The notes under the pieces: generated by a model
What the model was told of the DNA's origin: nothing
The model's database searches: none
Seen by the model: the letters and a program-made list of their open reading frames with translations, nothing else
In this document: piece by piece, positions 1 through 37,092 of the stretch
How the letters are laid out: each line of letters begins with the position of its first letter
How positions within the stretch are numbered: position 1 is the stretch's first letter
Source: Sphingobacterium thalpophilum
GTDB lineage: Bacteria; Bacteroidota; Bacteroidia; B-17B0; Aurantibacillaceae
DNA length: 37,092 nucleotides
Assembly: GCA_943325195.2 (NCBI GenBank)
Contig: CALPON020000014.1
Coordinates: forward strand, 1-37,092
Reading direction: 5' to 3'
Translations under genes and position numbers: made by a program

Positions 1-107
1 AGGAGGTGAAGGCACTCGTTGAGAAATTAATGCGGGAGGCGCTTCCCCTGAAAGTTCCGGTGGAAGTTGGGATTGGCACGGGTGCCAACTGGCTCGAAGC
101 GCATTGA
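1..107 (+). CDS. polA: DNA polymerase I, C-terminal end (partial)
   Basis: The last 34 codons of a gene cut by the window edge, read in the frame that starts at base 3 and ends in TGA. The C-terminal GTGANWLEAH is the characteristic end of bacterial family A DNA polymerase I, where the palm/finger domain closes the protein. This enzyme fills gaps and removes RNA primers during replication and repair. Nothing upstream is visible, so domain content and operon context cannot be judged. No clear terminator follows; only a short inverted repeat (CCTAC/GTAGG, about 127-139) without a T-tract is present. Confidence 0.85.
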   Translation, partial: EVKALVEKLMREALPLKVPVEVGIGTGANWLEAH

Positions 108-320
108 TGGAATCTTGGATAACGGACCTACCATGTAGGTATTAGAACAGAGAACATTATGTTTTAGTAATTGATAATTTCTCTTAAACGTTCATGTCGT
201 TTTGTATCTGGCGCGATTTCAATTATTAACTGCATTAGAGGAATTATTTCCAATAACAATCATGTGAATTACGTTATGGAGGGAAATCTAATGAATTGAA
301 TGGCAGTGAATGCCAGAGGA

Positions 321-2441
321 TTACAATTTGTTTTTTTGTGCAGTCTCCTGCTCACATATTTCTTTGATGTAAGCTTCCTGTTCAATTTTAGCTTGGCGGA
401 ATTGCCGGACTGCCTTTCTGCCATTGAGCCGGTAGCCTTTAATGCTGGTGGACAAGAGCGGGATTTCAGCACGCGAATCATAGGTGACCATTGTTAGCAT
501 ATGATACTGAGCTCGTTTAAAGGGGAGCAACAAAGGGAAGAAAACGGTCACGGCAGTCATGAGAACTGGATTACCTCGGAAACTGTCGAGCTTACTAAAG
601 TGCCGAGAATACCGGGCGTAGGTAATTGTTTTGATTTTGTTTTGCATAAAAAACTCCCAAACTTCGGGACAAAGTCGAAACACATCAACATTCGCACAAT
701 AATCCTCGTCCTCTAATTCCTTATAATAGTGCTGGACAGTATAGCCTTCATTCTCATCCCGCTGAGCCTGAAAAGTAGAGCGAATTATCTCGGTATACTT
801 TTCCTTTGTATTAAAATTTTCTGTTGAGGCACGGGGAATGGATATGGCCTTTGTTTCTTCTAGCCGTGCGCTCAAGACCCTGCTAATGTCATCCGCCATC
901 TCCGAGCCGACGACTTCGGATTTGCCGTAATTATACCAAGTATTGCCAAATGCGCCATAAGTGCGCATGAATCGGGTATGCGCATAAAAGTCAACCCGAG
1001 GCACCATCACAATTTCACCAGGGTTACTTTTTGCTGCTATGGCCAGTGTATTATTTAAAAAGTTTCTTGCATAGTCTTTTTGCCTTGCATCTACTTTGCT
1101 GAGGTATTTATCAATGCTGGCTTTGCGCTTGGCAGCATTGTTTTCAAAAAGGCCCGCCAACAAATAAGCTTCTGTTACATTTTTTGAAGTTAATTTGTCA
1201 GTAAAAAAATAAAAGGCTTCGCGGTAGGTTTCAAAGGCTTTTTTTGAGGAGGTGCCAAGCAAATCCTTAGCGCGTACTTTTTTATATTCTTCTTCATTCG
1301 GCAGAAGGTAGCGCAGGTCATGAAGAATACCTTGATTATTCTTAAAAACTTCGTTTTGATTTTTTTCAGTAAGAAATCCTTTTTTGCGAAGACTCACATC
1401 CATTAAGCAAAGGCGCCGGATTGACTCTGAAACATACCAGATATAAGTGAGCTCATCTGGGTTTAGTAAGTGAAAACGAAAGGCGCGTTCCAAACATTCG
1501 CTGTAGTTTTGATTGGCGAATACAAGAGAGATTGATTCAAGCCGCGCCTGTTTTTGGAGGGCGTAAAAAAGATTTTGCTCCAGTTTAAAAATGGTTTTTT
1601 TGATACTCGAGTTTTTTTTAAGGTATTCACTAAGCTTATCTTGGCGCTCTTTTTCGTCAGGATGGGAGCTCAGTAATTTTTCTAGAGTGTTGACGTTGTA
1701 TTTACCCGCTTTGGTTGAGAAAGTCACTGTATCGCCATTCACCAGCTCACTGCCGCTTCGTTTCTTTTCATATTCTTTCTCCCTAATGAACAGTTCCCAC
1801 GTGCTGGCTGCTTCTCCCACATAATAGCCGGCATCTTTCGCAATACCATACCCGATATCATCGGCTTCCAATTCGTTTTTTTGCGAATGTTTTTGTTTAT
1901 CAAGAGCGTCGGTAAGCGCATCATCAGAGCGCTTCTTTTTCTTTTTGACACTTTTTATATACTCGTTGAGGTGATGATTTTTCATAAAATGCGCCAACTC
2001 ATGTCCCATTACGGTTGCCAGAGCCGCTTCGTTCTTAATTTCCGCGAGCAGTCCGGCGTTCACTATCATGGTTCCGTCGTACAGACAGAAGGCATTTATT
2101 TCACTACTCCTCCCGATGTAGGCCCTTATTTTTTTAGGTTTTAAAATGCCAGGCATAATGGAGTCTAGAATCTGATTAACATAGCTTTCCATTGCCGCCC
2201 AGCCGAGATAAATTTTTCCGTCCTTAAACATTTCTGATTTGCCGAATGTGCAGGCAAATGTGTAATCTTTTAGATGTTTTTTAGGGATTTTCTTTCCCAT
2301 TTTTTTCCGGAACTTTACTTCCTCCTTCAAAGGATCCATGATGTATTTACTTTCTAACTTTTCAGGAAAAAGTAGAGGACGATATACTTGCGCCTGAAGG
2401 ACGCTGGTCATGAAGCCAACTAGAAATAGAATATATCTCAT
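321..2441 (-). CDS. M48 family zinc metallopeptidase with long unassigned C-terminal region
   Basis: About 706 residues. The start at 2441 gives a clean signal peptide (MRYILFLVGFMTSVLQAQ) and overlaps the upstream stop as ATGA, so I prefer it to the longer in-frame extension. The zinc motif HELAH lies at about residues 147-151. NELEADD, with the probable third ligand Glu192, follows about 40 residues later. Both are hallmarks of M48 peptidases such as BepA/YggG-type quality-control proteases. The protease part ends near residue 250. The remaining 450 residues are helical-looking, then carry strand-rich segments, and match nothing I recognise; BepA-like proteins carry TPRs there, but I cannot see convincing repeats. 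A periplasmic location is inferred from the signal peptide. It is co-translated with the exported protein at 2438-3400, which suggests a joint envelope function. Confidence 0.8.
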   Translation of the reverse strand: MRYILFLVGFMTSVLQAQVYRPLLFPEKLESKYIMDPLKEEVKFRKKMGKKIPKKHLKDYTFACTFGKSEMFKDGKIYLGWAAMESYVNQILDSIMPGILKPKKIRAYIGRSSEINAFCLYDGTMIVNAGLLAEIKNEAALATVMGHELAHFMKNHHLNEYIKSVKKKKKRSDDALTDALDKQKHSQKNELEADDIGYGIAKDAGYYVGEAASTWELFIREKEYEKKRSGSELVNGDTVTFSTKAGKYNVNTLEKLLSSHPDEKERQDKLSEYLKKNSSIKKTIFKLEQNLFYALQKQARLESISLVFANQNYSECLERAFRFHLLNPDELTYIWYVSESIRRLCLMDVSLRKKGFLTEKNQNEVFKNNQGILHDLRYLLPNEEEYKKVRAKDLLGTSSKKAFETYREAFYFFTDKLTSKNVTEAYLLAGLFENNAAKRKASIDKYLSKVDARQKDYARNFLNNTLAIAAKSNPGEIVMVPRVDFYAHTRFMRTYGAFGNTWYNYGKSEVVGSEMADDISRVLSARLEETKAISIPRASTENFNTKEKYTEIIRSTFQAQRDENEGYTVQHYYKELEDEDYCANVDVFRLCPEVWEFFMQNKIKTITYARYSRHFSKLDSFRGNPVLMTAVTVFFPLLLPFKRAQYHMLTMVTYDSRAEIPLLSTSIKGYRLNGRKAVRQFRQAKIEQEAYIKEICEQETAQKNKL

Positions 2442-3400
2442 GGATTCTGCTGTGCTAAGATGTATGATATAACGGAAACGGTACTGGCCAGTCCTGTACC
2501 AATTAGAGCGAGTAAAAAAGGACTTGTTTTTGAAGGCACAGGCGCCGCAAGTACTGATGCATCTTCTGCAGACAGGAGCATGCCATTGCAATACAACACT
2601 ACTTTGCTATCATGTTTCTTTAGGGCCATCCCAATGTCTTCCGGAAATACCGTGTAGATGTTCTTTTTTTGAAGTTTAAACTGATCAACCACATTATCTG
2701 CCCCTTTTTTTTCCTTTTTTTCTTTACCGGATTGTTTGCGGCGCACTTGTTCTTTCACGAGTAGGACATCCCTGTCGGCCAGCTCTTTATAGGCGTTCTC
2801 AAAGTAGTAATAGCCATTTTTCTTTTTGACTTTGGTTTTTGAGATTGTTTTCGACAGCAAACCAGCTTCATGATTAAAGTATTTTACCATTAGATCATAA
2901 TAGGACTCTAGAACGCGACCTTTCTGATCGCCCGCAACAAGTCCCAGACTGAAGAAAAGGCTTAGCCGGTCAGCGGGCCCGCTTTCTGTTTTTGTGTCAG
3001 CAAGACTCGGATCAATGAGTGACAAGGCAAAATAGCCGGAGTTTGGCGCGGGGAGAAGGGTGTTGACGTCAATGTAATTTAGGGCTTTATTTTTCCCCTC
3101 ATACACCCATTCGTAGAGGTAGTAGTGACCCACCTGTAGTTTTTTTTGACTTATCTGATTTATAAATTCAATCCGAGATATAAATTTAATTGAACCTTTA
3201 TTCCAATATGTTTTTGCGGCATTTACCAGAGCGGCATCGCCGCTGTTTTTCTCATTAGTAATGACAACAAATAATGTGGCACTTTCTTTACAGTGCGCAT
3301 ACTTTTTTATCTCACTCTTTTTTAGAGACATGGATGCGTACTGTCCATAACTGCTGAGATTCAGGTAAAGCGCAGCAATAAATAGTAGGGGACGTATCAT
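2438..3400 (-). CDS. Exported protein of unknown function, coupled to M48 peptidase
   Basis: About 320 residues. I chose the start at 3400 because it gives a signal peptide (MIRPLLFIAALYLNLSSYGQ); nine upstream codons are in frame but look untranslated. The N-terminal half has a hydrophobic strand (LFVVIT), a polar turn (NEKNSG), and a helix ending in YW. A Lys-rich segment (QSGKEKKEKKG) follows near the middle. The C-terminus has one hydrophobic stretch (PFLLALIGTGLASTVSVISY) that could be a membrane anchor. The stop overlaps the M48 start as ATGA, so the two proteins are probably made together. The function is unknown. The N-terminal pattern resembles that of the protein at 19964-20464. Confidence 0.7.
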   Translation of the reverse strand: MIRPLLFIAALYLNLSSYGQYASMSLKKSEIKKYAHCKESATLFVVITNEKNSGDAALVNAAKTYWNKGSIKFISRIEFINQISQKKLQVGHYYLYEWVYEGKNKALNYIDVNTLLPAPNSGYFALSLIDPSLADTKTESGPADRLSLFFSLGLVAGDQKGRVLESYYDLMVKYFNHEAGLLSKTISKTKVKKKNGYYYFENAYKELADRDVLLVKEQVRRKQSGKEKKEKKGADNVVDQFKLQKKNIYTVFPEDIGMALKKHDSKVVLYCNGMLLSAEDASVLAAPVPSKTSPFLLALIGTGLASTVSVISYILAQQNP

Positions 3401-3434
3401 AATGCTGATATGTGTTTTTCGAAGCATGTGTTTT

Positions 3435-3442
3435 CAAATATA
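3435..3442 (-). promoter_or_regulatory. Putative -7 element (TATATTTG) for the 320-aa protein/M48 operon
   Basis: The minus strand reads TATATTTG, matching the Bacteroidota -7 consensus TAnnTTTG about 35 bases upstream of the start at 3400. No TTTG -33 element is visible at the usual distance, so only half of the promoter matches. It is separated by a single base from an oppositely oriented match at 3444-3451. Confidence 0.35.
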
Positions 3443-3443
3443 G

Positions 3444-3451
3444 TAGTTTTG
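3444..3451 (+). promoter_or_regulatory. Putative -7 element (TAGTTTTG) for the T9SS protein at 3488
   Basis: TAGTTTTG matches TAnnTTTG and ends 36 bases before the chosen start. A TTTTTC run about 23 bases upstream is only a weak -33 candidate. It lies back to back with the minus-strand element, which suggests a compact divergent promoter. Confidence 0.3.
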
Positions 3452-3487
3452 ATTTATTTCATTATCTTTAATTTAGATTTATTAGAG

Positions 3488-5674
3488 ATGAAAAGGGCTT
3501 TCGCAATTCTGCTAATTGTTTTATTAAAGAGTGCAGTAACGTCTGCGCAGAATCTCACTGACGCAGCGGTACAAATTGTCGCTACGGCCGTCAGCACTCC
3601 CCCACAAATTACGTTACGTTGGCCAGGTAATGCCAGCACCTTGCAATATCAGGTCTTTCGCAAACTGAAATCTTCCGGCACTTGGGGCACAGCAATGGCG
3701 ACGCTCCCCTCCTCAGTCCTTGTTTACACCGATAACAGTGTAGTAGCGGGGGATAATTACGAATACCGAATTGTACGCAGTGGTAATAGTTACGCGGGCT
3801 ATGGGTATTGCAACTCGGGGGTAGATGTACCAGAAGTGGAATACAGAGGCAAACTCATTTTGCTTGTTGACAGCACCATGATGAGCCCACTGGCGGCGGA
3901 ATTGGACCGTTATGTGGCAGATGTGACAGGGGATGGCTGGGAAGTGATACGTCATGATGTGCTTCGTACAGGCTCTGTCTTGCATGTAAAGGATTTGATT
4001 CTTGCGGATTACGCTCAGGATACAACGGAGATAAAAGCGGTGTTTATTGTGGGGCATGTGCCGGTACCATACAGTGGAAATATTAATCCAGATGGTCACA
4101 GTGATCACCTGGGAGCTTGGCCGGCTGATGTTTTTTACGGGGATATTGATGGGGTATGGACAGACATTAGTGTCAGTTCAACGAGTGCTTCTCCTCCCAG
4201 AACGCAAAACTTGCCCAATGATGGAAAGTTTGATCAGAGTTTGGTGCCGGGCGATGTGGAGCTGCAAGTTGGCCGGGCTGATTTTGCAGGCATGAGCAGT
4301 TTTACATTAACGGAGCAACAATTACTCAAAAATTATTTAGCTAAAGATCACGCCTACCGCAAGAAGCTTTTTGTGCCCTTAAGGCAGGCGGTGGTAGATG
4401 ATAATTTTGGTTATTTCGGTAGCGAAGCTTTCGCAGCGAGTGGCTATAAGAACTTTGCCCCGCTCGTAGGCACCGCTAGTATTACCGCTGCGGATTATAT
4501 CACGGCCATGTCAGCAGGTAGCTACCTTTGGTCCTATGGATGTGGTGGCGGTAGCTATACCAGTGCCAGTGGCATCGGCACCACCGCAAATCTTGCAAGC
4601 GCTAGCCTGCAGGGGGTTTTCACCATGTTATTTGGTTCTTACTTTGGGGACTGGGATGCACAGAATAGTTTTTTAAGAGCACCACTGGCTCAGGGAAATG
4701 TATTAACGAACGTGTGGTCGGGACGTCCTCATTATCAGTTTCATCACATGGGTCTTGGTGAGACCATTGGCTATGGCTTATTGCTGACACAAAATAATCC
4801 AGGGGGACTCTATTTTGCCAGTCCAACCAACATCACCGGCAAATGGATTCATAATGCGCTCATGGGAGATCCGACATTGCGTAATGATATCGTGAGTCCT
4901 GTTACCAATGTCATCGCCACCCGCGTTGCAAACAATTGTTATATCTCTTGGTCGGCTTCCACACAAAGTAATGTCATTGGTTATCACCTCTACATGAAGA
5001 ATGACAGCAACTCACGTTATGTCCGACTAAATACCAGCCCTCTTACCAGTACTACGTATACCGATAACTGTCTCCTCTTTAAAGGTATCTATTCGTATAT
5101 GGTTAGAGCCTTGGTACGCGAGAATAATACCAGCGGCAGTTATTACAACCTCAGTGAGGGAATTGCCGATACAGCTTACAACCCCGCGACCATCCGCACC
5201 CTTGCTTCATTTGCAGGGACCCTGACAGGCGCAACACTAAAGTTGACCAACACGTCGGCGAATGGCACTTCGGTTACTTGGCTATTGCCTGGTGGACAAA
5301 TAGCCACGACGAATACAGTGACAGTGAATTTTTCAGCAAATGGGCCGTATCAGGTTTTTATGATTTCTTCCAATGCCTGTCATAAGGACACCGCAGAAGC
5401 GTTCTATCAAGTAACAGAAGTTGGTCTTTCTGAAAACCCAAAGTACTCGCTGCAGGTCTCACCAAATCCCGCATCTGCTTATGTTACTATTCGTGGTGAT
5501 TTCTCTCCAGGCGCCAGTGCAGAGCTTCATGATGTGAGCGGGAAATTAATTCGGATGGAAAGCCTCAGTTCTAATACTTTCTCCTTGTCGGTTAAAGATC
5601 TGCCGGCGGGACTTTATCTTTTAAAAATAAAAGACAAGGGCTGGCAGAAAGTTCTGCCTTTGCAAATTGAGTAA
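3488..5674 (+). CDS. T9SS type A sorting-domain protein, possibly gingipain-like (C25-like) core
   Basis: About 728 residues. The start at 3488 gives a signal peptide (MKRAFAILLIVLLKSAVTSAQ). In order: a fibronectin III-like domain (about 25-115); a large alpha/beta core (about 120-465) with a VFIVGHVPVPYSG segment, His204/His207, YGCGGG around Cys352, and ending in ALMGDPTLR; a second fibronectin III-like domain (about 470-555); a PKD-like stretch (about 570-635); and a C-terminal sorting domain (about 650-728) with SPNPAS, a DVSGKLI segment and GLYLLKI. The GDPTLR ending and the layout recall C25 gingipain-like peptidases, but I cannot find the classical GHG plus Cys dyad, so peptidase activity is uncertain. 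The sorting domain predicts export through the Por/T9SS machinery, with release or attachment at the cell surface. Confidence 0.75.
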   Translation: MKRAFAILLIVLLKSAVTSAQNLTDAAVQIVATAVSTPPQITLRWPGNASTLQYQVFRKLKSSGTWGTAMATLPSSVLVYTDNSVVAGDNYEYRIVRSGNSYAGYGYCNSGVDVPEVEYRGKLILLVDSTMMSPLAAELDRYVADVTGDGWEVIRHDVLRTGSVLHVKDLILADYAQDTTEIKAVFIVGHVPVPYSGNINPDGHSDHLGAWPADVFYGDIDGVWTDISVSSTSASPPRTQNLPNDGKFDQSLVPGDVELQVGRADFAGMSSFTLTEQQLLKNYLAKDHAYRKKLFVPLRQAVVDDNFGYFGSEAFAASGYKNFAPLVGTASITAADYITAMSAGSYLWSYGCGGGSYTSASGIGTTANLASASLQGVFTMLFGSYFGDWDAQNSFLRAPLAQGNVLTNVWSGRPHYQFHHMGLGETIGYGLLLTQNNPGGLYFASPTNITGKWIHNALMGDPTLRNDIVSPVTNVIATRVANNCYISWSASTQSNVIGYHLYMKNDSNSRYVRLNTSPLTSTTYTDNCLLFKGIYSYMVRALVRENNTSGSYYNLSEGIADTAYNPATIRTLASFAGTLTGATLKLTNTSANGTSVTWLLPGGQIATTNTVTVNFSANGPYQVFMISSNACHKDTAEAFYQVTEVGLSENPKYSLQVSPNPASAYVTIRGDFSPGASAELHDVSGKLIRMESLSSNTFSLSVKDLPAGLYLLKIKDKGWQKVLPLQIE

Positions 5675-7168
5675 TTAAATTTCCCGGCGCATACGCCCAA
5701 CCGGTATTTCAAGCTGTTCGCGGTATTTGGCAACCGTTCGGCGTGCGATGTTATAGCCTTTCTGATTGAGTTGGGCGCAGAGCTCATCATCGGTTAGCGG
5801 GTGACGTTTGTCTTCACTGCCGACCAAGTCTTTTAGAATTTTTTTGATCTCGCGACTACTGACTTCTTCCCCCGAATCTGTACTCATACTTTCACTAAAA
5901 AAAGTTTTGAGTAAAAAAGTACCGTAAGGCGTCTGCACATATTTACTGTTCGAGGTCCTTGATACTGTAGACAGATCAAGCCCCACCCGATTTGCAATAT
6001 CCTTTAGGATCATGGGACGCAATTTGCTTTCATCTCCGCTGGCAAAGTAGTCATGTTGGTATTCGAGCACACATTGCATCACGAGGGACATTGTACTATA
6101 ACGCTGTTGCAGCGCCTCAATGAACCAGCCGGCACTTTCAATTTTACTTTTTATAAATCCCGATGCTTCTCTGTTGGTTTTGTCTTTGCTGCGGTTGTAT
6201 TCTTTCAGCATCTCTTGATAATCTTTACTGATTTTCAAGTCTGGCAAATTACGGCCATTAATACTGAGTTCAGGTTTACCATCGTTTACCGCTACAATAA
6301 AGTCAGGGACCACCGGTGAGAAAGTACCCTCTTTATTATCGCTGTTGCCGGGCCGTGGATTTAAATGCGTGATCTCACTGATGATGTCTTTGAGTGCCTC
6401 ATTGTCGATAGCGAGTCGCTTCAGAATTTTATCATAGTGCTTTTTGGAAAACTCCTCCATGTGATCACGAAGCACGTCCATGGCTAGAACGACCTCTTTG
6501 GTTTTATTTGGCTTACGTTCCAGTTGAATTAGCAGACATTCCTGCAGATTGCGCGCGCCCACTCCTGCGGGGTCGAAGGATTGAATCACCTTTAATACCG
6601 CCGCGATTTCTTGTGCAGTAGTGGTAATGTTATAATTGAAGGCGAGGTCATCTACAATTAATTCCAGATCGCGACGCACATAGCCATCCTCATCAATACA
6701 GCCAATGAGATACTTACCAATGGTGTATTCATTTTCATTCAGTTCTTTTAATCCTAATTGTTGTTCCAGTAGTTCCTGAAAGCCCGGTCCAGCAGCCAGC
6801 ACGTATTCGCGGCTATCATCATCAAGACCTTTATTCGCCACTTCATATTTGTAGGAGTCTAGTTCCTCTGCGTCCATGTAGTCTTCAATTTCCACATCGT
6901 TGACAGGCGATTTCATCTCCTCATCACCATAATCACTTTCTTCCTGAAAATCTTCTTCTACGGCCCCTTCCTCATTTTCATTGCTGTAAAGGTCTTCGTC
7001 TGTGAGACTAGCTTCAGGATCTTCCTCTAGGGCGGGATTTACCTCGAGCTCTTCTTTAATCCGCTCTTCCAGTGCCATGGTGGGCAACTGCAAAAGCTTC
7101 ATGAGAAGAATCTGCTGAGGAAGTAGTTTCTGCGAGAGCTTAAGATTTTGGTAATGTTTTAAAGCCAT
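5675..7168 (-). CDS. rpoN: RNA polymerase sigma-54 factor
   Basis: 497 residues, the usual RpoN length. The N-terminal activator-interacting region I is rich in Gln and Leu (QNLKLSQKLLPQQILLMKLL). A very acidic linker follows (about 45-115), then the core-binding domain and helix-turn-helix. The diagnostic RpoN box ARRTVAKYRE sits at about residues 475-484, close to the C-terminus. It directs core polymerase to -24/-12 promoters and depends on AAA+ activators, none of which are in this window. The start at 7168 overlaps the tyrS stop as TAATG, so it is probably translated from a tyrS-rpoN message. Its stop directly abuts the stop of the convergent T9SS gene, leaving no room for a terminator between them. 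Confidence 0.96.
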   Translation of the reverse strand: MALKHYQNLKLSQKLLPQQILLMKLLQLPTMALEERIKEELEVNPALEEDPEASLTDEDLYSNENEEGAVEEDFQEESDYGDEEMKSPVNDVEIEDYMDAEELDSYKYEVANKGLDDDSREYVLAAGPGFQELLEQQLGLKELNENEYTIGKYLIGCIDEDGYVRRDLELIVDDLAFNYNITTTAQEIAAVLKVIQSFDPAGVGARNLQECLLIQLERKPNKTKEVVLAMDVLRDHMEEFSKKHYDKILKRLAIDNEALKDIISEITHLNPRPGNSDNKEGTFSPVVPDFIVAVNDGKPELSINGRNLPDLKISKDYQEMLKEYNRSKDKTNREASGFIKSKIESAGWFIEALQQRYSTMSLVMQCVLEYQHDYFASGDESKLRPMILKDIANRVGLDLSTVSRTSNSKYVQTPYGTFLLKTFFSESMSTDSGEEVSSREIKKILKDLVGSEDKRHPLTDDELCAQLNQKGYNIARRTVAKYREQLEIPVGRMRREI

Positions 7169-8448
7169 TAATCGATGCTACAGAGGTAATAGTTCTTTTT
7201 CCCTTTTTGAATCAGAATGTATTTGTCTTTAATGAGGTGCGATGTATTAATAAGCAGCTCGGCACTGTCTACTTTTTCTTTGTTGATGCTTAATCCTCCA
7301 CCAGCAATCAGCTTGCGCGCTTCCCCTTTGCTTGGGAAGACGTTTGTCTTCTCAGTGAGAAAATCTGCCAAGGTGATCCCTTCTGACAATTCCCCGCGTG
7401 AAATAGCAAATTGTGGTACGCCATCAAAAATTTCTATAAAGGTAGAATGATCAAGCGCCGCAAGTTCTTGGAGACTTCCGTTAAAAAGTATTTTGCTCGC
7501 GGCTACTGCCGTCTCATAGGCTTCAGCACTGTGCACCAAGGTGGTTAATTCTTTGGCCAGTGTTTTTTGAAGGAGGCGTTTTCCAGGATCGGCTTTGTGT
7601 TCTGCGCGCAGACCTTCAATTTCTGTTTGTGATAAAAACGTAAAATAAGCAATCCACAGATAAGCATCTTCATCGCTGGTGTTGATCCAGAACTGATAGA
7701 AGCGATAAGGGGATGTTTTGGCGGGGTCGAGCCAAACCGAACCACTTTCTGTTTTTCCAAATTTTGTACCATCTGCTTTCCGGATCAGCTGTGTGGTGAG
7801 CGCATAGGCTTCTCCCTGTGCGCGACGGCGGATGAGTTCAGTTCCGGTCGTGATATTTCCCCATTGATCGGAACCTCCCATTTGTAAAAGACAGTTTTTG
7901 TCTTTCCACAATGTATAAAAGTCGTGGCCCTGTAGTAACTGGTAGCTGAATTCTGTAAAACTCATCCCGGTATCGAGGCGGTTTTTTACGGAGTCCTTGG
8001 CCATCATGTAATTCACAGTAATGTGTTTGCCTACATCGCGGATGAAGTGAAGAAAGGATTGATCTTTCATCCAGTCATAATTATTGACCAGTTGAGCGGC
8101 GTTGTCTCTTGCGTCGAAGTCCAACAGTTTTTGAAGTTGGAACCGAAGGCCAGCAATATTTTTAGCAAGTGATTCTTCGTCCAGCAAATTTCGTTCGGCC
8201 GATTTTCCACTTGGATCTCCCACCATCCCGGTGGCACCACCAATAAGGGCAATGGGCTTATGGCCTGCTTTTTGAAAACGCATTAAGGTGAAGACCTGTG
8301 AGAGGTGACCAATGTGCAGAGAGTCTGCTGTGGGATCGAAGCCGATATAGCCCGTCACCACTTCTCTGTTCAGTAATTCTTCGGTACCCGGCATGGCGTC
8401 GTGTAATAAGCCGCGCCAGCGTAGTTCTTCAACAAAATTGCTCTTCAT
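7168..8448 (-). CDS. tyrS: Tyrosyl-tRNA synthetase
   Basis: 426 residues, the typical bacterial class Ic enzyme that charges tRNA-Tyr. The HIGH signature is HIGH at residues 45-48 within [14 protein letters not shown]. The KMSKS-equivalent loop is KFGKT at residues 229-233, as in TyrRS enzymes where it is KFGKS or [14 protein letters not shown], a tyrosine-binding region, is also present. The C-terminal 70 residues look like the S4 RNA-binding domain ([11 protein letters not shown]). It is the first gene of a unit with rpoN, joined by a one-base TAATG overlap. No T-box leader is visible in the 80 bases upstream, nor expected in this phylum. Confidence 0.96.
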
Positions 8449-8518
8449 TGAGGTAAAATTACAAATAAATAGCGCAAAGCCGCTCCAAAAAAGGGATGGT
8501 TAGTGAAGGATAAATCCA

Positions 8519-8526
8519 TAATTTTG
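8519..8526 (+). promoter_or_regulatory. Putative -7 element (TAATTTTG) very close to the DUF4286 start
   Basis: TAATTTTG fits TAnnTTTG and ends only four bases before the ATG at 8531. If functional, the message would be leaderless or nearly so. No TTTG is seen 19-21 bases upstream, so this is a half-site match. Confidence 0.35.
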
Positions 8527-8530
8527 AAGA

Positions 8531-8833
8531 ATGTTTATCTACAACGTTACAGTAAGTGTTGATGCATCTGTTCATGAAGATTGGGTACAATGGATGAAGA
8601 CTGTCCACATGCCCGACGTGATGAAGTCTGGTTGTTTTGTTGATTGTCAGTTATTGAAGGTATGGGGACATGAAGATTTGGGCCCCACCTACTCAGCGCA
8701 GTACCGATTTATGGACTTGGCTGCGATTGAGGCCTATCAGCAAGAGCATGCACCGGGACTTCAATCCCTTCACCGCGACCGGTATGCCGATAAATGCACA
8801 GCATTTAGGACGGTACTTGAAATTATTGACTAA
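8531..8833 (+). CDS. DUF4286 family protein
   Basis: 100 residues, no signal peptide, probably cytosolic. The opening IYNVTVSVDASVHEDWVQWM, the later HMPDVMKSG and YRFMDLAAIEAYQQEHAP are typical of DUF4286, a small Bacteroidota family with a ferredoxin-like (dimeric alpha/beta barrel) look. The biochemical function of this family is not known to me. The gene stands alone between divergent tyrS and a convergent lipoprotein gene, with a possible promoter immediately in front of the start codon. Confidence 0.8.
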   Translation: MFIYNVTVSVDASVHEDWVQWMKTVHMPDVMKSGCFVDCQLLKVWGHEDLGPTYSAQYRFMDLAAIEAYQQEHAPGLQSLHRDRYADKCTAFRTVLEIID

Positions 8834-8920
8834 CTTAATTTAATGAAAGGCTTATTTGCCTGAAGCAGGAAGAACCTGTCCACGTGAATAGACAAAAACA
8901 CAAATCAGAAAGTTTTTGTT

Positions 8921-9151
8921 TTATTTAGTGGGAGCTGTGGCAGGCGTTCCAGCCGTTGCAGTTGGTGGCGGCGCCATCATTGCAGGCGCTGGCGATTCGG
9001 ACTCAGCAAAGGAAGAGCGAATGACATTGGCAATGGAATCTTGGAATTCTTTGGCACGGTTATGCATTTTCTGTCTGTCCTCTGCTGCGGGACCGCAGGC
9101 AGTAACAATCAAAGTAAAAACAAAAGCGGAAAAAAGAATTCTAATTTTCAT
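8921..9151 (-). CDS. Small lipoprotein, paralogue of the 9247-9483 product
   Basis: 76 residues. A short signal peptide ends in a lipobox-like VTAC with Cys19, so the mature protein is probably lipidated and membrane anchored. After CGPAAEDRQKM comes a short helix with RAKEFQDSI, then a low-complexity Ala/Pro/Thr tail. The CGP..E......RAK.FQDSI pattern is shared with its neighbour at 9247-9483, so the two arose by duplication. The function is unknown. It has its own good promoter match at 9171-9202, overlapping the terminator of the upstream paralogue. Confidence 0.7.
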   Translation of the reverse strand: MKIRILFSAFVFTLIVTACGPAAEDRQKMHNRAKEFQDSIANVIRSSFAESESPAPAMMAPPPTATAGTPATAPTK

Positions 9152-9170
9152 AATGTGTGTAGATGAGGAG

Positions 9171-9202
9171 CAAATCTAATAAAAAAACAGAAAAGCCCCA
9201 AA
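9171..9202 (-). promoter_or_regulatory. Bacteroidota-type promoter for the 76-aa lipoprotein
   Basis: On the minus strand, TTTG (plus-strand 9199-9202) is followed by exactly 20 bases and then TAGATTTG (9171-9178), a full match to the -33/-7 consensus TTTG-N19..21-TAnnTTTG. Transcription would begin near 9165, about 14 bases before the start codon at 9151. The -33 TTTG lies inside the 3' arm of the terminator hairpin of the preceding gene. Confidence 0.6.
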
Positions 9203-9217
9203 GCAATGCTTTGAGGC
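9181..9217 (-). terminator. Rho-independent terminator of the 78-aa lipoprotein gene
   Basis: On the minus strand a 10-bp stem (GCCTCAAAGC / GCTTTGGGGC, one G-T wobble) closes a three-base loop and is followed by TTTTCTGTTTTTTT. Stem bases are plus-strand 9195-9204 and 9208-9217. It sits 30 bases after the stop codon of the gene at 9247-9483. Confidence 0.8.
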
Positions 9218-9246
9218 CTTTCAGCTAACTAACTAAACACAAATTC

Positions 9247-9483
9247 TTAGTGACCGTGTCCTTCGTGTGATTCAGCAGGAGCAGCAGTTTCAGTAGTTGC
9301 TGCAGGAGCTGTAGAATCAGGAGTAGCTTCAGTGTTTTGCATTGACTCGCTAATAGATGCAGAAATTGAATCCTGGATAAATTTTGCGCGCTCTTCTAAT
9401 TTAGCTTTTTCTTCAGCAGAAGGACCACAAGCTACGAAAGTAGCTACAACAGCTACGGCGATAATAGAGAATACTTTTTTCAT
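9247..9483 (-). CDS. Small lipoprotein with Ala/Thr-rich, His-ending tail
   Basis: 78 residues. The signal peptide MKKVFSIIAVAVVATFVAC ends at a lipobox-like Cys19, followed by GPSAEEKAKL, a helix with RAKFIQDSI, and a low-complexity tail ending in HEGHGH. It is a paralogue of the 76-residue protein just downstream: the first 40 residues correspond closely and the tails differ. Such CGPS/CGPA mini-lipoproteins occur in Bacteroidota, but I know no assigned function. The His-rich end could bind metal, which is speculative. A strong terminator follows. Confidence 0.75.
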   Translation of the reverse strand: MKKVFSIIAVAVVATFVACGPSAEEKAKLEERAKFIQDSISASISESMQNTEATPDSTAPAATTETAAPAESHEGHGH

Positions 9484-9668
9484 TTTAGTCTAATGTTTTT
9501 GTTTTACATTCATTTATACCGGAACTTTAAAAAGGTCACCCGAAATTTTTTTATTTTTTTGTAAGATTTCACAATCAACTGATAATCAAACTAATAAAAA
9601 CAAATAAAACGAAGGTTACCTCTATTTTTTATACATTGGAAAGCAAAAACAGGTTACCTTTAAGACCA

Positions 9669-10280
9669 ATGGGTATTAATACAAACAACGGCAAGATGTC
9701 TGCACGCAGCCCTCAATTTACCGATCAGGAGTTTATTGATGGTCTGCGCACCTCTGACAGTATCGTCTTAACCGCTTTGTACAAGAAGTATTATCAACTC
9801 GTTCTTAAATTTGTTGTCAACAACAGTGGCTCTGAAGAAGCGGCCCGCGATATTTATCAGGAGGCTGTCATTGTCCTGTATGAAAATGCTTGCAAAGCGG
9901 ATTTCCAGCTGAGCTGCCAGCTTCAGACCTATCTGTACAGCATTGTCCGCCGCCTCTGGTTAAAAGAACTGCGTCACAAGGGAAAGACCAGCCTTTTTAA
10001 AGAGACGGAGGAGGAGGACCTGGTGGACGTGTCTGAAGAAACAGATGTGCACGCACAAAAAGAAGCGGAATACCAGCAACTCAGCAAAAGCATGAGCAGT
10101 CTTGGTGAACCGTGTGCCACGTTGCTGAGCGACTTCTACGTCCGCAAACTCAACATGGAAGCCATTGCTGAAAAATTTGGTTACACCAATGCTGACAACG
10201 CCAAGAACCAGAAATATAAATGTCTACAAAGACTGAAAAAGAATTTTTTTGAAACGAGTACCAACGCTACTGAAGACTGA
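9669..10280 (+). CDS. ECF-type RNA polymerase sigma factor
   Basis: About 203 residues from the ATG at 9669; a TTG at 9636 or the ATG at 9696 are alternatives. Region sigma-2 (about 30-90) includes the core-binding ARDIYQEAVIVLYENA and the -10 recognition part ending QTYLYSIVRRLWLKELR. An acidic linker (EETEEEDLVDVSEE) follows. Region sigma-4 (about 140-190) has a helix-turn-helix (MEAIAEKFGYTNADNAKNQK). The TNADNAKNQKYKCLQRLKK ending is typical of Bacteroidota ECF-like factors. Three bases after its stop begins a membrane protein that looks like an anti-sigma factor fused to a protease, so the pair is probably a signal-responsive module. Confidence 0.88.
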   Translation: MGINTNNGKMSARSPQFTDQEFIDGLRTSDSIVLTALYKKYYQLVLKFVVNNSGSEEAARDIYQEAVIVLYENACKADFQLSCQLQTYLYSIVRRLWLKELRHKGKTSLFKETEEEDLVDVSEETDVHAQKEAEYQQLSKSMSSLGEPCATLLSDFYVRKLNMEAIAEKFGYTNADNAKNQKYKCLQRLKKNFFETSTNATED

Positions 10281-10283
10281 ACG

Positions 10284-11381
10284 ATGAGAGTGACTGATTT
10301 ATTTGATGACTATCTGGAGGGAAGATTAATAGGAACTGAACGGATTGAATTTAAGTCCCGGCTCCTGAGCGATGCCACCTTTGCAACCGCATTTGAGGAG
10401 CACCGTCTCCTGATTGAGACCCTTCGTTCAGCCGCTTTGCGGGATGAGCTGAAGAATAAATTGCGGGCGATTCACGCCCGTGAGATTGGCAATGCAAAAG
10501 TCCTTCCCCTTCAAAAGAGTGAGAATTTTGCTCAGAAACACGCGCGTACTATTGCTGTGGCTGCCAGTACTGCCTTTATAGCTGTGCTAAGCACCGTGGC
10601 CATTCTCAGTGCCGGTGGTTACTTATTCAAGCAGCAAAGCAACCAGATTACCGATCTTAATCGCGTTGTGCGTGAGCTGAAGGCTTCCAGCGATGGTATC
10701 GTTCAGGGCATCCGCAAAACCAATACGACGCGAAAAGCAGCGTATGCGCCAGCCAACATTGAAGGCAGTGCTTTTGCACTCAATAATAAAGGATATATCC
10801 TGACCAGTTTCCACATGGTCAGTGGGGCGGATAGTATTTTTATTCAGAATGCGCAGACAGAGCGCAGCCTTACCCGGCTCATCTACTGCGATCCGAAATT
10901 GGATCTCGCGATTCTGAAAGTAGAAGACGAACAACAAACCAAAAACTGGCAGGTGCCTTTTAATCTGAAAGAAAAAAGCGCCGATATTGGAGAGAAGGTC
11001 TTTACCATGGGGTATCCCCGCCGCGACATGGTATATGGAGAGGGTTCCCTCAGCTCCATGAGCGGCTATTCCAATGATACCAGCATGTACCAAATTTCTA
11101 TCCCTGTCAACCCAGGCAATAGTGGGGGACCACTCCTCGATGAAGCAGGCAACGTGATTGGCGTGATTCGTGGTAAAATCTCAGGAGCAGAAGGCACCAG
11201 CTTTGCCATAAAAGCACAGGAAATCATCCGCAGCATTACGGATTCAGCAACCGACAGCCTCCGCATCCAGGTCCTCACACCAAGCAACCGTAAAAGTGGA
11301 CTGCGCAATATGAAGCGCTCTGACCAAGTGCGCAAAATCAATCCTTACGTCTTTAACGTGCTTATTTACAAAGGAGAATAA
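10284..11381 (+). CDS. Membrane protein: anti-sigma-like N-terminus, one TM helix, HtrA-like serine protease
   Basis: 365 residues. Residues 1-75 form a soluble, helical, Leu- and Arg/Glu-rich segment (LFDDYLEGRLIGTERIEF...) of the kind found at the start of single-pass anti-sigma factors. One transmembrane helix spans about 88-115, followed by a short coiled-coil-like part (116-135). Residues about 155-315 form a trypsin/HtrA-type protease with an intact triad: His177 (TSFHMVSGAD), Asp207 (PKLDLAILKV) and Ser280 (NPGNSGGPLL). No PDZ domain follows. The gene lies three bases downstream of the ECF sigma gene, so co-expression is near certain. My inference is that the N-terminus holds the sigma factor at the membrane and the protease acts in the periplasm, perhaps triggering its own or its partner's cleavage under stress. 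The direct motif evidence is strong; the regulatory role is inferred. Confidence 0.82.
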   Translation: MRVTDLFDDYLEGRLIGTERIEFKSRLLSDATFATAFEEHRLLIETLRSAALRDELKNKLRAIHAREIGNAKVLPLQKSENFAQKHARTIAVAASTAFIAVLSTVAILSAGGYLFKQQSNQITDLNRVVRELKASSDGIVQGIRKTNTTRKAAYAPANIEGSAFALNNKGYILTSFHMVSGADSIFIQNAQTERSLTRLIYCDPKLDLAILKVEDEQQTKNWQVPFNLKEKSADIGEKVFTMGYPRRDMVYGEGSLSSMSGYSNDTSMYQISIPVNPGNSGGPLLDEAGNVIGVIRGKISGAEGTSFAIKAQEIIRSITDSATDSLRIQVLTPSNRKSGLRNMKRSDQVRKINPYVFNVLIYKGE

Positions 11382-11558
11382 GCCATTTCTAGATGCACCA
11401 AGGAGGGACTTTTTCAACTGAAGTCAAATAGTTGGTTATCAAGCTATTAAAATACTGGCTAACAGGTCCTCCATGGCTTTACAACACTGGAATTCTTGAA
11501 TTAATCGCGTTTAACAAAAGTATTCGACAAAACCGGAAGTTATTAACAATTTAATAGT

Positions 11559-11566
11559 TAACTTTG
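11559..11566 (+). promoter_or_regulatory. Putative -7 element (TAACTTTG) upstream of 11586
   Basis: TAACTTTG matches TAnnTTTG and ends 19 bases before the ATG at 11586. No TTTG -33 element is visible 19-21 bases upstream. The 200 bases between the protease gene and this site show no other clear signals. Confidence 0.35.
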
Positions 11567-11585
11567 TAAACTAATCTGCACAGCC

Positions 11586-12023
11586 ATGTTCGAAATTCTT
11601 AAACATTTTGAGTCTAAGTACGGCACCTTGAAAAAAAAGGGGCTAAGAATTGAAGGACTGTCGATGATTGATCCGAAGCGTAAAAAACACGTGATAATGA
11701 TCTCCAAACCTTTCATTTTCGATAATCGCCAATTACCTAAAACGTATGAGGGACTCGACATTAAGGGGAAAATCGAAGGAGATCTTCCGAAAGAGTTTGC
11801 TATTAAAAAGGATGCCGCAAAAAAGGAATACGTGTGGACGCCAAGTCGTTTCGAGAAGTATGTGGACCGTTGCAGCGAAGAAATCCGCAAGCAATTTAAT
11901 AATCCGACGATGACCCGTCAGGATATGTTGGACGCGCTGGCCTTCGGAAATTTTGAAGAACACAAGAAGAAAAGTCTGCAGTTAATGAAAGACGGTAAAA
12001 TACCGCCTTTTAAAATGAACTAG
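11586..12023 (+). CDS. Conserved-looking hypothetical protein, cytosolic
   Basis: 145 residues, no signal peptide or membrane segment, rich in Lys (about one in six residues). It opens with MFEILKHFESKYGTL and contains the basic segments KKKGLRIEG and PKRKKHVIM, the strand-like IKGKIEGDLP, a WTPSRFEKYV segment, and a helical end with RQDMLDALAFGNFEEHKKK. I do not recognise the family. It is a single-gene unit with a possible promoter just upstream and a clear terminator downstream. The basic charge would fit nucleic-acid or ribosome association, but that is only a guess. Confidence 0.6.
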   Translation: MFEILKHFESKYGTLKKKGLRIEGLSMIDPKRKKHVIMISKPFIFDNRQLPKTYEGLDIKGKIEGDLPKEFAIKKDAAKKEYVWTPSRFEKYVDRCSEEIRKQFNNPTMTRQDMLDALAFGNFEEHKKKSLQLMKDGKIPPFKMN

Positions 12024-12084
12024 ACTTCAAGATAAAAGTAAACTATTGTCATAATTAAGGGTTAAACAATTAGTTGCTTTGTAT

Positions 12085-12112
12085 AAAGCCGGGTGGTTAC
12101 CGGCTTTTTTTG
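12085..12112 (+). terminator. Rho-independent terminator after the 145-aa gene
   Basis: The stem AAAGCCGG / CCGGCTTT with a seven-base loop (GTGGTTA) runs directly into a T-tract (CTTTTTTT). It lies about 60 bases after the stop codon at 12023. Confidence 0.8.
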
Positions 12113-12179
12113 TGGACGGCCCTTTCCATAAAGAAAAATAAGTGTTGCAGGCCGCCTGTAATTTTGAACTCACAAGCCG

Positions 12180-12187
12180 TATCTTTG
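12180..12187 (+). promoter_or_regulatory. Putative -7 element (TATCTTTG) of mrp
   Basis: TATCTTTG is a perfect TAnnTTTG, ending ten bases before the ATG at 12198. A TTTTG at 12162-12166 is too close (13 bases) for a normal -33 element. The leader would be only a few bases long. Confidence 0.4.
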
Positions 12188-12197
12188 TTGCCGTATT

Positions 12198-13280
12198 ATG
12201 GAAATCACAACTGAAAAAGTAATCGACGCCCTGCGTTATGTGGATGATCCCGATCTGAAGAAAGACCTGGTCACACTCAATATGATCAAAGAGGTGGTAG
12301 TCAATGATAAAGACATTAGCTTTACCGTGGTCCTTACCACCCCTGCCTGCCCGATGAAGGACATGATTCACAACGCCTGCATGAATGCTATTCTGCATTA
12401 TGTGGATAAAGAAGCGAAGGTGAAGATCAACATGACTTCCAATGTCACAAGCAAGAAGGAAAAAGATGAAACCACTTTGCGAGATGTCAAAAACATTATC
12501 GCTGTCGCAAGTGGTAAAGGGGGCGTAGGCAAAAGCACCATCGCTGCCAATCTCGCATTGGGTCTGGTCCGCCAGGGAGCTAAGGTGGGCTTAGTGGACG
12601 CTGATATTTATGGTCCTTCACAGCACATCATGTTCGGCGTCACGAATGAAGGTCCCGGCAGCGGAGATTTCAACGGACAACGTAAGATGACCCCTGTTGA
12701 AAGTTACGGCGTTAAAATAAATTCGATTGGATTTTTAGCAGGGCCTAATCAGGCGATTGCTTTACGGGGACCGATGGCGACCAAAGCGATGTCCCAGTTA
12801 TTTTACGAAACTATTTGGGGGGAATTAGATTATCTGATTGTCGACCTACCACCGGGTACAGGAGACATTCAGATCTCGTTGTGCAGTCAGGTGCCGGTAA
12901 CTGGCGCTGTGGTCGTGTGTACCCCGCAGGACGTTGCCATTGCCGATGCCCGCAAAGGAATTGCTTTGTTTCAGTTAGAACAGGTCAATGTGCCCATCTT
13001 GGGATTGATTGAAAACATGGCTTGGTTTACCCCAGCCGAATTACCTGAGAATAAATACTACATCTTCGGCAAAGAAGGCGTGAAGCACCTGGCAGAAGAA
13101 TTAAAAGTACCCTTACTGGCGCAGTTGCCATTAATTCAGAGTGTGCGGGAAGCTAGTGATGCTGGTCGCCCAGCTGTTCTTCAGGAAAACACGCCGCAGG
13201 CCATTGCCTTTATCGAAATGAGTCAGAACGTGGCACAACAGGTGGCAATCCGCAATGCGGAAACTTTGCAGGAGGCCTAA
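12198..13280 (+). CDS. mrp: Mrp/NBP35 (ApbC) family Fe-S cluster carrier ATPase
   Basis: 360 residues. The N-terminal MIP18/DUF59 domain (about 5-75) has TTPACP with Cys51. The deviant Walker A P-loop GKGGVGKST lies at 106-114. It is followed by DADIYGPSQH, LIVDLPPGTGD and a second nucleotide-binding region with GLIENMAWF, all characteristic of Mrp/ApbC P-loop ATPases. These bind and transfer Fe-S clusters to apoproteins in the cytosol. It is a single-gene unit, with a promoter-like element immediately upstream and a bidirectional terminator downstream. Confidence 0.93.
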   Translation: MEITTEKVIDALRYVDDPDLKKDLVTLNMIKEVVVNDKDISFTVVLTTPACPMKDMIHNACMNAILHYVDKEAKVKINMTSNVTSKKEKDETTLRDVKNIIAVASGKGGVGKSTIAANLALGLVRQGAKVGLVDADIYGPSQHIMFGVTNEGPGSGDFNGQRKMTPVESYGVKINSIGFLAGPNQAIALRGPMATKAMSQLFYETIWGELDYLIVDLPPGTGDIQISLCSQVPVTGAVVVCTPQDVAIADARKGIALFQLEQVNVPILGLIENMAWFTPAELPENKYYIFGKEGVKHLAEELKVPLLAQLPLIQSVREASDAGRPAVLQENTPQAIAFIEMSQNVAQQVAIRNAETLQEA

Positions 13281-13300
13281 AGGGAAATATTATTTTAATA

Positions 13301-13331
13301 AAAAAGCCCCTAAGTCATTCGGGGCTTTTTT
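13301..13331. terminator. Bidirectional terminator between mrp and the dihydroorotase gene
   Basis: AAAAAGCCCC (13301-13310) and GGGGCTTTTT (13321-13330) pair perfectly around a ten-base loop. The A-tract and T-tract make it work on both strands. It lies 20 bases after mrp and about 155 bases after the end of the convergent dihydroorotase gene. Confidence 0.85.
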
Positions 13332-13486
13332 ATTAAGGCTGTTTTATAATTGACTTTTTTCGACTTCGCTCTGCCAAATCAAATGGCTTTACGTTGCTTA
13401 ATTTAAGGCAGGTTTCAATACAACGCGTTAATTGTCAGTAGCCCTAACCAAAGTTTTAAAGAAAGAGTCAATGCGCTGCAGGCCGA

Positions 13487-14836
13487 CTATCGGTCATTTG
13501 TTTTTGTTAAGGCTTGTCCTTTTTTTGTTTCGTCAAATTGCCCATTGTCATAAACCAAATGGCCATTGACAAATGTGTGCGTGACATTCGTCTGAAAGGT
13601 TGTTCCTTCCAATGGTGACCAAGCGCATTTAGATAAAAGATTAGTTTTAGCAACGGTCCAACTTGCATTTAAGTCTATGATCGTTAAGTCTGCAAAATAA
13701 CCCTCTCGAATGAACCCGCGTTTTTCAATGCCATAGAGCGTGGCAGGATTATGACACATCTTTTCAGCAATTTTTTCCAATGAGATTAATCCTTGTTTGA
13801 AAAATTCGAGCATTATATTCAGCGAATGCTGAACAATCGGTGCACCCGACATTGACTGGAAATAAGGTCTTTGCTTTTCGTCTAGCGTATGTGGTGCATG
13901 ATCTGTCGTGACGATGTCTATGCGGTCGTCAAGCAAGGCCGCCAAAAGCCCTTTTTTATCTTTTTCTGTTTTTATAGCAGGGTTCCATTTTATTAAAGTC
14001 CCCAAGCGTTTATAGTCCAGGTCTGAAAACCACAGATGATGCACTGAAACCTCGGTGGTGATGTTTTTCTCTTTTAAAGGAATGTCATTTCTAAAGAGAT
14101 GTGTTTCTGCTTCAGTTGTTAGGTGAAGAATGTGAAGTCGGGCCTTGTGTTTATTGGCGATCGCAATTGCTCTTTTGCTTGCTTCATAACAGGCCTTTTC
14201 GCTCCTAATCAGTGGATGAAATTCAATTGGCACATTTTCGCCATATTTTTCGCGAAACCTATTTTCATTTTCTTCAACCAGTTGTTCTTTTTCAGAATGA
14301 ATGGCAATGATCGACTTGCAGTTGGCAAAAAGTTTTTCCATTGTTTCTGGATTATCAGCCAGGAGGTTGCCTTTTTTTGTAAAGTAAAGGCCGTCATCTG
14401 AAACTCCTAAAAGTTGAGATGTATCTAGTTTGATCACTTCATCGAGGTTGTCGCCATTGACACCCAAAAAGAAGCCGAAATTTGCCAGTGACTTTTCGGA
14501 GGCGATTCGGCATTTTTCATTTAAGATGTCGATGGTTAAAGCATTTGGATAGGTATTCGGCATGTCAATAAAGGAAGTCACGCCACCTGCAATAGCGGCT
14601 TTGCTTTCCGTATAAAGATCGCCCTTGTGTGTTAGTCCCGGCTCACGAAAATGAACCTGTCCATCAATAATGCCAGGAAATAAATGTTTGCCTGTGCCGT
14701 CAATCACTTTTGCATTTTGGTGATCTAGCTGCGGTCCAATTTTTTGAATGCGGCCCTTGTCAAGCAGGAGGTCGGTGACGATGATACGTCCCTCATTGAT
14801 AATGCTAATATTGGTGAGAAGCGTTTTTTCAGTCAT
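13487..14836 (-). CDS. pyrC: Dihydroorotase (class I), QxH variant
   Basis: 449 residues from the ATG at 14836, where MTEKTLLTN starts in the usual place; 28 upstream codons are open but look like leader. This amidohydrolase closes the dihydroorotate ring in pyrimidine synthesis. Signatures are DGQVHFREPG at 58-67, VSVHHLWFSD, HILHLTT and TTDHAPH (Asp312). The first metal His of the usual HxH is Gln60, giving Q-V-H. From memory this is common in Bacteroidota PyrC proteins, so I do not treat it as inactive, although such proteins have rarely been assayed. A well-formed promoter lies at 14923-14954. Confidence 0.88.
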   Translation of the reverse strand: MTEKTLLTNISIINEGRIIVTDLLLDKGRIQKIGPQLDHQNAKVIDGTGKHLFPGIIDGQVHFREPGLTHKGDLYTESKAAIAGGVTSFIDMPNTYPNALTIDILNEKCRIASEKSLANFGFFLGVNGDNLDEVIKLDTSQLLGVSDDGLYFTKKGNLLADNPETMEKLFANCKSIIAIHSEKEQLVEENENRFREKYGENVPIEFHPLIRSEKACYEASKRAIAIANKHKARLHILHLTTEAETHLFRNDIPLKEKNITTEVSVHHLWFSDLDYKRLGTLIKWNPAIKTEKDKKGLLAALLDDRIDIVTTDHAPHTLDEKQRPYFQSMSGAPIVQHSLNIMLEFFKQGLISLEKIAEKMCHNPATLYGIEKRGFIREGYFADLTIIDLNASWTVAKTNLLSKCAWSPLEGTTFQTNVTHTFVNGHLVYDNGQFDETKKGQALTKTNDR

Positions 14837-14922
14837 TGTATGGTGTCTGTGGGTCTCGCGTATTCTGGCGTTCCGGATATGGTTTTGCGGCGCATCACAT
14901 CTTGAAGGCGCAACAAACACGT

Positions 14923-14954
14923 CAAAAGTACTTACTTTCTAAGTGAGCGGCAAA
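14923..14954 (-). promoter_or_regulatory. Bacteroidota-type promoter of the dihydroorotase gene
   Basis: On the minus strand, TTTG (plus-strand 14951-14954), 20 intervening bases and TACTTTTG (14923-14930) match the phylum's -33/-7 consensus. Transcription would start near 14915, giving a leader of about 80 bases before the ATG at 14836. Confidence 0.6.
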
Positions 14955-14998
14955 TTAGAAGTTTCGGCATTTCGCAGTCTTCTGATCTGGCGCGGCTT

Positions 14999-15619
14999 TT
15001 ATTTTTTTTGGTTAAACCTTGCCCCGACTTGAAGAAAATAAATAAAGCCACCCGCAGAAGCGTTGTAGCTTGTTTTTCCTAATGTTTTTGTTTCGGTGCC
15101 ACTTACATTGAAGCTCCAGCCAAAACTGGCATCCGCATAAAAAACAGTTTTGATGGGAAAAACACGTATGCCTATCCTAGGCACAAGGTAATTTTTAATG
15201 AGGGTTTCTTTTGCGCCGCTTAGTTTATCCTCTAGCATGAACCACTCTGGTCCGCCTAATACACCGGCATAAATTCCTTTTCTGTCTTTACGTAAATAAT
15301 AGTTTGCAAATAGTTCAACAGCATTGTTGCGTCTGACTTTAAGATTTTCGGCATTCTGAAAAAATGTATTTTTGATATAGTCTGGCGGTGCTACGCTAAA
15401 ACCAATTAGGCCGATTTGCCAATTACGAAATTCTAGACCGAGACTTCCACCGCCACCTTTGGAAAGGAATAAAAACGGATAAGCATCAAGGCTTAATTGC
15501 AAAGAAGCTGGTTCTTTGTCCTTACCCAAAACCTGTTGCTGAAAGAAACTTGTTTTGTCTTGTGCAAAAACACAGGTTGTAACAGAAACAACTACTGCCA
15601 TTAAAATGTACTTTTTCAC
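14999..15619 (-). CDS. Probable outer-membrane beta-barrel-like protein of unknown function
   Basis: 206 residues with a clear signal peptide (MKKYILMAVVVSVTTCVFAQ). The mature part has alternating hydrophobic/polar strands (LQLSLDAYPFLFL, SLGLEFRNWQIGLIGF, NAVELFANYYL, IYAGVLGGPEWF, FYADASFGWSFNV) and ends in a strand (FLQVGARF), as expected for a small outer-membrane barrel of about eight strands. No specific family is recognised. It is a single gene between pyrC and threonine dehydrogenase. No terminator is evident on either side. Confidence 0.65.
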   Translation of the reverse strand: MKKYILMAVVVSVTTCVFAQDKTSFFQQQVLGKDKEPASLQLSLDAYPFLFLSKGGGGSLGLEFRNWQIGLIGFSVAPPDYIKNTFFQNAENLKVRRNNAVELFANYYLRKDRKGIYAGVLGGPEWFMLEDKLSGAKETLIKNYLVPRIGIRVFPIKTVFYADASFGWSFNVSGTETKTLGKTSYNASAGGFIYFLQVGARFNQKK

Positions 15620-15846
15620 TGTGCTAATTTTTGGTTTACCAATTGCACAAAGATCAGTTGATGGGAGTCTCTTATTTGTTGACTATTGTTAAGATTTAGG
15701 AATGGGGCGTCGCTTGTTGTCTTTTGGAAATAGGATTTTCAGCAAACGGATTAGCACTTGCTTTTTTTCAGGCAAATTTCTTTTAGGAATTATTGATAGA
15801 ATACAGGGCAGCCGTCTGGTGTTTGACCTTAGCTCTGCGCTTTCCG

Positions 15847-15860
15847 CCTGCAAATGCAGG
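15847..15860. repeat. Short inverted repeat downstream of threonine dehydrogenase
   Basis: CCTGCA AA TGCAGG forms a 6-bp stem with a two-base spacer, flanked by TCCGCC on both sides (direct repeat). It lies 24 bases after the stop of the gene at 15884-16837. There is no T-tract, so I do not call it a terminator. Confidence 0.4.
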
Positions 15861-15883
15861 TCCGCCCAATAGAAAAAGGGCGC

Positions 15884-16837
15884 TTATGCCACTTGTTCTT
15901 TTAGATTTTCCAGCATGTTTTCCACCAGCCCCTTCAGATCATATTTCTCTTTCCAGCCCCAATGCTCACGTGCTTCGGTGTCGGAGATGCTTTGTGGCCA
16001 GCTGTCAGCGATGGCCTGACGGAAATCGGGTGCGTACGAAATTGTAAAATCAGGAATGTGTTTTTTTATTTCTTCTGCTATTTGTTTTGGCGTAAAACTG
16101 ATGCCACCTAAATTATAGGCGCCACGAATTTTAATGTTTTCTGCAGGCGACTGCATGAGTTCAATGGTCGCACGAATGGCATCTTCCATGTGCATCATTG
16201 GTAGTGCGGTATTTTCACTAAGGAATGAAGTATAAGTTCCTTTCTTCAAGGCTTCATGGAAAATATGAACGGCATAATCGGTCGTTCCGCCGCCGGGAGC
16301 GCTTTTCCAGCCAATCAGACCGGGATAACGGATGCTGCGGACATCCACCCCAAACTTTTTAAAGTACCACTCACACCAGCGTTCTCCGGCCTGCTTGCTA
16401 ATGCCATAAATCGTTGATGGCTCCATAACAGTGTATTGGGGTGTGTTCTGGCGGGGTGTGGTTGGACCAAAGACCGCGATGGAACTAGGCCAGTAGATTT
16501 GACGGATGTGTTTTTCTTTTGCCAGGTCAAGCACATGGAAAAGGCTCTCCATATTCAGCTTCCAGGCAAACATTGGATTTTGCTCTCCGGTGGCAGACAA
16601 AAGTGCGGCCAAGTGGTAGACCTGTGTAATGCCTTGCTTTTTTACCAATTCAAAAAGGGCGTCTTTATTCAGAGCATCCAGAACTTCAAAATGATTTTTC
16701 TGAAACAGTCCCGCGTCCTTTAAATCGGAAGGAATGACTTGTTCAGCTCCATAAATGGCTGATAAATTTTGCGTGAGTTCTACCCCTATTTGTCCACCTG
16801 CGCCTATAATGAGGATTTTTTCCTTGCTGCTTACCAT
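15884..16837 (-). CDS. tdh: L-threonine 3-dehydrogenase, short-chain (epimerase-like) type
   Basis: 317 residues. It is an extended-SDR Rossmann protein: GAGGQIG at 12-18 binds NAD, HLAALLSATGEQNP and PSSIAVFGP line the active site, and the catalytic Tyr144-x3-Lys148 lies in YGISK. The segment RYPGLIGWKSAPGGGTTDYAV is characteristic of the SDR-type threonine dehydrogenases found in Flavobacteria and relatives. These oxidise L-threonine to 2-amino-3-ketobutyrate and differ from the zinc MDR-type Tdh of E. coli. The partner Kbl (2-amino-3-ketobutyrate CoA ligase) is not in the window. A half-site promoter element is present at 16880-16887. Confidence 0.9.
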   Translation of the reverse strand: MVSSKEKILIIGAGGQIGVELTQNLSAIYGAEQVIPSDLKDAGLFQKNHFEVLDALNKDALFELVKKQGITQVYHLAALLSATGEQNPMFAWKLNMESLFHVLDLAKEKHIRQIYWPSSIAVFGPTTPRQNTPQYTVMEPSTIYGISKQAGERWCEWYFKKFGVDVRSIRYPGLIGWKSAPGGGTTDYAVHIFHEALKKGTYTSFLSENTALPMMHMEDAIRATIELMQSPAENIKIRGAYNLGGISFTPKQIAEEIKKHIPDFTISYAPDFRQAIADSWPQSISDTEAREHWGWKEKYDLKGLVENMLENLKEQVA

Positions 16838-16879
16838 GACTACTATTAACCTATGAAATGAAACATTTTTGTATCTTTA

Positions 16880-16887
16880 CAAACCTA
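16880..16887 (-). promoter_or_regulatory. Putative -7 element (TAGGTTTG) of tdh
   Basis: The minus strand reads TAGGTTTG about 43 bases upstream of the tdh start. No TTTG -33 element is seen at the normal spacing. It lies in the divergent region between tdh and trhO. Confidence 0.3.
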
Positions 16888-16985
16888 GTATTTTTTTTGG
16901 AACTTTCTGCTGAGGATTGACCGGCGCAGGTAAGAACTAATACGGTACGAGCGATAATATAACCTGCAATTATTTTTATCAAGAC

Positions 16986-18059
16986 ATGTCAAAATTAGTG
17001 AACCGGACCGATAAGCGGGTCCTCAAACAACGCTTACAGGAAGAGCAAATTCTTCGCAAAACCATTTCCTTTTACCGCTATGTATATATTCCAGAGCCGG
17101 AAAAGCTAAGGGACGAGTTGTTTGAAAAGTGGACGGAACTGAATTGTTTTGGACGGATTTATTTAGCCCATGAAGGCATTAATGCGCAGATGAGCGTCCC
17201 GGCGGATCAGTGGGAGGCTTTTGAGCTCTTTGTTGCCGGCTTTTCATATTTTAAGGATGTGCTCTTCAAACATGCCGTGGATCAGAATGGCAAGAGCTTT
17301 TATAAACTAATTGTGAAGGTCCGCGAAAAGATTGTGGCGGATGGGATTGAGGACCCTGATTTTGATCCCGCGAATACCGGAACCTATCTGAAAGCCCAGG
17401 ATTTTAATGCGGCCATGGAAGATCCGGAGACTATTGTGATTGATATGCGGAATCATTATGAAAGTGAAGTGGGGCGTTTTGACCGCGCCTTCTGTCCCGA
17501 TGCCGATACATTCCGGGAAGAATTGCCTCAGGTTATTGAGCACCTGAGAGGTCAGGAGGATAAAAAAATTCTGATGTACTGTACCGGTGGCATCCGCTGC
17601 GAGAAAGCAAGTGCGTATTTTAAATACAAAGGCTTTAAGGATGTGAATCATCTGCATGGGGGCATTATTCAGTATGCACAAGAAGTAAAAGAACAGCAGC
17701 TGGAAAGCAAATTCCGGGGGGTTAACTTTGTTTTTGATGAGCGAATTGGCGAGCGCATTACGGAGGACATCTTAGCGGCCTGCCATCAGTGCGGACAGCC
17801 CTGCGACCAGCATGTAAATTGCAAAAATGACGATTGCCATTTGTTGTTTATCCAATGTCCCGCTTGCGCTGAAAAAATGAAAGGGTGTTGCACCCCAGAA
17901 TGTATGGGCATCTCCGAACTCCCTATTGAAGAGCAGAGGGCTTTGAGGAAAGGTAGAATGAAAAACGGTCCGGAATGCCTTTCAATTTATAAAAGCCGAC
18001 TTCGTCCCGACCTCCGTGAGATTTTGAAAAATACTTTATCTTTAGAAAAAAAAACATGA
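16986..18059 (+). CDS. trhO: tRNA uridine-34 hydroxylase, rhodanese type (YceA/TrhO)
   Basis: 357 residues. An N-terminal acylphosphatase-like domain (about 25-125) contains AHEGINAQMSVP. A rhodanese domain (about 140-240) follows with the active-site loop CTGGIRCEKA, with Cys199 in the catalytic position. A Cys-rich C-terminus (CHQCGQPCDQHVNC...CPACAEKMKGCCTPEC) follows, as in the YceA family. The enzyme hydroxylates U34 of tRNAs using O2, on the route to 5-methoxyuridine or carboxymethoxyuridine, and acts in the cytosol. Its stop overlaps the next gene's start as ATGA, so it heads a probable three-gene unit. Confidence 0.92.
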   Translation: MSKLVNRTDKRVLKQRLQEEQILRKTISFYRYVYIPEPEKLRDELFEKWTELNCFGRIYLAHEGINAQMSVPADQWEAFELFVAGFSYFKDVLFKHAVDQNGKSFYKLIVKVREKIVADGIEDPDFDPANTGTYLKAQDFNAAMEDPETIVIDMRNHYESEVGRFDRAFCPDADTFREELPQVIEHLRGQEDKKILMYCTGGIRCEKASAYFKYKGFKDVNHLHGGIIQYAQEVKEQQLESKFRGVNFVFDERIGERITEDILAACHQCGQPCDQHVNCKNDDCHLLFIQCPACAEKMKGCCTPECMGISELPIEEQRALRKGRMKNGPECLSIYKSRLRPDLREILKNTLSLEKKT

Positions 18060-18595
18060 AACGTTTATTATTCGGTTTTGCCGCAATTGCGGTTATGGCG
18101 ATTTCCTTATCCTGTTCAAAGACGAAACAAAAGGTAAATGATGCCACAGAATTTACAATGGATTATAGCACAGAAGTGGCGATTCCTTCGCGCACGATTA
18201 ATCTGAATGTGCCCATAGAAGTGACTTCGCCAGAAATAAAAACCTTGTCGACTGCCCGCTTCATTGCAGAGGGCACGACACAAGCGCTGGTTGACGAAAT
18301 TCTCATGACTAAGTTTACGGTTAGCAATCTGGTCGGTAACCTAGATTTTTTAAAAAGTTTTTCGATTGCCATTGTTGCAGATAATTTACCCGATGTTATT
18401 ATTGCGGGAAAGAGTAGTATCCCTGCAGGCAGTACTTCCGTGGCAGCAGATTTGAGTGCCGTAAATATTAAAGATCATATTTTTAAAGAAGCGGTTCGCT
18501 TTAAGGTATCCGTTACAATTAATGGCGCCCTAGCAGCCGACCAGCAGTTAAAAATTGAGCAATCGGTGGCCGTAAAAGGGAAGAAAATTAATTAA
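18056..18595 (+). CDS. Lipoprotein of unknown function
   Basis: 179 residues. The signal peptide MKRLLFGFAAIAVMAISLSC ends at a lipobox-like Cys20, followed by SKTKQKVNDATEF. The rest is strand-rich with no Cys (STEVAIPSRTINLNVPIEV, IAIVADNLPDVIIAG, RFKVSVTINGAL), and it could be an Ig-like or jelly-roll fold. No family is recognised. It overlaps trhO by ATGA and ends four bases before the homogentisate dioxygenase start, so all three are probably on one message, although a functional link is not obvious. Confidence 0.7.
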   Translation: MKRLLFGFAAIAVMAISLSCSKTKQKVNDATEFTMDYSTEVAIPSRTINLNVPIEVTSPEIKTLSTARFIAEGTTQALVDEILMTKFTVSNLVGNLDFLKSFSIAIVADNLPDVIIAGKSSIPAGSTSVAADLSAVNIKDHIFKEAVRFKVSVTINGALAADQQLKIEQSVAVKGKKIN

Positions 18596-18599
18596 AAAC

Positions 18600-19757
18600 A
18601 TGCCTATCTATCATCAACTAGGGGAATTTCCCTCTAAACGCCACACCATTTTTCAGAGTAAAGAGGGCGCGTACCGTTACGAGCAGTTATTTGGGACAGA
18701 AGGCTTCACAGGGATGTCTTCTTTGCTTTATCATGTGCATCGTCCAACCCAGGTAAAGGAAATTCTCCGTTCTTATTCTGTGCAACCAAAGATTGCGATC
18801 GATAAAAACATTAAGGCGCTTTTATTGAAGGGATTTGAAATTAAACCGGCTGATGATTTTTTGGAGAGCCGTAAAACCTTGCTGATTAATGCAGACTGCG
18901 CTATTGGGCTGGCCGCCCCTCGTAAAAGTCAGACCGCCTATTTTTACAAAAACGCCGATGCGGATGAGATGATCTTTATTCATAAAGGAAAAGGCACACT
19001 GAAAACCTTTATGGGGAATATCGATTTTGAATACGGTGACTATCTGATTATTCCGCGCGGCATGATCTACCAGATGCATTTTGAAGGCAGTGATAACCGT
19101 TTGCTATTCTGCGAAAGTCACGCACCCTATTATACGCCAAAACGTTATAAAAACAGTCAGGGCCAGTTATTAGAGCATTCTCCGTTTTGTGAGCGGGATT
19201 ATAAACTGCCTTCCGTGCTGGAGGTTCATGATGAGAAAGGGGACTTTGTTGTCAAGATCAAAAAAGAAGGCATGATGCATGAAGTGGTTTATGCCACACA
19301 TCCTTTTGATGTCGTTGGCTGGGATGGATATAATTACCCATGGGGCTTTTCAATCCACAACTTCGAACCCATCACAGGGCGCCTCCACATGCCGCCACCG
19401 GTGCATCAGACGTTTGAAACAGACACGTTTGTGGTCTGTAGTTTCTGTCCGCGTCTATACGATTATCATCCACGATCAGTTCCTGCTCCATACAATCACA
19501 GTAACATCGATAGCGACGAAGTTTTATACTATGTCGACGGGGATTTTATGAGTAGAAACAATATTGAACAGGGACACATCACTCTGCATCCGAAAGGCAT
19601 TCCACACGGACCCGCTCCGGGCGCCATGGAACGCAGCATCGGCCAGAAAGAAACGCAAGAATTAGCGGTAATGATTGACACCTTTCGTCCCCTGATGGTG
19701 ACAGAAGAAGCCATGGGAATTGATGATGGTAAATATTATAAGAGTTGGGTAGAGTAG
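18600..19757 (+). CDS. hmgA: Homogentisate 1,2-dioxygenase
   Basis: 385 residues, somewhat shorter than animal enzymes but normal for Bacteroidota members. It opens with MPIYHQLGEFPSKRHT and contains a cupin core. Likely Fe(II) ligands lie in PAPYNHSNIDSDEVLYY (His and Glu) and GIPHGP (His). The enzyme opens the homogentisate ring to maleylacetoacetate in tyrosine/phenylalanine breakdown. The other pathway genes (hpd, fahA, maiA) are not adjacent; instead it follows trhO and a lipoprotein with four-base spacing. No terminator is obvious after it. Confidence 0.9.
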   Translation: MPIYHQLGEFPSKRHTIFQSKEGAYRYEQLFGTEGFTGMSSLLYHVHRPTQVKEILRSYSVQPKIAIDKNIKALLLKGFEIKPADDFLESRKTLLINADCAIGLAAPRKSQTAYFYKNADADEMIFIHKGKGTLKTFMGNIDFEYGDYLIIPRGMIYQMHFEGSDNRLLFCESHAPYYTPKRYKNSQGQLLEHSPFCERDYKLPSVLEVHDEKGDFVVKIKKEGMMHEVVYATHPFDVVGWDGYNYPWGFSIHNFEPITGRLHMPPPVHQTFETDTFVVCSFCPRLYDYHPRSVPAPYNHSNIDSDEVLYYVDGDFMSRNNIEQGHITLHPKGIPHGPAPGAMERSIGQKETQELAVMIDTFRPLMVTEEAMGIDDGKYYKSWVE

Positions 19758-19963
19758 GGACTGGGTTCCTTGTTTGAGTTTCAGCATCTCCAGATTGCGC
19801 GGGCACTTTGGTGACCTTTTGGGACACAGAAGTTTAAGTGCGAGGCAGCTCCGTTTCTCAATTTTTTAATGCCAGGAGGCTTTGTTACCGACAGGGTCAA
19901 ACCTAAAAATAGGGGCGAGAAAAATAGACTTGTAATTAGTAAATTGCATAAAATTATAAAACT

Positions 19964-20464
19964 ATGCATAGGTTACATCTTCGGCTCTATGTCCTTTTTC
20001 TTTTAGTTGTGCTTGGCGGCAATTGCGCTCTCAGAGCACAAAACGGCAGGACTATTTATTCAAAACGAGAAATGCGTCGACAGCCGGTTTGGATTATCCT
20101 GATGAATGATCCAAACAGCAATTATAATGAAACCATACGAGCATTTCGGGAATTTTGGAAAGACCGGGTGCTGCCGAAAGAGCCCTTCGATGAGGGGTTT
20201 GATCAATTCGAAAGAGAAGTTGGACTCATCACGGAACAGGAAACGGAAAAAGAGCGGGAACGAGAAGAAAAAAACGCCAGCCCGAAAGAAAGAGCAGAAT
20301 CCAACTTTTATGCAGCAGATGTTCGCGCCTTTAAAGGCTGGTTGCAGGATATAAAGCCGTGGGTGAAGGCAGATGGATACATCCTACCACTTAGTGAACG
20401 GGAAGCCATTATCCAGAAACAAATTGACGCACAACGCGAACAGGAGCGCTTGGACAAAAAATGA
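19964..20464 (+). CDS. Small exported protein of unknown function, coupled to T9SS beta-propeller protein
   Basis: 166 residues with a signal peptide (MHRLHLRLYVLFLLVVLGGNCALRAQ, written here as 8+18 residues: MHRLHLRL then the hydrophobic core). After SKREMRR come a hydrophobic strand (VWIIL), a polar turn (MNDPNSN), and a helix ending in FW. A highly charged segment (QETEKEREREEKN) and a Gln/Arg-rich C-terminal helix follow. It overlaps the start of the 1513-residue gene as ATGA. The strand-turn-helix order resembles the N-terminus of the protein at 2438-3400. The function is unknown. Confidence 0.65.
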   Translation: MHRLHLRLYVLFLLVVLGGNCALRAQNGRTIYSKREMRRQPVWIILMNDPNSNYNETIRAFREFWKDRVLPKEPFDEGFDQFEREVGLITEQETEKEREREEKNASPKERAESNFYAADVRAFKGWLQDIKPWVKADGYILPLSEREAIIQKQIDAQREQERLDKK

Positions 20465-23400
20465 AAAAAACGATTCAACTTTGTTACGCTCTCCGGCTTG
20501 CATTCTTAGTTTTTGTTATTCCTTGCAAAGCACAAATTGCCAGCTGGACACCGGTTCCAGCTGGGACTAGTTTTCCGACTAATCTTGTGGGACAAATTAA
20601 TGGGATGGCTCGAATTACCCAGATGAAGTTTCATGTAAGCAATCCACAGAAATTTTATGCGGTCACTTCACAAGGCGGTTTATTTATTTCAAACAATGCT
20701 GGCACGTCATGGACTGTTGCACCGGGCACGGAAACCCTGTTGGTGAATGCTTCCGGTCTATGTGTTGATTATAATAATGATCAGAACATTTGGCTGGGTA
20801 CAGGGGATCCGAATTATTACTCCAACGGTCAGGGAATTTATTATTCGACGAATGGTGGCCAGAGTTTTGTCCCCACTTCACTCAGCAATTGCCTGGTTAT
20901 TGATGTCCTCCAAAATCCGGTCAATGCCGCCGAGTTAGTCGCGGCGACGAATAAGGGCATTTATAAATCTACCAATGCAGGCAGCACATGGGCGGCAGTA
21001 ACAGCAACAACACTTCCGTTTTGTGATTTGAAGTCCAATGCGGCTGTGAATTCTCAAACCTTATATGCCTGTACCAACGAAGTCCAATCAAAATTTATGT
21101 TGTCAACAGATTATGGAACCAGCTGGACACAGATCACTAATGGGATTGTGACTCCAACTGCGAACACTCAATCCGGCGCACGTATAGGAGTGACGCCATC
21201 CAGCACCAATGTTGTTTATTTTGAATTGATCAGTGATGGGGGCATGGTGCATAAGTCAAATAATGGTGGATTAAGTTTTAATTTGAAGAAAGCTGGGGGA
21301 CTACCGTATTTGACCTATTACAGCAGCACGATCACTTCGAGTGGGCAGGGAAATTACAATAACGCAATTGCGGTGGATCTCACTAATCCGGCCAATGTTT
21401 GGCTGCAAGCCCATAACACCTGGTTTTCGGCAGACAGCGGTGCAACCTGGACCATGCGCAGTTACTGGCCATTTAATGTGCATACCGATATGCATCAGGT
21501 GATGCAATCGCCGTATAATCCTAATAATCTATACAGTTGTAATGACGGTGGCGTCTGGCTAAGCACCGATGGCGGTACCAACTGGATAACCAAGACGAAT
21601 GGAATTTTTGCATTTGAAATTGGCAACGAAACCGCGGTGAGCAGTCAGACGCAGCCAAAATTTGTAAGTATTGGAACACAGGACAATGCACGGTTATATG
21701 GTAATGCCAACGCTTGGTACACCATCAGTGGTGGCGATGATTATGCAAAACGGGCCTTTGATTATAACGGACATTTATACATTGATGGCACTAATCGTCA
21801 GTTAAATCATACTGGTGCAACTGCAGGCTATAATTTGCCGACGGCCAATTGGAATTATTTCGCTTTTAATAGAACTAATCCACAACTCGCGTTTATGGGT
21901 TATGATCAAATCTACCGAAGTGTGAATGTAGGCGCATCTTCTCCGAGCTGGACTTTAGTCAGCACCCTTTCGAACAGTGTGGCTGTATTACACAGTTGTA
22001 TTGCCAATACAAACCGGCTTTATGGCTTGACAACAAATGGTAATTTCTTTGTTACCAATAATGCCCTGGCAACCAATCCATCTTATACCGTTATTGCGCT
22101 TGCCGGCGGAAACACCAGTATTGGAAGCATTCAGGCGATGGCGAATAACGAAAACATAGTGTATGTTCATAAAAACAACTCGGTCTACCGTTCGCAAGAC
22201 GGAGGCTTAACATTTACGAACGTCACTTTTAATTTACCCAACGTTAATCATCGGAGAATTTTAGCGGAGCAATATGGTGGTGTGCAGGAGCTCGTGTTAG
22301 TTGCCACCAACAATGCAGTCTATTATAAGAAAGCGGGACAGACGAGTTGGACGATTTATAGCACCGGCTTACCGCCGCGGAAAAGTCCGACTGGATTTTC
22401 AATGTTTGATGACGGCACCACCCAGGCGAGAGTTCGATACGCTTCTTACGGCCGTGGAATGTGGGAATCGGGCTTTGATAATTTACGTGAGCTGAATGCC
22501 AATATGATTTTTTTGAGTGATACGGTGATCACCTGCTCAACGCCGGCGGTACAGATTATGGATGGCTCTGTAGGGGCGACGAACACGCCATTGACCTATA
22601 CTTGGAATTTTCCCGGAGGAACGCCAGCACTTGCTTTTACCTCGAGCGCTGCAGTTGTCTATAGTGCCACTGGCACCTATAGTCTGTCACTCACCGTTCG
22701 CGATGCTCTCAATAATGTTTCGACTAAAACCCTTACGCGCTTTATACAGGTCATTCCCTGCAATGCAGACACAGTGCCGGGAAGCGCACTTCAATTGAAC
22801 GGAACCACCAATTATGCCTCGACTTCTGGGGCATTGAATATTGGAACGACCAATAGCATTACCTTGTCTGCATGGATAAAAATTGATCAGGTACAACCAG
22901 CGTACGCAGGAATTATTTTTTCCGCTAGTGGCGGTGCTACAGGCTTAAATTTTAGAAATGGCAATCAGTTGGGATATCATTACAACAATGGCGCAGCTAC
23001 TTATAACTATGGCGGAGGGCCCACCGTTCCGACCGGTGAGTGGGTGCATGTGGCGATGGTAACTAGCGCAGCAAGTACCACTCTGTATATGAATGGCGTG
23101 CCGTACATTAGCAATGTGACCAATCCTGCCATTAATTATTCGAGCGGCTTTACATTTGGAAATGATCGCGATAATGCGACAAGGACGATGATAGGTCAGA
23201 TGGATGAACTTTGTATTTACAATCGGAGCCTCTCGCAAAATGAGATTCGTGAATTAATGCATCTGACGAAGAATTACGGAAGCACTGATCCGAATCTGCT
23301 GGGCTATTATCAGTTCAATGAACTAGGTGGCGTCATTTATAATCGTTCAGGAAACGTTCACGCGCTCTTAGTGGGTAGTGCCCAGCACACGCTATCGACC

Positions 23401-25002
23401 GCCCCGGTTGGCAGCGGCAGTAGTTCTCGTCAGGCGATTGTGAGTTCAGGATTAAAGGTTTTCCCTGCCCAGGGCAGTTTGCTTGTGTTTCCGGGACCTG
23501 GCTTGCCGCTGGGAGAAATCTGCGTCACCCGCCTGCATTTGCAGCCCGACTCTGTCCCTAACAACAATTTTCCGAATGCTGCTGCACGGTATTGGATAAT
23601 CAATAATTATGGTAATGCCGTTTTCAGTTCGCTCACTACGCTCAGTCTGACCGGCTATGGTACGGTGACTGCCGCTGAGGCCAATACGCCGGGTAAATTT
23701 AAATTATACGGCCGGAATACAGGCGGCTATTTAAAAAACGCTTGGGTGCTGATGGATAGCGCCAGTGCGGCGACCAGCGGCAGCAATGCAGCCCTAACGT
23801 TTACAGGCGCTGCTGTGAATAGCTTTAATAAACAATTTACAATCATTAAAGGCGCCTGCATGAGTGCCACCATTGCCAGTCTATCGGCCAGTTCAACACT
23901 CATCTGTAACGGAGGAAGCGCTAATTTAAGCGTCCTCCAGGGCACATTGAATGATGCCGGCAGCTGGCAGTGGTCTTCCGGCACTTGCACTGGAGTGGCT
24001 GCGGGGACTGGTACGCAGATTGTCGTGAGTCCAACAATAACCACCACTTATTTTGTGAGAGGTGCTGGAGGCTGTGTAGCGCCCGCCAGTTGGTCCTGCA
24101 GTGCCATCACCGTCAGTGTTCATCCCACATTGCAGCTACCGGGAACACCCTCGAGCATCATAGTTCCCGCTACCATTTGTCAGGGAAGTGCGAAAACACT
24201 TTCGACTTCCCCCGTCGCGGGCGCTTCCTTTTACAACTGGAGTCTCGGTGCTGGGCTCAGCGGAAGTTCGGTCACTAATACAATTGTGGTGCAGTGTTTT
24301 AACTCCGGAAGTCTATCGGTTTCTGCTGGAAACCTATGCGGAACCAGCGCAGCACAGACAACCAGCGTAATAGTGAGTGCGACGGTCAGCAGTTATCAAA
24401 GCCACACTATTTGTGCGGGTCAACAATTACAGGTAGGTAATCAATCCTATTCCATTTCAGGAACTTATACCACCTTGCTTAGTCGCCAGAATGGATGCGA
24501 CAGTCTGGTCACTACTGCTTTGTTAGTGGAAGCTCAGATTAACAAAGGGGTGACAGTGAATGGTCTCGATATGATTGCTGATGAACCAGGCGCTACCTAC
24601 CAATGGATAGATTGTGATACACGACAGCCTATTGCTGGGGCCACTTCGCAGACTTACAGTGCGCAGCAGAATGGCAATTATGCAGTTGTTGTTAGTTTGA
24701 ATAATTGCAAGGACACCTCCACCTGCATGCAGATGGTAGAAGTGGGTATTGGAAAGAATGGTATCCGCGAAGGAATCGTCATCCGCCCGAATCCCGCTCA
24801 TGAACTCCTCTCCGTTCAGGTACCAGGCGCGGGATATTCCTACCTGCTTAGGGATGCTTTGGGACGCCTTGTAGCGGAAGGTTTTTTACAAAATGGCAGC
24901 AACATACTTTCCCTGCAGCACTTGAGTAAAGGTGTGTATCAATTGCAATTAATACAGCAAAAAGAAAAGATACAGATTAGCCGAAAGGTTTTGGTAGACT
25001 AA
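20461..25002 (+). CDS. Very large T9SS type A sorting-domain protein: sortilin-like beta-propeller, PKD, LamG
   Basis: 1513 residues with a signal peptide ending near PCKAQ (about residue 25). Residues about 30-680 form a beta-propeller with Asp-box/BNR-type repeats, for example SNNAGTSW (78), STNGGQSF (130), STNAGSTW (170), STDYGTSW (216), SADSGATW (323), STDGGTNW (367) and SQDGGLTF (578), as in VPS10/sortilin-like and sialidase-like exo-proteins. A PKD domain follows (about 690-765), then a LamG/concanavalin-like domain (about 770-975, LSAWIKI...GEWVHVAMV). Ig-like and PKD-like segments lie before the C-terminal sorting domain (about 1438-1513: RPNPAHE, LRDALGRLV, GVYQLQL). Export through T9SS to the surface is expected. 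LamG suggests glycan binding; enzymatic activity cannot be claimed. Confidence 0.85.
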   Translation: MKKTIQLCYALRLAFLVFVIPCKAQIASWTPVPAGTSFPTNLVGQINGMARITQMKFHVSNPQKFYAVTSQGGLFISNNAGTSWTVAPGTETLLVNASGLCVDYNNDQNIWLGTGDPNYYSNGQGIYYSTNGGQSFVPTSLSNCLVIDVLQNPVNAAELVAATNKGIYKSTNAGSTWAAVTATTLPFCDLKSNAAVNSQTLYACTNEVQSKFMLSTDYGTSWTQITNGIVTPTANTQSGARIGVTPSSTNVVYFELISDGGMVHKSNNGGLSFNLKKAGGLPYLTYYSSTITSSGQGNYNNAIAVDLTNPANVWLQAHNTWFSADSGATWTMRSYWPFNVHTDMHQVMQSPYNPNNLYSCNDGGVWLSTDGGTNWITKTNGIFAFEIGNETAVSSQTQPKFVSIGTQDNARLYGNANAWYTISGGDDYAKRAFDYNGHLYIDGTNRQLNHTGATAGYNLPTANWNYFAFNRTNPQLAFMGYDQIYRSVNVGASSPSWTLVSTLSNSVAVLHSCIANTNRLYGLTTNGNFFVTNNALATNPSYTVIALAGGNTSIGSIQAMANNENIVYVHKNNSVYRSQDGGLTFTNVTFNLPNVNHRRILAEQYGGVQELVLVATNNAVYYKKAGQTSWTIYSTGLPPRKSPTGFSMFDDGTTQARVRYASYGRGMWESGFDNLRELNANMIFLSDTVITCSTPAVQIMDGSVGATNTPLTYTWNFPGGTPALAFTSSAAVVYSATGTYSLSLTVRDALNNVSTKTLTRFIQVIPCNADTVPGSALQLNGTTNYASTSGALNIGTTNSITLSAWIKIDQVQPAYAGIIFSASGGATGLNFRNGNQLGYHYNNGAATYNYGGGPTVPTGEWVHVAMVTSAASTTLYMNGVPYISNVTNPAINYSSGFTFGNDRDNATRTMIGQMDELCIYNRSLSQNEIRELMHLTKNYGSTDPNLLGYYQFNELGGVIYNRSGNVHALLVGSAQHTLSTAPVGSGSSSRQAIVSSGLKVFPAQGSLLVFPGPGLPLGEICVTRLHLQPDSVPNNNFPNAAARYWIINNYGNAVFSSLTTLSLTGYGTVTAAEANTPGKFKLYGRNTGGYLKNAWVLMDSASAATSGSNAALTFTGAAVNSFNKQFTIIKGACMSATIASLSASSTLICNGGSANLSVLQGTLNDAGSWQWSSGTCTGVAAGTGTQIVVSPTITTTYFVRGAGGCVAPASWSCSAITVSVHPTLQLPGTPSSIIVPATICQGSAKTLSTSPVAGASFYNWSLGAGLSGSSVTNTIVVQCFNSGSLSVSAGNLCGTSAAQTTSVIVSATVSSYQSHTICAGQQLQVGNQSYSISGTYTTLLSRQNGCDSLVTTALLVEAQINKGVTVNGLDMIADEPGATYQWIDCDTRQPIAGATSQTYSAQQNGNYAVVVSLNNCKDTSTCMQMVEVGIGKNGIREGIVIRPNPAHELLSVQVPGAGYSYLLRDALGRLVAEGFLQNGSNILSLQHLSKGVYQLQLIQQKEKIQISRKVLVD

Positions 25003-25106
25003 ATGGGTAAAACTGGCTCTTTCTCTAAGAATTGAGTAGATAAAGCAAGAGGAGAGATCTATGTTTGCTATTGCCTTTTTTAGTGTGCAGGCTAGTAATC
25101 AGTAAT

Positions 25107-25134
25107 CTTGAAAGGAGCCGCAGGGCTCTTCAAG
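25107..25134. terminator. Strong hairpin between convergent T9SS and outer-membrane barrel genes
   Basis: CTTGAA-AG-GAGCC / GGCTC-TTCAAG forms an 11-bp stem with a two-base bulge and a four-base GCAG loop, about 105 bases after the stop at 25002 and 75 bases from the convergent stop at 25210. A short AT-rich inverted repeat (AGTAAT/ATTACT) follows at 25143-25159. There is no clean T-tract, so it may be a transcript-end structure rather than a classical terminator. Confidence 0.4.
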
Positions 25135-25209
25135 GTTCGACTAGTAATTTTTCATTACTGTAAAAGACGGGTCCTCCTGGGAGTTCGTACAAGCTGTCTA
25201 GAATAAAAG

Positions 25210-26937
25210 CTAGAATGGCACAAATGTCAATCCCAGTGTAAAGTTAAAACGCTGGCTAGGGTAACGTTCCCATCTGTAATAGCGAGCATTGGCGAGGTTA
25301 TTAAATTTGGCAAAGAAACTCAACATTTTACTGTAGCGGTATTCGGCGCCCAGATTGATGTCTGCCCAGCCTTTGATGAGTTTAGGTTGGAGCAGCCCTT
25401 CCTTATTGGGTGTAAGGCCCCATTGTTGTCCCATAAAAAAGAAGTCGCCTCGGATAATGATTTTACTTTGCAGATTATAAATTCCGCTAAAGGTAAGGTC
25501 GTAGTCCGGACGCATATAAGCGCGGGTGAGGGTCTTAGTGGTATAGATGTAATAATTTCCTTTTGCGCTCAAATTGAGTTTCTCTCGGAGCTGATACTTC
25601 ATCTGTCCGCTGATTGTCATCACTTTGGCATTATCATACACAACATTAAAACGATTAAAAATTTGATTGGGACCGCTATAATCCATCACAAAGAAATTGA
25701 GGTTCTCATAAGATGCATAGCTGAACTTGGCATCATAGGAAGTGCTGCTGCTGAGGTTACCACGAAGTCCACCAAAGATGTCGTACTGACGATTAGTGTT
25801 GAGGTATTGAAAGGTTGTGTCAATAAAAGGATTAGCAAAACTCAGCGATCGGAAACTGTTTTTTTGTAGTCCCCCATTTACCCCGGCATAAGGGATAAGA
25901 AGGCTTTCATAAACATCATAATGAATATTTAATTGCGGATAGAAGTAGAAGCGGGATACTTGTTTCAGGTTATCGAGTGTCCCCGTCAATCCCATGTCAG
26001 CATGCCATTTTTTACCGTTTGCTTCGAAAGAAGGATTAATACTGACAATGATGTCGTTAAATGTGTCACGTTGCTGCTTATTGTTAAAGTAGTCGGTACT
26101 AAAATTGACATTTAGTTTTTCTTTATTGAGAAACATGGTTCCAAGCGCATTCAGCTTCACGTTATTTTCAATCTCTCCGAAAAGATTTTGAAAGTTATAG
26201 TAAGCAAGACGAATGTCGTGGTTAATGTGAGTGCTGTCTGTGAAATGGGAGACTAACTGGAGTTTGGGTTCAAATAGTTGATAACGCTGGCGGGTATAAT
26301 CGTTGCTTAGTTTATTAAGAGTCGTATCATAGCCATAGTAATGAAGTACATTTCTTTCGTAATTCAGATCGCCTTTCAAGGTGTGTTTTTTGTAGAATTT
26401 TTTTCCGAAGATCTCTGCTGCATTATCGCTAAAGCCCCCGTAGCCAGCGTCCCTGAGGTGTGTAGTACTTGAAAAATGTTTAAGATGGGCACCAAACGCC
26501 ATTTCTTTTGAACGTGCATTCGTCATCCATAGTTCCGCCTGCGGCATGTTATAAATCGGGCTGTAACCAATTTTAAGAAGGGCATGATTCAGCTTTGAAA
26601 GGGGTTCATTTTGTAATTTGGCAGCATCAATTTTCTGCGCCTCATACTTCGTAACTAATAATTGGCTGTTGATGCCATACTTGATGTTTTCTATTTTTTT
26701 GATGGAGTCCTTAATTTCGGGCAGATCGGAGAACTTAATTGCGTCCTTAATCGTCGGCTGAAACTCAGAGGTGGCATTAAAGTTAAGATCATTAATGCCG
26801 TTCTGAGAAAGACCCATAAATGTATATAGGAAGCCGAAAAGGCAGGCGAACAGCCATTTTAAATTATCCTTTTCAGCGAGGCGAGGCCATTCGTTTGTCA
26901 TATGCGTTGATGCTTGCTTACTATCGTTCATTTTCAT
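25210..26937 (-). CDS. Outer-membrane beta-barrel protein, TonB-dependent-receptor-like without plug
   Basis: 575 residues. The start at 26937 overlaps the upstream stop as ATGA; an alternative Met at 26901 would shorten the long leader before the hydrophobic signal (WLFACLFGFLYTFMGLSQ). The mature part is a run of amphipathic strands rich in Tyr, Phe and Asn (LKGDLNYERNVLHYYGY, HDIRLAYYNF, FSTDYFNNK, and so on). It ends ...FNFTLGLTFVPF, a C-terminal aromatic outer-membrane signature. No plug domain or TonB box is visible. It is typically found with a large TPR protein, as here, suggesting one complex in the outer membrane. The ligand is unknown. Confidence 0.75.
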   Translation of the reverse strand: MKMNDSKQASTHMTNEWPRLAEKDNLKWLFACLFGFLYTFMGLSQNGINDLNFNATSEFQPTIKDAIKFSDLPEIKDSIKKIENIKYGINSQLLVTKYEAQKIDAAKLQNEPLSKLNHALLKIGYSPIYNMPQAELWMTNARSKEMAFGAHLKHFSSTTHLRDAGYGGFSDNAAEIFGKKFYKKHTLKGDLNYERNVLHYYGYDTTLNKLSNDYTRQRYQLFEPKLQLVSHFTDSTHINHDIRLAYYNFQNLFGEIENNVKLNALGTMFLNKEKLNVNFSTDYFNNKQQRDTFNDIIVSINPSFEANGKKWHADMGLTGTLDNLKQVSRFYFYPQLNIHYDVYESLLIPYAGVNGGLQKNSFRSLSFANPFIDTTFQYLNTNRQYDIFGGLRGNLSSSTSYDAKFSYASYENLNFFVMDYSGPNQIFNRFNVVYDNAKVMTISGQMKYQLREKLNLSAKGNYYIYTTKTLTRAYMRPDYDLTFSGIYNLQSKIIIRGDFFFMGQQWGLTPNKEGLLQPKLIKGWADINLGAEYRYSKMLSFFAKFNNLANARYYRWERYPSQRFNFTLGLTFVPF

Positions 26938-29900
26938 TGCGGCTGAGTGGTATTAGTTGCAGGTGCTTGGACAGGGTTCTGCTGGAATAGACCTTTATCA
27001 TTACTATTTTCCTGAAATTGAATTTCAAGTGGTTCCCCTTCCCTCGTTTCCTGTTTTTGTGAATCGGGACTTGGTTTTGTAGCTTCTTTTATTGCAGCTA
27101 GTTTTAATTTGGCAGTATCCAGAAATTCCGCTTTTGGTTTGCTGTCGATAATGGTTTCAAGAATAACCTGCGCATCTGAGGTATCGCCTTTAGCTAGATA
27201 AGCATCGGCGAGCAAAAGCATGCCTTTATTGTTCCAATCGTCATTACTGTATTCGTAACTCACTAGTTTGTTAATTGTTTTCTCCACCTCTTTAAAATCC
27301 TGCTTGCTGAAGTAGATTCTGGCTATGTAGTAATACGCTTCTGCTCCGCTTAGGTTTTTCGCGCTTTTTGTCATGGCCTTGAACTCAGTAATTGCATCAT
27401 CGAGGCGGTTGGTTTCAAATAAACCCCGTGCTTTAATGTATTTGGCTTCGGATGTTTGTTGCGGACTGAGTTTTTCCAGATTAAGCACTTTTACAGATTG
27501 CTCTAGAGCCAGTGCATAATCATTCTGATAAAATGCACAGCGCATGGAGCCGATACGGGCCGTGCTTTTGTTGGCTGGAATTTCCGCAATATCCTCAAGT
27601 TGACGGAATAGAGGCAGTGCTTGTTCGTAGTTCTTATCTTTAAAGAGTAAATACGAAGCCTTACCGAGTGCAATTTCGGAATAGGTGCTGCGCTGACGGT
27701 TAATCACGAACGTATAACCTTGCATGGCCTTTGTGAAATCGCTTTTTGCATAGGCACACTCCGCCATATTAAAATTTGCTTCGGTAATGTATTTACCATT
27801 CGGGAATTTTGAGATATAGGATTCCCATTTAGGCTGTGCTTCATCGCAACTTTTGCGGTTATAATAGGCAGCGTAGGCTGCAGTATAGCTGGCCTTTTCG
27901 ATTTCATTTTCAGACAAAGGATTGCCAACAGCATTAAAATAGGCGGTCATCCCCTCTATGTCACCCTTCGCTTCAAAAATTTTCTTAATGGTATTTAAAA
28001 CCTCCTTGGCGGCGTCACTCTGGCGGTCATTCTTTACAAATTTATCGTAATACATAAAGGCTTTATCGTCCTGTCGGCGGTTGTAGTAGATATTACCCAA
28101 TTGCGCATAACAGTTATTAACGAAGGAAGAGTTTGGGTAATTTTTAAGGATACGTTCATAGTAAAGAATGGCATTTTCTTCTTCGTGCAAATTATTAAAG
28201 TAGGTATCAGCCAACTGATTGAGCGCAGCACTAAGGTAGTTGGACGCGGGGTACTGCGATTCAATTTTTCCAAGGCCTGCAATTTTGTCCGAAAAGTTTT
28301 TATTGAGACCGTCACAAAGCGCTTTTTGATACAATGCATAATCCACATCCATTTTATTGAAGTCGATAGCCTTCCTGTAGTAGTCGCTAGCCTGCATAAA
28401 GTCGCGATTCATAAAATAACAATCCGCCGCACGTATTGTGGCATCCACTATTTTTTCTTGCTCGTATTGTTCTCGACTCAGGAGAAATTTGCGGAAGGAC
28501 AGATTGGCGTTGGTGTAATCATCCTTATCCTTTCTTTGAAAGTAAGCATAGCCTAGGGCGTAATTACTCAGGTCGTATTCTTTCAGCATACTCGCTCCCT
28601 GAGTGATCTGAAAGCGCTTGAAGCCCTCAATGGCGGTGGAATAGTCCTTGCGCAGGTAATTGATTTCTGCCAGCCAGTAAGTGTTGAGGGCATTCAGGTG
28701 CATGTCTGCGTTCTGCTGGAGCGACTTCCGAAACTGCTTTTCCGCATTATCATAGTCATCGTTGTTAAAAAACTCCACCCCTTTGAAATAGATGAGTTTC
28801 TGATAAGTGGCTTTAACAAGGGGATCAATTTTATCAAGAAGTTCAATACTCTTGATTGCTTGGTCATAGTTTTTTGTTGTAGAGTAAACACTAACCAGAA
28901 GCTGATAGCACTCCTCAATGCGAGGCGATTTGGGGTATTCTTTCAAAAACTTCGTGAAGCTTGTTACCGCTTCGCTATATGGATTGAAGTCGAGTTCATA
29001 ACTTAGTTTTGCGAAGCTAAACAGAGCATCTTCTTTGATTCGCGGGTCCACATTGATCTGATAGGCTGTGTAATACGAATGCTTGGCATGTAATTTATCG
29101 TTGATGCGGATATAACAATCTGCCAAATGGTACGAAGCGTTCTGCGTGAGGGTGTCATTCTTGCCTAGCGCTTTTTCAAATGCCGTCCTGGCACGATAAA
29201 AATCCCCTAATTTATAATAACAGAATGCAATCATGTAGTGACCCTGTTCATTGAGATTGGCGCCCAGCATGTATTTCAGCGCCTTGGCATAGTCTTTCAA
29301 ATTAAAAAAACTTTCACCAATCATTCTGTTAATTTCCGCTGATTTTAGGACTGTTCCGCTGTCCGACAGTAATATCGGGGCTTCCTGCACCACCTTGTTA
29401 TAATTACCCTGAATAAAGTAAATTTGGGTGATGTAAAAAGGGACGACCTTTCCGAAGGTCTCGTCGCCAATCAGTCGCGTAAAGCCTTTGAGTGCACTTT
29501 CATAATTTTTCTCCTTGTATTCTAGATGCGAATAATAGTAGTTCGCAGGAAAGGCATAGCGATTATCGACATCTTTTATTTCCGTGAAATCCATTTTAGC
29601 TTTGCTGTCATTGCCTAATTGCAGATAGCTGTAGCCGCGCTTAAAGTAAAGTTCCGCCAATTCCTCCTTGCTGAGCTTGTAAACATCCACCTTTTCATAG
29701 TAGTCAATGCTCTCTTTGTACTTCTTCTTTCTGAAGTTAGAACTAGCTAGGTAATTATAAGCACTGTTAATACGGGTGCTGGCGGGATACCGTTTTATAA
29801 ACTCACGCATCTGCCATTCACTGTCTTTGTTGAACAGTTCAATGCCACAGGCCGCAGCGTAATAGACGGCATCGGCTTTGAGCAATGGGGATTGGCTGCG

Positions 29901-30077
29901 AACTGCAAAATCATGAAAACTTTTTTGAGCACTCACAAATTGTTTTTTGTCAAAAAGGTCCACGCCATTTTTATACAATTCATCGGGATCGGCATAAATT
30001 GCGGTGCGTTGAGCGAAAACACTGCTGCAGCAGAAAATAAACAGAGAAAAATAGACGGACTTACAAAGCGACTTCAT
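26934..30077 (-). CDS. Large periplasmic tetratricopeptide-repeat protein
   Basis: About 1047 residues. The start at 30077 gives the signal peptide MKSLCKSVYFSLFIFCCSSVFAQ. Nearly the whole length is degenerate TPR helices, for example YLQLGNDSKAKMDFTEI, AFCYYKLGDFYRARTAFEKA, AQLGNIYYNRRQDDKAFMYY and ADAYLAKGDTSDAQVILETI. The C-terminal 40 residues are Pro/Gln-rich and disordered. It is translationally coupled to the outer-membrane barrel gene downstream, and it starts divergently from an FtsE-like ATPase gene. This order is familiar in Bacteroidota. It probably acts as a periplasmic scaffold for the barrel; direct evidence of partners is absent. Confidence 0.85.
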   Translation of the reverse strand: MKSLCKSVYFSLFIFCCSSVFAQRTAIYADPDELYKNGVDLFDKKQFVSAQKSFHDFAVRSQSPLLKADAVYYAAACGIELFNKDSEWQMREFIKRYPASTRINSAYNYLASSNFRKKKYKESIDYYEKVDVYKLSKEELAELYFKRGYSYLQLGNDSKAKMDFTEIKDVDNRYAFPANYYYSHLEYKEKNYESALKGFTRLIGDETFGKVVPFYITQIYFIQGNYNKVVQEAPILLSDSGTVLKSAEINRMIGESFFNLKDYAKALKYMLGANLNEQGHYMIAFCYYKLGDFYRARTAFEKALGKNDTLTQNASYHLADCYIRINDKLHAKHSYYTAYQINVDPRIKEDALFSFAKLSYELDFNPYSEAVTSFTKFLKEYPKSPRIEECYQLLVSVYSTTKNYDQAIKSIELLDKIDPLVKATYQKLIYFKGVEFFNNDDYDNAEKQFRKSLQQNADMHLNALNTYWLAEINYLRKDYSTAIEGFKRFQITQGASMLKEYDLSNYALGYAYFQRKDKDDYTNANLSFRKFLLSREQYEQEKIVDATIRAADCYFMNRDFMQASDYYRKAIDFNKMDVDYALYQKALCDGLNKNFSDKIAGLGKIESQYPASNYLSAALNQLADTYFNNLHEEENAILYYERILKNYPNSSFVNNCYAQLGNIYYNRRQDDKAFMYYDKFVKNDRQSDAAKEVLNTIKKIFEAKGDIEGMTAYFNAVGNPLSENEIEKASYTAAYAAYYNRKSCDEAQPKWESYISKFPNGKYITEANFNMAECAYAKSDFTKAMQGYTFVINRQRSTYSEIALGKASYLLFKDKNYEQALPLFRQLEDIAEIPANKSTARIGSMRCAFYQNDYALALEQSVKVLNLEKLSPQQTSEAKYIKARGLFETNRLDDAITEFKAMTKSAKNLSGAEAYYYIARIYFSKQDFKEVEKTINKLVSYEYSNDDWNNKGMLLLADAYLAKGDTSDAQVILETIIDSKPKAEFLDTAKLKLAAIKEATKPSPDSQKQETREGEPLEIQFQENSNDKGLFQQNPVQAPATNTTQPQ

Positions 30078-30198
30078 CAAGAATTTTACGATAAAATTGT
30101 GTTCCACTAAATGTACTTTACTCAAGGCTGCCCCCGTCTTTGGACTAGCGCAGTTATTAACCCTTTCGTGTTGATATTGGTATAAGGCCAAAGTGTCA

Positions 30199-30206
30199 CA
30201 AAGTTA
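30199..30206 (-). promoter_or_regulatory. Putative -7 element (TAACTTTG) of the TPR/barrel operon
   Basis: The minus strand reads TAACTTTG, a TAnnTTTG match, about 120 bases upstream of the TPR start at 30077. No TTTG -33 element is visible in the expected place. A plus-strand candidate for the FtsE-like gene lies 9 bases away. Confidence 0.3.
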
Positions 30207-30215
30207 CATTCCGCT

Positions 30216-30223
30216 TATCTTTA
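30216..30223 (+). promoter_or_regulatory. Putative -7 element (TATCTTTA) of the FtsE-like gene
   Basis: TATCTTTA differs from TAnnTTTG at the last base and ends six bases before the ATG at 30230. It would give an almost leaderless message. Confidence 0.25.
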
Positions 30224-30229
30224 GCCTGC

Positions 30230-30895
30230 ATGAGTGAACTGATCCGATACGAAGAGGTGAGCATTTTTCAGGATGACCGTCCTGTGGTCGGTAACCTGAG
30301 TGTTTCTGTGGAAAAAGGCGAATTTATTTACCTCTTAGGTAAAACCGGGAGCGGGAAAAGTAGTTTTTTAAAAACCCTTTACGGGGACTTACCACTAACG
30401 GGGACCTGCGCAAAGGTCTGTGGTTACGATTTAACGCTTCTAAAGCAGCGCGAAATCCCCTTTCTCCGTCGTAAGTTGGGCATTGTTTTTCAGGACTTCC
30501 AGCTTTTGAGTGACCGGAGCGTCTTCAACAATCTGAAGTTCGTCATGAAGGCCACGGGTTGGGAGGACGAAGCAAAAATAAAGGAACGCATCAGCGAAGT
30601 CATAAAAAATGTGAACCTCGAGGGCAAAGAAAGTAAAATGCCCCATGAACTTTCCGGCGGGGAACAACAGCGCGTTAGTATTGCACGGGCATTGGTCAAT
30701 GATCCGGAATTAATTCTAGCAGATGAGCCAACTGGAAATCTTGATCCCGAGACCTCCGAAGAGATTTTACGCTTGTTAATGGGCTTAAGTAAGGCGGGAA
30801 GAGCTGTGCTGTTTGCCACACATGACATGATTGTCTATAATAAATTCAGATCGCGCACCTTGTCCTTTGCGGATGGCAAAGTGAGCGAGATTTAA
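30230..30895 (+). CDS. ftsE: FtsE-like ABC transporter ATP-binding protein
   Basis: 221 residues, a single ABC ATPase domain. Walker A GKTGSGKS lies at 37-44, Q-loop VFQDFQLL near 88, signature LSGGEQQR near 141-148, Walker B LILADEP near 162, the D-loop GNLDP, and the switch His in FATHD. Length and the DFQLLSDRSVFNNL segment match FtsE, the cytosolic ATPase that drives FtsX and peptidoglycan hydrolases at the division site. No ftsX is adjacent here, which is common in Bacteroidota, so it could also be a related LolD/MacB-type ATPase. A hairpin follows at 30906-30935. Confidence 0.8.
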   Translation: MSELIRYEEVSIFQDDRPVVGNLSVSVEKGEFIYLLGKTGSGKSSFLKTLYGDLPLTGTCAKVCGYDLTLLKQREIPFLRRKLGIVFQDFQLLSDRSVFNNLKFVMKATGWEDEAKIKERISEVIKNVNLEGKESKMPHELSGGEQQRVSIARALVNDPELILADEPTGNLDPETSEEILRLLMGLSKAGRAVLFATHDMIVYNKFRSRTLSFADGKVSEI

Positions 30896-30905
30896 ACTAC
30901 ATATT

Positions 30906-30945
30906 GATTCTTTAAAGTGGTTTAAAAAGAGAATCTTCTTTTTCG
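30906..30945 (+). terminator. Probable terminator after the FtsE-like gene
   Basis: GATTC TTTAAA GTGG TTTAAA AAGA GAATC forms a two-part stem (six bp inner, five bp outer with an asymmetric bulge), followed by TTCTTTTTCG. It starts 11 bases after the stop. It is AT-rich, so moderately weak. Confidence 0.45.
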
Positions 30946-31166
30946 CGCAAGATTAATTCCTAGAAGTAATTTGAGTTTAGCAATCAACGCTAGCAAGGTT
31001 AGAGTCTGTGATTACTTGGCGGAAAGAAAAGTAGGTGAAGAGAATTGAAAAAGAACTTCATAGCTCAGCATTAGAGCCCTTCAAACGGACCTCTCCTTTC
31101 AAAAAGAGTGCGCAGCGAAAGGCACATAAGATCGAGCTAAAAAAATTGTCGAACCTATTGACCTAC

Positions 31167-32858
31167 TTACAACTTAGCGTATTCCTCTTTTACAAAGTCC
31201 ATCAGTTCCTTGATGTACGAAGGACTGAAGTCAAACTTAATTTCTGCTGCTTCGTAAATTTCAGGGATTGACTTAGTGTAGCCTAATGCCAGCGCCTTTT
31301 TATAGGCGGCAATAGCTTGGCTTGGATTTTTCTTGTAATTGCGCCATACAGCAATAGCCCCTAATTGCGCAAAGCCATACTCAATATAATAAAATGGCAC
31401 TTCAAATAAATGAAGCTGTACCTGCCAACGCCGTTTCAAATTCGCTTCAAATCCTTCGTAATTAATTTCTGGTGAACCAAAGTCCGCCATAATCTGCGTC
31501 CACTCTTTGTAACGTTCTTCTACCGTGTGCTCTGGATGTAGGTAAATCCAATGCTGGAATTTATCAATGGCGGCAATCCATGGCAGGGTATCCATCACGC
31601 TCTCCAATTGTTGTTTTTTAGCACGGCGCAATTCTTGTCTATCTTTAAAAAACACATCCCAGTGTTCCATGCTCAACAATTCCATGCTCATGCTGGCGAG
31701 TTCAGCCACTTCACTTGGTGGGGACTTAAAATCGGTCAAGTCCAGATCAAAATCCAGAAAGGAATGAATGGCATGTCCACCTTCATGCACCATGGTAACG
31801 AGGTCACGGTGTAGTCCCACCGAATTCATAAAGATGAACGGTACATCGGTTTCATACAGGGGATACTGATAGCCGCCGGGAGCCTTGCCAAGTCTGCTTT
31901 CTAGATCAAGCCGCTTCATCTTGTCCATTGTGCGGATGCAGTCGCCAAAAAACGGATCCAGTTGATTAAAACACGCAATTGTTTTTTCTACCAGTTCCTC
32001 TGCGTTTTCGAAGGGACGAAGTGGCGGCAATCCTTCTTCATCCACCGATGTATCCCAGGGACGGTAATCTTTCAGCTTTAGTTTTAGTTTTCGCTGATGG
32101 TCATGCTCCGCAATCAATGGCACAGCGTGTAGTTTAACGGCCTCGTGAAAATTGAGACAATCGTCTACTGTATAATCGAAGCGCGCCAGAGAGCGGTGCT
32201 TGTAGTCCCTATAATTGGTGAAACCGGTGTTCAAGGCAATTTGATGCCGCAGGCCAATGAGTTTTGTAAAAAGAGCATTGAGTGCGTTTTCATCTTGTGA
32301 GCGACGCTCCTGTATTTTTAAATAGACCTCTTTGCGGATCGTGCGGTCCAGATTTTTCAGATAAACGGAAGCCTTCTGAAGCGTTATGGTCTCGGCATTG
32401 TAATCAATACTTTGCGCCCCGTTGATTTCGCCAAACTGCTGCTCGAGTTCTTGCAACTGTGTCTGCAGTGGAATATTTTCTTCCCGGAAGAGTTCGATAC
32501 TGTTGCGGACACCGCGTAAATAAATCCCGTAACCAGTTTCTGTCAGGTCTTCCTTGAAGGGGCAGTCAATTAGTTTTTTATTGAGCTCGTTGTTAAGCGG
32601 TGACATGTGGGGTTCAATGTTCTGAACAAAATCGTTAAAGTGGTCGCGCAGTTCTGTGTTGGCTGTATCGCAGGTCATGCGAATGTATCGCCAAGCCATG
32701 TCCTCACTCACTATGGCACCCAGTTCGCTAATGTCTGTCAGCCATTGTTTCAATTCCGCAGCCGAGTTCAGGGGACGATCGAGAAGCCTCTGAAAATAAG
32801 GATGAAGGTTTTCCCAGGTACTAATTTTAAAATCAGAGGGTATGTAGTGGCGTTTCAT
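31167..32858 (-). CDS. M3 family oligoendopeptidase (PepF-like)
   Basis: 563 residues, a cytosolic zinc oligopeptidase. The active site HEGGHAIHS has His358, Glu359 and His362, and the third ligand Glu lies in SEVAELASMSMELL about 25 residues further on. Other M3B traits are the CFNQLDPFFGD segment and the C-terminal FYYIEYGFAQLGAI. It probably cleaves medium-length peptides from protein turnover. It is the last of three minus-strand genes (Pit transporter, small membrane protein, this one) with 51 bases to the previous stop. No signal peptide is seen. Confidence 0.92.
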   Translation of the reverse strand: MKRHYIPSDFKISTWENLHPYFQRLLDRPLNSAAELKQWLTDISELGAIVSEDMAWRYIRMTCDTANTELRDHFNDFVQNIEPHMSPLNNELNKKLIDCPFKEDLTETGYGIYLRGVRNSIELFREENIPLQTQLQELEQQFGEINGAQSIDYNAETITLQKASVYLKNLDRTIRKEVYLKIQERRSQDENALNALFTKLIGLRHQIALNTGFTNYRDYKHRSLARFDYTVDDCLNFHEAVKLHAVPLIAEHDHQRKLKLKLKDYRPWDTSVDEEGLPPLRPFENAEELVEKTIACFNQLDPFFGDCIRTMDKMKRLDLESRLGKAPGGYQYPLYETDVPFIFMNSVGLHRDLVTMVHEGGHAIHSFLDFDLDLTDFKSPPSEVAELASMSMELLSMEHWDVFFKDRQELRRAKKQQLESVMDTLPWIAAIDKFQHWIYLHPEHTVEERYKEWTQIMADFGSPEINYEGFEANLKRRWQVQLHLFEVPFYYIEYGFAQLGAIAVWRNYKKNPSQAIAAYKKALALGYTKSIPEIYEAAEIKFDFSPSYIKELMDFVKEEYAKL

Positions 32859-32909
32859 AAGTCAAGTTTGCTAAACCGAAAGTTAAGGATTCGCGGACAG
32901 AAAGAAGAA

Positions 32910-33401
32910 TTAATTAAAGTAAATCCGGGTCTTCTTTTCCTCCACCAAGAGCACAAGGACGCAGGGCGCTTTTAAAGGAAGTTGCTGTGCGCGTGAATAC
33001 TGTTGAACCGAGTTTTGGAGAAGATTGAAATAGGGATCGTTTATTATCTGTCCACCTTCGGCTTTTGTGTTCTGTTCGAACATGTAAATGTAATTGACAA
33101 ATGATATTAGGAGATGGCCTTTGGCAGCAAGTCGATTCTTTTGATGCGCCTGGCGGATGTCCGCTAGCAGATCATAATACTGACCATTTGTAAGTTGCAC
33201 AAAGAGCCGGTAATTGGCCTCCGGCGGCGGCACGAAGAGTTTCCAGTCCTGATGGAAGAACGATGCCCCGTAACTGCGCAGCCATCCTGCGGGCGGGTTT
33301 GAGGACTTAAGGCGCCAAGTATACAGGCCCATGGTCCCGAAATGAAAAAGTGCAGCCAGAAGGCTGCACAATAAGATGAGCGATTTCGTACGCCGGGTCA
33401 T
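32910..33401 (-). CDS. Small membrane-anchored protein, DUF5819-like
   Basis: 163 residues. One N-terminal transmembrane helix (SLILLCSLLAALFHFGTMGLY) is followed by a segment with SYGASFFHQDWKLFVPPP. The aromatic motif 'FF-Q-W-LF-P-P' resembles DUF5819-type proteins, which are uncharacterised; the match is by eye only. The rest (YRLFVQLTNGQYYDLLADI) looks like an extracytoplasmic domain. It starts 21 bases after the Pit transporter stop and precedes the oligoendopeptidase, so it is probably in the same transcript. Confidence 0.6.
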   Translation of the reverse strand: MTRRTKSLILLCSLLAALFHFGTMGLYTWRLKSSNPPAGWLRSYGASFFHQDWKLFVPPPEANYRLFVQLTNGQYYDLLADIRQAHQKNRLAAKGHLLISFVNYIYMFEQNTKAEGGQIINDPYFNLLQNSVQQYSRAQQLPLKAPCVLVLLVEEKKTRIYFN

Positions 33402-33422
33402 GCACGAAGATAAAACAATTTA

Positions 33423-34826
33423 TCAGAGAATAGCTCTGAACAGCAAGAAGAGGCTACCAGCTAAAATCATGGTCACCGGAAGTGTCAGCACCCAGGTGAG
33501 GACAATGGTCTTGATGGTTCCTTTCTGTAAGTTCTTAAGACCTTTTTTCGCCACCATGGAACCGGCAATGCCGGAAGACAGCATATGTGTGGTGCTAACA
33601 GGGAGGCCTTTCCAGCTGGCTAAACCAATGCCCAGTGAGGCAACAAGCTCTGCGCTGGCACCTTGTGCATAGCTCATGTGTTGTTTGCCAATTTTTTCAC
33701 CCACTGTTATGACGATGCGTTTCCAGCCGACCATGGTACCAAGACCAAGACAAAGGGAAATAATAATGATGACCCAGGAAGGAGCAAATTCAACTAGTTT
33801 TTTGGTCGCTTTAATTTCTCTTCCGAGTGTTCTAATTTCGTTTTGAGAAAGGGTTAAATTGCCTCCTGATATTAATTTTTCAGCACCTTTCGTGACTTTG
33901 ATGACATCCTTACGAAGTGAAAAACGATCGCCCACTGGCACCTTTTCAGAACTAAATTTTCCATCGGTGACCGCGTGAAAATGGAGGCTGTGTGTAAGTA
34001 ATTCGGCATGTAATTTTTTTTCTTTTGCAGAGAGGACCGTTGTATCTGCAGTCATCATCAGGGTTTCAATTTTTTCAATATTGCCATTGATGCTTTGTAG
34101 ATTGATGGTGGCGTCAGTTGCGAATTGCGCAGGCAACACACAAATTAGAATCAGCATGATCAGACCCACGCCCTTTTGCCCATCGTTCTGCCCATGGAAA
34201 AAGCTCACCATGCCGCAGGTTCCCCACAAAAGCATACGAATCCAGATTGGCGGTTTTTTTCCCGGAATAGGTTCTTTATAAATGATTTCATTTTTAATAA
34301 AACGTTTGAAGATAAACATCACAATGATGGCCGCTGAGAAACCTAGCAATGGAGAGAGGAGTAGCGCCAGTCCGGTGTCCTTTGCCTTGTCCCAGTTGAC
34401 GGCTGTTGTTCCAAGGTCTCCTGGCAAAAAATAAAAGGCCATTCCAATGCCGATGATGGACCCAATCATGGTGTGTGAACTCGATGAAGGTATGCCAAAA
34501 TACCAAGTTCCGAAGTTCCAGATAATCGAACTTAAGAGTAAGGCGAGAATCATGGCGATACCATGGTAGGGATTAGAGTCTACCAGCGCGTCCATTGGGA
34601 GAAGGTTCACTATGCCCATGGCAACAGCGATTCCACCCAACATCACACCGCTGAAATTCAACAGACCGCTGTATACTACCGCCACAGTTGGTTTCATCGA
34701 GTTGGTGTAAATAACCGTGGCAACCGCATTTGCTGTGTCGTGAAAGCCATTAATAAATTCAAAGAAGCAGGCCAATATGATGCAGAGTATCAGCAGTACC
34801 GTGAGCGTTGTGTCTAGTCCAAACAT
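33423..34826 (-). CDS. pit: Inorganic phosphate transporter, PiT family
   Basis: 467 residues with about ten membrane helices in two halves. The N-terminal repeat signature GFHDTANAVAT is at 27-37; the matching C-terminal signature GLPVSTTHMLSSGIAGS follows GWKRIVITVGEKIG, both diagnostic of PiT/PHO-4 symporters of metal phosphate with H+ or Na+. A hydrophilic central region (about 245-330) separates the halves. It heads the minus-strand group with the small membrane protein (21-base gap). The substrate could also be sulfate in some family branches, but phosphate is most likely. Confidence 0.93.
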   Translation of the reverse strand: MFGLDTTLTVLLILCIILACFFEFINGFHDTANAVATVIYTNSMKPTVAVVYSGLLNFSGVMLGGIAVAMGIVNLLPMDALVDSNPYHGIAMILALLLSSIIWNFGTWYFGIPSSSSHTMIGSIIGIGMAFYFLPGDLGTTAVNWDKAKDTGLALLLSPLLGFSAAIIVMFIFKRFIKNEIIYKEPIPGKKPPIWIRMLLWGTCGMVSFFHGQNDGQKGVGLIMLILICVLPAQFATDATINLQSINGNIEKIETLMMTADTTVLSAKEKKLHAELLTHSLHFHAVTDGKFSSEKVPVGDRFSLRKDVIKVTKGAEKLISGGNLTLSQNEIRTLGREIKATKKLVEFAPSWVIIIISLCLGLGTMVGWKRIVITVGEKIGKQHMSYAQGASAELVASLGIGLASWKGLPVSTTHMLSSGIAGSMVAKKGLKNLQKGTIKTIVLTWVLTLPVTMILAGSLFLLFRAIL

Positions 34827-35374
34827 TCGTGTAATTTTTCTAGTAAAACTATTGTTAATCGCTTTTCTATGTGTTAAGTTAATATTAATAAACGAGTTCT
34901 ATGAAGCGGTAATGGAGCTGACTGTCAACACATTATCATTCAGGCCCTTCGCCAAGGTCGACAGCGTGGTTAATTCATTGCGCATAACCCTTCAAAAGAA
35001 CAGCAAACTCAGTTTCCCGAAGGCAGACTGAGAATACGTTAATTTAGAGTTCGTCACCGCTTAAAATCGGAGTCTGGTCTTTTTTAACACTATCGCCCAG
35101 CTTCATTTTTGTCTACGGATTGTATAATTTGTGATGAAAAGCAAATTCATCGTCTTTATTTCACGCTTTCAGACAGCACTTGTCGCCAGGGCATCAATGT
35201 CCCTTAAACTGATTCCTATTTGGTCGGTAGCAATTTAGAACTATGAAAAGAAAGCAAACTTATTAGGCCATTTGCCGATTTTAACCACAGACAAAAAGAA
35301 CCAGTAGAAAAAGTCTACTTATGGCATTCAGCCATAGCTATGAATTAATTCATAACCTTAACTTGCTATATAAG
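34827..35374. other. 548-base intergenic region with no convincing gene
   Basis: Between the divergently read pit start and the mscL stop I see no believable coding sequence, tRNA or terminator with a T-tract. A 39-codon open frame at 34912-35031 has no start context or coding signature. The right end (35303-35377) holds a run of short inverted repeats, listed separately. Confidence 0.5.
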
Positions 35375-35377
35375 TTA
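35303..35377. repeat. Cluster of four consecutive inverted repeats next to the mscL stop
   Basis: Four palindromic units in a row: AGTAGA-5-TCTACT (35303-35319), TATGGC-5-GCCATA (35320-35336), the perfect 16-base palindrome TATGAATTAATTCATA (35339-35354), and TAACTT-7-AAGTTA (35359-35377), whose right arm contains the mscL stop codon. An alternative palindrome CATAGCTATG links units two and three. On the minus strand these would form the 3' end of the ompA-mscL transcript. There is no T-tract. Confidence 0.6.
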
Positions 35378-35770
35378 TGTTTTGCGCAGCAGATCTCTGA
35401 TCTCTGTCAGCAGCTGTTCACTCGGCGTTGCAGCCGCTGGGGCTTCCGCTGGCGCTAGCTTTTCTTCGCTTTTAAGTCGTGCCCGGTTCATCATTTTAAT
35501 TAAGATGAACAGAACCAAAGCGGTTAGGAGAAAGGTGATAACACTGGAGATAAACATGCCGATTTTCGCACTGTGCCAAACATAATCCTGTAAGGTAGTG
35601 ACACGTGCCGCTACCAGAAGAGGATTAAGCAGCAGCGGCGTAATCACATCCTGAATCAAGGAGGTGACAATGCTATTAAACGCACCGCCGATAATAACAC
35701 CCACGGCGAGGTCTATGACATTGCCCCGCAAAATAAAGGTCTTGAGTTCGGAAAGAAATCCCCTATTCAT
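35375..35770 (-). CDS. mscL: Large-conductance mechanosensitive channel MscL
   Basis: 131 residues, the normal MscL length. The N-terminal amphipathic helix and TM1 (LKTFILRGNVIDLAVGVIIGGAFNSIV) are highly characteristic; TM2 (MFISSVITFLLTALVLFILIKMM) and a charged C-terminal helical bundle (LTEIRDLLRKT) follow. The homopentamer opens under membrane tension to release solutes on hypo-osmotic shock. It starts seven bases after the stop of the OmpA-family gene. The start has an AGGAG ribosome-binding site that includes the last gene's TAG stop, unusual in a phylum that mostly lacks Shine-Dalgarno sites. Confidence 0.95.
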   Translation of the reverse strand: MNRGFLSELKTFILRGNVIDLAVGVIIGGAFNSIVTSLIQDVITPLLLNPLLVAARVTTLQDYVWHSAKIGMFISSVITFLLTALVLFILIKMMNRARLKSEEKLAPAEAPAAATPSEQLLTEIRDLLRKT

Positions 35771-35777
35771 GATGCTC

Positions 35778-36779
35778 CTAATTGGTTTCCAATACTTTTA
35801 AGAGTTCATCCAGTTTTGGAGAAAGGATGATCTCCGTCCGACGGTTCTTTTTACGCGCCTCTGGTGTCTTTCCGTTATCAAGCGGAAAATGTTCGCCACG
35901 TCCTGCGGCTGTGATGCGAAAAGGTTCAATTTTAGCGCTGCTCAAAAGGATTTTGGTCACCGAGGTGGCGCGCATCACACTTAAGTCCCAATTATCTTTA
36001 ATCTCACCTGCTCCTTTCATGGGAACATCATCGGTGTGACCTTCAACCAGCACATTGATGTCAGCGTTTTGTTCGAGAACTTTGGCAACTTCTCTTAATG
36101 CTTCAATGCCTTTGGCTTCAACATTTGTTTTACCGCTCGCGAACAGTAAACTTTCGTCTAGACTGACATAAACTTTTCCATTCTTTTGTGAAATCGTTAA
36201 GCCTTTATTTTCAAATCCGATTAGGGCATCACTTAGTTTCTTGCGCAGCGCTGCTGCTGCCTCATCTTTCTTGCGTAAAATATCTTCTAGTTCCTTCACG
36301 CGGGCCTCTCGTTTTTTTAATTCTTCATTCAGCTGATCCAGATCGGCCTTTTGCTGGTTTAACCGTGCTTCTAAGGCCTTCAGTTCATCCTGTTTCCGCA
36401 AGAGTTGTTCAGTGGTCATTTGCAAATCACCGCTAAGTTTGGCATTATCTTTTTCCACCCCGCTGACCAGTTTATTCAAGCGGTCCATCAACTGTTCATT
36501 GAGTGTATTTATTTTATCGTAACGTGAGGAGATGTTACGAAAATTGATGCCGGACAAGGTGGTGTCCCTTAGGAGGGCGTCCAGACTCTTGCTTGCTTTG
36601 GCATGGCGCTCTTTCAGTTCCGCCAGGGCCACATCATTTTCCTGACTGGATTTTTTAATAGCGGCTAATTCATCGCCGCATTTTTTTTCACGGTCTTTCG
36701 ATTCATCCAATAAACGTGCCGGCACACAGGAGGCCAAGGCGAATACGATTAGTAAACAAAATGTGCTTAATTTCATCAT
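35778..36779 (-). CDS. OmpA/MotB-domain lipoprotein with long coiled coil
   Basis: 333 residues. The signal peptide ends in a lipobox (ALASC, Cys18), so it is probably anchored in the outer membrane. Residues about 30-180 are a Lys/Glu/Leu-rich coiled coil. The C-terminal OmpA-like peptidoglycan-binding domain (about 205-325) has the motif VEGHTDDVP and later KKNRRTEIIL. It likely tethers the outer membrane to the cell wall, like Pal/OmpA. It is transcribed with mscL. Two adjacent Met codons (36779 and 36776) make the exact start ambiguous; the sequence AAAGG precedes it. Confidence 0.88.
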   Translation of the reverse strand: MMKLSTFCLLIVFALASCVPARLLDESKDREKKCGDELAAIKKSSQENDVALAELKERHAKASKSLDALLRDTTLSGINFRNISSRYDKINTLNEQLMDRLNKLVSGVEKDNAKLSGDLQMTTEQLLRKQDELKALEARLNQQKADLDQLNEELKKREARVKELEDILRKKDEAAAALRKKLSDALIGFENKGLTISQKNGKVYVSLDESLLFASGKTNVEAKGIEALREVAKVLEQNADINVLVEGHTDDVPMKGAGEIKDNWDLSVMRATSVTKILLSSAKIEPFRITAAGRGEHFPLDNGKTPEARKKNRRTEIILSPKLDELLKVLETN

Positions 36780-36892
36780 CCTTTAAAATTAGATATTGCC
36801 CCCCTCGCACGGCTGTCGAACGAGAAAGGTTATTAACAAATAAATTAACCGCCATCAGTGGGCTTGTATTTTCGGCCCTCCGTTTTAATTAA

Positions 36893-36900
36893 TAATTTTG
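36893..36900 (+). promoter_or_regulatory. Putative -7 element (TAATTTTG) of the gene at 36907
   Basis: TAATTTTG fits TAnnTTTG and ends six bases before the ATG. TTTTC lies 19 bases upstream, a near-miss -33 element. Confidence 0.4.
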
Positions 36901-36906
36901 AAACCT

Positions 36907-37092
36907 ATGATCACGCGCGAACACATTAAAAAAGCCATACACTTTCCCGAATTCCTTTTGCTCAACCAATCTTTGCTTCTCGAGGGCAAAACGACTGGTC
37001 TGACACAGACCGAAGAGTATGTCGAATTCGGGCGCTTGAACATAGCACGTATGCAAAGACTGATGAAGACGGTTGTGCTGAACGGGGAACTG
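36907..37092 (+). CDS. Probable thioredoxin-family protein, N-terminal fragment (partial)
   Basis: 62 codons from the ATG at 36907 to the window edge, open throughout. The stretch LLLEGKTTGLTQTEEYVEF followed by NIARMQRLMKT recalls the start of a Bacteroidota thioredoxin-like family where '.LL..GKTTG..QS......Y...N..RM.RL.KT' precedes the thioredoxin fold. The redox motif would lie beyond the edge, so this is family recognition from an N-terminal segment only. There is no signal peptide. Confidence 0.5.
   Translation, partial: MITREHIKKAIHFPEFLLLNQSLLLEGKTTGLTQTEEYVEFGRLNIARMQRLMKTVVLNGEL

Follow-up and report, generated by a model that had tools for sequence, protein, structure and literature searches.

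An ECF sigma factor gene of Bacteroidia paired with a gene for a probable anti-sigma domain fused to an HtrA-type protease domain

Results

In the class Bacteroidia an ECF sigma factor gene is directly followed by a gene whose product carries, in a single chain, a probable non-zinc class I anti-sigma domain (ASDI), one transmembrane (TM) helix and an HtrA-type serine protease domain. We read this pair as an autoregulated, self-contained envelope-stress module in which the anti-sigma factor and a site-1-type protease are one chain, and assign this reading a probability of about 60%. The unit is described here from the window, the whole stretch of 37,092 nucleotides that was analysed (contig CALPON020000014.1), and from a set of 261 non-redundant sigma/fusion pairs from at least ten families of the class. 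The unit is real and conserved, and probably undescribed in detail; no description of an anti-sigma/HtrA fusion was found in the open-licence papers.

Organisation of the two-gene unit

An earlier note on this DNA had described an ECF sigma gene followed, after three nucleotides, by a protein of 365 residues with a soluble, anti-sigma-like N-terminus, a single TM helix and an HtrA-type protease having the triad H177, D207, S280 and no PDZ domain. The open reading frames, the HMM matches and the hydrophobicity profile agree with this anatomy, and the three catalytic residues were found at these positions. Only the start of the sigma gene had to be moved.

The sigma ORF has its stop at 10280, and the ORF of the fusion protein begins after the three-nucleotide gap (10284-11381, plus strand, 365 aa). 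The sigma product matches TIGR02937 (sigma70-ECF) at residues 35-192 with E 4e-19, and Pfam Sigma70_r2 with E 3e-10, which is at the Pfam cut-off. Region 4 has no Pfam match but lies within the TIGR02937 span. The product thus consists of regions 2 and 4 only, as is characteristic of the ECF sigma factors (group 4). The ATG at 9669, taken as the start in the earlier note, falls within a conserved promoter (9652-9679), and the sigma proteins of relatives begin at the position of the ATG at 9696 (MSARSPQFTD... in the window, MSKSKLQFTD... in a relative). Therefore the start was moved to 9696, which is most likely the true one, and the sigma gene occupies 9696-10280 (plus strand, 194 aa).

All parts of the fusion protein are given on the plus strand. 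Residues 1-85 (10284-10538) form the putative anti-sigma domain. They are followed by the TM helix (residues about 88-115, 10545-10628) and a periplasmic linker (residues 116-155, 10629-10748), which looks coiled-coil-like in the alignment by eye. The protease domain (residues 156-310, 10749-11213) was recognised by HMMs and by sequence matches in the PDB: the fusion matches Trypsin_2 at residues 161-294 (E 9e-23) and a Do/HtrA-family model (E 3e-23), and the nearest PDB entries of the domain by sequence are MucD (the best), AlgW and DegS. The codons of His177 (10812-10814), Asp207 (10902-10904) and Ser280 (11121-11123), the latter in a GNSGG motif, are invariant, so that the triad is intact in 261 of 261 fusions. 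No PDZ model of Pfam or NCBIfam matched the fusion, and approximately 55 residues remain after the protease domain. The triad and the GNSGG motif are those of the HtrA (S1C) proteases, but the PDZ domain of this family is absent, and therefore we speak of an HtrA-type protease domain and not of an HtrA protein. In the place where HtrA proteases have the PDZ domain, the alignments show a conserved C-terminal tail (residues 311-365, 11214-11378) with the consensus LKGLKR.EQIKKI.PYVF.VKVYK. The same consensus is present in two secreted relatives without a sigma neighbour (L141, L146).

Each of the 261 relatives has one hydrophobic segment, situated near residue 93 on average, and none has a second one. 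The mean net charge of the flanks of this segment is +3.0 on the N side and +0.6 on the C side, the N side being the more positive in 88% of the 261 proteins. The positive-inside rule thus assigns the anti-sigma domain to the cytoplasm and the protease to the periplasm. As judged by charge, the protein therefore has the form of the anti-sigma factors subject to regulated intramembrane proteolysis, with a single TM helix and the N-terminus inside.

Conservation and distribution

The arrangement is intact in hundreds of Bacteroidia genomes. The genome of the window contains one full-length copy of the fusion. In its own family, which is the only family of its order, tblastn matches with E 1e-30 or better were observed in 80 of 87 genomes and in 61 of the 62 more complete ones. 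In two more deeply sampled families, matches at this level were observed in 104 of 111 and 105 of 108 more complete genomes, a few of these matches spanning the protease domain only. Full-length homologues were found in nine further families of the class, and in a phylum-wide draw all 28 matches outside the genome of the window belong to the same class.

A sigma gene lies directly upstream of every full-length homologue whose sequence extends upstream (58/58 and 120/120 in subsets). This is the opposite of what the earlier note had named as grounds for dropping its proposal, namely protease homologues that never lie beside ECF genes. In the sole apparent exception, L100, the contig starts only within the gene. 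The two genes overlap or are at most 30 nt apart in 245 of 261 pairs. The recurrence of this two-gene unit, always with an intact triad, in 261 non-redundant pairs excludes a chance association.

In one family (f68; L112, L113, L114) the fusion is approximately 30 residues shorter at the N-terminus, and the gap to the sigma gene is 65-94 nt in two of the three loci. A wrongly assigned start or a reduced anti-sigma domain may account for this. A separate observation concerns a 145-aa protein without a Pfam match, encoded at 11586-12023 (plus strand) of the window; it is found in the same place, just 3' of the fusion gene, in 11 related loci.

The N-terminal domain

The N-terminus is best read, from profile matches and structural models, as a non-zinc class I anti-sigma domain; no single match is decisive, whereas the whole set is. 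When the N-termini of 100 relatives were compared with NCBIfam, the commonest match was NF052375, "antisigma" (27 of 100, best E 3e-5), followed by PRK13920, "putative anti-sigmaE" (10 of 100, best E 8e-6), and the commonest Pfam match was zf-HC2, a zinc-type anti-sigma domain (14 of 100), all three sets of matches being below the curated cut-offs. The N-terminus of the window's protein alone matched no Pfam or NCBIfam family at E 0.1, and the only match of this member to an anti-sigma profile (E 0.0065) was obtained with the full protein as the query. The sequence-profile match to anti-sigma families is thus one of the family as a whole. The zinc motif HxxxCxxC occurs in none of the 261 fusions, which places the domain in the non-zinc ASDI subtype. 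The position beside an ECF sigma gene, a mark of ASDIs, is common to all full-length homologues with upstream sequence. A profile search of the PDB with the N-terminus returned nuclear receptors only (E 0.02-0.03), which were judged to be chance matches between helical proteins.

The AlphaFold2 model of residues 1-90, built with 100 sequences, has a pLDDT of 88 and contains helices at residues 3-11, 17-29 and 31-67. Foldseek found only six matches to this model in the PDB, five of them anti-sigma chains (RslA three times, RsiW and RskA), with poor E-values of 2.8-6.4; the VIA-align score against RsiW is Z 6.2, and for helical bundles any Z below 13 counts as weak. The ASDI fold is a helical bundle, as seen in RsiW, RslA and RseA, and three-helix folds are common. 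It is the identity of the matched chains that points to an ASDI in this comparison of models, short of proof.

The motif YLxGxLxxxExxxFExxL of the domain is also present in L077, a membrane protein linked to an ECF gene in the same genome (hhalign probability 84%, E 7e-6). In that protein (L077:71-1243, minus strand) the anti-sigma-like motif is repeated before the TM helix, with two or three copies seen by eye.

One could suppose instead that the N-terminus, a helical domain on the cytoplasmic side, serves to anchor a membrane protease which merely shares an operon with the ECF gene. A short helical domain with a low conservation (29% mean column identity) and weak individual HMM scores would suit this role. 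However, anti-sigma models and folds dominate the matches, and the motif in L077 again leads to an ECF-linked protein. Moreover, there is no sigma neighbour beside the trypsin-like homologues without the N-terminal domain and TM helix (L141, L145, L146), whereas all homologues that possess them have one; the fused N-terminus and the sigma gene thus travel together. Finally, a pair of covarying charges, described below, connects the domain with region 2 of the sigma factor. We consider the anchor very improbable and retain the anti-sigma domain.

Contact with the sigma factor

As the sigma stop codon and the start of the fusion share a frame, the sigma factor and the domain were modelled as a single read-through chain. 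The AF2 model of this chain, made with 26 paired relatives, has a pLDDT of 82 and a pTM of 0.74, and all helices of both partners are confident. The model is compatible with a sigma-domain complex, short of proving one. A Foldseek search with it gave weak matches, led by sigma chains that had been solved with their anti-sigmas; these were set aside as providing no evidence on the interface.

In the DCA of the 261 pairs, compared with pairings reshuffled within clades, only the pair formed by sigma residue 75 (region 2) and domain residue 52 exceeds every null, and beyond this pair no coevolution was observed above the null. Lys or Arg at sigma 75 is paired with Asp or Glu at domain 52 in 84 cases, against 13 with a basic partner. 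With other residues at sigma 75, domain 52 is Lys, Arg or His in 46 cases, neutral in 54 and rarely Asp or Glu (12); Gln at sigma 75 goes with Lys, Gln or Arg. The scarcity of like charges has P 0.0014 when the pairs are reshuffled within 25 clades, and P of about 0.02-0.04 within the finest clades (74). When APC-corrected mutual information was computed between sigma factor and fusion, the N-terminal domain was not enriched. In mean-field DCA, 13 of the top 20 inter-protein pairs involve residues 1-85, against 4.7 expected. This regional enrichment was rejected, as much of it is reproduced by within-clade shuffles because the domain is variable.

Taken together, the HMM matches over the relatives, the predicted fold, the model of the sigma factor with the domain, the invariant gene pairing and the one coevolving residue pair uphold the proposal of the earlier note that an ECF sigma factor is accompanied here by an anti-sigma factor and an HtrA-type protease in one chain.

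Promoter and lipoprotein genes

The sigma operon is preceded by an ECF-type promoter-like site, GGTTAC-N16-TATTAA (9652-9679, plus strand), which is conserved in relatives. The pattern GGTTAC-N16/17-TATTAA was found 5' of the sigma gene in exact form in 204 of 261 pairs and with at most one mismatch in 249, in at least ten families, and not once in shuffled upstream regions. The spacing is 16 in 173 cases and 17 in 31. The site in the window is the only exact copy of GGTTACN{11,17}GTATTAA in its genome. Sigma-70 consensus promoters and terminators around the operon were not above chance.

A gene for a small lipoprotein is divergent from the sigma operon (9247-9483, minus strand). It encodes 78 aa, MKKVFSIIAVAVVATFVACGPS..., with a low-complexity tail, and has a candidate ECF-type promoter of its own, GGTGAC-N16-TATAAA (9513-9540, minus strand), a diverged copy of the motif of the sigma operon. 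A divergent short lipoprotein gene at a distance of at most 500 bp is present in 122 of the 155 loci with enough upstream DNA (median length 72 aa), and the promoter motif stands in front of 107 of these 122 genes. For comparison, lipobox-like starts occur in the background in 25 of 408 ORFs, and in 11 of 99 short ORFs. The conserved promoter and the divergent lipoprotein are additions to the earlier note, which had missed both.

Sites with two mismatches were no commoner than in the reversed-pattern control; they were therefore used in the conserved divergent position alone, and elsewhere one mismatch was the most allowed. Most of the other sites in relatives that have at most one mismatch and an ORF just downstream precede lipoproteins. 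Genes of DUF4349 lipoproteins lie just 3' of a promoter of this type in four genomes, including one that belongs to another family (L338, L339, L348 with one mismatch, and L385), and are likely, by this position, to be a second member of the regulon. Coiled-coil lipoproteins of 286 and 161 aa follow the same promoter type in L340 and L347. In L367, L370 and L381 the site does not precede a lipoprotein gene. In the first of these loci, which is from another family, a site with zero mismatches precedes a 96-aa protein resembling a carbohydrate-binding (AMPK/CBM48-like) module.

The genome of the window has at least 13 other sigma-70-type genes, and the GGTTAC promoter could answer to a different regulator, one with control over envelope lipoproteins and over this operon as well, rather than to the ECF sigma factor encoded in the operon. 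We consider this improbable, given that the site precedes the sigma operon in nearly all pairs across the families and that autoregulation is the usual rule for ECF operons. Recognition of the site by the ECF sigma factor of the pair is thus the reading that we follow.

Discussion

Proposed mechanism

The following scheme is suggested. The non-zinc class I anti-sigma domain (residues 1-85) very probably retains the ECF sigma factor at the inner membrane, and the chain almost certainly spans the membrane once, which places the HtrA-type serine protease in the periplasm. A signal related to periplasmic or outer-membrane lipoproteins might then activate the protease. The protease would make the first cut in the juxtamembrane linker, either within its own chain or in that of an adjacent copy, after which RseP would cut in the membrane and the sigma factor would be freed; this conjectural step falls a little short of even odds. 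A homologue of RseP (site-2 protease, PF02163) is present in the genome of the window (E 2.3e-51, G000:C23). Free sigma factor would, in all likelihood, recognise GGTTAC-N16/17-TATTAA and raise the expression of its own operon, and it would probably also raise that of a small set of lipoproteins, above all the small divergent one. It seems unlikely, if conceivable, that this small lipoprotein serves the protease as a ligand or as a feedback substrate.

That the protease cuts its own chain, and so triggers the loss of its own anti-sigma domain, is something that we only infer. A fuller version of the scheme is tentative and its chances are modest: the sensor, the site-1 protease and the anti-sigma factor would be one polypeptide, the protease would start intramembrane proteolysis by cutting its own or a sister chain, and the small lipoprotein, itself controlled by the sigma factor, would be a dedicated ligand or substrate reporting the state of lipoproteins or of the outer membrane.

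A substantial minority possibility is that the fusion is a real membrane anti-sigma factor whose protease is not the trigger. The protease would then be a housekeeping or feedback enzyme degrading misfolded proteins or the signal, and the sigma factor would be released by an external site-1 protease, by Clp, or by allostery on substrate binding. Indeed, the PDB entry closest to the domain by sequence is MucD, which is a housekeeping or feedback protease for AlgU. RseA of M. tuberculosis, which shares an operon with htrA, is phosphorylated and then destroyed by ClpC1P2 (PMC10027907), and the example of FoxR/FecR demonstrates that self-cleavage can be dispensable (PMC9249621). On the other hand, the protease is fused to the regulator rather than encoded by a separate gene, and its triad is invariant throughout the set, a closer link between catalysis and the regulator than a housekeeping role would call for. 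Thus we prefer the reading in which the protease serves as the site-1 enzyme of its own module.

ECF envelope-stress signalling normally requires a separate sensor protease. Here the whole periplasmic arm is apparently contained in one protein of a two-gene unit, which is conserved in nearly every sampled genome of three large families and in some members of at least seven others. The unit offers a minimal system in which to study what makes a protease that has no PDZ sensor cut a regulator, and, thanks to the near-invariant promoter and the lipoprotein targets, the regulon is open to direct tests in culturable Bacteroidota.

Comparison with known systems

The N-terminus resembles the class I anti-sigma domains in being a helical domain beside an ECF gene, followed by a TM helix, and the zinc motif is absent from it. 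According to a published survey of ASDIs, approximately 44% of them have no zinc motif, and ASDIs lie beside only 6% of Bacteroidetes ECFs (PMC7406223). A divergent non-zinc family like that of the fusion could therefore have been missed there, and the survey text consulted does not mention a Trypsin_2/HtrA fusion (PMC7406223).

An unusual C-terminal extension is likewise found in the Dma1-3 proteins of Bacteroides, membrane anti-sigma factors that are specific to the Bacteroidota and encoded beside an ECF gene (PMC13088901). However, in Dma proteins a long disordered tether leads to a terminal beta-barrel (PMC13088901), whereas the fusion ends in a protease. FoxR/FecR and RsgI of Clostridium thermocellum are anti-sigma factors of the membrane that can undergo cleavage inside their own chain ahead of RseP (PMC9249621; PMC12203970), as the fusion may do. 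The self-cleavage of FoxR is a non-enzymatic N-O acyl shift (PMC9249621), whereas the fusion has a complete serine protease domain.

The order sigma factor, anti-sigma factor, HtrA-type protease is also that of the M. tuberculosis locus sigE - rseA-htrA-tatB (PMC10027907). There the three are separate proteins, whereas here the anti-sigma factor and the protease are fused.

The closest systems in logic are sigmaE/RseA/DegS/RseP of E. coli and AlgU/MucA/AlgW/MucP of P. aeruginosa. Both have an ECF sigma factor, an anti-sigma factor with a single TM helix and a cytoplasmic domain, a periplasmic HtrA-type first protease, a role that the fused domain would play here, and RseP or a homologue of it, as is also encoded in the genome of the window. 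The PDZ domains of DegS and AlgW sense the signal, whereas the protease of the fusion has none. Compared with the sigmaE/RseA system, the conserved pair is not accompanied by an RseB-like gene, the anti-sigma factor and the HtrA-type protease share one chain, and the closely linked target is a small lipoprotein.
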